NCBI RefSeq assembly: GCF_021568695.1
Contig: NZ_JAKGTI010000002.1
Location: 186,001 to 250,000, forward strand
Direction: 5' to 3'
DNA: 64,000 bases
Source: Maritalea mediterranea
GTDB taxonomy: Bacteria; Pseudomonadota; Alphaproteobacteria; Rhizobiales; Devosiaceae
Each line of letters opens with the position of its first letter. Within the stretch, counting starts at the first letter, position 1. Made by a program: the position numbers and the translations under genes. Shown here piece by piece: positions 1-64,000 of this stretch. The notes beneath the pieces are model-generated. The model worked only from the letters and a program-made list of their open reading frames with translations. It had not been told where the DNA came from and searched no databases.

Positions 1-312
1 GACCGCCACATACTCGCCCAACTGCTCGGTCACATCCGGCAACTGAACGTCTATCGGCTGAGAAAACTCAATGCTCATAACCCCGCCGCTGGTGGAAATG
101 GAATAGGATGGCAGATTCAACCGGTCGACAAATGTCAGGATGATCCGGCCAAAACCTTCTTGCCCCTGAGCCACCACCTCCAGGCGCTGACGCTCGGTCT
201 GATTTTGGGCCACTGCCACTTGCGGTATTGTGGACATCGCAAAGCCAGCCGCGCACGCTGCCATAACCAGCGTGCGGCACAATCCTTTTTGCAGGGCTTT
301 AAACAACACCAT
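1..312 (-). CDS. Secreted protein of the motility operon, C-terminus cut by window edge
   Basis: Only the first 104 codons are inside the window. The start is the ATG complementary to 310-312. Residues 1-36 read as a signal peptide: basic start, hydrophobic stretch, and a likely cleavage after VAVAQ. The mature part begins with a Glu/Arg/Gln-rich stretch and then a segment of alternating hydrophobic residues. The gene follows motE by 88 bp on the same strand, so it probably ends the fliL-fliM-DUF6468-motE operon. In related alphaproteobacteria a large secreted TPR-type protein often sits here (family knowledge), but no TPR is visible in the part present, so the function is left open. Confidence 0.7.
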   Translation of the reverse strand, partial: MVLFKALQKGLCRTLVMAACAAGFAMSTIPQVAVAQNQTERQRLEVVAQGQEGFGRIILTFVDRLNLPSYSISTSGGVMSIEFSQPIDVQLPDVTEQLGEYVAV

Positions 313-400
313 TTATGGGTGGGCCTCTTTGCGATCAATCGTTGGGATCAATCTAACGCCTAGCAATTAACACTTTACTTACCACAAGCCGCAAAGCCGC

Positions 401-1171
401 TTACTGCCCAACAATTTGCGGCAGGCCGTCTTGTGTCTGCTCGTCAGCGTTCTCATTGTTCTGCAAGTTTGGGTTGGCCAGATTGATGGTCAAGGCTTCT
501 GCTTTTTCAGCATTCATATCCGCCAGAATCGCCGCCATCTTGCGCGGATTCATTTGCTCCACCATACGCACCAGAACCATCATATCAAGCCGATCAAAGA
601 TGCGAGCGGCATCTTGGGATTTCATATTCTCATACATGGACACAAGTGATTTGAACTGCTCATCTTCCAGGCCCTGCTTGCGATCTACCAGCTCTTGAAT
701 ACGCGCTTCAATCTGCTGCAATTCGGCTGCGCGGGTTTCCAGCCGCTTTTCCGCCGCCCGCACAATGTCCTCCTGTACTCTGAGCTGCTCTTCCAGCGCG
801 TCCAGTTCTTTCCGCCGTTCACTCAGCCGCGCCAAAATCGCCCGTTCGGTATCTGCCAGCTGGCCCTCATCAAGCCCAACAATCTCGCCACTCTTGGTGA
901 GTTTAATCGGCGAGGCGTCAGTATTTGATTCCTCAGCAGCCATGTCGCCTTCAGATTTTGTCGCACTATCCGCAAGGCTGTTGCCGGTTGGCTTTGGGGT
1001 ATTGTCGACTTGCACCTGCGCGTCCTGCGGCTTGGCTGGTGCCTCTTGCGCACTCACCATTTGTGCCCCGCTCAGGCTGTAGCCCTCGCCAGATACGATT
1101 CCGAGTACTTTAAACAAGAACAGCGCTCCTGCAGCCACCATGACCACCGGCAACAAGCGAACTGAATTCAT
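401..1171 (-). CDS. motE: MotE-like flagellar/motility chaperone
   Basis: The 256-residue protein has one N-terminal membrane segment (about residues 7-27), a Pro/Ala/Gln-rich periplasmic linker, a coiled coil (about 100-170, rich in Glu, Arg and Leu) and a C-terminal MgtE_N-like module (about 175-230) with the segment MNPRKMAAILADMN. This is the MotE layout; in rhizobia MotE is a periplasmic chaperone of MotC. The start ATG overlaps the stop of the upstream DUF6468 gene by 4 bp (ATGA), indicating translational coupling within the fliL-fliM operon. The assignment rests on architecture and context; the motif itself is short. Confidence 0.8.
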   Translation of the reverse strand: MNSVRLLPVVMVAAGALFLFKVLGIVSGEGYSLSGAQMVSAQEAPAKPQDAQVQVDNTPKPTGNSLADSATKSEGDMAAEESNTDASPIKLTKSGEIVGLDEGQLADTERAILARLSERRKELDALEEQLRVQEDIVRAAEKRLETRAAELQQIEARIQELVDRKQGLEDEQFKSLVSMYENMKSQDAARIFDRLDMMVLVRMVEQMNPRKMAAILADMNAEKAEALTINLANPNLQNNENADEQTQDGLPQIVGQ

Positions 1172-1641
1172 GCGGCTTCACCTTTAGAACGGGTGTATTT
1201 ATCGAGCTGCGACAAGGCATTGCGCGCCCGGGGCGTGCTTGGTTCAACAGGCCGTTCCGCAGCAGGCGGCACTGGCCGATAGCCCGCACCTCCTTTTTGC
1301 GCTTCAGCGTCACGTGCCGTCTTTGCGATCTGACCAATCTTATGCAGCAGCTCTTGCCCCGCTTGTACTTGTTCATTCATTTCGCGGGAGAAGCCCTCAG
1401 CCTGTTGAAGCCGCGCCCGCAACTGCGCGTCGCTCTCAGCGGCGGTCTGCTTCATACCCTGAATAGCGCCATTGGCCATATCCGTGGCCCGCACCAAATC
1501 GGTGATCATGGCCCGCAGGGCATCGCGATCGGCGTGTAGCCGTTTCAGGCGCACATTGAGCACATAGCAATAGCCAATGGTCAGCATCAACAAGATGGCC
1601 ACAGCCCCTTCAACGATCAATCCAAATGCCAGTCCGCCCAT
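1168..1641 (-). CDS. DUF6468 flagellar-operon membrane protein
   Basis: A 157-residue protein with one N-terminal membrane helix (LAFGLIVEGAVAILLMLTIG, residues 4-23), a long charged coiled coil (about 35-115) and a Pro-rich basic tail. The start at 1641 is chosen over the upstream alternative because it is preceded by an AGGGGAG ribosome binding site. It lies 1 bp after fliM and overlaps motE by 4 bp. Proteins of this shape (DUF6468) are regularly found between fliM and motE in alphaproteobacteria. The molecular role is not known; a structural part in the basal body or stator assembly is inference from position. Confidence 0.75.
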   Translation of the reverse strand: MGGLAFGLIVEGAVAILLMLTIGYCYVLNVRLKRLHADRDALRAMITDLVRATDMANGAIQGMKQTAAESDAQLRARLQQAEGFSREMNEQVQAGQELLHKIGQIAKTARDAEAQKGGAGYRPVPPAAERPVEPSTPRARNALSQLDKYTRSKGEAA

Positions 1642-1642
1642 A

Positions 1643-2773
1643 TTAATCACTCCCCTGCTCGTCCATCGCCTCAAACACCGACATATTCACTTTCGGTGGG
1701 TTGAGCGGACGGGTTACCCTTACAGAAACATATTTGCCGATATGACCCATCTGGGCTTCGGTCAATTTCACATCGCCACAACGCAGGGACACCGGATCAT
1801 TAGGCGTGCGCTCAAACATCAGCGTATCGCCCTGTTCGATATTCATCGCTTGCGAGAGTGGAATTTCCCATTCGTGCAGCACCGCTTCCAGCTCCGTTTC
1901 CGCGGCGTAAATTTCCGAGGCCAAGTGCCCTTCCCAAATCGGGTCACGGCCGAACTTTTCCCCCATGAACATTTGCAGCAATTGTTCACGGATCGGTTCA
2001 ATCGTCGCATAGGGCAACAGGATCTCGACCTTACCGCCCCGGTCATCCATATCAATGCGCAACTCGATCAAAATCGCCGCGTTGGCAGGCCGCGCAATCG
2101 CGGCAAAGCGCGGATTGGTTTCCATGCGCTCCACATTGAACGTGACAGGTGTCAGCGGCTCAAAGGCCTTCATCATATCATCGAGGATCAACTCGATCAT
2201 ACGCTTGGTCAGGCTCATCTCGATGGTGGTATAGGGCCGCCCTTCCACCCGGATCGTATTGTTGCCGCGACGCCCGCCCAACAACACATCGATCATGGAG
2301 TAAATCAGATTACTCTCGACCGTCATCAGGCCAAAATTGTCCCACTCTTCAGCTTTAAGCACGGTCAGTATTGCTGGCAAAGGCACCGAGTTCAAATAGT
2401 CGCCAAACCGCACCGAGGTGATGCTGTCGAGGGACACTTCCACATTGTCCGAAGTGAAATTGCGCAAGGAGGTTGTTGTTAACCGCACCAGACGGTCAAA
2501 TACAATCTCCAACATCGGCAAACGTTCATAGGAGACAAGAGCCGAATTGATCAGCGCCTGCACCCCGGACATCTCGCCTTCATTCAAGTCCGCCTGGTCA
2601 AAACCAAGCAGATTATCAATCTCATCCTGATTAAGGATGCGGTCGGCTTGGGATTCATTATCACCATCGTCCGCACCTTCGATCATCGAGGCCCATTCAG
2701 ACGCCATATCGTCGTCATTTTTGGACTGTTCTTCGTCCAGAGCACTCATCAGATCGTCTTTTTCATCAGCCAT
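1643..2773 (-). CDS. fliM: Flagellar motor switch protein FliM
   Basis: A 376-residue C-ring protein. The N-terminal segment LNQDEIDNLLG (about residues 47-57) is the conserved CheY-P binding motif. The middle CheC-like domain follows (about 75-260, including LLGGRRG), and the C-terminal SpoA/FliN-like domain lies at about 285-365. Length is somewhat above the usual 330-350 because of an acidic N-terminal extension. It is 9 bp downstream of fliL and 1 bp upstream of the DUF6468 gene. It sits at the cytoplasmic base of the flagellum and sets rotation direction or speed. Confidence 0.97.
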   Translation of the reverse strand: MADEKDDLMSALDEEQSKNDDDMASEWASMIEGADDGDNESQADRILNQDEIDNLLGFDQADLNEGEMSGVQALINSALVSYERLPMLEIVFDRLVRLTTTSLRNFTSDNVEVSLDSITSVRFGDYLNSVPLPAILTVLKAEEWDNFGLMTVESNLIYSMIDVLLGGRRGNNTIRVEGRPYTTIEMSLTKRMIELILDDMMKAFEPLTPVTFNVERMETNPRFAAIARPANAAILIELRIDMDDRGGKVEILLPYATIEPIREQLLQMFMGEKFGRDPIWEGHLASEIYAAETELEAVLHEWEIPLSQAMNIEQGDTLMFERTPNDPVSLRCGDVKLTEAQMGHIGKYVSVRVTRPLNPPKVNMSVFEAMDEQGSD

Positions 2774-2782
2774 GATGTAAAC

Positions 2783-3277
2783 CTATTGAACCAGAATTTC
2801 TTTAAACAGAATGCTGTCCACCTGCGCGGGAAACACTGCAAGATTGACCCGGCGACGCAATTCCTCCTTCAACCGATAAATCCCGGCAGAACCTTCCAAA
2901 TCAGATCGCCGAAGTTCGCGTAGATAGACTTGGAACGTGTCCAACACCCGAGGCATACGCGGCTCAACAATCTCAATAAGGGACTCATCAGAGAGCTCAA
3001 GCGCAATCGCAAGCTTCAAAAACACTTCATCATTGTCCGCATCATCGTTCAGATTGACCGTGATGGTGGGCAGGTCATAAAAAATGGCCGCGCGCACATC
3101 TTGCAGCTCGGCATTGTCCTGTTCCGCATTGGCAAACATAAAGAAGTAGACAGCCGCGCCGATCGCCGCCAAAAGCAACACAGCCCCCCCGATGATGATC
3201 ATCATGGGCGGCTTTTTCTTTTTGGCTTCACCTTCTTCCCCATCGATGGGGTCGATATTTGCATCTTCGTTGGCCAT
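2783..3277 (-). CDS. fliL: Flagellar basal body-associated protein FliL
   Basis: A 164-residue protein with a short acidic/Lys-rich cytoplasmic N-terminus, one membrane helix (about residues 26-46) and a periplasmic FliL domain containing YDLPTITVNLN. FliL supports stator function at the motor. The ATG at 3277 is chosen over a TTG 12 bases upstream because GAGGA lies 6 bases before it. It is the first gene of a leftward operon with fliM, a DUF6468 gene and motE. A CtrA-like box lies 79-93 bases upstream. Confidence 0.93.
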   Translation of the reverse strand: MANEDANIDPIDGEEGEAKKKKPPMMIIIGGAVLLLAAIGAAVYFFMFANAEQDNAELQDVRAAIFYDLPTITVNLNDDADNDEVFLKLAIALELSDESLIEIVEPRMPRVLDTFQVYLRELRRSDLEGSAGIYRLKEELRRRVNLAVFPAQVDSILFKEILVQ

Positions 3278-3355
3278 GCCGGTCCTCAATAGTCCTTAGA
3301 ATCATAGGCGCTGCGCGCACATTGCCTATACATACTAGTGGTAAGGTCGAGAAGG

Positions 3356-3370
3356 TTAACGAAGGGTTAC
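3356..3370 (-). promoter_or_regulatory. CtrA-like box upstream of fliL
   Basis: On the + strand the sequence TTAA-CGAAGGG-TTAC fits the CtrA consensus TTAA-N7-TTAA with one mismatch. On the minus strand it ends with the extended half-site TTAACC. It lies 79-93 bases upstream of the fliL start. In Caulobacter the fliLM operon is a known CtrA target; extension to this organism is inference. Confidence 0.55.
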
Positions 3371-3486
3371 TTTTTGCATTTTGCGGCAATTTTTGCCCGG
3401 TAAATTTTTCCACCCTGCAGATATGCCATTGCACTATTCGGTTCGCATTTTCATAAAAATTGAATAAAATCATACACTTAAAAAAC

Positions 3487-3502
3487 TGGCACGATCCTCG
3501 CA
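3487..3502 (+). promoter_or_regulatory. Sigma-54 promoter for flgF-flgG-flgA-flgH
   Basis: TGGCACG-ATCC-TCGCA matches the -24/-12 consensus TGGCACG-N4-TTGCA with one mismatch and correct GG-to-GC spacing. It lies 70 bases before the flgF start on the same strand. Sigma-54 control of rod and hook genes is established in Caulobacter. Confidence 0.7.
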
Positions 3503-3571
3503 TTACTGATGGCAGACCCGCCGACTTGGGGAAGTCGAACGGTCAAACATTAAATTGGGGAGACAGGTGCC

Positions 3572-4309
3572 ATGGAAAACGCACAGCTCATCGGCTTATC
3601 AAGACAAATCGCACTGCGGCGGCAAATGGATGTCGTGGCCAACAATATGGCTAACTTGAACACTGTCGGTTACAAAAATATGGACATTCTTTTCGAAGAA
3701 TATGTCATGCCGGTCGCCCGTCATAAAGATTTTGAAATGCTGGACCAGCCGCTTTCTTACACACAGGATTGGGCGACAGTTCACGACTTTTCTTCCGGCA
3801 GCATCACGCAAACAGGCAACCCGCTGGATGTCGCCATCCAGGGCAAGGGCTTCTTTGTTATTGATACGCCGGGCGGCGAGCGTTACACCCGCAACGGTTC
3901 ATTTCAGTTGAACGAGCGGGGCGAACTGGTCACATCCGAGGGCTATAACGTGTTGGCCGATGGTGGCTTTGTAACTTTCGGCCCGGAAGAAACCGGCATA
4001 ACCATCACCGCAGAGGGCCGCGTGACCTCCTCCGCTGGCGACAAAGGTATTCTGCGTGTTGCCGAGTTTGATAATCCGCAAAGCTTGCGGCGCGAGGGCG
4101 ACACCATGTTCTCAGGCGAAAACCCAATTTACGACAACCCATCCCGCTTTGTGCAAATGGCTATTGAGCGCTCCAATGTCTCTGGCGTTTCTGAAATGAC
4201 CGAGATGATCCGCGTCACAAAGGCCTATGAATCCATTTCGGGCATGCAACAACGCCAGGACGAATTGCGCCGCACAGCGATCCGCAAACTTGGCGACACC
4301 AAAGCTTAA
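3572..4309 (+). CDS. flgF: Flagellar proximal rod protein FlgF
   Basis: A 245-residue axial rod protein. The N-terminal rod-family signature (VVANNMANLNTVGYK) and the C-terminal segment (MIRVTKAYESISGMQQ) are both present, and a flgE/F/G-type middle domain lies between. The start is supported by GGGGAGA upstream. It is first in the flgF-flgG-flgA-flgH operon, with 23 bp to flgG. It is exported by the flagellar type III apparatus and forms the proximal rod. Confidence 0.96.
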   Translation: MENAQLIGLSRQIALRRQMDVVANNMANLNTVGYKNMDILFEEYVMPVARHKDFEMLDQPLSYTQDWATVHDFSSGSITQTGNPLDVAIQGKGFFVIDTPGGERYTRNGSFQLNERGELVTSEGYNVLADGGFVTFGPEETGITITAEGRVTSSAGDKGILRVAEFDNPQSLRREGDTMFSGENPIYDNPSRFVQMAIERSNVSGVSEMTEMIRVTKAYESISGMQQRQDELRRTAIRKLGDTKA

Positions 4310-4332
4310 GTGAAAGCGAAAGGAACAGAATT

Positions 4333-5118
4333 ATGAAGGCACTCTATATCGCTTCCACAGGCATGTCAGCGCAGGAACGCAATGTGGAGATTATCTCCAA
4401 CAACATCGCCAACATGCGCACCACCGGCTTCAAACGCCAACGTGCCGACTTTCAGGATTTGCTCTATCAAGTCTATCGACGCGCCGGCTCGCAAACTTCC
4501 GCCGCTGGCACCCAGTTGCCTACAGGCGTTGAAATTGGCTCAGGTGTAAAAACCGGTGCCACACCTCGCGTGATGAGCCAAGGCAATATCCAGCCGACAG
4601 AAAAAGAGCTAGATATCGCCATTCGCGGCGAAGGCTTTTTCTCGATCAACCTGCCGGATGGCCGCACAGGGTACACCCGCGACGGCTCATTTGAACGTGA
4701 TTCCAACGGCGATCTGGTGACCATCGAGGGCTACATCGTGCAGCCGGGCATCAACATTCCTGCAAATGCCCGCGCAGTATCGATCTCAGCCGACGGCACA
4801 GTCGAAGCGTTTCTGGACAATGAATCAACGCCAACCGCCCTCGGGCAAATCCAGCTCAGTCGTTTTGCCAACAAGGCGGGCCTCGAAAGCATTGGCGACA
4901 ACGCCTATGTGGAAACCGCCGCTTCCGGGCCAGCGCAAAACGGCGTCGCCAATCAGGATGGGTTCGGCAATATGCTGCAAAAACATTTGGAACTCGCCAA
5001 CGTCAATGCGGTAACAGAAATTGCAGATCTGATTGCTGCGCAGCGTGCCTATGAAATGAACGCACGTGTCATTTCTGGGGCTGACCAGATGCTGCAAGCT
5101 ACATCGCAGATCCGCTAG
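4333..5118 (+). CDS. flgG: Flagellar distal rod protein FlgG
   Basis: A 261-residue protein of standard length. It starts MKALYIASTGMSAQERNVE and contains the rod signature ISNNIANMRTTGFKRQ; the C-terminus LIAAQRAYEMNARVIS is typical of FlgG. AAAGGAACAG precedes the ATG. It forms the distal rod to which the hook is joined, and lies between flgF and flgA in one transcription unit. Confidence 0.97.
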   Translation: MKALYIASTGMSAQERNVEIISNNIANMRTTGFKRQRADFQDLLYQVYRRAGSQTSAAGTQLPTGVEIGSGVKTGATPRVMSQGNIQPTEKELDIAIRGEGFFSINLPDGRTGYTRDGSFERDSNGDLVTIEGYIVQPGINIPANARAVSISADGTVEAFLDNESTPTALGQIQLSRFANKAGLESIGDNAYVETAASGPAQNGVANQDGFGNMLQKHLELANVNAVTEIADLIAAQRAYEMNARVISGADQMLQATSQIR

Positions 5119-5133
5119 GGGTAGGTTGAGAAC

Positions 5134-6090
5134 ATGTTTAAAACACTCACAAAAACTGCACTGGTGCTTGCCACTTCCCTTCTGGCGCAAAATGCGTGGG
5201 CCACCCCTGTGCTCAAGCCGTCCATCATTGTGGACACCAAAATCGTCACCGTCGGAGACATGTTCGACAATGCCGGTATTCACGCCGAAACCGCCCTTTT
5301 TCGCAGCCCTGCGCCGGGGACTGTCGGCGCGGTCCCACTTGCATCTGTACAATTGGCTGCCCAGCGGGCCGGACTGGAAAACTACGATACGGCGGGCCTG
5401 TCCCAAGTGCGGGTTGAGCGCGCTGGCATCAAAATCGACAACAATTTTGTTGCACAATTGGTCAATGAAGAACTGGCGGCCCGGCAATTGTTGCTGGCGG
5501 GGGAAACCGCCCAGGTGCGTTTGAACACCGGTTTGAACAAGCTGTTTGCCGATAGCGCTTCGGACAATCCGGTCATGGTACTTGATTTTGAAGTTGGCCC
5601 TCAAACGCGCACCTTCACGGCGCGCCTGGCCCTCGCCGGCCATAGACAACCGCTGCAAATTAACGGCCGGATCGACATTTTGATCGAGGCGCCTTTTGTG
5701 GCCACATCCAAAGCTAAGGGCGAAATCTTGAAACTGAGCGATATTGAAATGCGGCCCGCCTCAGAGCAAGTGGTGCGTGCACAAGGTTCAGTTCAAATCG
5801 AAGATCTGGTGGGCAAAAGCCTCACCCGCTCCCTGCGAGGTGGCAGCCCAATCCGGATGTCCGATGTAACCGAGCCCGATGTGATCAACCGCAATGATCT
5901 GGTTACGCTTTATTTCAAAAAGGGTGCCCTCACCCTCACCGTGAAGGCCAAGGCATTGCAATCAGCTGCCATCGATGAGCCGGTCACTGTTCTCAATCTG
6001 ATGTCCAACAAACCAATTCAGGGCATCGTTACTGGCGCAGGCGCCGTGGCCATCCCAACCGGTCCCGCCAAAATCGCGACAGCGAATTAG
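5134..6090 (+). CDS. flgA: P-ring assembly chaperone FlgA
   Basis: A 318-residue protein with a clear signal peptide (about residues 1-23, ending NAWA). The C-terminal SAF/ChapFlgA domain (about 190-310) contains the conserved run SLRGGSPIRMSDV and the closing IQGIVTGAGAV. FlgA acts in the periplasm to help FlgI polymerise into the P ring. It lies 15 bp after flgG and 10 bp before flgH, so it is clearly co-transcribed; its partner flgI is in a separate unit at 11.6 kb. Confidence 0.95.
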   Translation: MFKTLTKTALVLATSLLAQNAWATPVLKPSIIVDTKIVTVGDMFDNAGIHAETALFRSPAPGTVGAVPLASVQLAAQRAGLENYDTAGLSQVRVERAGIKIDNNFVAQLVNEELAARQLLLAGETAQVRLNTGLNKLFADSASDNPVMVLDFEVGPQTRTFTARLALAGHRQPLQINGRIDILIEAPFVATSKAKGEILKLSDIEMRPASEQVVRAQGSVQIEDLVGKSLTRSLRGGSPIRMSDVTEPDVINRNDLVTLYFKKGALTLTVKAKALQSAAIDEPVTVLNLMSNKPIQGIVTGAGAVAIPTGPAKIATAN

Positions 6091-6100
6091 GAGCGCGAAG

Positions 6101-6835
6101 ATGAAACTTATTCAACTCGTCATATTGATCGCCATGGGCATCTCATTGACTGCCTGCACCACCGCCAACCGGATTGCCAGCATCGGCAAGGCACCGTCCT
6201 TGACCGCCATCGAAAACCCGCAGGCCAGAGCAGGCTACAAGCCAGTGTCGATGCCGATGCCGGAGCCTGAAAAGGTCTCCTATCAGCCAAACTCATTGTT
6301 TATCTCTGGCAAGCGTGGCTTCTTCAAAGACCAACGCGCCAGCAAGGTGGGCGATATTCTCACCGTGGATGTGACCATTGCTGACAAAGCCCAGATTGCC
6401 AACAAAACATCACGCTCCCGCACCAGCACAAATGATGCAGGCGCTGGTGGGGTGGTCGGCTCCATCTTTAACTCCGTCGTGCCCGACGTTTCAGCAAATG
6501 GCGCGATCGAACTCAGCTCTGGTTCTGCCGACACAGGCGATGGTTCGGTGAACCGCTCTGAAACCCTAGACACATCTGTTGCAGCCGTGGTGGTACAGGT
6601 ACTGCCCAATGGCAACCTGGTAATCGAAGGACGTCAGGAAGTGCGGGTAAACTTTGAAGTCCGCGACCTGATCATCGCTGGTGTGGTCCGGCCCGAAGAT
6701 ATCGGCGCCAACAACACCATCCCGTCAGAAAAGATTGCCCAGGCCCGCATCTCATATGGCGGCCGCGGCCAGATCACCGATGTACAACAGCCACGTTATG
6801 GCCAGCAATTTATGGACGCCATTCTCCCCTTCTAA
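6101..6835 (+). CDS. flgH: Flagellar L-ring lipoprotein FlgH
   Basis: A 244-residue lipoprotein. The signal peptide ends in a lipobox (SLTAC, Cys at about residue 19). The conserved FlgH region includes GDILTVDVTI, VVQVLPNGNLVIEG and the C-terminal RISYGGRGQITDVQQPRYG. It forms the outer-membrane L ring. The gene closes the flgF operon and is followed by two consecutive hairpins. Confidence 0.97.
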   Translation: MKLIQLVILIAMGISLTACTTANRIASIGKAPSLTAIENPQARAGYKPVSMPMPEPEKVSYQPNSLFISGKRGFFKDQRASKVGDILTVDVTIADKAQIANKTSRSRTSTNDAGAGGVVGSIFNSVVPDVSANGAIELSSGSADTGDGSVNRSETLDTSVAAVVVQVLPNGNLVIEGRQEVRVNFEVRDLIIAGVVRPEDIGANNTIPSEKIAQARISYGGRGQITDVQQPRYGQQFMDAILPF

Positions 6836-6849
6836 GGTGTCCATATATT

Positions 6850-6925
6850 GGCTGATCGCTTTCCCCAATTTGTGATCAGCCCTTCCCCAAAGGGCGCGAC
6901 TTTCCCCAATTGGTCGCGCCCTTTT
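6850..6925 (+). terminator. Double-hairpin terminator after flgH
   Basis: Two stems follow each other: GGCTGATC/GATCAGCC (6850-6857 with 6874-6881) and AGGGCGCGAC/GTCGCGCCCT (6891-6900 with 6913-6922). The second is followed by TTTTTG. Both loops contain the same 11-mer TTTCCCCAATT. The second hairpin is a canonical intrinsic terminator of the flg operon and may also serve the converging DMT gene. Confidence 0.85.
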
Positions 6926-6951
6926 TGTTTTTAAAGCGCTACGGTCAGGAC

Positions 6952-7905
6952 CTAGCCTTTCCGGCCAAAATTGGCCCCATTGAAAATCACCACCCCGGCG
7001 ATCACAGCCGCACCGCCCAGCACCACCATCAAGGTCAGGTCTTCGCGCAAAAAGGTCGCGGCCAAAATTGCGCCAACCAGCGCAATAACCGGTCCGATCT
7101 GGCTCAAATAGACGGGCCCGCCGCGCTTTTGCAGCACAAAATAGAAGCCGAACCCGGCAGCAAAACACAGCATTTGCGCGCCCATCACCACAAGGCCCGC
7201 CTTGCTGACTGTTTCATGGCTCAACTCACCAGTGAGCAGCGCAAATAAATAGCTATAGAGCCCGGCCATGATCAGCATCCAGGGCGCCAGCGCCAAGGGT
7301 GCCGCATCTTTGGGCCAAAAGCGCGAGCGGAAAATATTACCCAACGCCAAAAACACTGGCCCCATCAGACTGACAATGATCCAGAGCGGCGCAATGCTGG
7401 TGTCCGTCAATTTGCCAAACGCCAGCAACATCGCCCCCAACAGCGCCATGGCGACGCCAAAGATTTTGCCTAACGAAAAGCGGTCATCACCAATCGCCAC
7501 AGCAACAAAAAAGGTCAGCACCGGCGCAAAAGCGGTGGCAAAAGCAATAAAGCCCGCCCCCACATACCGCACGGCAAAAAAGAACATCAGATTGGGCACC
7601 ACAAACAACAGGCCGGACATAAAATTATAGCGCCAAACACCTGCATCAAATCGGGCTCGCTGACCAAAAAGGCTGGTTCCCGCGAGCATCAACAGCCCGC
7701 CCCCCAGCGTGGTGTGGGCCAGATAAATGGTCGGCGTCCAGCCCGTATTGATTGCCACTTTGCCCAAAACGGCGGTGACGCCCAGAAAGAACCCCACAAT
7801 CAGCAACAAGAGCAACATGCCGAAATCAAATTGATGCCAAAAGCGCCGCATTGGGGACGCGCCAAGATTGATGGTTGGATTTTGTGACAGGTTGGTCATA
7901 CTCAT
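6952..7905 (-). CDS. DMT/EamA-family inner-membrane exporter
   Basis: A 317-residue protein with about ten hydrophobic segments in two EamA repeats, the layout of drug/metabolite transporters. Signature-like Gly/Pro-containing helices are seen, for example FLGVTAVLGKVAINTGWTP in the first repeat. The start is uncertain: an ATG at 7905, another at 7899, or a TTG at 7923 are in frame. It is divergent from a MarR-type regulator with a palindromic operator between them, so drug- or metabolite-responsive expression is likely. The substrate cannot be read from the sequence. It is not a flagellar gene although it sits in a flagellar region. Confidence 0.85.
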   Translation of the reverse strand: MSMTNLSQNPTINLGASPMRRFWHQFDFGMLLLLLIVGFFLGVTAVLGKVAINTGWTPTIYLAHTTLGGGLLMLAGTSLFGQRARFDAGVWRYNFMSGLLFVVPNLMFFFAVRYVGAGFIAFATAFAPVLTFFVAVAIGDDRFSLGKIFGVAMALLGAMLLAFGKLTDTSIAPLWIIVSLMGPVFLALGNIFRSRFWPKDAAPLALAPWMLIMAGLYSYLFALLTGELSHETVSKAGLVVMGAQMLCFAAGFGFYFVLQKRGGPVYLSQIGPVIALVGAILAATFLREDLTLMVVLGGAAVIAGVVIFNGANFGRKG

Positions 7906-7940
7906 ATTCTGTTTGGACTTCAATTTATCTTACCATAAAG

Positions 7941-7958
7941 TATCTTGACATTAAGATA
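7941..7958. promoter_or_regulatory. Palindromic MarR-type operator
   Basis: TATCTTGACATTAAGATA has arms TATCTT/AAGATA around a short centre, matching the usual MarR-family operator shape. It lies between the divergent DMT gene and the MarR gene, 12 bp before the MarR start. Autoregulation and control of the exporter are inferred. Confidence 0.7.
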
Positions 7959-7969
7959 AAGGAAAAAAT

Positions 7970-8482
7970 ATGGATCGCGCAGCGTTGGCCGCCAAACAAT
8001 GGCAAAAAGAACGTCCGGAACTGGACCCCGTCCCCATGGAAACCCTGGGGCGCATCGCCGAATTATCCTTGCGGGCCCAGCGCGATCACATCGAGCCACT
8101 CTTTGCACGCTACGGATTGCAACCAGGCGAATTTGATGTGCTGGCCACACTGCGCCGCGCCGGGGCGCCCTTTGCCCTGTCGCCAACCGCGCTTTATGAA
8201 GCCACCATGGTCTCCTCCGGCGGCATGACCAACCGCATCGACAAGCTGGAAAAAGCCGGGCTGATCGAACGCCGCCCCAACCCCAATGATCGCCGCTCAA
8301 ATCTGGTGGCGCTCACCGCCGCAGGCCGCGCCAAAATCGATGAAATGGTGCCAGAACATGTCGCCAACGAAGCCAGTTTGCTCGCGGCCCTCAGTGCTGA
8401 TGAAATCACCCAGCTCAATCACTTGACCCGAAAACTGTTAGTCCACCTTGATCAGCTCGAACAAAATGAGGGGTCCCAATAG
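7970..8482 (+). CDS. MarR-family transcriptional regulator
   Basis: A 170-residue winged-helix protein. The recognition region SGGMTNRIDKLEKAGLIERR and the wing NPNDRRSNLVALTAAG (about residues 84-120) are characteristic of MarR. AAAGGA lies before the ATG. It is divergent from the DMT exporter and shares the palindrome at 7941-7958. It probably represses the exporter and itself until a ligand binds; the ligand is unknown. Confidence 0.93.
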   Translation: MDRAALAAKQWQKERPELDPVPMETLGRIAELSLRAQRDHIEPLFARYGLQPGEFDVLATLRRAGAPFALSPTALYEATMVSSGGMTNRIDKLEKAGLIERRPNPNDRRSNLVALTAAGRAKIDEMVPEHVANEASLLAALSADEITQLNHLTRKLLVHLDQLEQNEGSQ

Positions 8483-8740
8483 CGATATCCGCCAAACCGC
8501 GGATCAGCCCAGTCACGAAAGGCGTCGTCCGTACCTGGCGCATACAATCATGTCATTTGAGCCAATCAATATGGGCGGCCCCTCTCCCCCGCCGCTCCAG
8601 AAATAGAAACCTTTTTATACATCAACGCGCTAGCAGATAAATCCGACTCACCATCTCAAGCAATCGGCCGACATACCTTTTGACAATTTCTCATACCGAA
8701 GCAGCGGCAAGGCGCACTGCCCCCGCTGCAACCACCACAA
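8483..8740. other. Non-coding stretch, no feature seen
   Basis: Together with the terminator that follows, this is a gap of about 313 bases between the MarR gene and the leftward gene ending at 8796. No open frame with a plausible start and ribosome site, no palindrome and no repeat from the middle region was recognised. Confidence 0.5.
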
Positions 8741-8767
8741 AAAACGGCGCCAAAAATGGCGCCGTTT
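8741..8767 (-). terminator. Intrinsic terminator of the coiled-coil gene
   Basis: AACGGCGCC/GGCGCCGTT arms (8743-8751 with 8758-8766) form a 9-bp stem. On the minus strand it is followed by a run of seven T. It lies 29 bp beyond the stop at 8796. Confidence 0.85.
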
Positions 8768-8795
8768 TGGATGATAGCGAACGATAAACGAGCGC

Positions 8796-9083
8796 TTAAT
8801 TAAACCGATCGCGGGCCCGATCAAATGCACTGGTGATGTTTGTCCAAGCCTGTTCAAAGCCGCCCTTCATGTCCTTCCAAGCATCATCGCTTGCGTTGCG
8901 GAGCTCTTCCAACCGCTCTTGCGCATCTTCGCGCTGGGCGCGCATTTCATCCAGCTCTTTTTGATATTCCATCTTGGCGTCAGCGTCGGCCTCTTCAACT
9001 TTGGCCTTCATTTTTTTAATTTCGGCATCCCATTGGTCAAGTTTGGCTTGAGTTTTCTGGATATAAATATCTTTATCGGACAT
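8796..9083 (-). CDS. Small cytoplasmic coiled-coil protein
   Basis: A 95-residue, highly charged protein. From about residue 8 to 70 it is an almost unbroken amphipathic helix rich in Lys, Glu, Asp and Ala; no signal peptide or membrane segment is present. The ATG at 9083 is chosen over an earlier in-frame codon because GGAGGCAATC directly precedes it. It is monocistronic with its own terminator. Similar short coiled-coil proteins are annotated as stress-related (sll1863-like), but no diagnostic motif is visible, so the function is unknown. Confidence 0.75.
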   Translation of the reverse strand: MSDKDIYIQKTQAKLDQWDAEIKKMKAKVEEADADAKMEYQKELDEMRAQREDAQERLEELRNASDDAWKDMKGGFEQAWTNITSAFDRARDRFN

Positions 9084-9222
9084 GATTGCCTCCATTTCTG
9101 CTCTGTGGCCCGCACGCTGCCATAGCGTGACAGCAGCGCAAGGGCCATAGGGCTTTGATTTGAAGGTATAACGCGAACACCCCCAATAAAGTTGCATGTA
9201 AAGAGGAAAATCTGAAAATAGA

Positions 9223-10227
9223 CTATTTCAGGAAATGCCGTTTTTGCGACAACTCAGCGAGAAGTGGATCGATATGATCGCCAAAATCATCCGCGCGCAT
9301 CTGTCGGATTTGCTTGAGCACGCCCATGGCGTGATCCGCGGTAAACCGCTCTAAAAAGCTCTTGGCGTCAGCGTCGTGGTGCCACAAATTAGACAGGCGG
9401 CGATTGATATATTCTTCCACCAGATATTGCTGGCGCTGAATGGATTGACCAAAGGTGCCCAGATTCCAGGCCATTTTCAGGGCGAAAATGTCTACGCCTG
9501 CCCTGTTTGCACCAGAAAGGCCAAAGCGCTGCATATATTGGCGGGATTTGATTTCAAACCGTTCCGGCGCATAATCAGCCGTCACATCCTGCCAGCCCCG
9601 CATTTTCAGCTGAGCCACCAGGCCCGAAGGGGTTGTGCGCTCGCGAAATTTAATGCCAAAACGTTCAGAATCGGCCAGAATCTTGATCACCAGATCCGAA
9701 CAGGATAGCCATTCCTTGATCTGCTTGGCGTTCTGATTGTCCTTGGGCCCGCGACCAAAGCCGATAAAGCGCCGCAAACTATATTTTGATTCAATATAGC
9801 GCCACGCACGCATCATGCTCTCGGCCCCGAAAAAAGTATCCGGCGAGCGCAAGTCCGGACAACGCAATACCAAAAAATCGCGATATCGTTTTTTGCTGTC
9901 ATAGCAAAGGTCAATCACCGGCACGAACCGCACCCCGCCCGGATGCAGCATGTCGGTATAATAGCCCTTGACCGCCCTCGGATAGGCCTCAACAGCCGTC
10001 AGTTCAGACCCCACAAGAGCACAATGGGTGAATTTCCGCGAGGACTTGAAAGCATCCAGATCAAAGGCGTGCTGAAAGGTGACATTTACACGAGATTTTG
10101 GACCGCGTGAGCGATAAAAAACCACATCATAAGGTTGGGATACGGGCCAGCTTTCGGGCGAAACTCGTTGCGGCTTCCCGGCCGTCGGCCGTTCCACCTC
10201 CATCTCTCGCCCAGCCTGTGCTGTCAT
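9223..10227 (-). CDS. Uncharacterised protein, possible papain-like (YiiX/NlpC-type) fold
   Basis: A 334-residue soluble protein without signal peptide or membrane segment. Three short blocks recall permuted papain-like amidases (YiiX type): FTHCALVG (candidate His), AVEAYPRAVK (Glu-Ala strand) and LSCSDLVIKIL (candidate Cys before a helix). These are family resemblances only. The C-terminal third is helical, with Gln/Arg-rich segments. The start is uncertain: in-frame starts lie at 10290 (TTG), 10227 and 10206 (ATG). It stands alone between the coiled-coil gene and dksA, so context gives no help. Confidence 0.6.
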   Translation of the reverse strand: MTAQAGREMEVERPTAGKPQRVSPESWPVSQPYDVVFYRSRGPKSRVNVTFQHAFDLDAFKSSRKFTHCALVGSELTAVEAYPRAVKGYYTDMLHPGGVRFVPVIDLCYDSKKRYRDFLVLRCPDLRSPDTFFGAESMMRAWRYIESKYSLRRFIGFGRGPKDNQNAKQIKEWLSCSDLVIKILADSERFGIKFRERTTPSGLVAQLKMRGWQDVTADYAPERFEIKSRQYMQRFGLSGANRAGVDIFALKMAWNLGTFGQSIQRQQYLVEEYINRRLSNLWHHDADAKSFLERFTADHAMGVLKQIRQMRADDFGDHIDPLLAELSQKRHFLK

Positions 10228-10353
10228 AGCGCCCACCCTTGAAACAACGCCCTCATTCAACCAGATGTGCCAACTCTCGCCCGCCGCCAAGACACAAACA
10301 TAGTTTGTCCCAACTTATAACTATAAGTCAAATCAAACCATTAAAAGGCACAT

Positions 10354-10809
10354 CTAGTCGTCGCGATAAACCTTCTCGCGCCGCTCGTGTTTTTCCTGCG
10401 CTTCAAGAGATAGGGTTGCAATCGGCCGCGCATCGAGACGCGCAAGACCAATCGGCTCGCCAGTTTCTTCGCAATAGCCATAGGTGCCATCATCCACGCG
10501 CTTCAGCGCCGCATCAATTTTTGAAATCAGCTTGCGTTGACGGTCCCGTGTCCGCAGTTCCAACGCCCGATCACTCTCAGAAGACGCCCGGTCAGCAATG
10601 TCCGGGTGGTTCTGGCTTTCTTCCTGCAAGGCATCCAATGTTTCCTTGCTTTCACGCAAAATATCATTTTTCCACGCCAGCAACTTGCGGCGGAAATAGG
10701 CCAATTGCTTTGGATTCATAAACTCTTCGTCCTCGCTGGGACGATAGTTATCAATTTCCTGCTTATCCAACTCGGGTGCAGTAATTTCGCTTTCCAAGTC
10801 CATCGACAT
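10354..10809 (-). CDS. dksA: RNA polymerase-binding regulator DksA
   Basis: A 151-residue protein with the DksA coiled coil (about residues 40-105). The coil tip region has ASSESDRALELRTRDRQRKL. The C-terminal zinc-finger-like region YGYCEETGEPIGLARLDARP follows. Only one Cys remains of the four in Escherichia coli DksA; this single-cysteine form is normal for alphaproteobacteria and does not mean inactivation. It acts with ppGpp at the secondary channel of RNA polymerase. A GGGAG site lies about 10 bases before the ATG. Confidence 0.95.
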   Translation of the reverse strand: MSMDLESEITAPELDKQEIDNYRPSEDEEFMNPKQLAYFRRKLLAWKNDILRESKETLDALQEESQNHPDIADRASSESDRALELRTRDRQRKLISKIDAALKRVDDGTYGYCEETGEPIGLARLDARPIATLSLEAQEKHERREKVYRDD

Positions 10810-10951
10810 TGAGTCTTACTCCCTCAACTAATGTGGGCCATATATAATCGCCAAACGCCGTTGCGACAAGCCGCTAATTTCATTGCGGTCTAAGCGTTAT
10901 TCATGACGGTAAAATGACGAAGACTTATCCACAAAATTTGGGGAGTTTCGG

Positions 10952-11362
10952 TCAAAGACGGCCAAGCTTGGCCAGCTCCACCTGCACGCGCAATTCGATA
11001 TCATCTATCACTGCTTTTAGCGCGGGATCGTCAGTGGTGGGCGCATTTTTCAAAATTTTATGCATGTTTTGCAGTCGGGCTTCACTCACCCGCCCAACCA
11101 GTAGATCGGTTTTCAACCGCTCAAGACCATCCAGCAACTGGTGACCTCGCTTTACGCTTTTCTTTTTGGCCAGAGTTGGATCTTCAACGCTTTGTAGCGC
11201 CAAAAGCGCATCAACACTGCCCACATGCTCCACACCGGCAGAGTGCCGCGCTTGCCCGGCGCTCTTTTCCTGTTCCACCGAAAATGTCTCACCTTGGCCA
11301 CGCCCTTTCGCCGTTTTGTTAGGCGCGGTTCGGCTGGTTCTATTGGTATCTGTGATGCGCAT
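10952..11362 (-). CDS. fliX: Flagellar assembly regulator FliX
   Basis: A 136-residue protein. The start is MRITDTNR, followed by a low-complexity Gln/Lys/Gly-rich part. The conserved C-terminal helical half (about residues 50-136) includes LLALQSVEDP and GHQLLDGLERLKTDLL, which matches FliX. In Caulobacter FliX binds FlbD and couples early basal-body assembly to sigma-54-dependent transcription. It is divergent from flgI, as in Caulobacter. This fits the three sigma-54 promoters found in the window. Confidence 0.9.
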   Translation of the reverse strand: MRITDTNRTSRTAPNKTAKGRGQGETFSVEQEKSAGQARHSAGVEHVGSVDALLALQSVEDPTLAKKKSVKRGHQLLDGLERLKTDLLVGRVSEARLQNMHKILKNAPTTDDPALKAVIDDIELRVQVELAKLGRL

Positions 11363-11538
11363 TAAAAATTCCGTTTTTTGCGACCGGCAATTTATGCCCA
11401 GCCCCTTTTGCCAATTCCTGACAATGGGCATTATTTACCTAGAGAAACTAGCATTTTCAAACCAAAAACAAAAGCAAAAGCCACGCAAACTCAATTTTAT
11501 TCAAATAACTCAGCACTTTAATCACTTTACTCATCAAC

Positions 11539-11554
11539 TGGCACGGTTTTCGCT
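11539..11554 (+). promoter_or_regulatory. Sigma-54 promoter for flgI-flgJ-flgN
   Basis: TGGCACG-GTTT-TCGCT fits the -24/-12 consensus with mismatches only in the -12 flank (TCGCT for TTGCA). It lies about 50 bases before the flgI start. Confidence 0.7.
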
Positions 11555-11603
11555 TTTATGAGGACACGCCGCACCTGATTGGGGAATGAGGTCGGCAAGT
11601 TAA

Positions 11604-12731
11604 ATGGGGAAAATGATGAGAACTGTTTTTGCAAGAACGACAAAATGGATGATGGCCATAATGGCCATTGCGCTGCTGGCGGCCGAGGCCAATGCCGCGC
11701 GCATCAAAGATATTGTCACCATTGAAGGTGTGCGCGAAAACCAATTGGTCGGGTACGGCCTTGTGGTCGGCCTTAACGGCACGGGCGATGGCCTCAACAA
11801 CGCGCCATTCACCCGGCAAAGCCTCGTGGCCATGCTGGAGCGCATGGGGGTCAATACCCGCGGCACCAATATGCGCACCGCCAATGTGGCCGCCGTCATG
11901 GTCACGGCCAATTTGCCCGCCTTTGCCACCCAAGGCTCCCGGCTTGACGTCGCTGTGTCGGCATTGGGAGACGCCAAAAGCCTGCAGGGCGGCACCTTGT
12001 TGGTGACCCCGCTGATGGGCGCCGATGGCGAAGTCTATGCGATCGCGCAAGGCCCAATCGCCATCAATGGTTTTCAGGCTGAAGGTGACGGCGCCACGAT
12101 CGTTTCAGGTGTCCCCACCACTGGTCGCATTTCCGATGGCGCCTTGATTGAACGCGAAGTTGATTTCGATCTGGGGGCCCGCCGCGCCGTCCGTTTGGCC
12201 TTGCGTAACCCAGATTTCACCACCGCCCGCCGTATTGCACTGGCCATCAATAATCTGATTGGCATGCCGACAGCCGTGCCGCTGGACAATGCGACGGTCA
12301 ACCTAACCCTGCCCCGCGGGTTTAACGGCAATATTGTCGATCTGATCACCGATATTGAACAATTGGTCATCACCCCGGACCTGCCGGCGAAGATTGTGAT
12401 TGACGAAAATTCCGGCATTGTGGTGATGGGGCGCGACGTGCGTGTCTCCACCGTCGCCATTGCGCAGTCCAACTTGACCGTCACCATCACCGAAGATCCC
12501 CAGGTTGAACAGCCCAACCCGCTGGCAAACGGACAAACCGTAGTCGTGCCGCGCACAGAGATTCAAGTTGATCAGGTTGACAGCAATCTCGCGACACTCA
12601 ATGAAACCGTTACCCTTCAAGAACTGGTTGATGGGCTGAACTCGCTGGGTATTTCGCCGCGCGATCTGATCTCCATTCTGCAGGCAATCAAGGCCGCTGG
12701 CGCCTTGCAAGCTGAAATCGAGGTGATCTGA
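11604..12731 (+). CDS. flgI: Flagellar P-ring protein FlgI
   Basis: A 375-residue protein with a signal peptide ending AEANA (about residue 31). It then has the conserved IKDIVTIEGVRENQLVGYG and LVVGLNGTGDG segments of FlgI, and ends with LQAIKAAGALQAEIEVI. It forms the periplasmic P ring in peptidoglycan, helped by FlgA. Three ATGs compete for the start (11604, 11613, 11616); the last has GGGGA at good spacing and gives a typical signal peptide. The stop overlaps the next gene by 1 bp. Confidence 0.97.
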   Translation: MGKMMRTVFARTTKWMMAIMAIALLAAEANAARIKDIVTIEGVRENQLVGYGLVVGLNGTGDGLNNAPFTRQSLVAMLERMGVNTRGTNMRTANVAAVMVTANLPAFATQGSRLDVAVSALGDAKSLQGGTLLVTPLMGADGEVYAIAQGPIAINGFQAEGDGATIVSGVPTTGRISDGALIEREVDFDLGARRAVRLALRNPDFTTARRIALAINNLIGMPTAVPLDNATVNLTLPRGFNGNIVDLITDIEQLVITPDLPAKIVIDENSGIVVMGRDVRVSTVAIAQSNLTVTITEDPQVEQPNPLANGQTVVVPRTEIQVDQVDSNLATLNETVTLQELVDGLNSLGISPRDLISILQAIKAAGALQAEIEVI

Positions 12732-13084
12732 TGTCGATGGCAAACGTTTATTACCCGGTTCAAAAACCATTCAATATGACAGAGGCACAATTTGCCTCCC
12801 TCAAGGAAAAATCGGTTGAGCTTGAAGGCGTGTTTTTGAACACCTTGATGAGCGAAATGACCAAAGCCAGCGATTCCGAAGGCATGTTTGGCGGCGGCTA
12901 TGCCGAAGAAACATGGCGCGGCATGCTTGGTGAGGAATATGCCAAAAACATGGCCGGCAATGGCGGCATTGGCCTGGCCGACGATATTTTGCGCGATCTT
13001 ATCTTGTCACAACAATCAATCAATGCACCGCGACCAGCGGCGCAGCCTAACCCTGCTTATGTATCAGGAGCGTACCAACAATGA
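12731..13084 (+). CDS. flgJ: Rod-binding protein, FlgJ N-terminal type
   Basis: A 117-residue protein corresponding to only the rod-binding (Rod-binding/FlgJ-N) domain: ELEGVFLNTLMSEM, then a Gly/Glu segment and EEYAKNMAGNGGIGLADDI. The muramidase domain of enterobacterial FlgJ is absent, which is usual in alphaproteobacteria, where a separate lytic enzyme opens the wall. It overlaps flgI by 1 bp and the next gene by 4 bp. It probably scaffolds rod assembly. Confidence 0.9.
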   Translation: MSMANVYYPVQKPFNMTEAQFASLKEKSVELEGVFLNTLMSEMTKASDSEGMFGGGYAEETWRGMLGEEYAKNMAGNGGIGLADDILRDLILSQQSINAPRPAAQPNPAYVSGAYQQ

Positions 13085-13569
13085 CCCCACATCAGTTAAG
13101 AGCCCAGACGCTGGCCAAAAAGCCTCCGATTCCCCTGCCGGGTGAGCCAGAAGAGGTTTGCATTGCGGCGCGGGACACGCTGACCCGATTGGTGGATATC
13201 ATGAATAATGAAACCACCCTTTTACGCGCCGGGCGTCTGCTGCAGGCAAGCGAACTCGCCGCCCCCAAGGCGGAACTGGCGCAAAAATATGTGGGGTTGG
13301 CCCGGGCCATCCAACACAATGTGGACAGCTTAAAACAAACAGCCCCGCATTTGCTGGAAGAGCTGCAAAAGAGCCAAACTGCCCTCGCCACCCAAATGGC
13401 TGAGAATATGAGGGTGCTGGCCACTGCAAAATCCCTGTCTGAGGAAATTGTAGGCGATGTTGCGGCGCAATTGGGACGCGCCCAAAAGCCAAAAACTTAT
13501 GGCGGCAACGGCGTAACAGCGCAAAAAAGCGAAAGCCTGCAAGGCGTTTCCATCAACAAAACCAGCTAA
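13081..13569 (+). CDS. flgN: FlgN-like flagellar chaperone
   Basis: A 162-residue helical protein. Heptad-like helices run from about residue 25 to 125 (CIAARDTLTRLVDIMNNETT and the Ala/Gln/Leu-rich segment after it), followed by a disordered tail. Size, helical makeup and position after flgI-flgJ fit FlgN, the chaperone that delivers hook-junction proteins FlgK and FlgL. Sequence conservation in this family is low, so the name rests partly on context. It is coupled to flgJ by a 4-bp ATGA overlap. Confidence 0.7.
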   Translation: MTPHQLRAQTLAKKPPIPLPGEPEEVCIAARDTLTRLVDIMNNETTLLRAGRLLQASELAAPKAELAQKYVGLARAIQHNVDSLKQTAPHLLEELQKSQTALATQMAENMRVLATAKSLSEEIVGDVAAQLGRAQKPKTYGGNGVTAQKSESLQGVSINKTS

Positions 13570-13582
13570 TTAGAATTGCTTC

Positions 13583-13612
13583 GCAGGCGGCAGAAGTGTC
13601 GCCTGCTATTTA
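13583..13612 (+). terminator. Terminator of flgI-flgJ-flgN
   Basis: GCAGGCG...CGCCTGC arms with a 10-base loop are followed by an AT-rich, T-rich stretch beginning TATTTATT. It lies 14 bp after the flgN stop. Confidence 0.7.
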
Positions 13613-13717
13613 TTCAATTTTTATTTAAATAACAACTCACCACATTACACATACGCAATCTCTTTTCTCCAAGATGCACCCAGGCAAGAAGTGCCGAAAT
13701 TTTCATGGAGAAGAGCC

Positions 13718-14077
13718 GTGACCGTCAGAATAGACTCTGCCGCCGGTTTTCAAGGTGGCGCCGCTCAAAGCGGGAACGCACGCCCTCAACAGGATTACAA
13801 ACCGCAGGATGCGGCCTCGACGAAGCCACAGGTAGGCAGCGCCCAAGCAGCGCCACCTGCAAACCCCCAGCGTGTCAATCCAGTCGCCGACGACGGGCTG
13901 CCAGACATCCCCAAATTGGTGGGACCGGCAGCACCAGCAAGCCTTTTATTTGAAGCCTCCCTGGCCGCAAATGCGGAAGAAGGAGAACCGGGTCATATTG
14001 ATTTTCCCCGAATGATCAATCGCCGATGGGTCCCCTCTCCCGATCTGTTGCGTCAGTTGCAATCAATTAAGGGCTAA
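13718..14077 (+). CDS. Small unknown protein between flgN and the flagellins
   Basis: A 119-residue protein. The first two thirds are low-complexity (Gln, Ala, Pro, Gly), and the last 25 residues hold a compact segment (FPRMINRRWVPSPDLLRQLQ). I prefer a GTG start at 13718, with GGAGAAG upstream, over the GTG at 13691. The coding case rests on the ribosome site, codon use like its neighbours and its place in the flagellar run; no family is recognised. A regulator or chaperone of filament assembly is only a guess. Confidence 0.55.
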   Translation: MTVRIDSAAGFQGGAAQSGNARPQQDYKPQDAASTKPQVGSAQAAPPANPQRVNPVADDGLPDIPKLVGPAAPASLLFEASLAANAEEGEPGHIDFPRMINRRWVPSPDLLRQLQSIKG

Positions 14078-14089
14078 GTATCTGTAAAA

Positions 14090-14119
14090 TCGCTGTTAAC
14101 CATGCCAGTTAAACAGCGA
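14090..14119. repeat. Inverted repeat after the small unknown gene
   Basis: TCGCTGTT/AACAGCGA arms (14090-14097 with 14112-14119) form an 8-bp stem. There is no T run after it, so it is either a weak terminator or a regulatory site upstream of flagellin 1. Confidence 0.5.
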
Positions 14120-14288
14120 TTTACCATAGGAGTTCCTCGCCCTGTGCGATTAAGAGTTAGTTCACTTGATCGATGGTTTAAGAGGGATATCGCGGGAAGT
14201 GGCGGTCAAAGAATTGACTGAAACTTTTCAATCGAAAGCGCGGGCCAGAAAGGCCCGTTGGTAAAGCCAGAATGGAGTATTTAGTATC

Positions 14289-15395
14289 ATGGCTATTCAA
14301 CTATCATCAGCTGTCCGTCAGAACCTTACCGCCCTTCAGGGCACGGCTGACATGCTCAGCAAAACGCAGAACCGCCTTTCAACTGGCTTGAAAGTGAACT
14401 CTGCGTTGGACAACCCAGGTTCATTCTTCACCGCTCAATCCTTGAACTCTCGTGCATCAGACCTGTCATCTTTGTTGGATGACCAAGGCCAGGCCGTTCA
14501 AACATTGAAAGCCGCGGATGAAGGTATCCAAGCCATCACCAAGCTCGCAGAAGCGGCAAAGGCGAAGGCGAACCAAGCGCTGCAGTCATCTTCTACAGCT
14601 GACCGTCGTAAATTTGCCGGCGAATATAACGAACTGCTCAACCAAATCGAAACATTGGCCAAAGACTCTGGCTACTCAGGTAAGAACCTGTTGGCGGGTA
14701 CAGGCAACGATTTGTCAGTGGTGTTTAACGAAGATGGTACATCTAAGTTGGACATCTCTGCGGTAGACTATACCGACACATCCGGCTCTCTTGGTCTTTC
14801 AGATTTGACCGTAGGCACAAACGGCACATTGTCAATCACCGAATCCGCTCTGGAAGGCGGTGACGAAGCCGGTGACACATTGGATGTTCAGGTTGGCGGC
14901 TCGACCGTAGCAACCATTGACTATGGCACGGGCACAACAACAGAAGACGTTGTAACGGCATTGAACGCGATTGACGGCGTAACAGCTTCAACCGACGGCA
15001 CCACAGTTAGCATCACATCCGAAAATGGTGACATCACCATCGACGACAGCAACACAACTGCTGATTTGGCCACCCAAACTGGTTCAGGATATGCTCAAGG
15101 TTCATTTGACACTGATGCATCCATCAACTCCACTTTGGACAGCTTGACCAGCGCGCTGGGCACCTTGCGGTCGCAAGCTTCAACATTCGGTACAAATTTG
15201 ACCGTTGTTGAAAACCGCCAGGATTTCACCAAGTCAATGATCAATACATTGCAAGAAGGTTCAGGCAAGCTGACATTGGCTGACACGAACGAAGAAGGCG
15301 CGAACTTGCTGGCATTGCAAACACGTCAGACACTTGCATCAACATCATTGTCTTTTGCATCGCAGGCCGACCAGAACGTATTGCGCTTGCTGTAG
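14289..15395 (+). CDS. Flagellin 1
   Basis: A 368-residue filament protein without signal peptide, exported by the flagellar type III system. The N-terminal D0/D1 domain (residues 1-140, with TGLKVNSALDNPGSFFTA) and the C-terminal D1/D0 domain (about 275-368, ending SQADQNVLRLL) are conserved; the middle is a variable beta-rich region. It is first of five tandem paralogues. Its middle region is nearly identical in DNA to that of flagellin 2. Unlike flagellins 2-4 it has no clear CtrA box at about 65 bp, and its leader is longer (211 bp). Confidence 0.97.
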   Translation: MAIQLSSAVRQNLTALQGTADMLSKTQNRLSTGLKVNSALDNPGSFFTAQSLNSRASDLSSLLDDQGQAVQTLKAADEGIQAITKLAEAAKAKANQALQSSSTADRRKFAGEYNELLNQIETLAKDSGYSGKNLLAGTGNDLSVVFNEDGTSKLDISAVDYTDTSGSLGLSDLTVGTNGTLSITESALEGGDEAGDTLDVQVGGSTVATIDYGTGTTTEDVVTALNAIDGVTASTDGTTVSITSENGDITIDDSNTTADLATQTGSGYAQGSFDTDASINSTLDSLTSALGTLRSQASTFGTNLTVVENRQDFTKSMINTLQEGSGKLTLADTNEEGANLLALQTRQTLASTSLSFASQADQNVLRLL

Positions 15396-15422
15396 TCAAG
15401 GCCAACACTTATCATTTGGAAA

Positions 15423-15446
15423 GGCGGGCTTCGGCCCGCCTTTTTT
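15423..15446 (+). terminator. Terminator of flagellin 1
   Basis: A perfect GGCGGGC-TTCG-GCCCGCC hairpin is followed by six T, an ideal intrinsic terminator. Flagellin 1 is therefore transcribed alone. Confidence 0.95.
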
Positions 15447-15463
15447 ATATTCGATTTTCAGCA

Positions 15464-15478
15464 TTAATGGTTCATTAG
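15464..15478 (+). promoter_or_regulatory. CtrA-like box upstream of flagellin 2
   Basis: TTAA-TGGTTCA-TTAG matches TTAA-N7-TTAA with one mismatch and ends 63 bp before the start codon. The same distance recurs before flagellins 3 and 4. Confidence 0.55.
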
Positions 15479-15541
15479 GCATATTCATTCATTTTCTAGC
15501 TGTTCCAGGAAGGAATATCAGTACCTAGAAAAGGAAGTTAT

Positions 15542-16648
15542 ATGAGTATTCAACTCTCTTCAGCCGTGCGGCAGAACCTACTGTCATTGCAAAACACTGC
15601 TGATCTCATGTCTAAAACGCAGAACCGTCTTGCCACTGGTCTCAAGGTTAACTCGGCCCTTGACAATCCCGGTTCTTTCTTCACCGCCTCATCCTTGAAC
15701 AACCGCGCTGGTGACCTCACCAACCTGTTGGACGATATGGGGCAGTCTGTGCAGACCCTCAAAGCGGCGGACGAAGGTATTCAGTCCATCACCAAATTGG
15801 TGGAAGCTGCTAAAGGTAAAGCCAATCAGGCCTTGCAATCATCATCGACTGCCGACCGTCGTAAATTTGCGGGCGAGTACAACGAACTCCTGTCGCAAAT
15901 TGAAGATTTGGCAAAAGATGCTGGCTATTCTGGCAAGAACCTTTTGGCGGGCACGGGCAACGATTTGTCAGTCGTGTTCAATGAAGATGGCACCTCAAAC
16001 CTGAGTGTATCAGCTGTAGACTATACCGACACCTCTGGTGCGCTTGGCCTATCAGATTTGACTGTGGGCACAAACGGCACATTGTCGATCACCGAATCCG
16101 CTCTGGAAGGCGGTGACGAAGCCGGTGACACATTGGATGTTCAGGTTGGCGGCTCGACCGTAGCAACCATTGACTATGGCACGGGCACAACAACAGAAGA
16201 CGTTGTAACAGCGTTGAACGCGATTGACGGCGTAACAGCTTCAACCGACGGCACCACAGTCAGCATCACATCCGAAAATGGTGACATCACCATCGACGAC
16301 AGCAACACAACTGCTGACCTGGCTACCCAAACTGGTTCAGGCTATGCTCAAGGTTCGTTTGACACAGATTCAAGCATCAACGATTCACTAACATCGTTGA
16401 ACACAGCGTTGAACACCTTGCGGTCTCAAGCTTCAACATTCGGTACAAACCTGACTGTTGTTGAAAACCGCCAGAATTTTACCACTCGTTTGATCAACAC
16501 TTTGGAAGAAGGTGCAGGCAAGCTCACCCTTGCAGACACCAACGAAGAAGGCGCGAACTTGCTGGCGTTGCAAACACGTCAACAGCTCTCCTCGACTTCA
16601 CTTTCCTTCGCCTCACAGGCCGATCAGAACGTGTTGCGTTTGTTCTAA
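15542..16648 (+). CDS. Flagellin 2
   Basis: A 368-residue flagellin with the same domain plan as flagellin 1. The N- and C-terminal domains differ from flagellin 1 at many third positions, but the variable middle shares a 122-bp identical run (16088-16209 here, 14835-14956 there). This points to recent gene conversion. AAGGAAG lies before the ATG, and its own promoter box and terminator flank it. Confidence 0.97.
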   Translation: MSIQLSSAVRQNLLSLQNTADLMSKTQNRLATGLKVNSALDNPGSFFTASSLNNRAGDLTNLLDDMGQSVQTLKAADEGIQSITKLVEAAKGKANQALQSSSTADRRKFAGEYNELLSQIEDLAKDAGYSGKNLLAGTGNDLSVVFNEDGTSNLSVSAVDYTDTSGALGLSDLTVGTNGTLSITESALEGGDEAGDTLDVQVGGSTVATIDYGTGTTTEDVVTALNAIDGVTASTDGTTVSITSENGDITIDDSNTTADLATQTGSGYAQGSFDTDSSINDSLTSLNTALNTLRSQASTFGTNLTVVENRQNFTTRLINTLEEGAGKLTLADTNEEGANLLALQTRQQLSSTSLSFASQADQNVLRLF

Positions 16649-16682
16649 GGATAAAGAATTTAGTATTGCGTACTTTATCGCA

Positions 16683-16720
16683 ATGGGCGGTGTGCGGATC
16701 ATGCACCGCCCATTTTTTTG
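16683..16720 (+). terminator. Terminator of flagellin 2
   Basis: ATGGGCGGTG/CACCGCCCAT (10-bp stem, 16683-16692 with 16704-16713) is followed by seven T. Confidence 0.95.
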
Positions 16721-16746
16721 AAATTTTTCAACCCCTTACCGCAGCA

Positions 16747-16761
16747 TTAACTTTTGATTAA
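16747..16761 (+). promoter_or_regulatory. CtrA-like box upstream of flagellin 3
   Basis: A perfect TTAA-CTTTTGA-TTAA, followed by CC as in extended CtrA sites. It ends 62 bp before the start codon. Confidence 0.65.
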
Positions 16762-16823
16762 CCGCCCATTTGCTAATGGTAATTTGTCCAGGATGGACAA
16801 TTGTGCAAACCAGAAGTTAGTTT

Positions 16824-17978
16824 ATGAACATCCAGCTTTCCTCGGCGGTCCGGCAAAATCTCCTGTCGCTCCAATCCACCGCAGACATGATGTCCAAAAC
16901 GCAAAATCGCCTCGCCACCGGCTTGAAGGTGAATTCTGCTATGGACAATCCTAGCTCGTTCTTCACGGCATCCGCGCTCAATGATCGCTCGAGCGATCTG
17001 GGCAATCTGCTTGATGATATGGGCCAGTCGATCCAAACGCTCAAAGCGGCCGATGAGGGCATCAAAACGATCACCAAACTGGTCGAGGCAGCCAAAGGCA
17101 AAGCCAATCAGGCGCTGCAATCATCCAGCACAGCCGACCGGGCAAAATTTGCGACTGAATATAACGAATTGCTCGGCCAAATAGAACAACTCGCCAAAGA
17201 TGCAGGCTATAACGGCAAGAATTTGCTTGCGGGCACTGGCAATGATTTGGACGTTGTGTTCAATGAGGACGGGACGAGCAAGCTTGGCATTGGGGCAGTT
17301 GACTATACCGATGTGGCATCATCTTTAGGGCTGGCTGATATCGAAGGCGTATCTGCCAACACCCCCGGCTCATTTACCATCAGTGATGCCGATCTAGCCA
17401 ATAATATGAATACCGGTGACACCTTTATTATTGAGGATGGTGATGGAAACACCTTGATTGCGGCTGGTGACCCCGGTCCCGGTGGCACCAGTTTCTCTGA
17501 ATATATTGCAAATGAGATCAATACAGCAGGTGTCCCCGGCTTGTCTGCTACTTTTACACCCGGCATGATGACAGGCTCACTAACGGTGTCCTACACCGAG
17601 GGCAACGTCTCAATAGACGATTCTGTTACGACGGATGATCTGCCAAAGACGACATCTTCAAACTTCGTCGCAGGAAGCACAAGTGGCTTCGAAACTGATG
17701 CGCAAATCAACGCAGCATTAGATAAGCTGAACACCGCCCTCAACACATTGCGCTCACAAGCCTCCACATTTGGCACCAATCTTACCGTCGTTGAGAATCG
17801 CCAAAGCTTCACAAAATCCTTGATCAACACGTTGGAAGAAGGTGCAGGCAAGCTGACATTGGCAGACACCAACGAGGAAGGTGCAAATCTGTTGGCCTTG
17901 CAAACGCGCCAGCAATTGTCGTCAACCTCCCTCTCCTTCGCCTCCCAAGCGGATCAGAACGTTCTCCGACTCTTCTAA
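16824..17978 (+). CDS. Flagellin 3 (divergent middle domain)
   Basis: A 384-residue flagellin. The conserved ends match its neighbours. The variable middle (about residues 155-300) is different and longer than in flagellins 1, 2 and 4, with Asp/Gly/Thr-rich strands such as FIIEDGDGNTLIAAGDPGPG. It has escaped the conversion that homogenises the others. It probably forms a distinct filament segment or surface; antigenic or mechanical roles are inference. Own promoter box and terminator. Confidence 0.97.
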   Translation: MNIQLSSAVRQNLLSLQSTADMMSKTQNRLATGLKVNSAMDNPSSFFTASALNDRSSDLGNLLDDMGQSIQTLKAADEGIKTITKLVEAAKGKANQALQSSSTADRAKFATEYNELLGQIEQLAKDAGYNGKNLLAGTGNDLDVVFNEDGTSKLGIGAVDYTDVASSLGLADIEGVSANTPGSFTISDADLANNMNTGDTFIIEDGDGNTLIAAGDPGPGGTSFSEYIANEINTAGVPGLSATFTPGMMTGSLTVSYTEGNVSIDDSVTTDDLPKTTSSNFVAGSTSGFETDAQINAALDKLNTALNTLRSQASTFGTNLTVVENRQSFTKSLINTLEEGAGKLTLADTNEEGANLLALQTRQQLSSTSLSFASQADQNVLRLF

Positions 17979-18004
17979 AATACTGAAATATATATGCTAT
18001 TCAC

Positions 18005-18032
18005 AAGGCGGACTTCGGTTCGCCTTTTTTAA
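18005..18032 (+). terminator. Terminator of flagellin 3
   Basis: AAGGCGGAC-TTCG-GTTCGCCTT (with G-T pairs) is followed by a T run. Confidence 0.9.
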
Positions 18033-18085
18033 TGCCCAAATGATTTTTCGCACTTTGCAACAAAAACCGCATTTTGCAACGGCCA

Positions 18086-18100
18086 TTAAGTTTCAATTAA
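18086..18100 (+). promoter_or_regulatory. CtrA-like box upstream of flagellin 4
   Basis: A perfect TTAA-GTTTCAA-TTAA followed by CC. It ends 65 bp before the TTG start, or 71 bp before the ATG start. Confidence 0.65.
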
Positions 18101-18165
18101 CCATGTTCCAGCATGATTGAAAGTGCCCCAGAATCGGGCCTTAGAAACCATGAAGGAATAGAACT

Positions 18166-19278
18166 TTGACAATGATCCACTTGTCCGCTGCAGTGCGGCA
18201 AAACCTCCTTTCACTGCAAGGCACAGCAGACTTGATGTCAAAAACGCAGAATCGTTTGGCAACAGGTCTTAAAGTAAACTCAGCCCTTGATAACCCAAAC
18301 TCTTTCTTCACCGCCTCTGCGTTGAACAACCGCGCTTCAGATCTAGGTGGGTTGTTGGATGATATGGGACAAGGCGTTCAAACCCTTAAAGCTGCCGATG
18401 ACGGTATCCAGGCGATCACCAAGCTTGTTGAAGCCGCCAAAGGTAAAGCCAACCAGGCGCTACAATCCAACAAAGTTGCTGATCGTCGTCGCTTCGCACA
18501 GGAATATAACGATCTGCTGGGCCAAATCGAAGATCTCGCCAAAGACGCGGGCTACAAAGGTAAAAACCTTTTGGCAGGCGCCGGGAATGATCTGCAAGTT
18601 ACGTTCAATGAGGACGGCACATCATCCGTCACAATCAGCGCGGTCGATTACACCGACACTTCTGGCGCTCTTGGGTTGGCAGACTTGACTGTGGGCACCA
18701 GCGGCACCTTGAGCATCACGGAATCTGCGCTGGAAGCAGGCGATGAAGCGGGCGATACATTGGATGTGCAGGTCGGCGGCTCTACCGTAGCAACAATCGA
18801 CTACGGCGCAGGCACTACAGCTGAAGATGTCATCACCGCGCTGAACGCGATTGACGGTGTGACCGCCTCTACTGATGGCACGACCATCAGTATCACGTCC
18901 GAGAACGGCGACATCGTTATCGACGACAGTAACACAACCGCTGACTTGGCCACACAAACCGGTTCAGGCTATGCGCAAGGTTCGTTCGACACTGACACCA
19001 GCGTGAACACGTCACTTGCATCGCTGAATACAGCATTGAACACCCTGCGTTCTCAGGCCTCAACATTTGGTACAAATCTGACAGTGGTTGAAAACCGTCA
19101 GAATTTTACCAAGCGTTTGATCAATACGCTGGAAGAAGGCGCGGGCAAATTGACCTTGGCCGACACCAACGAGGAAGGTGCAAACTTGCTGGCCTTGCAG
19201 ACGCGGCAGCAATTGGCTTCAACCTCCCTCTCCTTCGCCTCTCAGGCCGACCAAGCAGTGTTGCGTCTCTTCGGATAA
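18166..19278 (+). CDS. Flagellin 4
   Basis: A 368- to 370-residue flagellin. Two starts are possible: a TTG at 18166, 8 bases after AAGGAA, or the ATG at 18172, which better matches the N-termini of the other flagellins. Its middle domain is almost the same protein as in flagellins 1 and 2, but the DNA differs at many synonymous sites. The protein is therefore conserved while this gene escaped the latest conversion event. Own CtrA-like box and terminator. Confidence 0.97.
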   Translation: MTMIHLSAAVRQNLLSLQGTADLMSKTQNRLATGLKVNSALDNPNSFFTASALNNRASDLGGLLDDMGQGVQTLKAADDGIQAITKLVEAAKGKANQALQSNKVADRRRFAQEYNDLLGQIEDLAKDAGYKGKNLLAGAGNDLQVTFNEDGTSSVTISAVDYTDTSGALGLADLTVGTSGTLSITESALEAGDEAGDTLDVQVGGSTVATIDYGAGTTAEDVITALNAIDGVTASTDGTTISITSENGDIVIDDSNTTADLATQTGSGYAQGSFDTDTSVNTSLASLNTALNTLRSQASTFGTNLTVVENRQNFTKRLINTLEEGAGKLTLADTNEEGANLLALQTRQQLASTSLSFASQADQAVLRLFG

Positions 19279-19321
19279 GACTCAACACGCCCTGGCTCAT
19301 AGAGCTATTTCTTCAAAAAAA

Positions 19322-19350
19322 GGCGTCGATATTCTCGACGTCTTTTTTTA
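19322..19350 (+). terminator. Terminator of flagellin 4
   Basis: GGCGTCGA-TATTC-TCGACGTC (one G-T pair) is followed by seven T. Confidence 0.9.
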
Positions 19351-19437
19351 TGTCTAAATCCAGTCGGCAATTTTTTCCGCCCGTTTTGTGGATAATCGCC
19401 CATAATGACCCGATTTGAACCATTCTGTTAATCCGCG

Positions 19438-19452
19438 TTAACCTTTCAGTAA
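19438..19452 (+). promoter_or_regulatory. Weak CtrA-like box upstream of flagellin 5
   Basis: TTAA-CCTTTCA-GTAA has one mismatch to the consensus and ends 70 bp before the start codon. A nearby TTAA pair has only six bases between halves. It is listed mainly because its position matches that of the boxes before flagellins 2-4. Confidence 0.4.
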
Positions 19453-19522
19453 GGTTAACAATTCATTGTCACGAAGAATCGTGGCAAAACTTTATTAACA
19501 CTTCCAGGAAGGATGGTTTGCG

Positions 19523-20632
19523 ATGACCGACATCACACTTTCACAATCAGTTCGCCAAAATCTCTTATCGCTGCAGCGTACTGCTGACATGATGGGCCGC
19601 ACGCAAAACCGTCTGGCCACGGGCCTGAAGGTCAATTCGGCACTGGACAATCCAAATTCATTTTTCACCGCGCAGGGATTAAACAGCCGCGCCAACGACT
19701 TAGGCAGCCTGCTTGATTCAATGGGCCAAGGCGTACAAACCCTCAAAGCCGCCGACAACGGCATCACCAATATTGTAAATTTAGTGGAAGCGGCAAAAGC
19801 CAAGGCCAATCAGGCCAATCAAACGAACAAAATCGCCGATCGTCGCGTGTTTGCCAGCGAATATAATAGCCTATTGCAGCAGATCGAGGATCTCGCCAAA
19901 GATTCAGGCTATAATGGCAAGAACCTGTTGGCCGGCGCTGGCAATGATCTACAAGTCACCTTCAACGAAGACAGCACCTCAAAACTCATCATTCAAGCTG
20001 TTGATTTAACAGACACTTCCGGCTTCCTTGGCTTGGATGACGTCACCGTGGGCTCATCCTCCACCGCCACAGTTACCGAGGCCAATTTGATTGCCGGGCG
20101 CGAGGCTGGAGATCAGTTGACCCTTACAATCGGCACTGACACCTACACAATAGACTATGGTGCCACCACTACGGCGACTGACATCATCAACGCCCTGGAT
20201 GCAATTCCAGATGTATCGGCCTCAACAGACGGTACAACGGTCACCATCACGACCGCAGCCGGCAACTTCACCCTGGATGACACGGACACAACTTCTGATA
20301 TGGCCACGGTCACCGGCAACGGCTATGTCCAAGGTAGCTTTGATACAGAAACCTCCGTCAATGCGGTGCTGAACAGCATAACGGAAGCCTTAAATCTGCT
20401 GCGCGACCAGGCGTCCACTTTTGGCACCAACATGACCGTGGTCGAAAACCGCACCAATTTCACCAAACAAATGATTTCGACATTGGCGACGGGTGCGGAT
20501 AAACTGACACTGGCGGATACCAACGAAGAGGGCGCAAACCTGCTGGCCTTGCAAACACGGCAGCAATTGTCATCGACAGCCCTGTCCATGGCATCCCAGG
20601 CAGACCAGAACGTATTGAGACTCTTCCAATAG
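19523..20632 (+). CDS. Flagellin 5 (most divergent)
   Basis: A 369-residue flagellin. The start MTDITLSQSVRQN and the Asn/Thr-rich N-terminal domain differ more from the other four than these differ from each other. The middle domain keeps the same fold-like pattern (GREAGDQLTLTIGTDTYTID). GGAAGGATGG precedes the ATG. It is followed after 41 bp by flbT without a clear terminator, so read-through into flbT-flaF is likely. Confidence 0.97.
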   Translation: MTDITLSQSVRQNLLSLQRTADMMGRTQNRLATGLKVNSALDNPNSFFTAQGLNSRANDLGSLLDSMGQGVQTLKAADNGITNIVNLVEAAKAKANQANQTNKIADRRVFASEYNSLLQQIEDLAKDSGYNGKNLLAGAGNDLQVTFNEDSTSKLIIQAVDLTDTSGFLGLDDVTVGSSSTATVTEANLIAGREAGDQLTLTIGTDTYTIDYGATTTATDIINALDAIPDVSASTDGTTVTITTAAGNFTLDDTDTTSDMATVTGNGYVQGSFDTETSVNAVLNSITEALNLLRDQASTFGTNMTVVENRTNFTKQMISTLATGADKLTLADTNEEGANLLALQTRQQLSSTALSMASQADQNVLRLFQ

Positions 20633-20673
20633 GTTTGGCAGAGCATAGTTCTGCGTAACATCATGAGGACGAC

Positions 20674-21102
20674 ATGGCCCTAAAAGTTGAACTAAAGCCG
20701 AAGGAACGGCTGATCGTCGGTGATTGTGTCATCACCAATTCCGATCAACGCACCCGGCTCTATGTCTCTGGCAGATCACCGATTCTGCGCGAAAAAGACA
20801 TTATGCGCATCGAGGATGCATCCTCGCCCGCAAAGCGAGTCTATTTTGCTGTGCAATTAATGTATCTGGATGATGACGTTGATAAAGTGCAAGAGGAATA
20901 TTTCAGTCTTGTCAATGATTTAGTAAAAGCCGCTCCTTCTATGACTCCAATTGTCGATGAAATTAATAATGAGATATTAACCGGTTCACTTTATAAAGCT
21001 CTGAAGAAGGCTAAAAAACTGATCGAATACGAACGGGAGCTGATCGGCGATGCAACAACAGGCGGCTTTGGCGTACCAACAAACAGCCAAGAAAACAGCT
21101 AG
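20674..21102 (+). CDS. flbT: Flagellin synthesis regulator FlbT
   Basis: A 142-residue protein with the FlbT segments LKPKERLIVGDCVITN and YFAVQLMYLDDD. In Caulobacter FlbT binds flagellin mRNA leaders and represses translation until the hook is complete; in some rhizobia it is needed for filament production. GAGGACGAC lies before the ATG. Its 3' end overlaps flaF by 53 bp in another frame. Confidence 0.95.
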   Translation: MALKVELKPKERLIVGDCVITNSDQRTRLYVSGRSPILREKDIMRIEDASSPAKRVYFAVQLMYLDDDVDKVQEEYFSLVNDLVKAAPSMTPIVDEINNEILTGSLYKALKKAKKLIEYERELIGDATTGGFGVPTNSQENS

Positions 21103-21454
21103 TCCACGCGAACTGGAAGCTTCTTTGCTGTCCAAATCCGCAGCGCAATTGCAGCGCATTCGTGATGATTGGGAGGGCAAAAAGTCCGAGCTGGATGGTG
21201 CCCTCACCTATAATCGCAAATTGTGGACGGTGTTTATGACGTCGGTCACCGGTGATGACAATCCTTTGCCCACATTGATCAAACAGAATGTGGCCAATCT
21301 GGGCATTTTTGTCATGAACCACACAATTGCCACCCTTGCGAACCCGGAAGCCCGCAAGTTGGATGTTTTGATCAATATCAACAAAGAATTGGCTGCTGGT
21401 CTGCGGACACAGCAGGCGAAAGAAAACGAAGCGCAACCTACTCCCGCACAATAA
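21050..21454 (+). CDS. flaF: Flagellin regulator FlaF
   Basis: A 134-residue protein with the FlaF pattern: YQQTAKKTASPRELEASLL, LTYNRKLWTVF and NLGIFVMNHTIATL. In Caulobacter FlaF is required for flagellin translation and works against FlbT. The start lies inside flbT, with GGGAG about 10 bases upstream. The order flagellins-flbT-flaF and the long overlap suggest that the two opposing regulators are made in a fixed ratio. Confidence 0.93.
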   Translation: MQQQAALAYQQTAKKTASPRELEASLLSKSAAQLQRIRDDWEGKKSELDGALTYNRKLWTVFMTSVTGDDNPLPTLIKQNVANLGIFVMNHTIATLANPEARKLDVLININKELAAGLRTQQAKENEAQPTPAQ

Positions 21455-21458
21455 AAAT

Positions 21459-21475
21459 GGGCGCCAGCGGCGCCC
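21459..21475 (-). terminator. Terminator between flaF and flgL
   Basis: GGGCGCC-AGC-GGCGCCC is a 7-bp stem. The T-rich tail (ATTTTTATT) is on the minus-strand side, so it best serves the leftward flgE-flgK-flgL operon; it may also slow transcription from flaF. Confidence 0.8.
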
Positions 21476-21516
21476 TATCCTATTGAATTTCTCCCTAGAT
21501 ACCGTCGATACGCGAC

Positions 21517-23016
21517 TTATCGCATATAGTTGACCATGGAGAGCTGGTTGACGATCGAAGTGGTCTGATAGCTCGCTTCCATGCGGGTTTTAAGCTGCAT
21601 GATCTGCACGGCGACCTCTTCCATTGAAACCGATTCAATTTCACTGAGCATCGATTCCAGTGTCGCCTTTTGCTGACCATGCCGCTCTGCGACGCGGGCC
21701 GCTGAGGTCTTGGCCAGGCCTAACTCCATTTGCACAACCTCAATAGACCCCTTCTGAGAATTATTGGTCTCCGCCAATCTCTGCCGCACCACACTGTTCA
21801 TCGCCTCATAACGCGCGCTTGAATTCGGGTCAGATGCTGGAAATCCTTCGGCCGCGAAAACTGCAAGTGATTGCATTAATGTCGCAAATCCCTTTTCGTT
21901 GGCCTGTACGCCATAATTCACCCGCGTACTTTCATCCACACGCGCCCGCGATGTCAGACGCGGGTTTGTGGCACTTTCGCCCTGATACCAGATCACCGTA
22001 TCTGCATCTGTAGCAGCTACTAGTGCGGTTGCGCTGTCATAGGGAGGCCCATCCACCCGCATGGCTGGCTCGCCATTGGAATTGAAAAAGTCCTCCGCCG
22101 CCGCATAGGCCGAAGCTGCCGACAGTTTTGTATCTGCGTAATAACCAAGGCGCTCGTTTAGCGCCGCCTGCATATAGGCCGCTGTATCGGCTGTTGAGCC
22201 GCCAATCTGAAACTCGTTTGGACTTTGAGGCGCGCCCGCTACGGCTTTAAGTTCAAGTGTAAATGTGGTCCCATCGGGCAAATCCAGCCCGATCATAATC
22301 CGCTCATTATCTGCTGGCTGGCTGGTGAATTCTATGCTGGCGCTGCCCGGTGCGCCGCTAGGACCGGTTAGAGTGGTCGAACTGCCATCCGACGACAAAC
22401 TGTCTAGCTTAAACCCGAACGGATGGGCACCATCTTCGGCAATGGAAACAGTGGACCCGACAACGCCATTGGTCATCCGTCCTTGTCCGGATGCACCCAA
22501 GTCCGCATCACGACGCTGGGACATTATCGTGCGAAACCCGTCTTTGCCATCAGCGCCATTCATCAGGGCATCATAACTGGGCACCGGATCATTTTCCGTC
22601 GCATTGCCGGCCAAAAGATGTCGCCCGTTCAAATCTGCGTTGAGCAGGTCGACCACCTCTTTCATCCGGTTTTCTGCCAAATATTGTGCGGCGGTCATGT
22701 TCACGCCATTGATCTCAAACGATCCCTGTTGTGCAGATGAGCGTGTGTTGTCCTCAATCTCGTCGATCCGCTTCATCACATCATCTAGATAGTTCAGTCG
22801 AACATCCACATTGTCCAGATTTTGCTGATAGGTTCCCAACGATGCTATACGGGCACGTAACGTCATATCCACAACGCGATCAGCGCCCAACTCGGAAAGT
22901 GATTGCGCCCGCTGGCCGGTGGCCAATTGCTGGTTTAGCTTGTCCAGCTGATCGCGCATATCTGAAATGGCGCGGAAGCTGAATTTTGCGGGGAATAGCG
23001 AGTTATTTACGATCAT
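21517..23016 (-). CDS. flgL: Hook-filament junction protein FlgL
   Basis: A 499-residue protein with the flagellin-like N-terminus (FSFRAISDMRDQLDKLNQQL) and a C-terminal helical domain (AERHGQQKATLESMLSEIES). At 499 residues it is longer than enterobacterial FlgL (about 317) because of a large central insertion. It joins the hook cap region to the filament. It ends the leftward flgE-flgK-flgL operon; only 11 bp separate it from flgK. Confidence 0.93.
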   Translation of the reverse strand: MIVNNSLFPAKFSFRAISDMRDQLDKLNQQLATGQRAQSLSELGADRVVDMTLRARIASLGTYQQNLDNVDVRLNYLDDVMKRIDEIEDNTRSSAQQGSFEINGVNMTAAQYLAENRMKEVVDLLNADLNGRHLLAGNATENDPVPSYDALMNGADGKDGFRTIMSQRRDADLGASGQGRMTNGVVGSTVSIAEDGAHPFGFKLDSLSSDGSSTTLTGPSGAPGSASIEFTSQPADNERIMIGLDLPDGTTFTLELKAVAGAPQSPNEFQIGGSTADTAAYMQAALNERLGYYADTKLSAASAYAAAEDFFNSNGEPAMRVDGPPYDSATALVAATDADTVIWYQGESATNPRLTSRARVDESTRVNYGVQANEKGFATLMQSLAVFAAEGFPASDPNSSARYEAMNSVVRQRLAETNNSQKGSIEVVQMELGLAKTSAARVAERHGQQKATLESMLSEIESVSMEEVAVQIMQLKTRMEASYQTTSIVNQLSMVNYMR

Positions 23017-23027
23017 CTCTCAATCCC

Positions 23028-24881
23028 TTAAAAGGCTTGCATCAAACGGTCGAGCAGCTCTTGCACGATGGTCATCACCCGCGCATTTGCCGAATAGGCA
23101 TTTTGCAGTTGCAAAAGCTTGCCCATTTCCTTGTCGATATCTACGCCGTAGGCATCTTCTGCCCGCATTTCCAGCGTCTCAATCAACTTGCCCTGATGCG
23201 CATGCGCTTGTTTGGTCGTGGAAATCTCATTGCCCTGATAGTTGAGTGTTTGGCGGACAATCTCCTCCACATTGCCATTCAGACGAAACGCCCCTTGCCC
23301 TTGCGCGGCACTTTCAGCCCGGAAGGTCATGGAGCCGAGCCGGTCGATCAAATAATTGGGTCGATCCGCATCACCAATTGGCGTGGCCGGTGAGGTAGAG
23401 TGCTTCACCAACAATGTATTATCGGCCACCACATCTTGATTGACACCAATGCGCAGAGCAAAGCCGCGCTTTTGCGGCGTGCCGTCAAGCGAGTTGGTGA
23501 ACGCGCCTGAACTATCAACAAACAGTGACATCCCCAGCCCCTGGTTCTGGGTGCCGGTCGCCGTGGTTTGAACCAGCATGGAGTGGATATCAGAGGTGTT
23601 TGACGCCCCATCATCCATAATGCGCAACACGCTGCCTGACGGATTTGAAACGGTTACCGCCGCCCCCAAAGCGCTGTCGAGACTAGACGCAACCGCGCCA
23701 ATGCCACCTGAAAAATCCAGCCCAATGGTGCGCAAACCGTTTTCATCGGTAGAGTCCATTGGCAGCTTGGAGGCATCATCCACCCTCACAACCCGGACCT
23801 TTTGTTGCGCGCCGCCCACCTCATAAGTCACAGTAAAGCTGTTGCCCGGCAACATATTGCTTAGATCGGCCTCAAGCCCCTCGGCGCCAGCCGCTGACAC
23901 AGCTGTTCCATCTGTATCAATCGTGGACATGGCTTGCGCTAGCCCTGCCGCAATTTCATCCAGCTGGTCCTGTGCGGTCACCAACCGGTTGTCGCGCAGG
24001 TCCAACAGGGCGGAAAGCCGCCCCGAGGTCAAAACATCATGCGCAACCACGTCAATCCCAAGGTTGGCCGGGGTAACAATTTTTAAGCTGCCGACACCGC
24101 TTTCAACTGGATCGACATTATATAGCGAGGTTGGCGACAGACTGCCGGCATTTTCAAACTGGAAGGTGGAAAACTTCTCGCCATCCAACAGGCCAATGCC
24201 TGTCTTTGTGGCAACATTGATTGTGCCATTATCGTTATATTGGACATGAATATCGACCAACTCGCTCATCTCAGCAAGCAATCGATCCCGTTCATCCAAA
24301 ATGCCCAGCCGTGTGTCGTCGACCTTGGTGGTGTCCATCAACTCTTGGTTGATCTTGGCCAGAGTTGCCAGATCCTGGTTGAGGTTGGCCACATGAACTG
24401 TCATCTGGCTTTCTGTTTCCTGCCGCATGCCCTGCACGGAGCGGGAGAGAAAGTTCAATGACTCTGCCATGGTCTGGGCGCGATCCACCACATCGGCACG
24501 ACCCACAAAATCTTCCGGGCTGGTGGCTAGCGTTTCCAGCGCACTCTTTAAATTGGACAGCTGTGTGTCCATCGAGTTGATGTCACCCGGCTTTCCCAAC
24601 AGCAACTCTAATCGCCCCATATATTCGGCACGTACATCCAACGCACCCATAAGGCTGGTTTCGCGTTGGGTCTGGGTTTCCAACGCCTGCACATAGGCCC
24701 GTTGAATTTTGGCGACATGCACGCTGGCACTTGATCCGCGAAAGCCGTCAACCAGTTCAACACTTTGTCGGTGATAGCCAGGCGTGCCCGCATTGGCAAC
24801 GTTACGCGAAACGATGTCCAGGCTGCGCTGGTTAACATCCATCCCCGATAAAGCATTACTCAATGTAACAGAAAGGCCCAT
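23028..24881 (-). CDS. flgK: Hook-associated protein FlgK
   Basis: A 617-residue hook-filament junction protein. The N-terminal rod/hook signature (LDIVSRNVANAGTPGYHRQ) and C-terminal segment (LLQLQNAYSANARVMTIVQ) are both present. Length is in the normal range. It lies downstream of flgE after a 58-bp gap that contains a hairpin, and 11 bp upstream of flgL. FlgN-like protein (13081) is its expected chaperone. Confidence 0.95.
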   Translation of the reverse strand: MGLSVTLSNALSGMDVNQRSLDIVSRNVANAGTPGYHRQSVELVDGFRGSSASVHVAKIQRAYVQALETQTQRETSLMGALDVRAEYMGRLELLLGKPGDINSMDTQLSNLKSALETLATSPEDFVGRADVVDRAQTMAESLNFLSRSVQGMRQETESQMTVHVANLNQDLATLAKINQELMDTTKVDDTRLGILDERDRLLAEMSELVDIHVQYNDNGTINVATKTGIGLLDGEKFSTFQFENAGSLSPTSLYNVDPVESGVGSLKIVTPANLGIDVVAHDVLTSGRLSALLDLRDNRLVTAQDQLDEIAAGLAQAMSTIDTDGTAVSAAGAEGLEADLSNMLPGNSFTVTYEVGGAQQKVRVVRVDDASKLPMDSTDENGLRTIGLDFSGGIGAVASSLDSALGAAVTVSNPSGSVLRIMDDGASNTSDIHSMLVQTTATGTQNQGLGMSLFVDSSGAFTNSLDGTPQKRGFALRIGVNQDVVADNTLLVKHSTSPATPIGDADRPNYLIDRLGSMTFRAESAAQGQGAFRLNGNVEEIVRQTLNYQGNEISTTKQAHAHQGKLIETLEMRAEDAYGVDIDKEMGKLLQLQNAYSANARVMTIVQELLDRLMQAF

Positions 24882-24908
24882 AGGTCACCCTTTAGTGCAT
24901 CAAAATAA

Positions 24909-24929
24909 GGGGCGGCGCAAAACCGCCCC
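24909..24929 (-). terminator. Hairpin between flgE and flgK
   Basis: GGGGCGG/CCGCCCC arms with a 7-base loop. On the minus strand it is followed by CTTATTTTG, a weak T tract. It looks like a partial terminator that could set more flgE than flgK-flgL message; this is inference. Confidence 0.65.
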
Positions 24930-24939
24930 AAAAGTCCAA

Positions 24940-26313
24940 CTACCGAACCATGTTCAGCGCTTCTTGCAACATCTCATCCGAACTGGTCACGATCCGTGTC
25001 CCCGCCGCATAAGCCTGCTGCGTCACAATCAACTTGGTGAATTCTTCTGATATGTCAGTATTTGACTGTTCCAGCGCTGCGCCGGTGACCTGCCCGTCAA
25101 TATCCAAAATGGGCGTGCCCGATTCTGAAGTTGCCGAATAAAGCCCGCCATCATAGCGCTTGAGTTCATTGACCGAGTTGAAGTTGGCGGTTACCACCTG
25201 CGCGATTTCCACCTTTTTGCCGTTAGAATAGTTGGCCACAATCCGGCCTTCCCGGCTCACCTCAACAGAGACAAATTCACCGGCAGGATAACCATTTTGC
25301 GACAATTTGGTTACTTCGGTCGTGCCGTTCGCATCCGCAAACTGGGTCACGCCATTGCTGCCATGCTGCAAGATCACATCGCCAATAGAGATCCCATCAA
25401 TCGTCAGGCCAGTTAGGTTCACTGAGGAAATGGAAGGCGAAAGTGAGCCGTTTGTGCCAAACACATAATCCGTGCCCACATTCTGCCATTGTGGGTCAGT
25501 GCCTGTGGCATCTCCATCCACTTGGTAGAACAGGTTCCACGTGTCAGCGCCGCCATTGGCATAACTGTCGGTTTTCGCCCAGCGCAACTGCACGTTGGCC
25601 GGAGCACCATTTTCCGCATAAACAGTTATTGCGCCACCTGCGATTGAGTCTTGCAAAAACTTATCGCTCTCGTTGGCAGTAACAACGCCGCCACCGCCAG
25701 TGGTTGGGTCGGCGGTGTAATCAGCCGAGTCCAATAGCTCAGAGTTGACGTTTACCGGATCATAACCAGCATTCTTGGGCAATTGCGGCAAGTTCAATTG
25801 ATAGTTGAACACCCCGGTCCGTTGCGCGGGCAAAAACGCATTGTCCAACTGGATCACTTCAGGCACGGAACCAGCAACGTTGCCGGTCACTGTATCAATG
25901 GGCAAGCCTTTCAGAAAAGCGTTTGATCCATTAACCAGATAGCCCTCTTTATCGACGTCAAAATCGCCGCGTCTTGTGTAAAAGTCTGTACCGCCAAAAA
26001 CTGCGTTGCCATCATTGGTGCCGATCTTTTGCTCCACCACGAAGAAGCCGTCGCCATTGATCGCCATATAAGTGTTGCGACCCGCGGTGGTCACATCGCC
26101 CTGTATATCGTTGGTTGCACGGGATTGTGCCATCACCGCCCCAGCAACTTGACGCGGCACTGGTGCATCCGGGATCAAATCCACAAAGTCCGTTTCAATC
26201 CGTTTATAGGCCGTTGTTTGCGAGTTGGCGATATTGCCAGAGATATGTTCCAACGCGAAAGACTGAGCCTGAAGCCCAGTTACAGCCGTCGAAAGCGCCC
26301 CATAGATACCCAT
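24940..26313 (-). CDS. flgE: Flagellar hook protein FlgE
   Basis: A 457-residue hook subunit. It begins MGIYGALSTAVTGLQAQSF and has HISGNIANSQTTAYKRIE; the C-terminus TKLIVTQQAYAAGTRIVTS is typical. The start at 26313 is chosen over 26352 because AAGGAGAAACA lies just before it. A near-perfect sigma-54 promoter lies upstream. It is first in the flgE-flgK-flgL operon. Confidence 0.96.
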   Translation of the reverse strand: MGIYGALSTAVTGLQAQSFALEHISGNIANSQTTAYKRIETDFVDLIPDAPVPRQVAGAVMAQSRATNDIQGDVTTAGRNTYMAINGDGFFVVEQKIGTNDGNAVFGGTDFYTRRGDFDVDKEGYLVNGSNAFLKGLPIDTVTGNVAGSVPEVIQLDNAFLPAQRTGVFNYQLNLPQLPKNAGYDPVNVNSELLDSADYTADPTTGGGGVVTANESDKFLQDSIAGGAITVYAENGAPANVQLRWAKTDSYANGGADTWNLFYQVDGDATGTDPQWQNVGTDYVFGTNGSLSPSISSVNLTGLTIDGISIGDVILQHGSNGVTQFADANGTTEVTKLSQNGYPAGEFVSVEVSREGRIVANYSNGKKVEIAQVVTANFNSVNELKRYDGGLYSATSESGTPILDIDGQVTGAALEQSNTDISEEFTKLIVTQQAYAAGTRIVTSSDEMLQEALNMVR

Positions 26314-26360
26314 TTGTTTCTCCTTACTGTCGATGCGGACACCGAAATCCACCCAAAGTA

Positions 26361-26380
26361 ATGCAAAAGGAGTGCCAACT
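26361..26380 (-). promoter_or_regulatory. Sigma-54 promoter for flgE-flgK-flgL
   Basis: Minus-strand TGGCACT-CCTT-TTGCA matches the -24/-12 consensus with a single mismatch (T for G at the end of the -24 block). It lies about 50-65 bases before the flgE start. It is the best sigma-54 match in the window. Confidence 0.8.
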
Positions 26381-26571
26381 TTTAAGCCCTTGACTTCATT
26401 AATCTTTTATACGAACCACCCTCACTATAAGACCAAGACACGGAATCTTTTGCCAGCATAGGGGCAATTTTTGCCCATCCACGCCAAAATTGCCGAACTG
26501 TCAAAGCCATCGGTGACTTGAGAGACAGCGCGAAACCCGCTAAGACGCCTTTGGAACACAGGAACCGAGCC

Positions 26572-27441
26572 ATGATTTTTGAAACGCCAGAAGAGTTTTT
26601 GAAAATGCCGCGCAAGTGCATCACTGCATTTGGCATGTCTGGCGTGGGCAAAACCCATTTCGCCAACAATTTGCGCGATCAGAACTGGTTCCACTACTCC
26701 GTCGATTATCGCATTGGCACCCGCTATATGGGCGAGCATATTGTCGACAATTTCAAACAGATCGCGATGAAGGACCCGTTTCTGGCCAAATTGCTGCGCA
26801 CAGACAGCATCTATATTGGCTCAAACATCACCTTCAACAATCTCTCGCCGCTCTCCACCTATTTGGGCAAGCCGGGCAATCCTGAACTGGGCGGCATCCC
26901 GTTTGAAGAATATAAGCGCCGTCAGGCCCAGCACCGTCAGGCCGAAATCTCGGCCATGCTGGACACCCCCTATTTCATCGACCGCGCCAAGCGTATCTAT
27001 GATTATGATCATTTTATTGCTGACAGCTCAGGCTCATTCTGTGAGGTAGTTGACCTCGAAAATCCAAATGACCCGGTTTTGGAAGCGGTAACCGGGTCAT
27101 CGGCAGTGCTCTATATTCGCGGCACGGAAGAAGATGAGGAAAAGCTCATCGCCCGGTTTAAAAAAGCGCCCAAGCCAATGTATTATGCCCCCGATCTGCT
27201 CGACCGGAAATGGGCCCAATTCAAGCAAGAGAATAAGATTACCCACGATAAAGACGTTGACCCAGACGCCTTTATGGTGTGGGGCTTTTCCTCTCTCTTG
27301 CGCCACCGCCTTCCCCTTTATCAGCAAATCGCTGATCAACACGGCTACATCATTGAAGCCGCGGATTTGGCGACCATGCGAGACGAAGCTGATTTCGACG
27401 CGATGATGGCGGATGCCATCGCCCGTCGCAACAAAGCTTGA
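26572..27441 (+). CDS. P-loop ATPase upstream of metA
   Basis: A 289-residue soluble protein with a Walker A motif GMSGVGKTHF (about residues 20-29). No classical kinase lid or ABC signature is recognised. The start at 26572 is preferred over 26518 because the ATG is preceded by ACAGGAACC and removes an unconserved-looking basic extension. Hydrophobic strand VLYIRGTEEDEEKL resembles the second half of a nucleoside-kinase-like Rossmann domain. It lies 58 bp upstream of metA on the same strand. Similar proteins are annotated simply as ATPase; the substrate is unknown. Confidence 0.8.
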   Translation: MIFETPEEFLKMPRKCITAFGMSGVGKTHFANNLRDQNWFHYSVDYRIGTRYMGEHIVDNFKQIAMKDPFLAKLLRTDSIYIGSNITFNNLSPLSTYLGKPGNPELGGIPFEEYKRRQAQHRQAEISAMLDTPYFIDRAKRIYDYDHFIADSSGSFCEVVDLENPNDPVLEAVTGSSAVLYIRGTEEDEEKLIARFKKAPKPMYYAPDLLDRKWAQFKQENKITHDKDVDPDAFMVWGFSSLLRHRLPLYQQIADQHGYIIEAADLATMRDEADFDAMMADAIARRNKA

Positions 27442-27499
27442 ACAATCTCTCATTACCGCCTAAACCAAACCACCATCTAAAATCCATTGGAGAACTCTA

Positions 27500-28414
27500 A
27501 TGCCCATCAAGATTCCTAACCATTTGCCCGCGCGTCAAATTTTGGAAGATGAGGGCATTATGGTGATGGACGAGACCCGCGCCGCCACCCAGGATATTCG
27601 CCCGCTGCAAATCGGCCTGCTCAATCTGATGCCCAACAAGGAGCGCACGGAAACCCAGTTCGCCCGTCTGATCGGTGCCACCCCGCTGCAGGTGGATTTG
27701 ACACTCGTGCGCATTTCAAACCATCAGTCTAAGAATGTGGCGCAGGACCATCTGGAAGCCTTTTATCAGACCTGGGACGAGGTGAAGGACCGCAAGTTCG
27801 ACGGCTTTATCGTCACTGGCGCCCCCATCGCCCATCTTGAATTCACCGACGTCGGCTATTGGGACGAAATGGTGGATATCATGAACTGGACCCGCACCAA
27901 TGTGCACACCACCATGTTTGTGTGCTGGGGGGCGCAGGCCGCACTGCACCATTTCTACAATGTGCAGCGCTTCCGTCGCCCGAAGAAAGCCTTCGGCGTC
28001 TACCGCCACCAGGCGGCCACCCACGCCTCGCCCTATCTGCTGGGCTTTTCAGACGATTTCGCCATTCCCGTTTCGCGCATCAACGATATCGACCACGCCT
28101 CGGTGCCAAACGATCTGGAAGTGCTGATCAACTCCAAGGAAGTGGGTCTTTGCCTGCTCAACGAGCCAAAACACCGCCAGCTCTTCATGCTGAACCATCT
28201 GGAATATGATCACAAATCACTGGTGGAAGAATATTTGCGGGACAAGGAGGCTGGCCTCGACACGCCACCCCCGGTCAACACCTTCCCCAATGACGACATC
28301 ACCCAGGAACCCCTCAACCGCTGGCGCTCCCACGCCTATTTGCTATTCGGCAATTGGATCAACCAGATGTATCAAAATACCGAATATGATCTGAATAAAA
28401 TCGGCACCAAATAA
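27500..28414 (+). CDS. metA: Homoserine O-acyltransferase MetA
   Basis: A 304-residue enzyme of the MetA family that acylates homoserine at the start of methionine synthesis. The nucleophile Cys is in VCWGAQAALHH (about residue 142), and the conserved LNLMPNKERTE and MLNHLEYD segments, the second near the catalytic His/Glu, are present. The residue that separates acetyl- from succinyl-CoA users (E. coli Gly111 position, in GAPIAHLEF) is Ala here, so the acyl donor is uncertain. GGAGAACTCTA precedes the ATG. No SAM riboswitch is evident upstream. Confidence 0.95.
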   Translation: MPIKIPNHLPARQILEDEGIMVMDETRAATQDIRPLQIGLLNLMPNKERTETQFARLIGATPLQVDLTLVRISNHQSKNVAQDHLEAFYQTWDEVKDRKFDGFIVTGAPIAHLEFTDVGYWDEMVDIMNWTRTNVHTTMFVCWGAQAALHHFYNVQRFRRPKKAFGVYRHQAATHASPYLLGFSDDFAIPVSRINDIDHASVPNDLEVLINSKEVGLCLLNEPKHRQLFMLNHLEYDHKSLVEEYLRDKEAGLDTPPPVNTFPNDDITQEPLNRWRSHAYLLFGNWINQMYQNTEYDLNKIGTK

Positions 28415-28438
28415 GCTGGATCAACTCGCGAAACACAT

Positions 28439-28483
28439 GAGCCAAGCAATTGTTTTAACAGCATTCGCTTGGCTCTCTTTTTA
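28439..28483 (+). terminator. Terminator of metA
   Basis: GAGCCAAGC (28439-28447) pairs with GCTTGGCTC (28467-28475), and TCTTTTTA follows. It lies 24 bp after the metA stop. Confidence 0.85.
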
Positions 28484-28872
28484 GCCGCCACCGGTCGCTC
28501 ATTTGCAGCGCTCACGCCACGCAGGCAGCCTCCCGTCCCCGGCACCCCCGCCACTTTTCCCGCCGCCACCGGTCGCTTCCGCTCCCGTCCCCGGCACCCG
28601 CGCCACTTTTCCTGCCGCCACCGGTCGCTTTCGCTCCCGTCCCCGGCACCCGCGCCACTTTTCTCGCCGCCACCGGTCGCTGTCGCTCCCGTCCCCGGCA
28701 CCCCCGCCACTTTTCTTGCCGCCACCGGCCGCTTGTCGCTCCCTTCCCCGGCACCCCCGCCACTTTTCTCGCCGCCACCGGTCGCTGTCGCCCCCGTCCC
28801 CGGCACCCCCGGCTCTTTTTCTTGCCGCCGTCGCTCACTACGTTCGCTACCCCGGCACCCCCGCCATTGGCA
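28484..28872. repeat. GC-rich tandem repeat with 52-bp period
   Basis: About five direct copies start at 28562, 28614, 28666, 28718 and 28771, each opening with GCCGCCACCGG. Each copy then holds a (C/T)GCTCCCGTCCCCGGCACC block and a GCCACTTTTC block. A partial copy starts at 28484. Spacing is 52, 52, 52 and 53 bases. The same blocks occur in the opposite orientation at 38.4-39.4 kb. The period is not a multiple of three, so the long open frames here are a by-product of the repeat lacking stop triplets. Confidence 0.85.
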
Positions 28873-28910
28873 CCCCAAGTTGACGTTAGGACAATCCGCG
28901 TTCTCCCGAC

Positions 28911-28939
28911 GTCATTACCGGGCTTGCCCCGGTAATCCA
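28911..28939 (+). repeat. Palindromic element, family GTCA-arm-CTTGA-arm-TCCA
   Basis: GTCA, arm TTACCGGG, loop CTTGC, arm CCCGGTAA, TCCA. The arms are an exact 8-bp inverted repeat. Confidence 0.85.
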
Positions 28940-28983
28940 TGCAGCACCCGAAATGTTTGCACCTACATCTCCCCACCCACCGC

Positions 28984-29012
28984 GTCATTGCAAGACTTGA
29001 TCTTGCAATCCA
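28984..29012 (+). repeat. Palindromic element, family GTCA-arm-CTTGA-arm-TCCA
   Basis: GTCA, arm TTGCAAGA, loop CTTGA, arm TCTTGCAA, TCCA. Exact 8-bp arms; the same arm type recurs at 31107 and 39093. Confidence 0.85.
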
Positions 29013-29185
29013 TTTGCAACCAGCCACACGGCACCTAGTTAAATCATTCACCCACAGCCATCCCCAGCCTGCGGCGCGCGAGCGCAAAATAAAGTTCCGA
29101 TGATCAAGACAAAACCACACACCCCTATTGCAAATATATCTACTAGATATATATAAGACGCAGTTTTGCTTTTTGGAGTCCCCTC

Positions 29186-30379
29186 ATGAAACGGTTTTGG
29201 TTTATCGCGCCCCCCCTAATTTTGCTCGTCGGCGGCGTCGTCCTAATCCTCAATATGCTGCAGCCCGCGCTGCCGAACCCTTCCGGCCCGAACCTCGTCG
29301 GCTACCAGCGCACCAATCTCGAACAGGGCGACCGTTGGGTGGACATACAAATCTTCTACCCCGCGACAGAAAAGACCGACCAGCAACCTGCGGCCATGCC
29401 CCCCGTGCTCGCTGCCCAAATGGCGAAAAGCTTTGGTGCGCCAGAGGCAGCAATGCAAGATGACCGACCGCTGCCCGTCTATATCGGTGCCGAAGCCGTT
29501 GCCGGGCCTCATCCGGTGATCATCTTCAACCATGGCCATGGTATGTATGCAGGGCAAAACAGCCACCAGGTGATCGAATTGGCCAGCCACGGCTATGTCG
29601 TCATGGCCATCAGCCACCCGGGCCACAGCCTTGTTGCATTCAAAGGGGTAGAGCCAACGCTGAAATCCGAAGATGTGGCCAACTATCCGCCGGAAGTCGC
29701 AAAGGCTCTGCTCACCCGCCAAGCCGAAGGCTATGACCAACTGCGCGAAGCCGCCACAATGGACGAATGGACCACCGCCATGGCCGCCCTCGAAACCGAA
29801 GCCTTTGGCCAAATCAGCGGCCAATTCCAAGACTGGATCGACAACAACACTCTATTGCTGGATCAACTCCCTGCGCTGCAAGCTGGCACCGTCACCACCG
29901 CCATAGCAGGCACCCTGGACCTCGATAAAATCGGCTATTTCGGCCACTCCTTCGGCGGCGCAGTCGCAACGCACATGAACATGCAAGATGACCGCGTCAG
30001 CGCCTCTTATAGCTTAGACGGCCCCGCCTTCACCTGGTCAATCGCGGACGCCCCCAACGGTGCGTTCTGTTTCGCCTATGGCAATGCCAACAACCAGGCG
30101 GGCATCAAGTCAGATATGTCGTGGGTCAACCAGCAAATCGCAAAAGCCACCAATGGCTGCGAACTGGTGTTTGATGGCGCAGCCCACATGAATTTCAGCG
30201 ATTTGAATGAAATCTCATTCCTGAAATTCTTCGGCATGTTGGGGCCAGTTGATCATCACGTGATGCGTAACAGCCTCAATCAATCCCTTGTTGAGTTCTT
30301 CAATTCCACCTTGCGCAACCAAGGAGAAATGACCGAAGTTGAAGGTACCACACTCGTTCAGCACGATTTGAAGGGTTAA
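29186..30379 (+). CDS. Membrane-anchored or secreted alpha/beta hydrolase (PAF-acetylhydrolase type)
   Basis: A 397-residue protein with an N-terminal hydrophobic segment (about residues 5-27) and then an alpha/beta hydrolase domain. The nucleophile elbow is GHSFGGAV (about residue 256). The oxyanion-side motif HPVIIFNHGHGMYAG and the C-terminal AHMNFSD, which holds the likely catalytic His, complete the triad region. The pattern is that of platelet-activating-factor acetylhydrolase or dienelactone-hydrolase relatives, so a lipid or small-ester substrate is likely but not determined. GGAG lies before the ATG. A PadR-type regulator follows immediately. Confidence 0.85.
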   Translation: MKRFWFIAPPLILLVGGVVLILNMLQPALPNPSGPNLVGYQRTNLEQGDRWVDIQIFYPATEKTDQQPAAMPPVLAAQMAKSFGAPEAAMQDDRPLPVYIGAEAVAGPHPVIIFNHGHGMYAGQNSHQVIELASHGYVVMAISHPGHSLVAFKGVEPTLKSEDVANYPPEVAKALLTRQAEGYDQLREAATMDEWTTAMAALETEAFGQISGQFQDWIDNNTLLLDQLPALQAGTVTTAIAGTLDLDKIGYFGHSFGGAVATHMNMQDDRVSASYSLDGPAFTWSIADAPNGAFCFAYGNANNQAGIKSDMSWVNQQIAKATNGCELVFDGAAHMNFSDLNEISFLKFFGMLGPVDHHVMRNSLNQSLVEFFNSTLRNQGEMTEVEGTTLVQHDLKG

Positions 30380-30411
30380 ATCCAATTCAAGATAAGATCA
30401 TTCTTGGCCTG

Positions 30412-30927
30412 TTGGCCTTTCAAGACGCCACATTATACGATCTGAAAAAGACGATGGAGCGGTCCACCACGATGTTTTACAACACATCGTTTGGCTCCAT
30501 CCACCCGGCCCTGCAAAAGCTGGAGCGGGAAAATCTGGTCACTGTGCGGCAGGAGGCCAACGGCAAGCGCGTGCGCAAAATCTATTCGCGCACAGCCAAA
30601 GGCGCGAAAACCTTTCAAGACTGGATTAGCGAGCCCGTCGCCGTCTTCAAAACCAAAGACGAAAGCATGCTGCGCCTCTTCTATTTCGGCCACATCGAAG
30701 GCGACGTCGCCCCACACATCCAACTCTATATCGACGAAGCGAACAATTGGATCGCCGCGCTGGAAACCCTACTCCGCACCCAAGACCTCTCAAAGGTCCC
30801 CACCGAGTTCCAAAAAATGGCCTTCTTCCAATTCGCCACTATGCGCTACGGCCTCGACGTGATCAAATTCAGCAAAGGCTGGTATGAGCAATTGCTGGAG
30901 GATTATAAGGCGCAGGGGTTTGAGTAG
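30412..30927 (+). CDS. PadR-family transcriptional regulator
   Basis: At least 171 residues. The winged-helix segment SIHPALQKLERENLVTVRQ and a C-terminal helical dimerisation region fit PadR/Vir-type regulators. No ATG or GTG is available at the expected place. The TTG at 30412 would cut off IILGLLAFQ, the normal first helix of the family, which is encoded in frame just upstream. An ATT at 30385, 9 bases after AAGGG, may be the true start. It lies 32 bp or less from the hydrolase stop and probably controls that gene. Confidence 0.8.
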   Translation: MAFQDATLYDLKKTMERSTTMFYNTSFGSIHPALQKLERENLVTVRQEANGKRVRKIYSRTAKGAKTFQDWISEPVAVFKTKDESMLRLFYFGHIEGDVAPHIQLYIDEANNWIAALETLLRTQDLSKVPTEFQKMAFFQFATMRYGLDVIKFSKGWYEQLLEDYKAQGFE

Positions 30928-31002
30928 ACGCTAATCTCCAGATTATGCTTTTGGCCGCTCCGGACCTGATCCGGGGCCAACTCCACCATTCCTTGGCAAT
31001 TT

Positions 31003-31024
31003 GATCCCGGCTCAAGGCCGGGAT
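31003..31024. repeat. Palindrome, variant type (GATCCCGG...)
   Basis: ATCCCGGC-TCAA-GGCCGGGAT forms a near-perfect stem; an almost identical copy is at 38911. It lacks the GTCA and TCCA ends of the main family. Confidence 0.7.
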
Positions 31025-31106
31025 GGCCCGAGCAGCAACGGCAGTTATGGCAGTATTGCCCTAGAGCTTCCTCATGCAGCAGTTTTGTAGGAAGACATCT
31101 CCCACC

Positions 31107-31135
31107 GTCATTGCAAGACGTAATCTTGCAATCCA
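31107..31135 (+). repeat. Palindromic element, family GTCA-arm-CTTGA-arm-TCCA
   Basis: GTCA, TTGCAAGA, loop CGTAA, TCTTGCAA, TCCA. Arms as at 28984, with a changed loop. Confidence 0.85.
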
Positions 31136-31194
31136 TTTCACGACAACCCACGGCACGAAAGAGCCTATTCAACGCCAGCGCCGCCTCCCCCAAC

Positions 31195-31223
31195 GTCACC
31201 CTAGGGCCTGACCCGAGGGTCCA
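31195..31223 (+). repeat. Palindromic element, family GTCA-arm-CTTGA-arm-TCCA
   Basis: GTCA, CCCTAGGG, loop CCTGA, CCCGAGGG, TCCA. One arm mismatch. Confidence 0.8.
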
Positions 31224-31290
31224 TGAAGAGTTGGCAACATGGGAAGCACGCGCCAAGTGCACGCCCACTGCGACAAGCGGAGCAGCGGCA

Positions 31291-31319
31291 TGGATTGTCG
31301 GGTCAAGCCCGACAATGAC
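31291..31319 (-). repeat. Palindromic element, reverse orientation
   Basis: Read on the minus strand: GTCA, TTGTCGGG, CTTGA, CCCGACAA, TCCA. Exact 8-bp arms of a type not seen elsewhere in the window. Confidence 0.85.
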
Positions 31320-31479
31320 GCTGAGAATAACAGAACGCAGGCCCTCAATGCAGAGAATAGAATTCCCTCCCCTCGATGGGGAGGGATAAAGGGTGGGGTG
31401 GGGTGGGGTGGGGCAATAAGCCTACCCCGCGACCGCCCCGGACTAGATCCGCGGCCAAATCACCGCCAGTACCCAAGCA

Positions 31480-32028
31480 CTACCGCTGAGCCCCCCGCCG
31501 CGCCTTAACCCGCCGGATCAACTCCACCGCCTCCGCAGGCGGCTTCTGCTCCACCCGCAAATAATCCGATCCATCCCGATTGCGGGTCAGCAAACCCAGC
31601 CCAACCATCATCCGCCGCAACAGCGCTGCATCGCCAAAGCTGTGTACCTGATCCAGAAGCGCATTCACCTCGCGCTCATGCAAATGCTCGCCTTTAGGCA
31701 AAGCTGCCCAAAACAGCCAAATGCAATTCTCCTGCACCCGTCGGCGCGAGGGCCAGCGGTGCATCTCCCCAGCGGCATCAATATGCTGCAAACAGCGCGA
31801 CACCAACGCATGATCCATCTGCGCGGTTTCTGCGCTATCCGCCATTTTCTGGCCGGACTTATGCGCCGCCCGCATATGTTGGAAATTACGAAACCCCGCC
31901 GCACGCGCCAGCATATTCATCAAGCTGAGATGGCTCGGCACCGCCACATCCTGGCTCAATTGCTTGGCTAAACTGCGAGAAAATTGAGAAATATCCGCTG
32001 CATAAAGCGGAATAGATTGCTTTATCAT
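31480..32028 (-). CDS. DUF2087-domain protein
   Basis: A 182-residue soluble protein. The C-terminal half (about residues 95-170) has the DUF2087 pattern: a Trp-Pro-Arg start, EREVNALLDQVHSFGDAALL and GLLTRNRDGSDYLRV. The N-terminal part is helical with SRSLAKQL. AGGAATG lies before the ATG. DUF2087 occurs alone or fused to regulators; it is thought to act in transcription control, but this is not established. It is an isolated gene. Confidence 0.8.
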   Translation of the reverse strand: MIKQSIPLYAADISQFSRSLAKQLSQDVAVPSHLSLMNMLARAAGFRNFQHMRAAHKSGQKMADSAETAQMDHALVSRCLQHIDAAGEMHRWPSRRRVQENCIWLFWAALPKGEHLHEREVNALLDQVHSFGDAALLRRMMVGLGLLTRNRDGSDYLRVEQKPPAEAVELIRRVKARRGAQR

Positions 32029-32307
32029 TTTACATTCCTAGCTGCCGCATCGAATGTCGTTGGTCGCTGACTTAACGACGCGGCATTGAATATAAAACCC
32101 AAATGCATTGCGTGAATTAAAGCAGATTTAGCACTCCAAACCCGGAGCAGCGACGCCTTGGCATTCTGCCAACCATGGGCAATGCTAGCGCAAACATTGG
32201 CGCAAAACAAGTGAATCAAATCACGAAACCTAGGGCGCAAATCATTGTCATCACATTACTTCTTACTGTAATCTGAGTACATATTTACAAGAAGTATAGC
32301 TATAAAA

Positions 32308-32889
32308 ATGAAACTCGAAGAGACAATGCATCCAATCTGGAACGTTATATATTTCCTGATCCTAGCCTATCTTTTCCCAATATTTATTGTCCAACTCCTA
32401 TTCCCGAGCTTCATTGATCCCATCCACGACTTCTTTGAGCCCTCCATTAAAATAGTTGTCCCCTCTCATTCTTTGAGTGTGGGCACAAGCACTGAGCAAC
32501 TTTACACTAAACTTTTGGGGTACGAACTTGCGCGGGAAATGTCACAAATTCGTGCAATATATCAATATTTATTTTTAATCGGCATAGTCAGCTTTAGCCC
32601 GATTATTATGATAAACATTCGAGCAATTTTGATAAACGTCGCGAAGTTTAAGAAAATCCATTTGTTATACATCTTTGTGCCAATATCATTTATGTGCATT
32701 TGGATACTTTTTTATTCGGTAGACCCAGTTAGCGCAGAAGGTAGAGTTGACGATTTTAGACATAATCCAAAGGGACCCATGCCGACAATATTGATGTATC
32801 TATTCGCCGTAATCGGTCTTTGGTCTACCTTAGTGGTTCCAACAATATTTGTTGGCAGCATCATAAGGAGTTGGGTAAATCGAAGTTAG
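32308..32889 (+). CDS. AT-rich orphan membrane protein with four TM segments
   Basis: A 193-residue protein. Hydrophobic segments lie at about residues 10-32, 85-107, 122-142 and 162-186; the region between the first two is outside the membrane and has no known motif. Codon use is clearly more AT-rich (many ATA, TTA, AAA) than in the flanking genes. This suggests recent acquisition. An alternative start is the ATG a few codons downstream. No family recognised. Confidence 0.65.
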   Translation: MKLEETMHPIWNVIYFLILAYLFPIFIVQLLFPSFIDPIHDFFEPSIKIVVPSHSLSVGTSTEQLYTKLLGYELAREMSQIRAIYQYLFLIGIVSFSPIIMINIRAILINVAKFKKIHLLYIFVPISFMCIWILFYSVDPVSAEGRVDDFRHNPKGPMPTILMYLFAVIGLWSTLVVPTIFVGSIIRSWVNRS

Positions 32890-33006
32890 TCAGCTCTGGA
32901 AACGGAAAACGAAAATAGGGAACATTCAATTGCGCCCCCAACCCCTTGCCCCATAAAATAAAATCCCTACCTTAAAGGCAGCACTTAAGTTGAGGAATCC
33001 TGCCTG

Positions 33007-34452
33007 ATGGCCAATTGGACCGATGAGACCCGCATCGCCCTGGATAATATGCGCGACAGCGTCACCGGCCTGTTTGTGCCCACAATCAGGCTAGGGGTGA
33101 CTGGTCTATCCCGCGCGGGCAAAACCGTGTTCATCACCTCGATGATTCAAAATCTGATCGAGGGCGACAATCTCTCGCTGTTTGCACCGCTGGCCGAGGG
33201 GCGGCTGATTGGCGCGCAGCTCAGTCCGCACCCAAACGCCGCCATGCCGCGCTTTGCTTATGAGGAGCATTTGAAAGCCCTCAAAGGTGAAGATCGCCAC
33301 TGGCCGCAATCCACCCGGCAGATTTCGCAAGTGCGGCTGATGCTCAAATTCCAGCCCGACCATTGGGCCACCGCCTGGGCCGGACCGCGCGAAGTGCATC
33401 TGGATATTGTCGATTACCCCGGCGAGTGGCTACTCGATTTGCCCCTGCTCGACAAAAACTATCGCGAATGGTCCGACGATGCGTTGCAGAAAGCCCACGC
33501 CCCCGCCCGCGCCAATATCGCGGAAGACTGGCTCAATCTGACCCTGAAGGCAGACGCCACCGCCCCGCTGGATGAAGAGATGGCCACGCGCCTCTCCAAC
33601 GCCTTTAAAGCCTATTTGCAAGCCTGCCGCGCTGATGAACATGCCTTGAGCGCCCTGCCGCCCGGCCGCTTTCTGATGCCCGGCGATATGGACGGCTCGC
33701 CCGCCCTCACCTTTGCGCCATTGCCCGCGCCCGACGCGACGCCGAAAAGCGACAGCCTTTATGCGCAGATGGAGCGCCGCTATGAGGCGTATAAAAACAT
33801 CGTCGTGCGCCCCTTCTTCCGTGATCATTTCGCCCGGCTGGACCGCCAAATCATTCTGGTCGACGCCCTCACCGCGCTCAATGCCGGCAGCGATGCGGTC
33901 AAAGATTTGGAAAAGGCCCTCAGCGAAATTTTGACCTGTTTTAAAACCGGCAACAATCCGCTTTGGACCCGCTTTTTCTCCACCCATATCGACAAGATCC
34001 TGTTCGCCGCCACCAAGGCAGACCATATGCCCCACACCAATCATGATCGGTTGGGCGATGTGCTCGGCCTGCTGGTCAAAGGTGCGCGCCAACGCGCCCA
34101 TTATCAGGGGGCCGAAACCCAATCCATGGCCCTCGCTGCCATCCGCGCCACCCACGAGGGCGAGGTGGAGCATGAAGGCAAAATGCTCAAAACCATCATC
34201 GGCACGCCGCAAAAAGGCGAAAGCCTGGGCGACAAAAATTATGACGGCACCAGCGAAATCGCTCTATATCCCGGCAACTTACCGGAAAACCCGGACTCAA
34301 TTTTTGAGGATGAGCAAAGCTATAAGGGCAAGCTGAAATTCCTGCGCTTCCGCCCACCTGTACTCGACAATGCCACCCGGCAAAAATCCGGCCTGCCGCA
34401 TATCCGGCTAGACCGCGCGCTGAATTTCCTCTTGGGAGATAAATTGCAATGA
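33007..34452 (+). CDS. ycjX: YcjX-family P-loop NTPase
   Basis: A 481-residue protein of the YcjX/DUF463 family. Walker A GLSRAGKTVF (about residues 33-42) and a Walker B-like segment HLDIVDYPGEW (about 128-138) are present; the C-terminus FLRFRPP is typical. GAGGAATCC lies before the ATG. It overlaps the YcjF-like gene by 4 bp. The pair is conserved across Gram-negatives and linked to envelope stress (the psp region in enterics); the exact reaction is unknown. Confidence 0.9.
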   Translation: MANWTDETRIALDNMRDSVTGLFVPTIRLGVTGLSRAGKTVFITSMIQNLIEGDNLSLFAPLAEGRLIGAQLSPHPNAAMPRFAYEEHLKALKGEDRHWPQSTRQISQVRLMLKFQPDHWATAWAGPREVHLDIVDYPGEWLLDLPLLDKNYREWSDDALQKAHAPARANIAEDWLNLTLKADATAPLDEEMATRLSNAFKAYLQACRADEHALSALPPGRFLMPGDMDGSPALTFAPLPAPDATPKSDSLYAQMERRYEAYKNIVVRPFFRDHFARLDRQIILVDALTALNAGSDAVKDLEKALSEILTCFKTGNNPLWTRFFSTHIDKILFAATKADHMPHTNHDRLGDVLGLLVKGARQRAHYQGAETQSMALAAIRATHEGEVEHEGKMLKTIIGTPQKGESLGDKNYDGTSEIALYPGNLPENPDSIFEDEQSYKGKLKFLRFRPPVLDNATRQKSGLPHIRLDRALNFLLGDKLQ

Positions 34453-35468
34453 CCGATCCTTTTGCCGTCGATCTCTCCCCCAAGGACGAGAAGAAAAAGC
34501 CCGAACAAGACGAGCTTGGCCCGCTTGCCTTTGAGGTCGATCAGGCCATCAATGTCAGCACTGAGATTGAGCCGGAAGCAGACCTCGCCACCGCGCCAAA
34601 GCGCTCCTTTTGGCCGCGCCTGTTCTGGGGCAGCCTTACCTTGCTGGTCACCCTCGGCATCGGCCTGGCGCTCGAGCGACTGGTGCGTGATCTGTTCAGC
34701 GCCTATCCGGCCCTCGGCTATGTCGGCCTTGGCCTCGTGGCGCTGATGGTGGTCGCCTTATTGGCCCTCATCATCCGCGAGTTTCTCGGCCTCCGCCGCC
34801 TTAAAACCCTTGCCAAGCTGAAACATGAGGCCAGCGCCGCCCACACTGGCAAAAACCTGCCCGAGGCGCAAAAGGCAGTGCAGCAGCTCCGCACCATTTA
34901 TGAGGGCAACCCGGCCATGGCCCGGCAACTGGCCGATTTTGACCGCCACGCCAAAGACATTCTGGATGGCGACCAATTGCTGGAATTTGCCGAACGCACC
35001 CTGCTCGTCCCGCTCGATGAAAAGGCCAAAGCCATCATCGCCAATTCGGCCCAGCGCATATCGCTGGTCACCGCGGTCAGCCCCCGCGCCTTTTTTGACA
35101 TTATGTTCGTGCTCTATGAGGCCGCGCGCCTCACGCGCCGCATTGCCCAGCTGTATGGCGCCCGGCCTTCCTTTTTCGGCTTTATTGAAATGTCGAAATC
35201 GGTCATGGCCCATCTGGCGCTCACCGGCGGCATTGCCTTGGGCGACAGCGTGGTGCAGCAACTGCTGGGCCACGGCCTCGCCGCCCGCCTGTCCGCAAAG
35301 CTGGGCGAAGGGGTGATCAATGGCTTGATGACCGTGCGCGTCGGCATTGCCGCCATCGCGGTGATCCGCCCGCTGCCCTATATGCTGAAAAAAGGCCCCG
35401 CGGTCAGCGATTTCCTCCCCGCCCTCACCAAGCTGGCCAAAGAGCAGGATCAGACCAAAGGCCAATAG
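34449..35468 (+). CDS. YcjF-like inner-membrane protein (TIGR01620)
   Basis: A 339-residue protein. A disordered acidic N-terminus is followed by two membrane helices (about residues 58-78 and 92-115). A charged helical domain comes next, and the C-terminal part has the conserved AARLTRRIAQLYGARP and GEGVINGLMTVRVGIAAI. This matches the TIGR01620/YcjF family, partner of YcjX. The start codon overlaps the ycjX stop (ATGA), so the two are translationally coupled. Confidence 0.88.
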   Translation: MTDPFAVDLSPKDEKKKPEQDELGPLAFEVDQAINVSTEIEPEADLATAPKRSFWPRLFWGSLTLLVTLGIGLALERLVRDLFSAYPALGYVGLGLVALMVVALLALIIREFLGLRRLKTLAKLKHEASAAHTGKNLPEAQKAVQQLRTIYEGNPAMARQLADFDRHAKDILDGDQLLEFAERTLLVPLDEKAKAIIANSAQRISLVTAVSPRAFFDIMFVLYEAARLTRRIAQLYGARPSFFGFIEMSKSVMAHLALTGGIALGDSVVQQLLGHGLAARLSAKLGEGVINGLMTVRVGIAAIAVIRPLPYMLKKGPAVSDFLPALTKLAKEQDQTKGQ

Positions 35469-35532
35469 GCGCAGAACCCTTTTGCCCGCTTTTGCGCTTG
35501 ACTGGTTGGACCAGTGCGCCTACTCCAAATCA

Positions 35533-36738
35533 ATGAGCATCTTTGTCAAGCATCGCGCCTTCCTGCGCTCGCCCTATTTTATGCTGATCCTCATGGCCAT
35601 CGCCATGCAGCTCAGCTTTGCCTCCTGGCAAAATTTCCTCAACAATTTCGCCCACGACAGGGCCGCCTTCACCGGCGCCGATATGGGCCTGTTGCAATCC
35701 ATTCGGGAAATTCCGGGCTTCCTCGCCTTCACCGCGGTGTTTGTGTTGCTCCTTTTGCGCGAACAAACCTTTGCCCTGATCTCGCTGGCCCTTCTGGGCC
35801 TGGGCGTTGCCGTCACCGGCTATTTCCCCAGCCTCACGGGCCTGTTGATCACCACCTTCATCATGTCCGTCGGCTTTCATTATTATGAGACCATGAACCA
35901 GTCTTTGCAGCTGCAATGGCTGCCCAAAGAAACCGCCCCGCGCCAATTGGGCGTTATTCTCGCGGTCGGTTCGTTCGGGCAATTGATGGTGTTTGGCCTG
36001 ATCATCTGGCTCTATCAATGGGCCGAACTGCCATATACGACCCTGTTCGCCATTTTTGGCGGCCTCACGCTGGCGCTGGTGGCCTTTATGGTGTTCTGGT
36101 TCCCGCAATTTAAGGAAGAAGTGCCGCAGATCAACAAGATCGTGCTGCGCAAACGCTATTGGCTTTATTACGCGCTCACCTTCATGTCCGGCGCCCGCCG
36201 CCAAATCTTTGTGGTGTTTGCCGCCTGGATGATGGTGGAAAAATTCGGCTTTGAGGTACACGAGGTCTCCATCCTCTTCCTCATCAATGTGGCGTTCAAC
36301 ATGTATTTCGCCCCCAAAATCGGCGCGGCCATCATCCGCTTTGGCGAACGCACCGCCCTCACCATTGAATATATCGGCCTGATTTTGGTGTTCACCGCCT
36401 ATGCGTTCGTGAATGACCCGATCCTTGGCGCCAGCCTTTATGTGATCGACCATTTCTTCTTCGCACTGGCCATTGCGCTGAAAACCTATTTCCAAAAAAT
36501 CGCCGACCCCCGCGACATGGCCCCCACCGCCTCCGTCGCCTTCACCATCAACCACATCGCCGCCGTGGTCATCCCGGTCGTCTTCGGCCTCATCTGGATC
36601 ACCAACCCAGCAGCGGTGTTCCTCGCTGGCGCAGGCTTTGCGTTTATCTCGCTTTTGCTGGCCCGGCTCATCCCGCGTCATCCGATGGAAGGGCATGAGA
36701 CGGTTTTGGGAAAGAAGGCAGTTGTTGTGGGGGAGTAG
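35533..36738 (+). CDS. MFS transporter
   Basis: A 401-residue protein with about 12 hydrophobic segments, the major facilitator layout. No substrate-specific motif was recognised. The start at 35533 (MSIFVKHR) is preferred over an upstream TTG at 35482 that would add a non-hydrophobic leader. It begins 64 bp after the YcjF-like gene and may be read with it. A 66-bp stretch of this gene (36535-36600) has a 94% identical copy at 37187-37252, outside any gene. Confidence 0.88.
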   Translation: MSIFVKHRAFLRSPYFMLILMAIAMQLSFASWQNFLNNFAHDRAAFTGADMGLLQSIREIPGFLAFTAVFVLLLLREQTFALISLALLGLGVAVTGYFPSLTGLLITTFIMSVGFHYYETMNQSLQLQWLPKETAPRQLGVILAVGSFGQLMVFGLIIWLYQWAELPYTTLFAIFGGLTLALVAFMVFWFPQFKEEVPQINKIVLRKRYWLYYALTFMSGARRQIFVVFAAWMMVEKFGFEVHEVSILFLINVAFNMYFAPKIGAAIIRFGERTALTIEYIGLILVFTAYAFVNDPILGASLYVIDHFFFALAIALKTYFQKIADPRDMAPTASVAFTINHIAAVVIPVVFGLIWITNPAAVFLAGAGFAFISLLLARLIPRHPMEGHETVLGKKAVVVGE

Positions 36739-36840
36739 AGACGAGCTGAGTCTTCATAGCCCCTGTCTTCGATTTGGAGACTAAAACTCAAATTACAATT
36801 TCTAGCGGAGATTTAATTACTTCATTTGCTAGATTTCGGT

Positions 36841-37098
36841 TCAGAGAAAAAACACAATACAAAAACCAATGCCAACACAAAAGAACGCGAGATAGTCAGC
36901 CTTAGCTCTCTTTTTTGAGTACTCTTCCTCCTTACCCAACTCCTCATCAGCCCTACTTTGATCGAAGAATATCTTTGTAAAGGGATATCTGTACTTATAC
37001 ATATTTGTCCAATATCTATCGAAAAAGATAAGATATACAAACGGGACGAACACCAAAAAGGCCCCGATTATCAAGACAATATCTCTGATACCAAGCAA
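36841..37098 (-). CDS. AT-rich small membrane protein
   Basis: An 85-residue protein with a hydrophobic N-terminal segment (about residues 6-25), a Lys/Glu-rich middle and a hydrophobic C-terminus (about 67-85). Only a TTG start is available, preceded by AGGTGA. Codon use is AT-rich like the orphan at 32308. No family recognised; it may be a remnant. Confidence 0.45.
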   Translation of the reverse strand: MLGIRDIVLIIGAFLVFVPFVYLIFFDRYWTNMYKYRYPFTKIFFDQSRADEELGKEEEYSKKRAKADYLAFFCVGIGFCIVFFL

Positions 37099-37186
37099 GA
37101 AATCACCTAATTATACCGCCAAAATATAGGATTAGATATTAGCAACCATAAGTTTCAGACACAACCAAAACTACCAGTTCCGGCAA

Positions 37187-37252
37187 GTCGCCTCCACCAT
37201 CAACCACATCGCCGCCGTGGTCATCCCTGTCGTGTTCGGCCTCATCTGGATT
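37187..37252 (+). pseudogene. 66-bp fragment of an MFS transporter gene
   Basis: Aligns with 36535-36600 of the neighbouring MFS gene with 4 differences. In the reading frame of the gene two of the differences are synonymous third-position changes (CCG/CCT, GTC/GTG). It stops exactly where the palindrome at 37247 begins (shared TGGAT). It is a non-functional remnant, either of a tandem paralogue or of a captured fragment. Confidence 0.75.
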
Positions 37253-37272
37253 CCCGCCTTCGCGGGAATGAC
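37247..37272 (-). repeat. Palindromic element, short-arm variant
   Basis: TGGAT-TCCCGC-CTTC-GCGGGA-ATGAC, i.e. GTCAT...ATCCA on the minus strand with a 6-bp core stem. It abuts the MFS fragment. Confidence 0.8.
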
Positions 37273-37394
37273 GGTGGTGGGTGGCGTGGGGGCTGAGGAA
37301 AGCAATTGGTGCGCATGGCCGTTGCGACGATAGTGCCTTACAGGCAGTGTTAGTGGTTGCGGGGTTAGTGGTTGCGGGCCCCCTTACCCTCCCC

Positions 37395-37423
37395 GTCATC
37401 CTCGGGCTTGACCCGGGGATCCA
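37395..37423 (+). repeat. Palindromic element on left side of GIY-YIG gene
   Basis: GTCA, TCCTCGGG, CTTGA, CCCGGGGA, TCCA (one G-T pair). It ends 19 bp before the GIY-YIG start codon. Confidence 0.85.
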
Positions 37424-37442
37424 GTTAAGCGCAAATCAAGGC

Positions 37443-37730
37443 ATGAGCGCGTTTGTGTACATCATGGCCAGCCAGAGAAACGGCACATTATATGTGGGCG
37501 TGACCAATGATCTGGTGCGGCGCGTGTGGGAGCATCGCCAAGGTCAAGTGGATGGCTTCACAAAGCAGCATGGTGTGAAAATGCTCGTCCACTACGAGCA
37601 ACACGACAATTTCGAAAGCGCCATCACCCGTGAGAAGGCGCTGAAGAAGTGGAACCGCAAGTGGAAGTTGAACCTCATTGAAAAAGGCAATCCGAATTGG
37701 AATGACCTTTATGATGAGGTGTGCCGATAG
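37443..37730 (+). CDS. GIY-YIG nuclease (YhbQ/UPF0213-like)
   Basis: A 95-residue single-domain protein. FVYIMASQRNGTLYVGVTND (residues 4-23) is the GIY-YIG core, here YIM...YVG. Conserved Arg in LVRRVWEHR and Glu in ITREKALKKW (about residue 66) correspond to the catalytic Arg and metal-binding Glu of the fold. It starts at ATG 37443; upstream in-frame codons run through the palindrome and are not needed. The gene sits between two palindromes in opposite orientation (ending 19 bp before, starting 7 bp after). It has the size of YhbQ-type nucleases, whose biological role is poorly known. A link to the palindromes is inference. Confidence 0.88.
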   Translation: MSAFVYIMASQRNGTLYVGVTNDLVRRVWEHRQGQVDGFTKQHGVKMLVHYEQHDNFESAITREKALKKWNRKWKLNLIEKGNPNWNDLYDEVCR

Positions 37731-37737
37731 TCCCATC

Positions 37738-37785
37738 TGGATTCCCGACATATTATGCTCACGCCGGATGGCTTGGCGGGAATGA
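37738..37785 (-). repeat. Palindromic element on right side of GIY-YIG gene, long loop
   Basis: TGGATTCCCG ... CGGGAATGAC: same ends as the element at 37247 but with about 28 bases in the loop. It begins 7 bp after the GIY-YIG stop and is in inverse orientation to the left element. Confidence 0.65.
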
Positions 37786-37822
37786 CGGCGGTGGATGCGG
37801 GCAGCCCGTTCCCCTCCCCGAC

Positions 37823-37851
37823 GTCACCCTCGGGCTTGACCCGAGGGTCCA
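37823..37851 (+). repeat. Palindromic element, family GTCA-arm-CTTGA-arm-TCCA
   Basis: GTCA, CCCTCGGG, CTTGA, CCCGAGGG, TCCA. Exact arms. Confidence 0.9.
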
Positions 37852-37984
37852 TGATGAGCTGGCCACGCAGGAAATGGGCGTATTCCCCCAAACTGTTGAA
37901 TACTGCTTGTGTAGAGATGCGGACCGGAAAGCGAAGCGGACGTTAGCGCATCTCGCGCACCTTGCGGCAAGTGGAACGGCGTCA

Positions 37985-38013
37985 TGGATACTCGGGTCAA
38001 GCCCGAGTATGAC
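37985..38013 (-). repeat. Palindromic element, reverse orientation
   Basis: Minus strand: GTCA, TACTCGGG, CTTGA, CCCGAGTA, TCCA. Exact arms. Confidence 0.9.
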
Positions 38014-38397
38014 GACTGATGTGTGGTCGCAAAATGTACAATAAAACAACTTTAGGTTGACAATTGAAATCACACACAAACTTTCATTTCCGCAACCAAT
38101 TGCAATCAACCCACTGAAAAACCGAAATAACTTCACCCACCAAAACCACCCCACCCACCACAATCCGTCACCCCGCCTCACAAACTTATCCCCGCCCCCA
38201 AAACCCGTGGTAAAATGCTGCCATCTTCTGCCCCACGCGGTTGTCGACGGACAACGGGGTATATCTGTTTCCCTGTCGCGCAGTCGGCAGGATGCCGCGC
38301 ATCGGCGCAAGCAATGCGATCGCATTCACCCCTGTGCCGGGCCAGCCTGTCCGGCGAGAGGACAGCAAATGCGACCGTAGCGCCCGCTATCGGCCCT
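38014..38397. other. Gene-free stretch
   Basis: No credible gene; open frames here are short, mutually overlapping on both strands and without ribosome sites. Together with the flanking repeats the whole interval from 37786 to 39569 lacks genes. Confidence 0.6.
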
Positions 38398-38910
38398 CTA
38401 ATTGGCGGGGGTGTCGGGGTAGTGAGCGCAGCGAACGACGGCGTCGCGTAAAAATGCCGGGGGTGCCCAGCAGCCACGCGGCGTGAGCGCGTAAACTGCG
38501 AGCGAAGCGACCGCTATCGGCCCCTCAATATGGCGGGGGTGCCGGGGACGGGAGCCAGCCTGCGCGGCGTGAGCGCTGCAAAAGAGCGACCGGTGGCGGC
38601 AAGAAACAGACGAATGAAGAAGCGGTTGGTGGGCCGGACGCGGCGCACCGCGTCTTTGATTTGATTGCGCCCGACACCGAGGGCGGGCCACCCGGTGCAA
38701 CGCACCGGGGCGGTCGGGACTATTGGGTAAGCACCCCACATAATCAGACCAAGGTGCGAAAAACGCCGCTGGCGCGAGACGTGAACGGTCTCAATTCTCT
38801 GCGCAACCACGAGCCCCGAAACGTCTCGTGCCCCGCAAACCTTGTCCCCTGAATGCGTGCCGCATGTCAGGCGCTTTGGTGTGTCTGCGCGAATGTGAAC
38901 GGAAGCGGAA

Positions 38911-38936
38911 TTGATCCCGGCTCAAGGCCGGGATGG
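38911..38936. repeat. Palindrome, variant type (GATCCCGG...)
   Basis: TTGATCCCGGC-TCAA-GGCCGGGATGG, nearly identical to 31003-31024 and its flanks. Confidence 0.75.
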
Positions 38937-39092
38937 TCGAGGGGGATGTGATGGAGCACTTGATCCACCGCCCAGAAAACGCCGGTGAGGCGCACCAATC
39001 GGCGGGGATGTCGGGGTAGTGAGCGTAGCGAACGACGGCGACACGTAACAATGCCAAGCATGTTTTGGCAAAGCACCAACCACCCTCACCGC

Positions 39093-39121
39093 GTCATTGC
39101 AAGACTTGATCTTGCAATCCA
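39093..39121 (+). repeat. Palindromic element, family GTCA-arm-CTTGA-arm-TCCA
   Basis: GTCA, TTGCAAGA, CTTGA, TCTTGCAA, TCCA; identical to 28984-29012. Confidence 0.9.
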
Positions 39122-39190
39122 TTTGAGTAGTCGGCTTGTAGGAGCGCAGGTGAATAAACCGCCGCCACCTCAGCAAGCGGACAAGTGAAA

Positions 39191-39219
39191 TGGACCCCAA
39201 GATCAAGTCTTGGGGTGAC
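39191..39219 (-). repeat. Palindromic element, reverse orientation
   Basis: Minus strand: GTCA, CCCCAAGA, CTTGA, TCTTGGGG, TCCA. Exact arms. Confidence 0.9.
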
Positions 39220-39569
39220 GGCGGTGTGTGTGGCTGGTGTCGCGGAAAGCATTGGCGCGTGGCACCAATCGGCGGGGGTGCCGGGGACGGGAGCGCAGCG
39301 ACCGGTGGCGGCAAGAAAAATGGCGGGGTTTCGGGGTAGTGAGCGGTGGCGGCGCGTAGTAATGCCGGGGGTGCCGGGCCAGCCTGCGCGGCGCGGGCGC
39401 TAAAAAAGAGACACCGGTGGCGGCGCATAAAAAATGCCCCACAAGCGCAAACGCCGGGGGGGCACCTAAACAAGGCTTGGGCGGCCAGCCCGGCGCACTT
39501 TTGCGCCGCGCCGTCGCAGGTTAGCTGGCCGGTGCGAGGCACCGACCAGCGCTCAACCGTGAGACAAAC

Positions 39570-39901
39570 TCATGCAACCTCGGCGTCGGGCTTTGCGCTC
39601 GGCGCCAGAGACACTTTTAATCCATCGAGCTCTTCGCTCATCAGAATTTGACAGGAAAGGCGCGAATTGTCCTCAACATCAGGCACCATGTCGAGCATGT
39701 CCTCCTCCTCGTCCGAGGCGGCGTGGAGTTTGTCCTGCCAGTCGGGATCAACAAACACATGGCAAGTTGCACACGCACATGCGCCACCGCATTCGGCTTT
39801 GATGGGCAAGCCCCAATCGCGGATCACTTCCATGACGCGCCAGCCTTCCAGCGCTTCCAGCTCATGTTCCTTGCCATTATGATCGGTGACGTAAATATGC
39901 A

Positions 39902-39902
<1 letters not shown>
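39570..39902 (-). CDS. Adrenodoxin-type [2Fe-2S] ferredoxin
   Basis: A 110-residue ferredoxin. The cluster ligands are Cys in AECGGACACATCHVFV (C-x5-C-x2-C, about residues 38-47) and in SRLSCQI (about 84). It starts within the stop region of the ferredoxin reductase gene (TAATG), so the two are translationally coupled. It is the last gene of the sulfur operon and likely passes electrons from the reductase to sulfite reductase CysI. Confidence 0.93.
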
Positions 39903-40930
<1,028 letters not shown>

Positions 40931-41007
40931 TTATTCACTCACTTCGTGTCTTATTCCAGGCGCTGGACCGCCTGCGGTTTAAAGGGTGCTGGACCACCCC
41001 AAAAAGA

Positions 41008-42288
41008 TTATTTCACCCGCCGCAAGAAAGGGCGTGTGCCCGCGGGCACCTCAATGTCGCGGCCTGTGGGCTGCATAAACACTGAAACACCTGCAATGGC
41101 ATCGTTTTCTAGTGCGTTTCGCGTTGGTCCGTCAACAACCACCAGGCTGTCAAAGCCGCACCGGCGCAAAAACTGCACCTGGTCAGTCAATATGTCGCCC
41201 CGGGCGCGCAGTTCGCCCTCAAAGCCATATCGCTCACGCAACAGGCGGGCGGAAGAATATCCACGACCATCAGCGAATTTGGGAAACTCAACCGCAATCG
41301 CCGAAAAGCGGTTCGCATCGTCACCGACCTGGTGCACATCGTCACCCGGCTCCACAATCAGACCAATGGCCCCATTGCTGCTCAAAATCCGCTCCTTATG
41401 CTCAAGATACAGCGCAAACGGCACAAAGACATGATCAAGATCAATCAGCGCTTCATCTTCCGCAAGATCACGCCATTGATCTACAACAAATTGACCGTCC
41501 TTAAAAAGCGTCTTCATGCTCTGTCCCTTGGCCTGCGGCTTCGCGATTTTGCCGCTCACATCAAAATGAATTCCACATTCGGTTTTGTCGCGCCCGCGCC
41601 AGCGACCGGAGCGAGGGTCTTCCCCCTCCTTCACGATTGAGGTACACGGCGCACAACCGATAGACAAATAGCCCGCATTAAACAAGGGATGCGGCGGCAG
41701 ATTATGCTCGGCGCGATAGGCTTTCACATCCTCAAAATCCCAATAAGCCAACGGGTTGACCTTGATGCGTTCGTCGCTGGTCAACTCAAAATGCGGCAGC
41801 ACCCCGCGATCATTGGTTTGAAAGCGCTTACGCCCGGTCACCCAGCCACCATAACCCTTCAAGGCCGCTTCAAGCGGCTCGGTTTTGCGAATGTGGCAGC
41901 AGCTATCAGGATCGGTCTGCCAAAGGTCACCCTTCGGATCAAACCGCTCCAAATCGCTGGTGTCGGGCTCCAGAAACCGCACATTGGTCAGGCCAAGATG
42001 CTTTTTCATGGTCTCGACATATTCAAGCGTTTCGGGGAAATGCTTGCCGGTTTCTAAAAACAGGACTTCTTGATGCGGATTGATCTGCGCAACCATATGC
42101 AGCAGCACAGAAGAATCCGCGCCGAAAGAAGAGACCATCGCGATGGGGTGCGAGGTCAATTCTTCCAGCGCATGGCGCAACACGCTCAGCGCGTCACGCT
42201 CATCAAACATGCCGTTCAGCGCCACCAGCTCCAAGTCGCTGATGCGCTCTTTAGGCGTGAAAGCTTCGGCGGTGTTCACATTAGCCAT
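41008..42288 (-). CDS. cysH: APS reductase CysH fused to DUF934
   Basis: A 426-residue fusion. Residues 1-265 are an assimilatory adenylyl-sulfate reductase: FGADSSVLLHM (nucleotide loop), SCCHIRKTEPL and IGCAPCTS (the CC...CxxC [4Fe-4S] ligands of the APS-using type) and KTECGIHF (catalytic Cys). Residues about 290-415 are DUF934 (FADGRGYSSARLLRERYGF, RCGFDSLVV), normally a separate small protein next to cysI. The start at 42288 follows AAGGAGGCGCTTT and overlaps the cysI stop by 8 bp. It makes sulfite for CysI. Confidence 0.93.
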   Translation of the reverse strand: MANVNTAEAFTPKERISDLELVALNGMFDERDALSVLRHALEELTSHPIAMVSSFGADSSVLLHMVAQINPHQEVLFLETGKHFPETLEYVETMKKHLGLTNVRFLEPDTSDLERFDPKGDLWQTDPDSCCHIRKTEPLEAALKGYGGWVTGRKRFQTNDRGVLPHFELTSDERIKVNPLAYWDFEDVKAYRAEHNLPPHPLFNAGYLSIGCAPCTSIVKEGEDPRSGRWRGRDKTECGIHFDVSGKIAKPQAKGQSMKTLFKDGQFVVDQWRDLAEDEALIDLDHVFVPFALYLEHKERILSSNGAIGLIVEPGDDVHQVGDDANRFSAIAVEFPKFADGRGYSSARLLRERYGFEGELRARGDILTDQVQFLRRCGFDSLVVVDGPTRNALENDAIAGVSVFMQPTGRDIEVPAGTRPFLRRVK

Positions 42289-43924
42289 AAAGCGCCTCCT
42301 TAAACGGGGCTTCGCCCAGCCGGCGGAACGCATCCAGGAATGGTTCGTCCGCACTTTCGCGCCGGTCCATATAAACGTTCAATAGCTTTTCAAGCGCGTC
42401 AGGCACCTCATCACCCGTGACCCCGCGGCCCAGAATGTTGCCGACAGCAGCCTGCTCAGTGGCATCACCACCCACGGTGATCTGATAAAGCTCGGTGCCC
42501 TTTTTCTCCACGCCGAGAATACCGATATGGCCCACATGATGGTGGCCACAGGCGTTGATGCAGCCAGAAATTTTGACCTTCAACTCACCAAATTCGTCCT
42601 CACGATCGGCAAAGCGCTTGGCAATATCCTGCGCAATCGGGATCGAACGCGCATTGGCCAGGGCACAATAATCAAGCCCGGGGCATGCAATAATGTCAGA
42701 GATCAAACCGGCATTGCCTTCGGCGAGCCCAATCTCGACCAAACGCTCATAGATGGCACGCACATCTGATTTTTTCACATGCGGCAAGACCAAATTCTGC
42801 TCGTGACTCACGCGCAGCTCGTCAAAGCTATAGTCGCGAGCCAACTCGGCGATGGCATCCATCTGCTCGTCGGTCGCGTCACCGGGCACCTCACCCACTG
42901 ATTTCAACGAGACGGTAATGGATGTGTAGCCGGGCTGGCGGTGCTTAAACAGGTTGCGCTTCAAGAACTTCGCATATTGCGCATTCTCCAAGGCATGTTG
43001 CTCCGCGTCCAACACATCGTCCGCATCGGCAGCGAACGGCGGTGCGGCGAAATAAGTCGAAATCCGGTCCAGCTCGTCCTGCGGCAGGGTCAACACCCCG
43101 TCCTTCAGTTGTGCAAACTCGGCTTCAACTTCCTCACGAATTTGATCAATGCCGGTTTCGTGCACCAAAATCTTGATCCGCGCCTTATATTTATTGTCGC
43201 GACGCCCATGCAGATTGTAGACCCGCAAAATCGCTTCCAGATAGGCCAGCAAATCTTCGTGCGGCACGAAATCATTAATTTCCTTACCAACCATTGGCGT
43301 CCGGCCCAAACCGCCGCCCACAAAGATGCGCCAGCCAACCTGACCGTTTTTTTCATTGGCCATCAAGCCAATATCGTGGAACTTCACTGCGGCACGGTCC
43401 TGCGGTGCGCCAGTGATGGCGATTTTAAACTTACGCGGCAGGAACGAGAATTCCGGATGCAAGCTCGACCATTGACGAATGATCTCAGCCACCGGGCGTG
43501 GATCAATGATCTCGTCATGGGCCGCACCGGCAAACTGATCGGTCGTCACATTGCGAATGCAGTTGCCTGAGGTTTGAATGGCGTGCATTTCAACTTCCGC
43601 CAATTCCTCAAGAATTTTCGGCACGTCCTGCAATTTCGGCCAGTTATACTGGATATTCTGCCGCGTGGTGAAATGGCCATAGCCCCGGTCATAAGTGCGG
43701 GCGATATGCGCCAATTTGTGCATCTGGCGCGAATTCAGCGTGCCATAAGGCACCGCCACCCGCAGCATATAGGCGTGCAGTTGCAGATAGAGACCGTTCA
43801 TCAAGCGCAACGGGCGGAATTGATCTTCAGTCAATTCACCCGCGATGCGGCGTTTTACCTGATCAGAAAACTGAGCCGTCCGCTCGCGAACAAAGGCTGC
43901 GTCAAATTCATCATAGCGATACAT
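42281..43924 (-). CDS. cysI: Sulfite reductase hemoprotein CysI
   Basis: A 547-residue nitrite/sulfite reductase. The siroheme-[4Fe-4S] ligands are in ACPGLDYCALANARS and SGCINACGHHHVGHIG. Two ferredoxin-like half-domains precede them (GHFTTRQNIQYNW, GGLGRTPMVG). The ATG at 43924 follows GAGG. It overlaps DUF2849 upstream by 14 bp and cysH downstream by 8 bp. No cysJ flavoprotein is present; the operon's own ferredoxin and reductase are the likely electron source. Confidence 0.95.
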   Translation of the reverse strand: MYRYDEFDAAFVRERTAQFSDQVKRRIAGELTEDQFRPLRLMNGLYLQLHAYMLRVAVPYGTLNSRQMHKLAHIARTYDRGYGHFTTRQNIQYNWPKLQDVPKILEELAEVEMHAIQTSGNCIRNVTTDQFAGAAHDEIIDPRPVAEIIRQWSSLHPEFSFLPRKFKIAITGAPQDRAAVKFHDIGLMANEKNGQVGWRIFVGGGLGRTPMVGKEINDFVPHEDLLAYLEAILRVYNLHGRRDNKYKARIKILVHETGIDQIREEVEAEFAQLKDGVLTLPQDELDRISTYFAAPPFAADADDVLDAEQHALENAQYAKFLKRNLFKHRQPGYTSITVSLKSVGEVPGDATDEQMDAIAELARDYSFDELRVSHEQNLVLPHVKKSDVRAIYERLVEIGLAEGNAGLISDIIACPGLDYCALANARSIPIAQDIAKRFADREDEFGELKVKISGCINACGHHHVGHIGILGVEKKGTELYQITVGGDATEQAAVGNILGRGVTGDEVPDALEKLLNVYMDRRESADEPFLDAFRRLGEAPFKEALYG

Positions 43925-44216
43925 AGTCAGCCTCACTTAAATGCTGACGTCCATAATTGCCCACGGTCGGGCCCTTGGCGCGGATCTCCTCGCGCAACCG
44001 ATTGGTGCGCACAATTTTGTTGTCTTCGCGTTCAACGGGGATCGCCTCAAGGCTCATCACCCGGTCCTTCTTGGCGGTTGCATCCAGTACCGCGTCCAAT
44101 TCAGGCGCCTTGTCGTCAAACACTTCTGCCTGCTGCAAATCCATGCCCCAGCGATCTTCGCCATAATAATAAATGACGGCGCCGGACAGCAGTTCATTGC
44201 CGGTAATAACTTTCAT
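43911..44216 (-). CDS. DUF2849 protein of the sulfur operon
   Basis: A 101-residue soluble protein beginning MKVITGNELLSGAVIYYYGE, with a conserved VGNYGRQHLSEADY near the end. This is DUF2849, consistently found between cysG and cysI in alphaproteobacteria. It starts 9 bp after cysG and overlaps cysI by 14 bp. A helper role in siroheme insertion or sulfite reductase assembly is inferred from position only. Confidence 0.9.
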   Translation of the reverse strand: MKVITGNELLSGAVIYYYGEDRWGMDLQQAEVFDDKAPELDAVLDATAKKDRVMSLEAIPVEREDNKIVRTNRLREEIRAKGPTVGNYGRQHLSEADYVSL

Positions 44217-44225
44217 TGCCCCACC

Positions 44226-45623
44226 CTATGCCACTTGCAATGTTTGAGGAATTTGCGCCTCAAACTGTTGCCAATTACCACTCGCAATCGCTTCACCAAT
44301 GAAAACGATCGCCGGCCCTTCGGCCAATTGTTCTTTCAGTTGCGCCGCCCCGGCCAGAGTGCCGAAATAGCGAGAGCTGTTTTCACGCCCGGCATTCACC
44401 ACAACACCCACCGGTGTTGATCCGGTCAAGCCTTCAGCGATCAACTGATCAGCCACCTCGTCAATAATCGATTTGCCCATATAAATACCCAGCGAAATGC
44501 CGGATTTGGCCAGGCTCGCCCAATGGGTCACCACTTGATTGTCGGCCCCATGTGCCGTGGCGAACACAATGCCGGAAGACACGTTGCGCAAGGTCACCGG
44601 CGTTTCACTGTCCGCGGCTGCGGCCAGCGCCGAAGTGATGCCCGGCACAATGTCAAAGTCCACATTGTTGGCCCGCAGATGCGCGATCTCCTCGCCGGCG
44701 CGGCCAAAGATCATCGGATCGCCAGATTTCAACCGCACAACACGCTTGCCCTGTTTGGCGAAGTCCACAAGCATCTGATTGATGCGCTTCTGGGTGAAAG
44801 AATGACGACCCTTGGCCTTGCCCACAGCGACACGTTCCGCATCACGGCGGCCCATTTCCACAATCACATCCGGCACCAACTGGTCATGCACAATCACATC
44901 AGCGCTTTGCAGCACCCGTTGCGCCCGCAAGGTAAGCAAATCTTCGGCGCCCGGACCGGCACCAACCAGATGCACGAACCCTTCACCCTCGGCGCGCGCC
45001 TGCATCAACCAATCGGCGAACAAATGCGCGTCCTGATCGCGATCATCGGCCACGAGCTGCTCATATTTCGGCGACGCCAGCAAATCCTGATAGAACTTAC
45101 GGCGCTGATCACCTGAATGAATCGTTTGCTCCACCTTGTCGCGCAACCCGCCGGTAAACTTCACAATTTTCCCCAAAGACAATGGCAACAAGGCCTCTAT
45201 TTTTGCCCGCACCAAACGCGCCATCACCGGCGCTTCCCCTTCTGAGGAGATCGCGACGGACAAGGGCGCCCGGTCGACAATTGCCGGCGTGTAAAAATCG
45301 CATTCGTCAGGCTTGTCGACGACATTTAAAGGAATGCTGTGAGCGCGCGCTGCTGCCTTGGCCAAATCCGCATCCGGCCCTTCATCACCTGAAAACACCA
45401 TCGCCGCGCCATCCAACAGGTCATCTGTGAAGGGCTGCTCGAGAACTGTGACGTCCAGGCCAGAGAAATCAGCAAAAATCTTGCGCGCCACTACAATGGT
45501 GTGCGCATCCGTCTTGGCCGCCAACCGGGCTTTCGCCAAAGCTTCCGGGCCGCCACCGGCAATCACAATTTTTTTGCCCCGCACCTTCATGGATACTGGG
45601 AAAATGCCAAGTTTGGTCATCAT
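44226..45623 (-). CDS. cysG: Siroheme synthase CysG
   Basis: A 465-residue bifunctional enzyme. The N-terminal part (about residues 1-205) is the NAD-dependent precorrin-2 dehydrogenase/ferrochelatase, with VIAGGGPEALAKARL and VVDKPDECDFYTPAIV. The C-terminal part (about 215-460) is uroporphyrinogen III methyltransferase, with VHLVGAGPGAEDLLTLRA, GDPMIFGRAGEE and VVPGIT-like IVPGITSAL. It makes the siroheme cofactor for CysI and is first in the leftward operon. ATGATG start with GAGG upstream. Confidence 0.95.
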   Translation of the reverse strand: MMTKLGIFPVSMKVRGKKIVIAGGGPEALAKARLAAKTDAHTIVVARKIFADFSGLDVTVLEQPFTDDLLDGAAMVFSGDEGPDADLAKAAARAHSIPLNVVDKPDECDFYTPAIVDRAPLSVAISSEGEAPVMARLVRAKIEALLPLSLGKIVKFTGGLRDKVEQTIHSGDQRRKFYQDLLASPKYEQLVADDRDQDAHLFADWLMQARAEGEGFVHLVGAGPGAEDLLTLRAQRVLQSADVIVHDQLVPDVIVEMGRRDAERVAVGKAKGRHSFTQKRINQMLVDFAKQGKRVVRLKSGDPMIFGRAGEEIAHLRANNVDFDIVPGITSALAAAADSETPVTLRNVSSGIVFATAHGADNQVVTHWASLAKSGISLGIYMGKSIIDEVADQLIAEGLTGSTPVGVVVNAGRENSSRYFGTLAGAAQLKEQLAEGPAIVFIGEAIASGNWQQFEAQIPQTLQVA

Positions 45624-45749
45624 CGCGCCTCATTTAAATCTGGGACTTAAAATAATCGAGGGGCGAACTATTGCCAAGCTACTGAAATAAAATAGCTTTT
45701 TTATTTCCCCTTTGGCAGGGAAAAGGAGAAAACCCAACCCAAAAAGAAA

Positions 45750-45784
45750 GGGACGGTGAGTATTTTAAACTCACAATCCGCCCC
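45750..45784 (-). terminator. Terminator of the second ferredoxin gene
   Basis: The minus strand forms GTGAG/CTCAC (extended by GGG...CCC outside) and is followed by CCCTTTCTTTTTG. It lies about 45 bp past the ferredoxin stop and upstream of cysG. Confidence 0.65.
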
Positions 45785-45829
45785 TTTAATAGAATTTTTG
45801 CGCCAAATGGCGATTTTGGAAAAAGAATT

Positions 45830-46231
<402 letters not shown>

Positions 46232-46615
46232 TTAGTGACCCAAAATATCGTCAATAAAGTGCAAGGTCTCGGCAACAGTCTTTGCCAATTGCGTATAGAT
46301 ATCGGCGATATGTCCGCCATTCTCGCGCAAATCCACTTCAGCAGCCTTGCTCAATTCGGCAATGGAGACCGCTCCCACCCCCAAAGCAGCTGACCGCATG
46401 GAATGCAAATTGATGACCAAGTTAGGCAAAGCTTTCGCCTTGTGCCAATCCGGCTCAAACTTGCGCAATTGCGTCCGATAAAGCTGCAAAATATCGCTCT
46501 CAAGCGCTTTATTCCCCATTGTCTGACGAGCCAGAAAGGCCAAATCAATGGCCCGACGGTGCGGATTATGACGAATAATGTTTGCGACCATTGGGTCTGT
46601 TGCCAGCTCGCCCAT
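46232..46615 (-). CDS. Hpt-domain histidine phosphotransfer protein
   Basis: A 127-residue helical protein. The segment INLHSMRSAALGVGAVSIAE (about residues 69-88) has the Hpt pattern of a phospho-accepting His followed by a Ser/Ala/Gly helix. GGAGCG lies before the ATG. No kinase or receiver gene adjoins it, so it probably links partners encoded elsewhere. It is divergent from the GPR-like gene, with a CtrA-type box in the shared upstream region. Confidence 0.75.
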   Translation of the reverse strand: MGELATDPMVANIIRHNPHRRAIDLAFLARQTMGNKALESDILQLYRTQLRKFEPDWHKAKALPNLVINLHSMRSAALGVGAVSIAELSKAAEVDLRENGGHIADIYTQLAKTVAETLHFIDDILGH

Positions 46616-46736
46616 TAGGGAACGCTCCTTACATTTTCAAACTATCCACAGCCTATCAAACAAGCCTGAATCAAGCTTTAAAGCCCGTAAGTTGCGGCTT
46701 GGACTATGAAATTTTAATCATAGCTCCACTTGCGCG

Positions 46737-46751
46737 TTAACTAATTTTTAA
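46737..46751. promoter_or_regulatory. Perfect CtrA-type box between Hpt and GPR-like genes
   Basis: TTAA-CTAATTT-TTAA matches TTAA-N7-TTAA exactly and continues the first half as TTAAC. It is 122 bp from the Hpt start and 209 bp from the GPR-like start, so either could be the target. Confidence 0.6.
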
Positions 46752-46959
46752 TAAAAATGTCTCGATCGCCTTCAATTGGTGTATAAAGGCATGATACCAA
46801 CGTTCGGCGGCGTTGGGTACTGTGGCCCGAAATGCATTATATTTTAATGCTTTATTAAGTTCCGGAGGACGCTCCGGGTGTGTTCAAAATGCACAAAACT
46901 TGCCTCAGCTCACCCTAAGTTCGCCGGGCATTGTGCGGACGCAAAAGGTAGTATTGAGT

Positions 46960-49900
46960 ATGGCAAAGAATAAAAACTCCTCCAATGATCCAGCCACGCT
47001 GGCGTTTTCCGCAGTGGAGAGCGCTCTGGAGTCCCAAACCGGTGCCGATGCAAAATCGGAAAAAGCGCAGAAGCTGGACAAAGCCACCTCTAACGAAGAC
47101 AAGCGGAGCCGCAGCACGCGGTCCAGCGAGAATCGCTCACGCTCGGCCGAGCGCATTGCCAGTCGTGCGGCCAACGTGGCCAACGATGACAGGTCGTCGG
47201 CAGCCGGCATCCTTTATTCCATGCAATCCAAGCCCTCCACCACGCCATACTGGTTGGCGGCTTTGGCAACACTTTGCTGGATCGCGATCATTGGCACACT
47301 CGGCTATATGCGTTTCGGCGCGGATTTGGCCAACATGGAGCTCACAACTCTTGCTCAAACGCCCGACTTTGCAGGATTCTCTGCCCTCCTGCTGATTCCA
47401 ATTGTCGCCTTCTTCGCCATTGCACTCATAGTGCGTCGTGCCCAAGATTTGCGTTTGGCCGCTTCTTCCATGACACAGGCCGCGTTGCGCTTGACCGAAC
47501 CCGAATCAACTGCCACGGCACAGATCACAACTGTCGGTCAGGCCGTGCGTCGCGAAGTGAACGCCATCGGCGATGGGTTGGAACGGGCTCTCTCCCGCGC
47601 GGGTGAGCTGGAAGTGATGGTTCACAACGAAGTGAACTCGCTTGAGCGCACCTATGCGGACAACGAACTGCGCATGCGCGCGCTGATCGAAGAGTTGGCC
47701 AACCAACGCAATGCTGTGGTGACCAATTCAGAACGGGTCCGTGAAGCGATCTCTGACGTGCATTCAGGTTTTGCTCAGAAATTGGACGAAGTCGGGAGCT
47801 CTGTGGTCGATAAGTTGCGCACAACAGGCGGTGAAATCACCCAGTCTATCGCTGGCCAAGGCGACCACATCACCAGTGCTTTTAAGGAACAGTCTGACAG
47901 GTTTGAGAACACCATCGTGAATCGCCGCACAGATCTTGTCGCGGCTTTGGACGAGAGCACCGATAAATTTAACATCGTGGTGGATGACCGCACGGCTGCA
48001 ATGGTGTCGGCGCTGGCCGAACAAAGCGCACAGTTTGACGACACACTGGCGCGGCGTGCGGATGATTTGGCCGACAAGGTGGCCAACCGCACCGAACAAT
48101 TAAACGATACGCTTTCTGCCCACAGCGAAAGCTTTGATCAAACTCTTGCTATGCGCTCGGATGAGTTGTCTGAAAAAGTTGCGATGCGTACGGAAGAGCT
48201 GGGCACCACCCTCTCAGAGCAGAATGAACGTTTTGACAAGACTTTAGTGGAACGTACAGAGCAGCTTTCTAGTGAAGTTGCGGACCGGACAGCCCGCCTC
48301 AATCAGGTGTTGAGCGCCCGTGCCAACAATTTCAGTGAAACGCTCGATAGCAAACGCGACGAGCTGGATACACTGCTCAACGAGCGTACAACCTACATGC
48401 TCGACGCCTTTGGCGAACGCCACACCAATCTGGCCGAAACCATTGATGAGCGCACCAACGCCCTCAATGAGGTGCTGGCGCGCGGGTCCAGCAGCTTTAG
48501 CGAAAATGTCGATGAACGGATCGCCCGTCTGACAAAGTCGCTGGAGGATGGCACATCAGAACTCAGCAGCGTGATCGAAGAGCGCACAAATATGTTGTCA
48601 GGTGTTCTGCGTGCATCAAGCGAATCCGTGTTGGTAGACCTCAATTTGCGCGGTGAGGAAATCACCAGCAATATGGAAAATGTGGGCTCCAATCTGGCCT
48701 CCAAAATTTTGCAAAATGCTGAATATGCCCAACGCACCCTTTCTGACTTCGGGGCCGGTGTCGACGAGAGCATTTCAATCCAGACCAACAATCTGGAAAG
48801 CGCCGTGCAATCTGCGCTGCTGCAACTGGGCGGTACATTGGACGAAAGGGCAAACGAAGCTCGCGAACTGCTGGCCAATGCTGGCCAGGACACCATCGCA
48901 CAGCTCACCAGCCGTGTGGATGAAGTCGCTGTAATCTTGGACAGCCGCTTGCATTCCATGGACGAAATTATGAGCGAGAAAGGCGAACGTCTGATCACCA
49001 CGCTCAATGAAAATGAGCAAGGCTTCAAGCAGCACGCTCAATCGCTTGAAAGCACGATCAATCAGCGCACATCCGAATTCAATACAGTGCTGCAAACCAG
49101 CGCGGCGGATTTGGACGCCACCATGCGCAACCGCACCAAGGAACTGGGCACCACATTTGAAAAATCGGGTCAGTTCTTCCGCGAAAGCATCGATGAGAGC
49201 TTGCGGGATGTAAACGAAACCATGGAAAGCCGCACCAATCATGTGTCGCAAATGATTGAGGAGCAAGTGGCGCGTGTAAACGACAATTTGGGCAACCAGA
49301 TTGATGCAGCCATCGCTCGTTTGTCAGACGCTGAAACCGGCGTGGCAGGAAAGGTCACTGATGCCGTCTCCAACATCGAGGCAAGCACCGAGACCTTGGC
49401 AGGTCGCGTAGAAGACGCGGTCAGCAGCTCTGCAGGCCTGTTTGAAAAAGCCACGAGCGAGCTGGATCAAACCATCGGTAGCCGTCTATCAGCCACAGAG
49501 CAGCGCTTGTCAGCTGCGGCAAACAACATTTCAAGCTCGATGCAGGAACGCGCGCAAGAGGCTGAAGAACGGATCACGGCGGCCACGCAAAGCCTGTCTG
49601 ATGCGATGGAAGCCCGCACACGCGGCAGCGAAGAGCGCATGTTGGCGGCGACGCAAAACATGTCATCATCGCTTGAAGAGCGAGCAAAAGACGCGGAGGA
49701 GCGCATTGCTGGCGCCACTGAAGGGCTATCAAGCTCAATCGAGGCACGTGTCGCGGAAAGCGAAGAGCGTTTGTCACTTTCAGCTGAACACCTATCGCGC
49801 ACCATCGATGACAAGCTGGGCACCCTGCCGAACGCCATCGCCCAACGCGCCAACGAGACCGCCACACGCCTGAGCGAAATGAACTCGGCCGTTACCGAAA

Positions 49901-51984
49901 GTCTCAATAAGGCATTGGGCAATGTGGACAGCGGGGCCAACCGGATTGTGACCGCGCTTGATGAGAAACTCACCGGCCTGACCGGCGACATCTCATCAGA
50001 TGTCGAGAAAACAGCCTCTCGGATGGACCTTGTGATCCGAGGTGCGATGGAGCAATTGCACGCTGCTTCTACTGCCATGGAAGAGCTCGTGTCCGTGCGT
50101 GCCGTCAACACGGCAGAAGAACTGAGCGACAAAGCCCGCGCCATGAACCAAGTGGTGGCGGTGCAATCCGACACCTTGTCAAAATTGATCGACAAGAAAA
50201 CGAACGATATCGAGCAACGTCTGGCCAATCAGCAAAATCTGTTGCGCAGCGCATTGGAAGAAAACGCCCGCGGTGCCGAAGAGATTATGGCCTACTCTAC
50301 CTCACGAATTGAGGAAGATGTCACACGCGCTCTCGCAAAACTGAACGACTCCAACATGCTGCTGCAGCAAGTGCTGGAATCTTCAACCACCAATTTGGCA
50401 ACCCTCGAAGATGGCGTGGCCAAACACACAGCGCGCTATTCCGATGCCGTTCGCGAAGCGCTGGCCGGCACAGACGATGCAGGCCGCTTGATGGGTGAGC
50501 ATGTAAATGCGCTGCAAAGCACCATCAATGGTTTGCTTGCCGAAGTGGGCGAAATCAAGCACGTGTTGGACGGTCAAGCTTCCGGCTTTACCAACGCAGC
50601 GAAAGAACTCACCGACGCGTCTATCGTCACCGTGGACACCATTGAAGGTGGCCGCACAGCCATGGATGCCCTTGTGGAAGGCTTCACCAAGCGTGCCGAG
50701 GAAATCGACGCCCGCTTGCGCACATTTGCCAAGTCACTATCTGACACGGTGGCTGAAACAGAGGGTCGCATCGCCGAAACTCAGGAGAACCTGACCCAAA
50801 CTGTGAACAGCGCCTCCAACACGGTTTCAAGCAATCTGCGTGATTTGACCGAGACCGCCGGGGTGGAAAGCCAGCGCGCGTCCACAGCACTGCAGCAGGC
50901 ACAAAAGTCGCTGATTGACGAGATGCAAGCATCAATCAAAACTGCGGTTGAGCGCTTCAATGAGACCTCCAAAGCCATGCGCCTGACAGCAAAAGAGTTG
51001 AGCGAAGAGTTGAACTCGACCCGCTCTGAATTGCAACGTGGCGTCATGGAACTGCCTGAGGAAACAAAAGCCAGCGCAGCCGCAATGCGACAGGTGGTGG
51101 CAGAGCAAATCGAAGCGCTTGAAGAATTGAACAAAATCGTCAATGCACAGCCGGTTGCACCACGGTCAACGCCAACGACTGCGACGGCGACGCCAACCCT
51201 TGAACAACGGCCGACTACGCCACAGCGGGATCTATCGCGCGCTGCTGCTGCACCACGTGCAGAAGCGCCCCGCACGGAACCAACGCCGCAGCCCACTCCA
51301 GCGCGTCAAGAACCACCACGTCAGCCGCAAGCACAGCGCCAAGAGCGTCCACTTGCACCGACACCGGCACAGCCAAAACCGACGCCTGCACCGACCCGCA
51401 ATGACGACGCCTTTGAGGATGACATCTCATCCGAACAATTGGCGGCGTTGCTGGAGAAGCAGATCGAAGAGCAGGACGCGCGCGCCGCAGAGGCGGAACG
51501 CAAAAAAGCGGCACAACAACAGGCCCCCGCTGCACCGCAGCGGCCAGCTGCCACGGCTGCCAAAGAAAAAGATGAAGAAGGCAGCTGGGTGCGCAGCCTG
51601 TTGCGCAATGCCTCTGCCAATCAGCAGGCCAGCAGCGCACGCCGCGGCGGCAACCTCAAGAACCTAACCGCGGAGATGGTTGAGGCGGTTGACCACAAGA
51701 CCCTTGTGGATGCATGGCGCCGATACCAAAACGGGGAAAGCGGCGTGTTCTCTCGTCGACTTTACACTTTGTCCGGTCAGAGCATTTTTGATGATGTACG
51801 CAACGCCCTGAAGCAAGATCAGGAATTTGCAGGCACGGCAAAAGACTTCATGGCCGAATTTGAGCATTTGTTGCGCGATGCGGCAAGCGGAGCGGACCCT
51901 GTGCGCGACACCCAAGCCTTGCTGACATCGGATCGAGGCAAGATCTACACGATGTTAGCCCATGCTCAAGGTCGCTTAAACTAG
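46960..51984 (+). CDS. Giant coiled-coil membrane protein resembling Growth Pole Ring protein GPR
   Basis: A 1674-residue protein. A charged N-terminus (1-90) is followed by two membrane helices (about 97-119 and 138-160). A very long helical region (about 165-1390) contains 22 consecutive 11-residue repeats from residue 311 to 552 (pattern R-T-x-x-L/F-x-x-x-L/V-x-x). A Pro/Ala/Gln-rich linker (about 1396-1480) and a conserved-looking C-terminal domain (about 1550-1674, TLVDAWRRYQNGESGVFSRR) complete it. Size, two-helix anchor, apolipoprotein-like 11-mers and C-terminal domain resemble GPR of Agrobacterium, which forms a ring at the growing pole; the name is by resemblance. Start at 46960 (MAKNKN) is preferred over upstream ones lacking a ribosome site. 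Monocistronic, with a strong terminator. Confidence 0.85.
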   Translation: MAKNKNSSNDPATLAFSAVESALESQTGADAKSEKAQKLDKATSNEDKRSRSTRSSENRSRSAERIASRAANVANDDRSSAAGILYSMQSKPSTTPYWLAALATLCWIAIIGTLGYMRFGADLANMELTTLAQTPDFAGFSALLLIPIVAFFAIALIVRRAQDLRLAASSMTQAALRLTEPESTATAQITTVGQAVRREVNAIGDGLERALSRAGELEVMVHNEVNSLERTYADNELRMRALIEELANQRNAVVTNSERVREAISDVHSGFAQKLDEVGSSVVDKLRTTGGEITQSIAGQGDHITSAFKEQSDRFENTIVNRRTDLVAALDESTDKFNIVVDDRTAAMVSALAEQSAQFDDTLARRADDLADKVANRTEQLNDTLSAHSESFDQTLAMRSDELSEKVAMRTEELGTTLSEQNERFDKTLVERTEQLSSEVADRTARLNQVLSARANNFSETLDSKRDELDTLLNERTTYMLDAFGERHTNLAETIDERTNALNEVLARGSSSFSENVDERIARLTKSLEDGTSELSSVIEERTNMLSGVLRASSESVLVDLNLRGEEITSNMENVGSNLASKILQNAEYAQRTLSDFGAGVDESISIQTNNLESAVQSALLQLGGTLDERANEARELLANAGQDTIAQLTSRVDEVAVILDSRLHSMDEIMSEKGERLITTLNENEQGFKQHAQSLESTINQRTSEFNTVLQTSAADLDATMRNRTKELGTTFEKSGQFFRESIDESLRDVNETMESRTNHVSQMIEEQVARVNDNLGNQIDAAIARLSDAETGVAGKVTDAVSNIEASTETLAGRVEDAVSSSAGLFEKATSELDQTIGSRLSATEQRLSAAANNISSSMQERAQEAEERITAATQSLSDAMEARTRGSEERMLAATQNMSSSLEERAKDAEERIAGATEGLSSSIEARVAESEERLSLSAEHLSRTIDDKLGTLPNAIAQRANETATRLSEMNSAVTESLNKALGNVDSGANRIVTALDEKLTGLTGDISSDVEKTASRMDLVIRGAMEQLHAASTAMEELVSVRAVNTAEELSDKARAMNQVVAVQSDTLSKLIDKKTNDIEQRLANQQNLLRSALEENARGAEEIMAYSTSRIEEDVTRALAKLNDSNMLLQQVLESSTTNLATLEDGVAKHTARYSDAVREALAGTDDAGRLMGEHVNALQSTINGLLAEVGEIKHVLDGQASGFTNAAKELTDASIVTVDTIEGGRTAMDALVEGFTKRAEEIDARLRTFAKSLSDTVAETEGRIAETQENLTQTVNSASNTVSSNLRDLTETAGVESQRASTALQQAQKSLIDEMQASIKTAVERFNETSKAMRLTAKELSEELNSTRSELQRGVMELPEETKASAAAMRQVVAEQIEALEELNKIVNAQPVAPRSTPTTATATPTLEQRPTTPQRDLSRAAAAPRAEAPRTEPTPQPTPARQEPPRQPQAQRQERPLAPTPAQPKPTPAPTRNDDAFEDDISSEQLAALLEKQIEEQDARAAEAERKKAAQQQAPAAPQRPAATAAKEKDEEGSWVRSLLRNASANQQASSARRGGNLKNLTAEMVEAVDHKTLVDAWRRYQNGESGVFSRRLYTLSGQSIFDDVRNALKQDQEFAGTAKDFMAEFEHLLRDAASGADPVRDTQALLTSDRGKIYTMLAHAQGRLN

Positions 51985-52010
51985 AGAGACGATCGGCCAT
52001 CTATCAAACA

Positions 52011-52040
52011 AAAACGGCGCTCCATAAGGGGCGCCGTTTT
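52011..52040 (+). terminator. Terminator of the GPR-like gene
   Basis: AAAACGGCGC (52011-52020) pairs with GCGCCGTTTT (52031-52040), followed by CTTTT. It may also stop the converging MFS gene. Confidence 0.9.
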
Positions 52041-52072
52041 CTTTTGCGGTGGATCGATTGAAGGCGAGACCT

Positions 52073-53290
52073 CTATGCCTCGCGCCGTGGGTTGACCAAG
52101 AGCAACGACACCAGCACCAGTACCCCACCGAGGCCAGCTAAAAGAGCCGATAAAAAGAAAGTTGGCGCGCCAAACACGGCAAAAACCAACCCGAACACAG
52201 CAATGAAGGTGGCAAGACTGGCCTGCGACACAACATGCACCATGCTCTGCGCTTCAGCCGCAAAGCTGTCTGCAGTCCAATTGGCAACAAAATTCAACGT
52301 GCCAAGATAGGTGATACCAAAGCTGATGGCGTGCAGCAATTGCAACAGGAAAAAGCCCCACACCGGCAGATCAAACCCCATGCCGACCCAACGCACACAA
52401 GTCACCGCTGCGGCAAAAATCAGCAGATGTCGGGCTGAAAATCGCTTGGCCACCCGGGCAAACACAAAAAAGGTCAGGATTTCGGCCGCCGACCCGATGG
52501 CCCAAAGTGGACCAATGATCGTGGATGGAAGGCCGACCTGGTCCCATAAGATTGAGCCAAAAGCATAAAGCGGCCCATGTGAGGCCACAATAAAGGCCGA
52601 GCCCAATATTGCGAACGCAAACCAAGGTCGAAAGACATGATTGAATTGCTGGGCTTGCAGCGGATGCGGCGGCGGCACATGCTTTCTCTCGCCGGTCTTT
52701 AGGTGTTTATCTTCGGGCGCCTCCGAACGAAATCTCGGCAATTGTAGCGACATCAGCCCGCGCATCAGACAAAAGCTGACGAAAAGCGGCAAAAACAATC
52801 CGACCCCGGACAAATCCAGCATCCAGCCAGAGAAAAGATTGGCGGCCACGTAGCCCCCCGTGCCCCACACCCGGATCATGGCAAAATCAATATTGCGGCG
52901 GCGCGACATCCGCACCGTTGCGGCATCGGTGACGGGTGCCCCCACCATGAAGGGCAGAACCGTCAGGGTCCAGCAAAACAGGATGGCCCAAAACCCATCA
53001 GCGAAAAACAAGGTGGTGGACGCCAAACCTGACAAAACGCTGGCCGCAACAATCACCTGCCGCCAATCGCTGGCTTTGTCGGCGATCCGCCCAACAAAGA
53101 TGTTGATCAACACCATGCACCAAATGGGAACAGAATTGATCAAGCCGACTTGAGAGTCGCTCAACCCCTGTGATTTGAGCCACAGGGGCAGAAACGGCAC
53201 GGCGATGCCGACCGCCAGAAATTTGAAAGCATAAAAGCTGGAAGCGCGCCCTTGATGGGACAAGAGCGCTTCGCGCATAGAAAACAACAT
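52073..53290 (-). CDS. MFS transporter (MFS_1-like)
   Basis: A 405-residue protein with about 12 membrane segments. It has the loop motif GRIADKASDWRQ between helices 2 and 3, and ISFGITYLGTLNFV in the C-terminal half, as in the MFS_1-like/PPP-type group. The ATG at 53290 is preferred over a TTG at 53299. No linked enzyme gene suggests a substrate. Confidence 0.85.
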   Translation of the reverse strand: MLFSMREALLSHQGRASSFYAFKFLAVGIAVPFLPLWLKSQGLSDSQVGLINSVPIWCMVLINIFVGRIADKASDWRQVIVAASVLSGLASTTLFFADGFWAILFCWTLTVLPFMVGAPVTDAATVRMSRRRNIDFAMIRVWGTGGYVAANLFSGWMLDLSGVGLFLPLFVSFCLMRGLMSLQLPRFRSEAPEDKHLKTGERKHVPPPHPLQAQQFNHVFRPWFAFAILGSAFIVASHGPLYAFGSILWDQVGLPSTIIGPLWAIGSAAEILTFFVFARVAKRFSARHLLIFAAAVTCVRWVGMGFDLPVWGFFLLQLLHAISFGITYLGTLNFVANWTADSFAAEAQSMVHVVSQASLATFIAVFGLVFAVFGAPTFFLSALLAGLGGVLVLVSLLLVNPRREA

Positions 53291-53390
53291 GAGGGACAAC
53301 CTTTAAACACGACCCGCCAAGGTTGCGCTGATTTGTCCCGACTGACAAGTCCAAAGGATTGAATTTGGTCTCAGCTTAAATCTAGGCCGA

Positions 53391-54416
53391 TCAGGCGGCT
53401 TTTTCCTGACCGTCAAACGCAGGCACCAAATAGCGCCTAAACAGCTCTGCACAGCTCGCCCAGCTATATTTAAGCGCATGCGCGCGGGCATTGGCCCGGT
53501 CCAATTTCAGCGCATATTGAACAGCAAGCGCCAAGTTCTCATCCATCACACCGGCGTTGGGATCCGTCAGTACATCGATTGGCCCCATCACCGGATAGGC
53601 CGCAACGGGCACGCCGCAAGCCATCGCTTCCAGCATCACATTGCCAAAAGTGTCGGTTTTGGAAGGAAACACAAAGACATCAGCGCTTTGATAATGCGCG
53701 GTCAATTCCGCACCCTGTTTGCGCCCGACAAAATGGGCATGAGGGTATTTTGCCTCCAACTCGGCGCGCTGCGGCCCGTCGCCGACCACAATTTTGGTGC
53801 CCGGTACATCCAACTTTAAAAAGGCTTCGACATTTTTTTCCACCGCCACACGCCCCACACACACCAGATGAGGGCCCGGCAAATCTTGATAGACCGATTT
53901 TGGCCCCGGCGTGAACCGATCCGCGTCAACGCCCCTCGTCCATTCAACAACGTGTTGAAATTCTTTATCTTTCAGATCCTCAACAACGGTGCGCGTAGGC
54001 GCCAATGTGTGGGCTGCCGCATCGTGAAACCAGCGCAAATAAGCGTATGACCATTCACAAGGCACCGGCAATCGTGCGGCCACATATTCGGGAAAACGTG
54101 TGTGATAGCTGGTGGTGAAGGCCAAATGATGGGTCGTGCAATAATGGCGGGCCAAGAGCCCAAGAGGACCTTCTGTCGCAATATGAATATTGTGTGGGGC
54201 AAACCCTTCTATAATCTCGCCAATTTCGCCCAACGAGGCCAGCGACAAGCGTATTTCCGGATAGGTGGGCATGGGCATGGTCCAAAACCGTTCCGGGGTG
54301 AGGTACTCCACCTCATAACCGATTGTCCGAAGCTCCTGCCCCACCTTGTCCAAACAGCGTACAACGCCGTTAACTTGCGGGTGCCAGGCATCGGTGACAA
54401 TCAGCAGGCGTGTCAT
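53391..54416 (-). CDS. GT-B glycosyltransferase (family 4-like)
   Basis: A 341-residue enzyme. The N-terminal acceptor domain opens TRLLIVTDAWHPQVNGVVR. The donor domain has CVGRVAVEKNVEAFLKLD and FPSKTDTFGNVMLEAMACG, the GT4 E-x7-E region. It resembles PimB/diacylglycerol mannosyl- or glucosyltransferases, so an envelope glycolipid is a reasonable product. Its start overlaps the upstream phosphatase gene by 4 bp; the pair is common in Hyphomicrobiales. Confidence 0.88.
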   Translation of the reverse strand: MTRLLIVTDAWHPQVNGVVRCLDKVGQELRTIGYEVEYLTPERFWTMPMPTYPEIRLSLASLGEIGEIIEGFAPHNIHIATEGPLGLLARHYCTTHHLAFTTSYHTRFPEYVAARLPVPCEWSYAYLRWFHDAAAHTLAPTRTVVEDLKDKEFQHVVEWTRGVDADRFTPGPKSVYQDLPGPHLVCVGRVAVEKNVEAFLKLDVPGTKIVVGDGPQRAELEAKYPHAHFVGRKQGAELTAHYQSADVFVFPSKTDTFGNVMLEAMACGVPVAAYPVMGPIDVLTDPNAGVMDENLALAVQYALKLDRANARAHALKYSWASCAELFRRYLVPAFDGQEKAA

Positions 54417-55216
54417 GCTGCTTCACGCGCCTTTTTTCGGCGCCCCTCACGGTTAGGTGTGGTCGCCATATCGGTCCAGCGGATCAACTCAAATTCCCCG
54501 TCATGATTTTCAACAATCGCGGTGCAGCTTTCCACCCAATCGCCGGTGTTTATATAACGGGTACCGTAGGTATCGTGCATGTCCGCATGGTGAATATGAC
54601 CACAGATAACCCCATCCACACCGGTTTCCTTGGCCTCATGAGCCAAAGCTTCTTCGTAACGGCCGATAAAACTGACCGCGTTTTTGACCTTGTGCTTGGC
54701 CCACGCGGAAAGCGACCAATAGTTCAGTCCTAACTTCCGGCGCACCCAATTGACCAATATATTAACGCGCAATGCCGTGTTGTAAGCCCAGTCGCCCACA
54801 TGAGCCAGCCATTTGGCGTGGCGCACCACGACATCAAACTGATCTCCGTGAATAACAAGATATTGCTTGCCGTCAGCGCCATGGTGGATCACGCGATCAA
54901 CGATCTCTATATCGCCAAAATGAGTACCCAGATAATCACGTAAAAACTCATCATGATTGCCCGGCAAATAAACAATGCGGGCACCTTTGCGCGCTTTGCG
55001 CAATAGCTTTTGCGCCAAAATGTTGTAAGTGGTGGGCCAATACCAAGACTTCTGCAATCGCCAGCCATCAATAATGTCGCCGACAAGATAAATGGTCTCT
55101 GCATCATGCACGCGCAAGAAATTTATTAATTGCTCCACCCGAATATTCCGCATGCCCAAATGGACATCAGAAATAAACAAGGCCTTCACATGCCGGGTTT
55201 CTTCATTTTGCATCAT
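54413..55216 (-). CDS. LpxH-like metallophosphatase
   Basis: A 267-residue calcineurin-type phosphoesterase. The metal ligands lie in FISDVHLG, LVGDIIDGW, PGNHDEFL, VIHGDQFD and CGHIHHAD. This is the full set for UDP-2,3-diacylglucosamine hydrolase-like enzymes. Alphaproteobacteria usually use LpxI for that lipid A step, so the substrate may be another pyrophosphate or lipid headgroup. Possible starts are 55231 (GTG), 55216 and 55213. Translationally coupled to the glycosyltransferase. Confidence 0.88.
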   Translation of the reverse strand: MMQNEETRHVKALFISDVHLGMRNIRVEQLINFLRVHDAETIYLVGDIIDGWRLQKSWYWPTTYNILAQKLLRKARKGARIVYLPGNHDEFLRDYLGTHFGDIEIVDRVIHHGADGKQYLVIHGDQFDVVVRHAKWLAHVGDWAYNTALRVNILVNWVRRKLGLNYWSLSAWAKHKVKNAVSFIGRYEEALAHEAKETGVDGVICGHIHHADMHDTYGTRYINTGDWVESCTAIVENHDGEFELIRWTDMATTPNREGRRKKAREAA

Positions 55217-55322
55217 CGTTCTTACGCTCACCCTCCATTCGCGCCAGATTATTTAACTCGATTCCGGCGTCATTTTTGTGACAGCATAACGCGATGAACC
55301 GCCCGGCGCAAAATTTGCACGC

Positions 55323-56408
55323 CTATAGTCTTGCCTTCAGGCCCACAATGCGCCTGTAGCTGCGCTCAATCATTTGCGCGAATGCCGGGTCACGCTCGGC
55401 TTCACTCACCAATAGATTGATAATCTTGTCTGGCAATTCAAGGCTGGGCTCGCGCGTATTGGAAAAAAGCAGAATATCATTGCCCGCTCGCACGGCGGCC
55501 AACACCGCTTCCTTGAAGCCATAATGCTCGGTGATTGCACCCATTTCTAAATCATCGGAGACCACCACCCCGTCAAAGCCCAGCCCTTGCCGCAACACCC
55601 CGTCAATCGCCACCGACGAAAGACTAGCCGGATAATCATTCTGCGCCGCTTCAGCAAAACTTTTATGATAGAGATGCCCCACCATCACCAATTGGGCCAG
55701 ATTCTGACCAATCAATTTCTGATAGGGCTCGTATTCGGTATCGCGCCAAGTTGTGGAAATATCCGCAAAGCCCAAATGGCTGTCGGCCTGGCTGGAGCCA
55801 TGGCCCGGAAAGTGTTTTAGCGCCGTGAGAACCCCTGCTGCCTTATGCCCGCGCACAAAGGCTGCCGCATAATCGGCAACCACCTCTGGATCAGCGGAAA
55901 AAGAGCGGCCAAATTTGGCAATGATGGGATTGTTGCGATTGACATTCACATCCACCACAGGGCCAAAATTGATGTTGAATCCCAAACTCGCCAACCGCCG
56001 CGCCAAATCCTCATATAGCGCTTGCGCCGCTTGAAGGCTCAACGACTTGGCAACATCCTCCGCGCTTGCGATCTCCGCAAAACCGACTGATTTGGTCAAT
56101 CGCTCTACTTTGCCACCCTCTTGGTCTATGGCGATCAACAAAGGCAAGTTCGCCGGCGCTGCAGCCTGCCAATCGGCATTCTTTTGCTTAACGGTGCCCA
56201 CGGCGGCCACATTATATTTCAAGTAAAGCACACCGCCAATTTTGCCCTGTTCTGTCAGGCGCTTAATGCCATTGTGCCACTGGCCAGAGGCTTGGTCGCC
56301 CTGAAAACCAATCATCACCATTTGGCCGGCCATATCGCGCAAAGATTGCGCATGGGCAGGCAAGCTGAAACTGGCCAGCATGATCGAAAAAATTAGGAAA
56401 AGTCTCAT
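55323..56408 (-). CDS. Secreted glycoside hydrolase family 3 protein
   Basis: A 361-residue protein with a signal peptide (about residues 1-20, ending AHAQ). The GH3 domain has LIAIDQEGGKVERL, LKHFPGHGSSQADSH (the His/Asp-containing loop of NagZ-type enzymes) and VVSDDLEMGAI, which holds the nucleophile Asp. NagZ normally works in the cytoplasm on muropeptides; the signal peptide puts this one in the periplasm, so its substrate may differ. Single gene. Confidence 0.9.
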   Translation of the reverse strand: MRLFLIFSIMLASFSLPAHAQSLRDMAGQMVMIGFQGDQASGQWHNGIKRLTEQGKIGGVLYLKYNVAAVGTVKQKNADWQAAAPANLPLLIAIDQEGGKVERLTKSVGFAEIASAEDVAKSLSLQAAQALYEDLARRLASLGFNINFGPVVDVNVNRNNPIIAKFGRSFSADPEVVADYAAAFVRGHKAAGVLTALKHFPGHGSSQADSHLGFADISTTWRDTEYEPYQKLIGQNLAQLVMVGHLYHKSFAEAAQNDYPASLSSVAIDGVLRQGLGFDGVVVSDDLEMGAITEHYGFKEAVLAAVRAGNDILLFSNTREPSLELPDKIINLLVSEAERDPAFAQMIERSYRRIVGLKARL

Positions 56409-56467
56409 CTACACCGCTCTGAGAATCAAAAAAATCTTTATGCAAAAGGAATATGCCGGAATTGCGA

Positions 56468-59263
56468 TTACACCGCATCTTTTTCCGCAACTGCGTTGTA
56501 GTTTTCCAACAAGGTGCAGAACTCCTCGCGGTCCAGCGGTTTGCCAAACAAATAGCCCTGGCCGATGTGGCACCCTGCCCGATGCAGAAGGCGGGCTTGT
56601 TCCTCAGTTTCGATACCTTCAGCAACAATTTTCTTGTCCATATGCTTGGACAGCGACACCACCGCGTTGATGATCGCCATAGATTGCTTGTCCTCCGGCA
56701 GATGACGGACAAATGCCTTATCGATCTTGATTTTGTTGACTGGCAGTTTGCTCAGATAACTCAATGACGAATAGCCGGTCCCAAAATCATCCAATGCAAT
56801 ACCAACCCCGCGCTCGATGATGCTATCCAGGATTCCAATGGTCTTATCTTGTTTGGACACGAAAACGCTTTCCGTGATTTCAATGTCCAGCCGTGAAGGG
56901 GCCAAACCAGATTCTTTTAGCGCGTAATCGATATCAGCCAACACGTCGCCATACTCAAACTGAACAGCCGACACATTTACCGCTATTCGTCCCGTTGTGG
57001 CCGATTTAGCCGCATCGATGCACGACTGCAACAAAACCCAACGGCCAATTTCAATAATCATACCACTGTTTTCTGCCACAGAAATAAACCGATCCGGCCG
57101 CACAAAGCCCAAATCCGGATGGCGCCAGCGCACAAGGGATTCTGCGCCGATAATCTTGTTACTGGCGAGGTCGACTTGCGGTTGATATTGGACGAAAAGC
57201 TGTTTGTTGACCACTGCATCCAATAGCGCGACCTCAATCGCCTGCCGGTCACGCACCCGCGCGCTCAACTCACTGCGATAGGCAAAGAAGCTGTTGCCGG
57301 GCATCGACTTGGCTTCTGAGTGCGCCATATCTGCATGGGTCAGCAGGTTCTCCGCTTCGTGTCCGGAATTTTCTGTGTCGGTCATGCCCAGACTGGCCCC
57401 GATCAGTGCGCGGTGCGCACCTATGGTATAGGGAGCCACAATCGCAACCAGTACACTGTTTGCGAAAGGCGCAATCTCCTCTTCAGTTAGCAGTTGCGGA
57501 TAGACGGCCGCAAACCGATCCCCCCCCAGTCGTGTCACGCTATAGAGTCCCAAGTTGCTTAACCGCTTTGCGACCTGCTTTAGCAATTGATCACCGATAC
57601 CTATGCCCAACGTATCATTGATGTTTTTAAAGCGGTCCAAGTCCAACAGCAGTAAGGTCATGTGCCGCGGCTTGTCTGATCTTGGACGACAATATTGATC
57701 AAGCTCGGAAACCAGTTTTTGCCTGGTAAAAGCCCCGGTCAAACCGTCATAATTGGCCAGATAGGACAAGCGATTTTCGTGGTTCAACCGCTCAGTCACA
57801 TCTCGGAACGTAAGGCACGCCACCTGCTCAACTATGCCATGCCCCCGATCAATGCGGGAAACCGTAATAGAATATTCTAGGGCGACTGGCTTACCCACAT
57901 AGCCTTTGTCTGCGTGAATACCTTGCTCGAACACATGCAAATTGGAGACCTTGGAAGGAATCCCCTCCACCACTTTCCCGCGCAAGAGCCTTACAGCCTC
58001 TTTATATAGGACGCCGGGCAGGACCTGTGCATTCTTTCCAGCCAAGCTTTGGCCCGCCTGCAACAACTCTTGTGCGGGTACGCTGGCCAACAAAATCTTC
58101 TCCCGACCATCAATGATAATCACACCATCAAAATTGTCTTCGACAACACGGTCAAGTATGGCCTGCATGCGTACATTCTCGATGCTTGCCGTTTCCAAAG
58201 CCGTTCGCCGGGTCTGTAATTCATTGAACATAAAAAACAGAATATAACCGACCATTACACCGTGCGCAGCGGTGGTGTTGAACAAAACATTGGCCTCTGA
58301 CTGCGCGAAAAATGCAACGCTTTCTACCAACAAAATGCTGGAGCCATAGACAAAGAGCATTCCCGGCACGGGAATAGGCCTTCCCCGTACAACAAAGAAC
58401 AGAATGAAGCCAAAGATGACCAGGATTGTGGGCAAGCCTCCCATTGGGTATATGCGATTGCCAGTCAACCGACTCTCCGCAGCCAAAGTCAAAAGCGCAA
58501 CTCCGGGGATGTGTCCGTATTTGGGAACCAACACTACATCGCCAAGTTCGACCGCCGTCGCTCCGACCAAAACAGACTTGCCTTCTAGACGTTCCGGCGC
58601 CACCCGACGCTGGATTAAGTCAATCGCGGGAATGATATCGATCTGCGACAAATCAAGCCCATAGTTGACGATAATAGAGGGTTCAATTTCCGGCTCCATG
58701 AACTGGGTAATTGCCAAGGGCAGACTCTTCAAATTCTGATTGGCCACGCGCGCCCCGCTATCTATACGACGGATCTTACCATCTTCGCCTGGTCTAACAT
58801 TTACAACTACCGGTTCGCCGTGTTCACGGAATTGTGCCAATGGCAATGCCGGCGCCAATGTCGTGCTGCCGTCGCGTTGCCGCACCAATTGATTAAAACT
58901 TGCCAAGTAAGTAAATCCACCTGCCCGCTCCAGTGCGCCAGCCAACAGCTGATCGTCAACTGCATTGGAAGGTTGAGATAGATCAATATCCAACGCTATC
59001 TCATCAACATTGTAGTTGAGCATCTCATCGATCAATTTCGCATGAACCCGTCGAGGCCAAGGCCATTGACCGACTTCTTTGATGCTTTGCGGATCAATCG
59101 CTACAATCACAAACTTTTCAGATACCGCTTGATCGATAGATCGGTAGCGTAAATCGCGCAAAAAATGGTCGATCGGTCGGTAAATGCCTGTGATGTCAAC
59201 AAGCAGCGCCAGAATAGTCACCATGACCAACGCAATAATCTTTTTAATCTGCAGTTGTGTCAT
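56468..59263 (-). CDS. CHASE2-PAS-GGDEF-EAL cyclic-di-GMP protein
   Basis: A 931-residue membrane sensor. Order: N-terminal membrane helix, periplasmic CHASE2 domain (about residues 30-290), two to three membrane helices (about 290-365), PAS (about 375-480), GGDEF-type domain (about 510-660) and EAL domain (about 670-920). The cyclase motif reads GGDRF, so synthesis is probably lost. The EAL set is nearly complete (AESLVRW, EITESVF, LDDFGTGYSS, KIDKAFV, AEGIETEEQ), which indicates phosphodiesterase activity. The ATG at 59263 follows GGAGCGAC. It lies downstream of two FecR-domain genes that are typical partners of CHASE2 sensors. Confidence 0.92.
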   Translation of the reverse strand: MTQLQIKKIIALVMVTILALLVDITGIYRPIDHFLRDLRYRSIDQAVSEKFVIVAIDPQSIKEVGQWPWPRRVHAKLIDEMLNYNVDEIALDIDLSQPSNAVDDQLLAGALERAGGFTYLASFNQLVRQRDGSTTLAPALPLAQFREHGEPVVVNVRPGEDGKIRRIDSGARVANQNLKSLPLAITQFMEPEIEPSIIVNYGLDLSQIDIIPAIDLIQRRVAPERLEGKSVLVGATAVELGDVVLVPKYGHIPGVALLTLAAESRLTGNRIYPMGGLPTILVIFGFILFFVVRGRPIPVPGMLFVYGSSILLVESVAFFAQSEANVLFNTTAAHGVMVGYILFFMFNELQTRRTALETASIENVRMQAILDRVVEDNFDGVIIIDGREKILLASVPAQELLQAGQSLAGKNAQVLPGVLYKEAVRLLRGKVVEGIPSKVSNLHVFEQGIHADKGYVGKPVALEYSITVSRIDRGHGIVEQVACLTFRDVTERLNHENRLSYLANYDGLTGAFTRQKLVSELDQYCRPRSDKPRHMTLLLLDLDRFKNINDTLGIGIGDQLLKQVAKRLSNLGLYSVTRLGGDRFAAVYPQLLTEEEIAPFANSVLVAIVAPYTIGAHRALIGASLGMTDTENSGHEAENLLTHADMAHSEAKSMPGNSFFAYRSELSARVRDRQAIEVALLDAVVNKQLFVQYQPQVDLASNKIIGAESLVRWRHPDLGFVRPDRFISVAENSGMIIEIGRWVLLQSCIDAAKSATTGRIAVNVSAVQFEYGDVLADIDYALKESGLAPSRLDIEITESVFVSKQDKTIGILDSIIERGVGIALDDFGTGYSSLSYLSKLPVNKIKIDKAFVRHLPEDKQSMAIINAVVSLSKHMDKKIVAEGIETEEQARLLHRAGCHIGQGYLFGKPLDREEFCTLLENYNAVAEKDAV

Positions 59264-59368
59264 GTCGCTCCGCACCAAATTAATAGCTAACGACACCACA
59301 ATGTCGCTACAATTCGCTAGATGCATGAAAACATGAATTGGTTGCTATTCAATTTACATAAAATAAAA

Positions 59369-59393
59369 GGGCCGCCTAAACAAAAAGCGACCC
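59369..59393 (-). terminator. Terminator after the FecR gene pair
   Basis: Minus strand GGGTCGC/GCGGCCC (one mismatch) followed by TTTTATTTTATG. It separates the FecR genes from the CHASE2 gene, so these may be separate transcripts. Confidence 0.65.
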
Positions 59394-59446
59394 AATACTA
59401 AAAAGGAAGACTTAGCAATCTCGATTTGAGCGCCGCATAGCGGCTA

Positions 59447-59869
59447 TTATTTTTGTTTCCCTTTATTGTTTTCGCCCGCGGTGGCGCTGCCCTTGCCGCC
59501 GCTGGATTTGCCTTTACTATCGGCGGCGGCGCCCTTGTCTCCTGAATCAGTGCTTTTTTCTATGCCGCTCGCGCCAGCATCGCCGCTTTTTTTACCACTA
59601 CTGGCTTCACCAGCTGTGCTGCCTGCTGCTGCGCCGAGTTTACCACCGGCCATTTTGCCGCTATTCCCGCCAATATTGGCATTTTCTGCAGCCTTATTGT
59701 TGCCTCCTGCATAATTTGGCTGCTGCACCAGATCTGATTTAGGTCCCTGCTTGAAATTCGGCCCCAATTTGGCCTTTAGCTCCAAACTATTCGCGGCGAT
59801 CGTTTTGTTCGAAGTCATGCTGACAAAGGGTTCCATAGACCCACGTCCGTTCACCTCAACCATAGCATT
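59447..59869 (-). pseudogene. C-terminal part of FecR paralogue 2, cut off by an in-frame stop
   Basis: Same reading frame as the upstream FecR gene, beginning right after its TAA. The first residues (NAMVEVNGRGSMEPF) align with the intact paralogue (NAVVKVEGRGTVEPY), so this was once one protein. The tail is Gly/Ser/Lys-rich and basic. An internal ATG at 59863 has no convincing ribosome site. It is untranslated, re-initiated or evidence of a sequencing error; the sequence alone cannot tell. Confidence 0.6.
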
Positions 59870-60403
59870 TTAACCGGTTGAACGCGCCGCTTTTTGCCCC
59901 TCTTTAACGTCTACTTTAAGCCCCATCTGAGGATCTTGCACCTCAACACGCCCACGACGAACCTTCACTTCAGTACCCAAGCCAGACTTGTCGGCTTTCA
60001 CCGTGAACTTGGTTCCCTTCACCACGGCTGTAAGTAAAGGGGCCTTCACAGCAAAATGTTGAACATTTTTTTTATCAACATCTACTGTGATTTCGCCAAA
60101 GTCCTGCTCTACTACCGTTTTAAGTTCTCCCCCTCGATCATTAATTCGAATGCGGGTGTCGCCGCCCACCTTGATTGATTCTTTTCCGTGAGTGAAAACA
60201 ACAAGGGCATCTGGCTTGGTTTGGATGGCACAGGAACTGTCTACCGTATAACCCCGGAATATCTGTTGCCATTGTGTCCCGTCAAAAACGAATACCCCTC
60301 CGCGCAACTTGTCTGCCACCCATTCTTCAGCTTGCGTGCTTGTTGTGACAAGCATTCCCAACATAAATGCCGGCAAGAGAAGAGTTTTGATCAGAAAATT
60401 CAT
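59870..60403 (-). CDS. Secreted FecR-domain protein, paralogue 2 (truncated)
   Basis: A 177-residue product with a signal peptide (about 1-25, ending TQAEE) and a FecR domain (about 55-165; KAPLLTAVVKGTKFTVKAD). The first 170 residues closely match the paralogue at 60531-61487. A TAA at 59870-59872 stops it where the paralogue continues for another 140 residues. GAGGTGG lies before the ATG. Periplasmic; probably partner of a CHASE2 sensor (inference). Confidence 0.85.
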   Translation of the reverse strand: MNFLIKTLLLPAFMLGMLVTTSTQAEEWVADKLRGGVFVFDGTQWQQIFRGYTVDSSCAIQTKPDALVVFTHGKESIKVGGDTRIRINDRGGELKTVVEQDFGEITVDVDKKNVQHFAVKAPLLTAVVKGTKFTVKADKSGLGTEVKVRRGRVEVQDPQMGLKVDVKEGQKAARSTG

Positions 60404-60530
60404 TTATAAGCCACCTCGATAAATGCAGTTTTCCTGCCATTCACGTCTGTTGGCGATAAAACGCCAGTCTTCCTCAAAACGGCCCAAAATCAACTGGAGC
60501 AAACCACTTCCCTTGTTGATCCATCACGGT

Positions 60531-61487
60531 TTAGAGATCCAAATCAATTAAACCGTCGTCGTCTTCTTCGTCGTCTTCCTCGTCGTCTTCTTCGTCGTCT
60601 TCTTCGTCGTCTTCCTCGAGCAATGAACCGACTTCTTCGACGATATCATCCACTAGATTTCCGTCGTCAGCCTCTTCGGTCGGCTGATTTTGACTGCTGT
60701 CAGTTCCTGTCGTACCGGTGCCGCTCGAGCCAGTGCCAGTCGCACCAGCCAGCTCTTCCTCAACCTGAGCAGGATTGGTATTAGTTCCTGTTAGGGAGGT
60801 GTTTGTTCCATTCTCGCCTAGTTGCACCGCATTGGGTTGCACCAAACCTAATTCAACCTGCAACTGCGTTTGATCTTGGGCTACAACTTGATTTGTCTGC
60901 ATATCGAGATAAGGCTCAACCGTGCCGCGTCCTTCAACTTTAACAACAGCATTGGTGCCCACGCTTCGTTGAGCTTTCTGGCCTGGCTTCACATTGACCT
61001 TAACTTTACGTTCTTGGTCTTGCACCTCAACCAGACCGCGCTGCACCCTAATTTCGGACAAACGGCCCTTCTTTTCAGCGCGAACTGTGAATTTGGTCCC
61101 CTTTACCACAGCGGTGAGCAAAGGTGCCTTCACTGCAAAGTGCTGAACATTTTTCTTGTTCACGTCGACGGTTATTTCACCGAAATCATGTTCCACGACG
61201 GTGTCCAATTGCCCGACGCGATCTTTGATGCGAATGCGAGTATCGCCGCGCACATCGATAGACTCCCTTCCCCGAGTGAAAACCACTCGTGACTTAGGTG
61301 CCGTCTGTATTGCCCGTGAACTATCTACCTTGTGGCCACGATAAATCTGTTGCCAAGCAACGCCGTCAAATACGAAAACCGCACCGCGTAATTTACTGGC
61401 AACCCACATTTCCGCAAATGCAGTTTGTGTAGATATACTAAGAATAAAAATCGTCAAAAGAATGGAATTTTTAACGAATTTGGCCAT
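60531..61487 (-). CDS. Secreted FecR-domain protein, paralogue 1, with acidic tail
   Basis: A 318-residue protein with a signal peptide (about 1-25, ending AFAE). A conserved WVASKLRGAVFVFDGVAWQQ segment and a FecR domain (about 60-165) follow. Then come a linker with Gln/Asn/Thr, a TGTGSSGTGTTGTD stretch and a strongly acidic tail of EEDD units. GAGGGGG lies before the ATG. First gene of the cluster with paralogue 2 and the CHASE2-EAL gene. Likely a periplasmic or surface protein that reports to the CHASE2 sensor; this is inference from the usual FecR-CHASE2 pairing. Confidence 0.88.
   Translation of the reverse strand: MAKFVKNSILLTIFILSISTQTAFAEMWVASKLRGAVFVFDGVAWQQIYRGHKVDSSRAIQTAPKSRVVFTRGRESIDVRGDTRIRIKDRVGQLDTVVEHDFGEITVDVNKKNVQHFAVKAPLLTAVVKGTKFTVRAEKKGRLSEIRVQRGLVEVQDQERKVKVNVKPGQKAQRSVGTNAVVKVEGRGTVEPYLDMQTNQVVAQDQTQLQVELGLVQPNAVQLGENGTNTSLTGTNTNPAQVEEELAGATGTGSSGTGTTGTDSSQNQPTEEADDGNLVDDIVEEVGSLLEEDDEEDDEEDDEEDDEEDDDGLIDLDL
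60555..60617 (-). repeat. 12-bp tandem repeat coding for the acidic tail
   Basis: About five units of TCGTCGTCTTCT and variants, inside the 3' end of FecR paralogue 1, coding for (Glu-Glu-Asp-Asp)n. The unit is a multiple of three, so copy-number slippage would change tail length without a frameshift. Confidence 0.8.
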
Positions 61488-61604
61488 TTGAGCCCCCTCT
61501 TAATCCTTGGGCCCACTATAGAAAACAGCCTGCAAATAAGGTGTTAACTGATTTTTTTGATACAAAATATGGTTAATTAAAGCTAATAAAAAAGCCAAAA
61601 CAAA

Positions 61605-61638
61605 CGCGCGCCGCGCGGCTTCCACCGCACGGCGCGCC
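61605..61638 (-). terminator. Terminator of acs
   Basis: CGCGCGCCGCGCGG (61605-61618) pairs with CCGCACGGCGCGCC (61625-61638), a long GC stem. On the minus strand it is followed by TTTGTTTTGG and further T runs. Confidence 0.85.
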
Positions 61639-61661
61639 AAAAACATGAACGATTACAAAGC

Positions 61662-63602
61662 TTAGCGGTTTTCGCGATTTTCGATCAAATCATCAACCAC
61701 AGATGGGTCCGCAAGTGTCGATGTATCGCCCAATGAGCCGAAATCGTTCTCAGCCACCTTGCGCAGAATGCGGCGCATGATTTTGCCTGAGCGGGTTTTG
61801 GGCAAACCGGGTGCGAACTGGATCAGGTCTGGCGACGCAATAGGACCTATTTCTTTGCGGACCCAATTGCGCAACTCTTTCTTCAGCTCGTCACTTGGTT
61901 CTTCACCCGTCATCAAGGTGACATAGCAATAAACGCCCTGCCCCTTCACATCATGCGGATAGCCCACCACGGCAGCTTCAGACACTTTGTCGTGTGCCAC
62001 CAACGCGCTTTCAATCTCGGCGGTGCCCATCCGGTGACCGGAAACATTCAACACGTCATCCACGCGACCAGTGATCCAATAATAGCCATCCTTATCGCGG
62101 CGACAGCCATCGCCGGAGAAGTAATAGCCCTTATAGGTCTCGAAATATGTGGAAACGAACCGCTTATGGTCGCCATATACGGTGCGCATCTGGCCGGGCC
62201 AGCTGTCTTTGATGCAGAGCACACCCTCTGTCTCTGTTTCCGTCTGGACCTTGCCTTCCTGATCCAGAATTTCCGGCTGCACGCCATAGAAAGGCTTGGT
62301 GGCAGAACCCGGCTTGGTTGGCGTCGCGCCCGGCAAAGGCGTGATCATAAAACCACCAGTTTCTGTCTGCCACCATGTGTCAACAATCGCGCATTTTCCG
62401 CGGCCCACATGCTTGTTGTACCATTCCCAGGCTTCGGGGTTGATGGGCTCGCCCACCGTGCCCAAAATCCGTAATGAGGACAGGTCCGCCCCTTCAACAT
62501 ATTTGTCGCCGGCGCCCATCAAGGCCCGGATCGCGGTTGGCGCGGTATAAAAAATGTTAACCTTGTGCTTGTCACACACCTGCCAGAAGCGTGAGGCGTC
62601 CGGATAGTTTGGCACCCCTTCAAACATCAAAGTGGTCGCACCGTTCGCCAGTGGACCGTAAAGAATATAGGAGTGACCAGTGACCCAGCCCACATCAGCC
62701 GTGCACCAGTAAATATCACCCTGGCGATAGTCGAAGGTCACTTCATGGGTCAGCGAGGCATAAACCAGATAACCACCTGTGGTGTGCAACACACCCTTTG
62801 GCGTGCCGGTGGAACCAGAAGTGTAAAGAATGAAAAGCGGATCTTCTGCATTCATGCGTTCCGGTTTGCAAAACTCGTCAATGCCATTTGCCGCTTCGTG
62901 CCACCATACATCGCGGCCGCCCTTCATTTTGATGTCGTTGCCGGTGTTCTCGACCACCAGCACTTTCTCCACCCCATGGGCATGTTTAAGAGCTTCGTCC
63001 ACATTGGCTTTCAACGGAACGGTCTTACCGCCACGACGGCCTTCGTCAGCGGTGATCACGACCGCGCTGTCGCAGTCGTTAATGCGGCCCGCAAGGGCTT
63101 CGGGCGAGAAACCGCCAAATACAACCGAGTGCACTGCACCAATGCGGGTACAGGCCAGCATGGCATAAGCGGCTTCCGGGATCATGGGCAGATAGATGGT
63201 AACGCGGTCACCTTTTTTGACGCCCAGCTCTTTCAGCACATTGGCAAAGCGGCACACGCGACGGTGTAGCTGCGCATAAGTGATGTGCTCATCCGTGTCC
63301 GGCTCATCGCCTTCCCAGATGATGGCGGTTTCGTCCGCACGGTCTTTCAAATGCCGGTCGATACAGTTAACGGAAACGTTCAACTCGCCATCTTCAAACC
63401 ATTTGATGGACACATCGGGATATTCAAATGTGGTGTTTTTGATTTTGGTCGGCTCTTTCATCCAGTCGATGCGTTTGGCCTGCTCTTTCCAAAATCCTTC
63501 AGGGTCATTCACAGACTGCGCGTAAAGCGCGTCATATTGATCCTTTGTGGTCAATGTGCGTGAGACAATATCTTCAGGTGGTTGGTAAATGTCCGAACTC
63601 AT
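61662..63602 (-). CDS. acs: Acetyl-CoA synthetase
   Basis: A 646-residue AMP-forming enzyme of normal length. It converts acetate, ATP and CoA to acetyl-CoA. Signatures: [20 protein letters not shown] (A3 loop), [36 protein letters not shown], and the C-terminal TRSGKIMRR with the Lys that is acetylated in homologues. GGAGGAACC lies before the ATG. A long GC terminator follows. Confidence 0.97.
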
Positions 63603-63867
63603 TGGACGGTTCCTCCTCGATCAATCCAATCATAAAGAGATCGTTGCCGACCTCTCGTTGAATACGGTCAACACACATCCATTTGAATATGTGAGTTGTC
63701 CCCACAACACCGTGATAAAAGGGCTAATGGTTGCGACGCGTTCGGTCAATATCACCAATGGTTTTTTAGACCTGTTTTCGTATTTCTTTGTGCCAAACCA
63801 TCCATATTCAACACTTTTAAAGAACATTACCGCATACTCCAGCGCGGACCAAATGGGGGAAATCGAC

Positions 63868-64000
63868 ATGTCTGACGCCAAAACGCCGAACTTTCGGCCC
63901 GCCCGTCGCGACGAGATTGAATGGGTGCTGCACACGGTGCATCAGGCCATAGATGAATCAGAATTTTACTGTGACGAATTCAAACAAACCGAACGCGAAC
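63868..64000 (+). CDS. Start of a probable GNAT-type acetyltransferase, cut by window edge
   Basis: 44 codons are present. They begin MSDAKTPNFRPARRDEIEWV, with GGGGGAAATCGAC before the ATG. The FRPARRDE start resembles the first strand and turn of GNAT acetyltransferases; the rest is outside the window, so the call is tentative. It is divergent from acs with a 265-bp gap. Confidence 0.5.
   Translation, partial: MSDAKTPNFRPARRDEIEWVLHTVHQAIDESEFYCDEFKQTERE

Follow-up and report, generated by a model that had tools for sequence, protein, structure and literature searches.

The window, by which we refer to the whole 64-kb stretch of Maritalea mediterranea DNA that was analysed, contains an intergenic gene for a small GIY-YIG nuclease, which lies between two hairpin repeats (REPs) of opposite orientation. 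Further REPs were located with a strict detector (GTC, a stem of 7–11 bp with at most one mismatch, a loop of 3–6 nt, and CCA), and the sequence was compared with those of relatives, among them M. myrionectae (G001), G002, G003 and G005. The features are as follows, with the evidence for each in brackets.

28911..28939, plus strand: dispersed REP without a gene, aligning with REPs in G001 and G005 (strict detector)
28984..29012, plus strand: dispersed REP without a gene, aligning with REPs in G001 and G005 (strict detector)
31107..31135, plus strand: dispersed REP without a gene (strict detector)
31195..31223, plus strand: dispersed REP without a gene (strict detector)
31291..31319, minus strand: dispersed REP without a gene (strict detector)
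37187..37251, plus strand: 65-bp copy (95%) of an inner part of the upstream MFS gene (36535–36599), joined to a REP tail (TGGAT) (comparison with relatives)
37247..37272, minus strand: REP with an 8-bp stem and a 4-nt loop (strict detector; comparison with relatives)
37395..37423, plus strand: upstream end of the putative unit, a CGTC-tagged REP, GTCATCCTCGGGCTTGACCCGGGGATCCA, with a 9-bp stem, a CTTGA loop and the tag outward (read directly; strict detector; folding)
37443..37730, plus strand: gene for a 95-aa single-domain GIY-YIG nuclease with a Slx1/UPF0213-like fold (Pfam PF01541, alignment, structure model, PDB matches, dN/dS)
37738..37786, minus strand: downstream end of the putative unit, a CGTC-tagged REP, TGGATTCCCG...GGCGGGAATGAC, with an enlarged loop (49 nt) and the tag outward (read directly)
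37823..37851, plus strand: REP with a 9-bp stem and a 5-nt loop (strict detector, folding)
37985..38013, minus strand: REP with a 9-bp stem and a 5-nt loop, in unit-like orientation with 37823 (strict detector, folding)
39093..39121, plus strand: dispersed REP, paired with 39191..39219 (strict detector)
39191..39219, minus strand: dispersed REP, paired with 39093..39121 (strict detector)

The gene runs from the ATG at 37443 to the TAG stop at 37728–37730, as read from the sequence. The upstream REP, whose tag base C is at 37394, stops 19 bp short of the ATG, and the downstream one begins 7 bp past the stop, its loop being enlarged, in contrast to the plain 26-nt element found at this place in the relative G003. 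The original prediction, which had placed a 95-codon GIY-YIG gene between two inverted palindromes at these distances and three additional elements at 37247, 37823 and 37985, was correct in all these respects. Altogether, 11 strict REPs are present in the window, and four of these, plus the enlarged one, fall within a 767-bp stretch at the nuclease gene. Since only 4 strict motifs turn up when 815 kb from the homologue loci are reversed as a chance control, this clustering is not accounted for by chance. Folding as single-stranded DNA gives z values of −4.6 to −5.7 for three of the four intact locus hairpins, with none of 200 shuffles being as good, and a z value of −2.39 for the hairpin at 37395, with 3 of 200 shuffles as good. 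No Rfam family scores above the gathering threshold in 36800–39300. Downstream of the unit, imperfect repeats of about 50–67 bp are noted at 38404–38467, 38989–39055 and 39271–39318, and these are repeated in the relatives too.

In sequence and layout the locus hairpins correspond to the CGTC-tagged REPs described by Di Nocera, De Gregorio and Rocco (2013, PMC3733652). According to the accessible text of that report, these have a CGTC or TGTC tag, an 8–9-bp stem, a 4–5-nt loop and a CCA tail, are mostly alphaproteobacterial and mostly intergenic, are frequently found as inverted pairs, and form families of tens to thousands of copies; tag, stem, loop, tail and inverted pairing are the same in the elements of the locus, apart from the enlarged loop of 37738–37786. 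The same text describes them as having no associated transposase genes and seemingly no dedicated transposase, whereas a dedicated GIY-YIG partner is proposed here. Among 186 REPs situated within 400 bp of the genes, the base preceding GTC (itself set by the detector) is T in 55% and C in 41%, and the lengths, for which CCA and the stem and loop ranges were also set by the detector, are 26 nt (106), 29 nt (43), 27 nt (28), 28 nt (8) and 31 nt (1). Two REP models, R1 and R2, were built by length class, one MAFFT alignment of all lengths having misplaced the stems, and the M. mediterranea genome (G000) has at least 48 matches to R1 and 17 to R2. Neighbouring REP pairs that enclose no gene (n = 166) have their tags outward in 85 cases, inward in 51 and in tandem in 30.

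The sole Pfam domain of the 95-aa protein is PF01541 (GIY-YIG, E 1.7e-16), and no NUMOD or other target-binding domain is found in it by Pfam. Its structure model has a pLDDT of 94.5, and in the PDB it is nearest to UPF0213 proteins and Slx1-Slx4, the best matches being 1zg2, 1ywl and Slx1-Slx4. Alignment of 81 homologues shows that Y6, H31 and E64 are invariant and that Y17, G19 and R27 are kept in at least 90%, and also reveals a C-terminal pattern, WxRxWKxxLIExxNPxWxDL, which is peculiar to this nuclease subfamily. Tyr, Arg and Glu are the catalytic residues in GIY-YIG enzymes; the GIY-YIG fold with conserved Tyr, Arg and Glu, as in the Slx1-like branch, is found in this nuclease, which shares fold and catalytic residues with Slx1-like and UPF0213 proteins. 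Slx1 cuts branched DNA, as the title of one matched PDB entry also says, and this would suit a hairpin or a cruciform as substrate. The dN/dS of the nuclease is 0.07 against each of two near relatives and lies at 0.045–0.148 in 12 of 14 computed homologue pairs (18 were chosen, and 4 that were not computable were left out), the other values, 0.28 and 0.54, coming from two near-identical pairs with few changes behind both. Judging by these ratios and by the alignment, the nuclease is under long-term purifying selection, with its active site intact. In profile searches it matches GIY-YIG homing endonucleases weakly (phrog_5123, E 0.0025; TIGR01453, E 5e-4, below the cut-off of that model), and no NCBIfam model scores above its cut-off. 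No intron or reverse transcriptase was found with the gene, no homologue was matched among 50,697 phage records at E 1e-8, and no defence-system model matches at E 0.01.

We have scanned 84,980 species genomes for homologues and used the best 80 of at least 521 confirmed relatives. A strict REP is present within 300 bp of the matched stretch in 69 of these 80 loci; the homologues are therefore flanked by palindromes and not by ordinary sequence, and the flank enrichment anticipated by the original prediction is indeed observed. Over the 80 loci, the REP density within 300 bp amounts to 181 in 47.1 kb, or 3.85 per kb, against 56 in 639.7 kb, or 0.088 per kb, at more than 1 kb away, which corresponds to a 44 times difference; the reversed-sequence control gives 0.005 per kb. 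Within 150 bp, REPs are found on both sides of 50 of the 80 homologues versus 1 of 365 other ORFs taken from these loci, and on at least one side of 67 of 80 versus 23 of 365. The arrangement is also a preferred one: judged by the nearest REPs, the commonest layout (32/80) is that of the window, GTC..CCA-gene-TGG..GAC, and 26 of 42 inverted downstream REPs begin 0–9 bp past the stop. The 72 gene copies placed in a tree include 65 with a named phylum, and these represent 16 phyla, the phylum being taken from the names of records that are mostly MAGs, with bin errors possible. Strict REPs are lacking within 3 kb at 5 of the 10 loci fetched from a plasmid collection (L219–L222 and L227). One of these, on a Planktothrix plasmid (L227), has the homologue between an MmeI-type restriction enzyme and the DISARM gene drmA.

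The specificity of the link was analysed on 164 units with full flanks, comprising the 80-locus set and an order-level sample from which part of the listed places was added; 5 of 169 units with short flanks were left out. Strict REPs are found on any side in 110 of these units and on both sides in 77, and hairpins searched for irrespective of the tag (stem of at least 8) in 114 and 78, respectively. The order-level sample alone is weaker, with strict REPs on any side in 46 of 86 units. Where strict REPs are lacking, many flanks have hairpins that are arranged in the same way and carry variant tags or enlarged loops; in some flanks nothing is evident. Other small GIY-YIG hits, taken from related genomes, are for the most part not flanked by REPs, unlike the nuclease subfamily: strict REPs occur in 1 of 20 (L197, which is itself a family member) and tag-free hairpins on any side in 4 and on both in 3, with L187 and L195 also looking close to the family. 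Similarly, among 20 uvrC genes a strict REP is found on one side of one, and tag-free hairpins on any side of 3 and on both sides of none. A further test independent of the tag, the longest inverted match between the 120-bp flanks, reaches at least 14 nt in 67 of 164 units versus 2 of 548 control ORFs. As far as these genomic comparisons go, the link between gene and repeat is general and specific to the nuclease subfamily. As a separate observation, untagged hairpins lie on both sides of two small GIY-YIG genes that are not part of the core sample, L187, near the family, and L194, of another type.

The limits of the unit were inspected in close pairs (at least 80% identity over at least 200 bp, with 400-bp flanks compared). 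Of the 27 pairs listed, 12 lose their likeness within 150 bp of the gene on both sides, and the rest are syntenic, tandem or alike over longer stretches. When six pairs at unrelated sites are followed base by base, the likeness roughly spans the distance between the outer REP ends. It goes from GTC to GAC in L090/L097, situated 30 kb apart on one contig, whose much enlarged hairpins keep their GTC and CCA ends; from CGTC to about 14 bp beyond GAC in L151/L152 and from about CTCGTC to GACGA in L114/L115, each within one genome; and from GTC to about 20 bp beyond GAC in L079/L110, from MAGs of different named groups. In L041/L063, from one MAG, it starts at GTC and its other end lies at GAC, where the L063 contig stops, and in the two copies of L034 it starts at GTC, the downstream end being less clear. 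Among 51 plain units, flanks outside the REPs are alike at background level only and the REP-gene spacers are no more alike than these flanks, both in REP-end-aligned positions (where GTC/CCA identity is given by construction, and 4 of 200 syntenic-like pairs were left out) and in a gapped-alignment version (9 of 161 left out). The unit limits thus rest on the few close pairs and do not follow in general.

A case of presence and absence, as had been sought in the original prediction, is provided by Azospirillum. On plasmid AZO_p3 of Azospirillum lipoferum 4B, a block REP-REP-gene-REP-REP is placed within the suf operon, between sufB and sufC (L225:2877–3383), while in A. ramasamyi, A. oryzae, Azospirillum sp. 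B510 and A. thermophilum sufB adjoins sufC and there is no unit. No strict REP is found in the 1.7–1.8 kb around the site in these four relatives, which indicates that the REPs came or went together with the block. The intergenic flanks are short and diverged too far to place the exact junction or a target-site duplication. Taken from the genomes compared, the copies of the unit are dispersed, with this one case of presence and absence.

A distinct scenario resulted from the Maritalea site itself. The unit is present at the same place in M. myrionectae and in G005, with 93–94% protein identity, and in a diverged form (70%) in G003, meaning that it is old at this site; the recent insertion that a comparison of strains might have revealed was not encountered. 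In G002 the gene is missing from this place, which is occupied by two inverted REPs with 143 bp between them, and homologues are found elsewhere in that genome. Most REPs of G000, G001 and G005 stand at places that these genomes share. In M. myrionectae, the last 15 codons of a second GIY-YIG gene (L033:5765–5809) directly precede the REP matching 37247, a remnant indicating that an older tandem unit decayed there; REP 37247..37272 is thus probably the downstream end of such a unit. On the tail side of this REP the sequence differs in each of the three genomes and is always joined at the TGGAT end; in the window it is the copied MFS-gene part at 37187–37251, which is not aligned at this place in G001 and G005. 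At this one locus, the differing sequences are compatible with breaks at REP ends.

At the level of whole genomes, a homologue of the nuclease is found in 100 of 151, the M. mediterranea genome included (90 clear, 10 weak), with a patchy distribution and 1–5 gene copies per genome. Counting the REP matches listed, up to near 50 per model and genome, the median is 50.5 in genomes with a clear homologue (n = 90), 20.5 in those with a weak one (n = 10) and 9 in those without (n = 51), and at least 20 REPs are found in 78 of 90 genomes with a clear homologue versus 17 of 51 without. When genomes are permuted within kinship strata (six genera and two pooled groups, the 10 weak-homology genomes being left out), none of 5000 permutations reaches the observed difference. 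REP number therefore follows the gene also among kin, in line with the original prediction, which would not go along with unrelated numbers. A profile search in 40 of the 51 gene-less genomes, all 17 REP-rich ones included, returned fragments only, in 2 of the 17, and there are no strict REPs beside these fragments. We infer that in the 17 REP-rich genomes the gene was lost after spread, and a homing explanation (see below) fits them equally well. The gene is present in G099, G128 and G145 with no R1 or R2 match, and in G145 strict REPs adjoin it.

Not only the number but also the type of REP goes along with the nuclease. In 28 of 29 informative genomes (3 ties of 32 left out, the units' own few REPs being counted) the REPs beside the gene belong to the class that predominates in the genome, and this becomes 25 of 26 without three genomes in which both counts are near 50. 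On the protein tree the REP loop class changes 20 times versus a mean of 35 and a minimum of 26 in 300 shuffles, which partly follows from joint inheritance. The tag is the most telling feature here: ten genomes were searched with a pattern that allowed only GTC, CTC, GCC and CCC, and 4 had no match. In G106 the 28 matched REPs have CTC in 27, CCC in 1 and GTC in none; its units L131 and L132 also carry CTC, and no more than 5 of the 28 are within 400 bp of these units. In five other genomes all 21 matches to this stem pattern have GTC.

Considering its architecture, the putative unit is one that works like a RAYT/REPtron without being one. As in RAYT, REPtron and REPIN systems, one small nuclease gene lies between tagged REPs in inverted order, there are gene-less REPs and pairs in trans, and the tag matches that of the genome repeats. 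However, the RAYT enzyme is a Y1 HUH transposase and its REPs are tagged GTAG, whereas here we find a GIY-YIG protein (PF01541 only) and GTC with a CCA tail; no Y1 transposase (PF01797, RAYT fold) was found in the M. mediterranea genome (98.75% completeness), and the original prediction saw no RAYT either. The best reading is an autonomous mobile unit with a Slx1-like nuclease, comparable to RAYT/REP but built on an unrelated enzyme. We consider it probable that 37395–37786 represents a widespread class of small mobile units, made up of a REP, a GIY-YIG gene and an inverted REP, whose nuclease would recognise and cut the tagged hairpins, host repair helping in their placement. The association, its subfamily specificity, the dispersed copies, the presence/absence case, the match in class and, in one genome, in tag and the purifying selection, on which this proposal draws, are all read from sequence. 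Weighing against it are the REP-rich genomes without a detected homologue (17/51), the three gene-bearing genomes without R1 or R2 matches, the weaker order-level sample, the plasmid-collection loci without strict REPs, the unit limits seen in a few pairs, the shared REP places of G000, G001 and G005, and the lack of a definable target-site duplication.

In the proposed mechanism, the REPs with outward tags would be the ends of the mobile unit, and the nuclease would recognise the tagged hairpin YGTC-stem-loop-stem-CCAK, whether this forms in single-stranded DNA or as part of a cruciform, and cut beside its tag. Once liberated or copied, the unit, or else a gene-less REP pair, would be placed elsewhere with the aid of host repair, which presupposes a copying step. 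GIY-YIG enzymes hydrolyse DNA and none is known to rejoin ends, so that pasting would need other enzymes. Solitary REPs and REP pairs may be gene-less descendants of the unit and its substrates in trans. The original prediction that the nuclease recognises, cuts or spreads the palindromes is supported by the 69/80 flanked homologues, the REP numbers, the dispersed copies and the Azospirillum case; binding and cutting are what we infer only.

The alternative that survives best, and which we nevertheless judge unlikely, is that of a homing-like parasite, in which the REPs would be spread by something else and a GIY-YIG homing endonuclease would cut them and be copied by repair into a cut REP or REP pair, the hairpins acting as homology arms. 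Indeed, GIY-YIG enzymes are classical homing endonucleases in the accessible part of the 2006 survey (PMC1564403), weak profile matches point the same way, and the agreement between the REP class of unit and genome is as expected when resident REPs are invaded. The syntenic REP pair without a gene in G002, the poorly conserved REP-gene spacers and the existence of REP-rich genomes without the gene (17/51) would fit as well, but the four Azospirillum sisters have no strict REP in the 1.7–1.8 kb around the site, REP number rises with the gene, and the 95 residues hold no NUMOD or other target-binding domain. I-TevI-type GIY-YIG homing endonucleases and Penelope-like elements likewise have a GIY-YIG domain in a selfish element; here, in contrast, no NUMOD, intron or reverse transcriptase is found, and the ends are hairpin REPs.

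A host-serving role, in which the nuclease resolves REP hairpins or comes under their regulation, and in which the REPs beside it act as control elements or terminators, appears to us very improbable. It would account for the long-term purifying selection and for the unit being kept in place in G000, G001 and G005, hairpins near the stop codon could end transcription, and RAYTs are also regarded as domesticated; yet it is difficult to reconcile with the patchy occurrence (100/151 genomes, 1–5 copies each), with the dispersed copies and the presence/absence case, and with the spread over 16 named phyla. A reading of the REPs as terminators only was set aside on the controls (1/365 ORFs, 1/20 small GIY-YIG genes, 1/20 uvrC genes, and 2/548 inverted matches). 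That REPs merely gather in any long intergenic stretch where small genes sit is hardly conceivable: REPs are mostly intergenic (PMC3733652, accessible text), but this coincidence is refuted by the ORF (both sides, 1/365), small GIY-YIG and uvrC (any side, 1/20 each) controls and by the preferred inverted arrangement around the gene.

Returning to the autonomous mobile unit, we would call a REP with a dedicated nuclease a known kind of system, here built on an unrelated enzyme. In the open-access literature, including the accessible parts of PMC3733652, PMC1564403, PMC12306157, PMC6006769, PMC5082802 and PMC9465073, we have found no report of a GIY-YIG partner of REPs; preprints and subscription papers are outside this scope, and prior notice is possible there. 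The nuclease is a strong candidate, on genomic grounds, for the missing driver of a common bacterial repeat class. A dedicated nuclease would give the CGTC REPs an origin, making a testable mobile system of repeats that are abundant but unexplained, and would show that the pairing of tagged hairpin repeats with a nuclease evolved on two occasions, from unrelated enzymes. The accessible part of the 2006 GIY-YIG survey asks whether further members of the superfamily are molecular parasites (PMC1564403), a question on which a REP-flanked nuclease bears directly. If the enzyme were shown to move the repeats, the system would be a class of its own. More tentatively, and with chances that we would place just short of even, it could be a new class of autonomous elements, with a single-domain Slx1-like GIY-YIG enzyme dedicated to mobilising the whole superfamily of CGTC-tagged REPs, to which the dRS3-type repeats of Neisseria and similar palindromes of many phyla may belong; the enzyme would recognise the unpaired tag plus hairpin, tag and enzyme would co-evolve, and the chemistry would differ from that of HUH, DDE and tyrosine transposases. 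The natural difference between GTC and CTC tags offers a ready comparison of specificity in this respect. As for the dRS3 repeats of Neisseria, the likeness is by description only, and a homologue of the nuclease (58.5% identity) is found in N. gonorrhoeae (L218) with strict hairpins of the present REP type within 300 bp on both sides. The record of this locus is filed as a plasmid, with 2.17 Mb, and by its size it is probably the chromosome.
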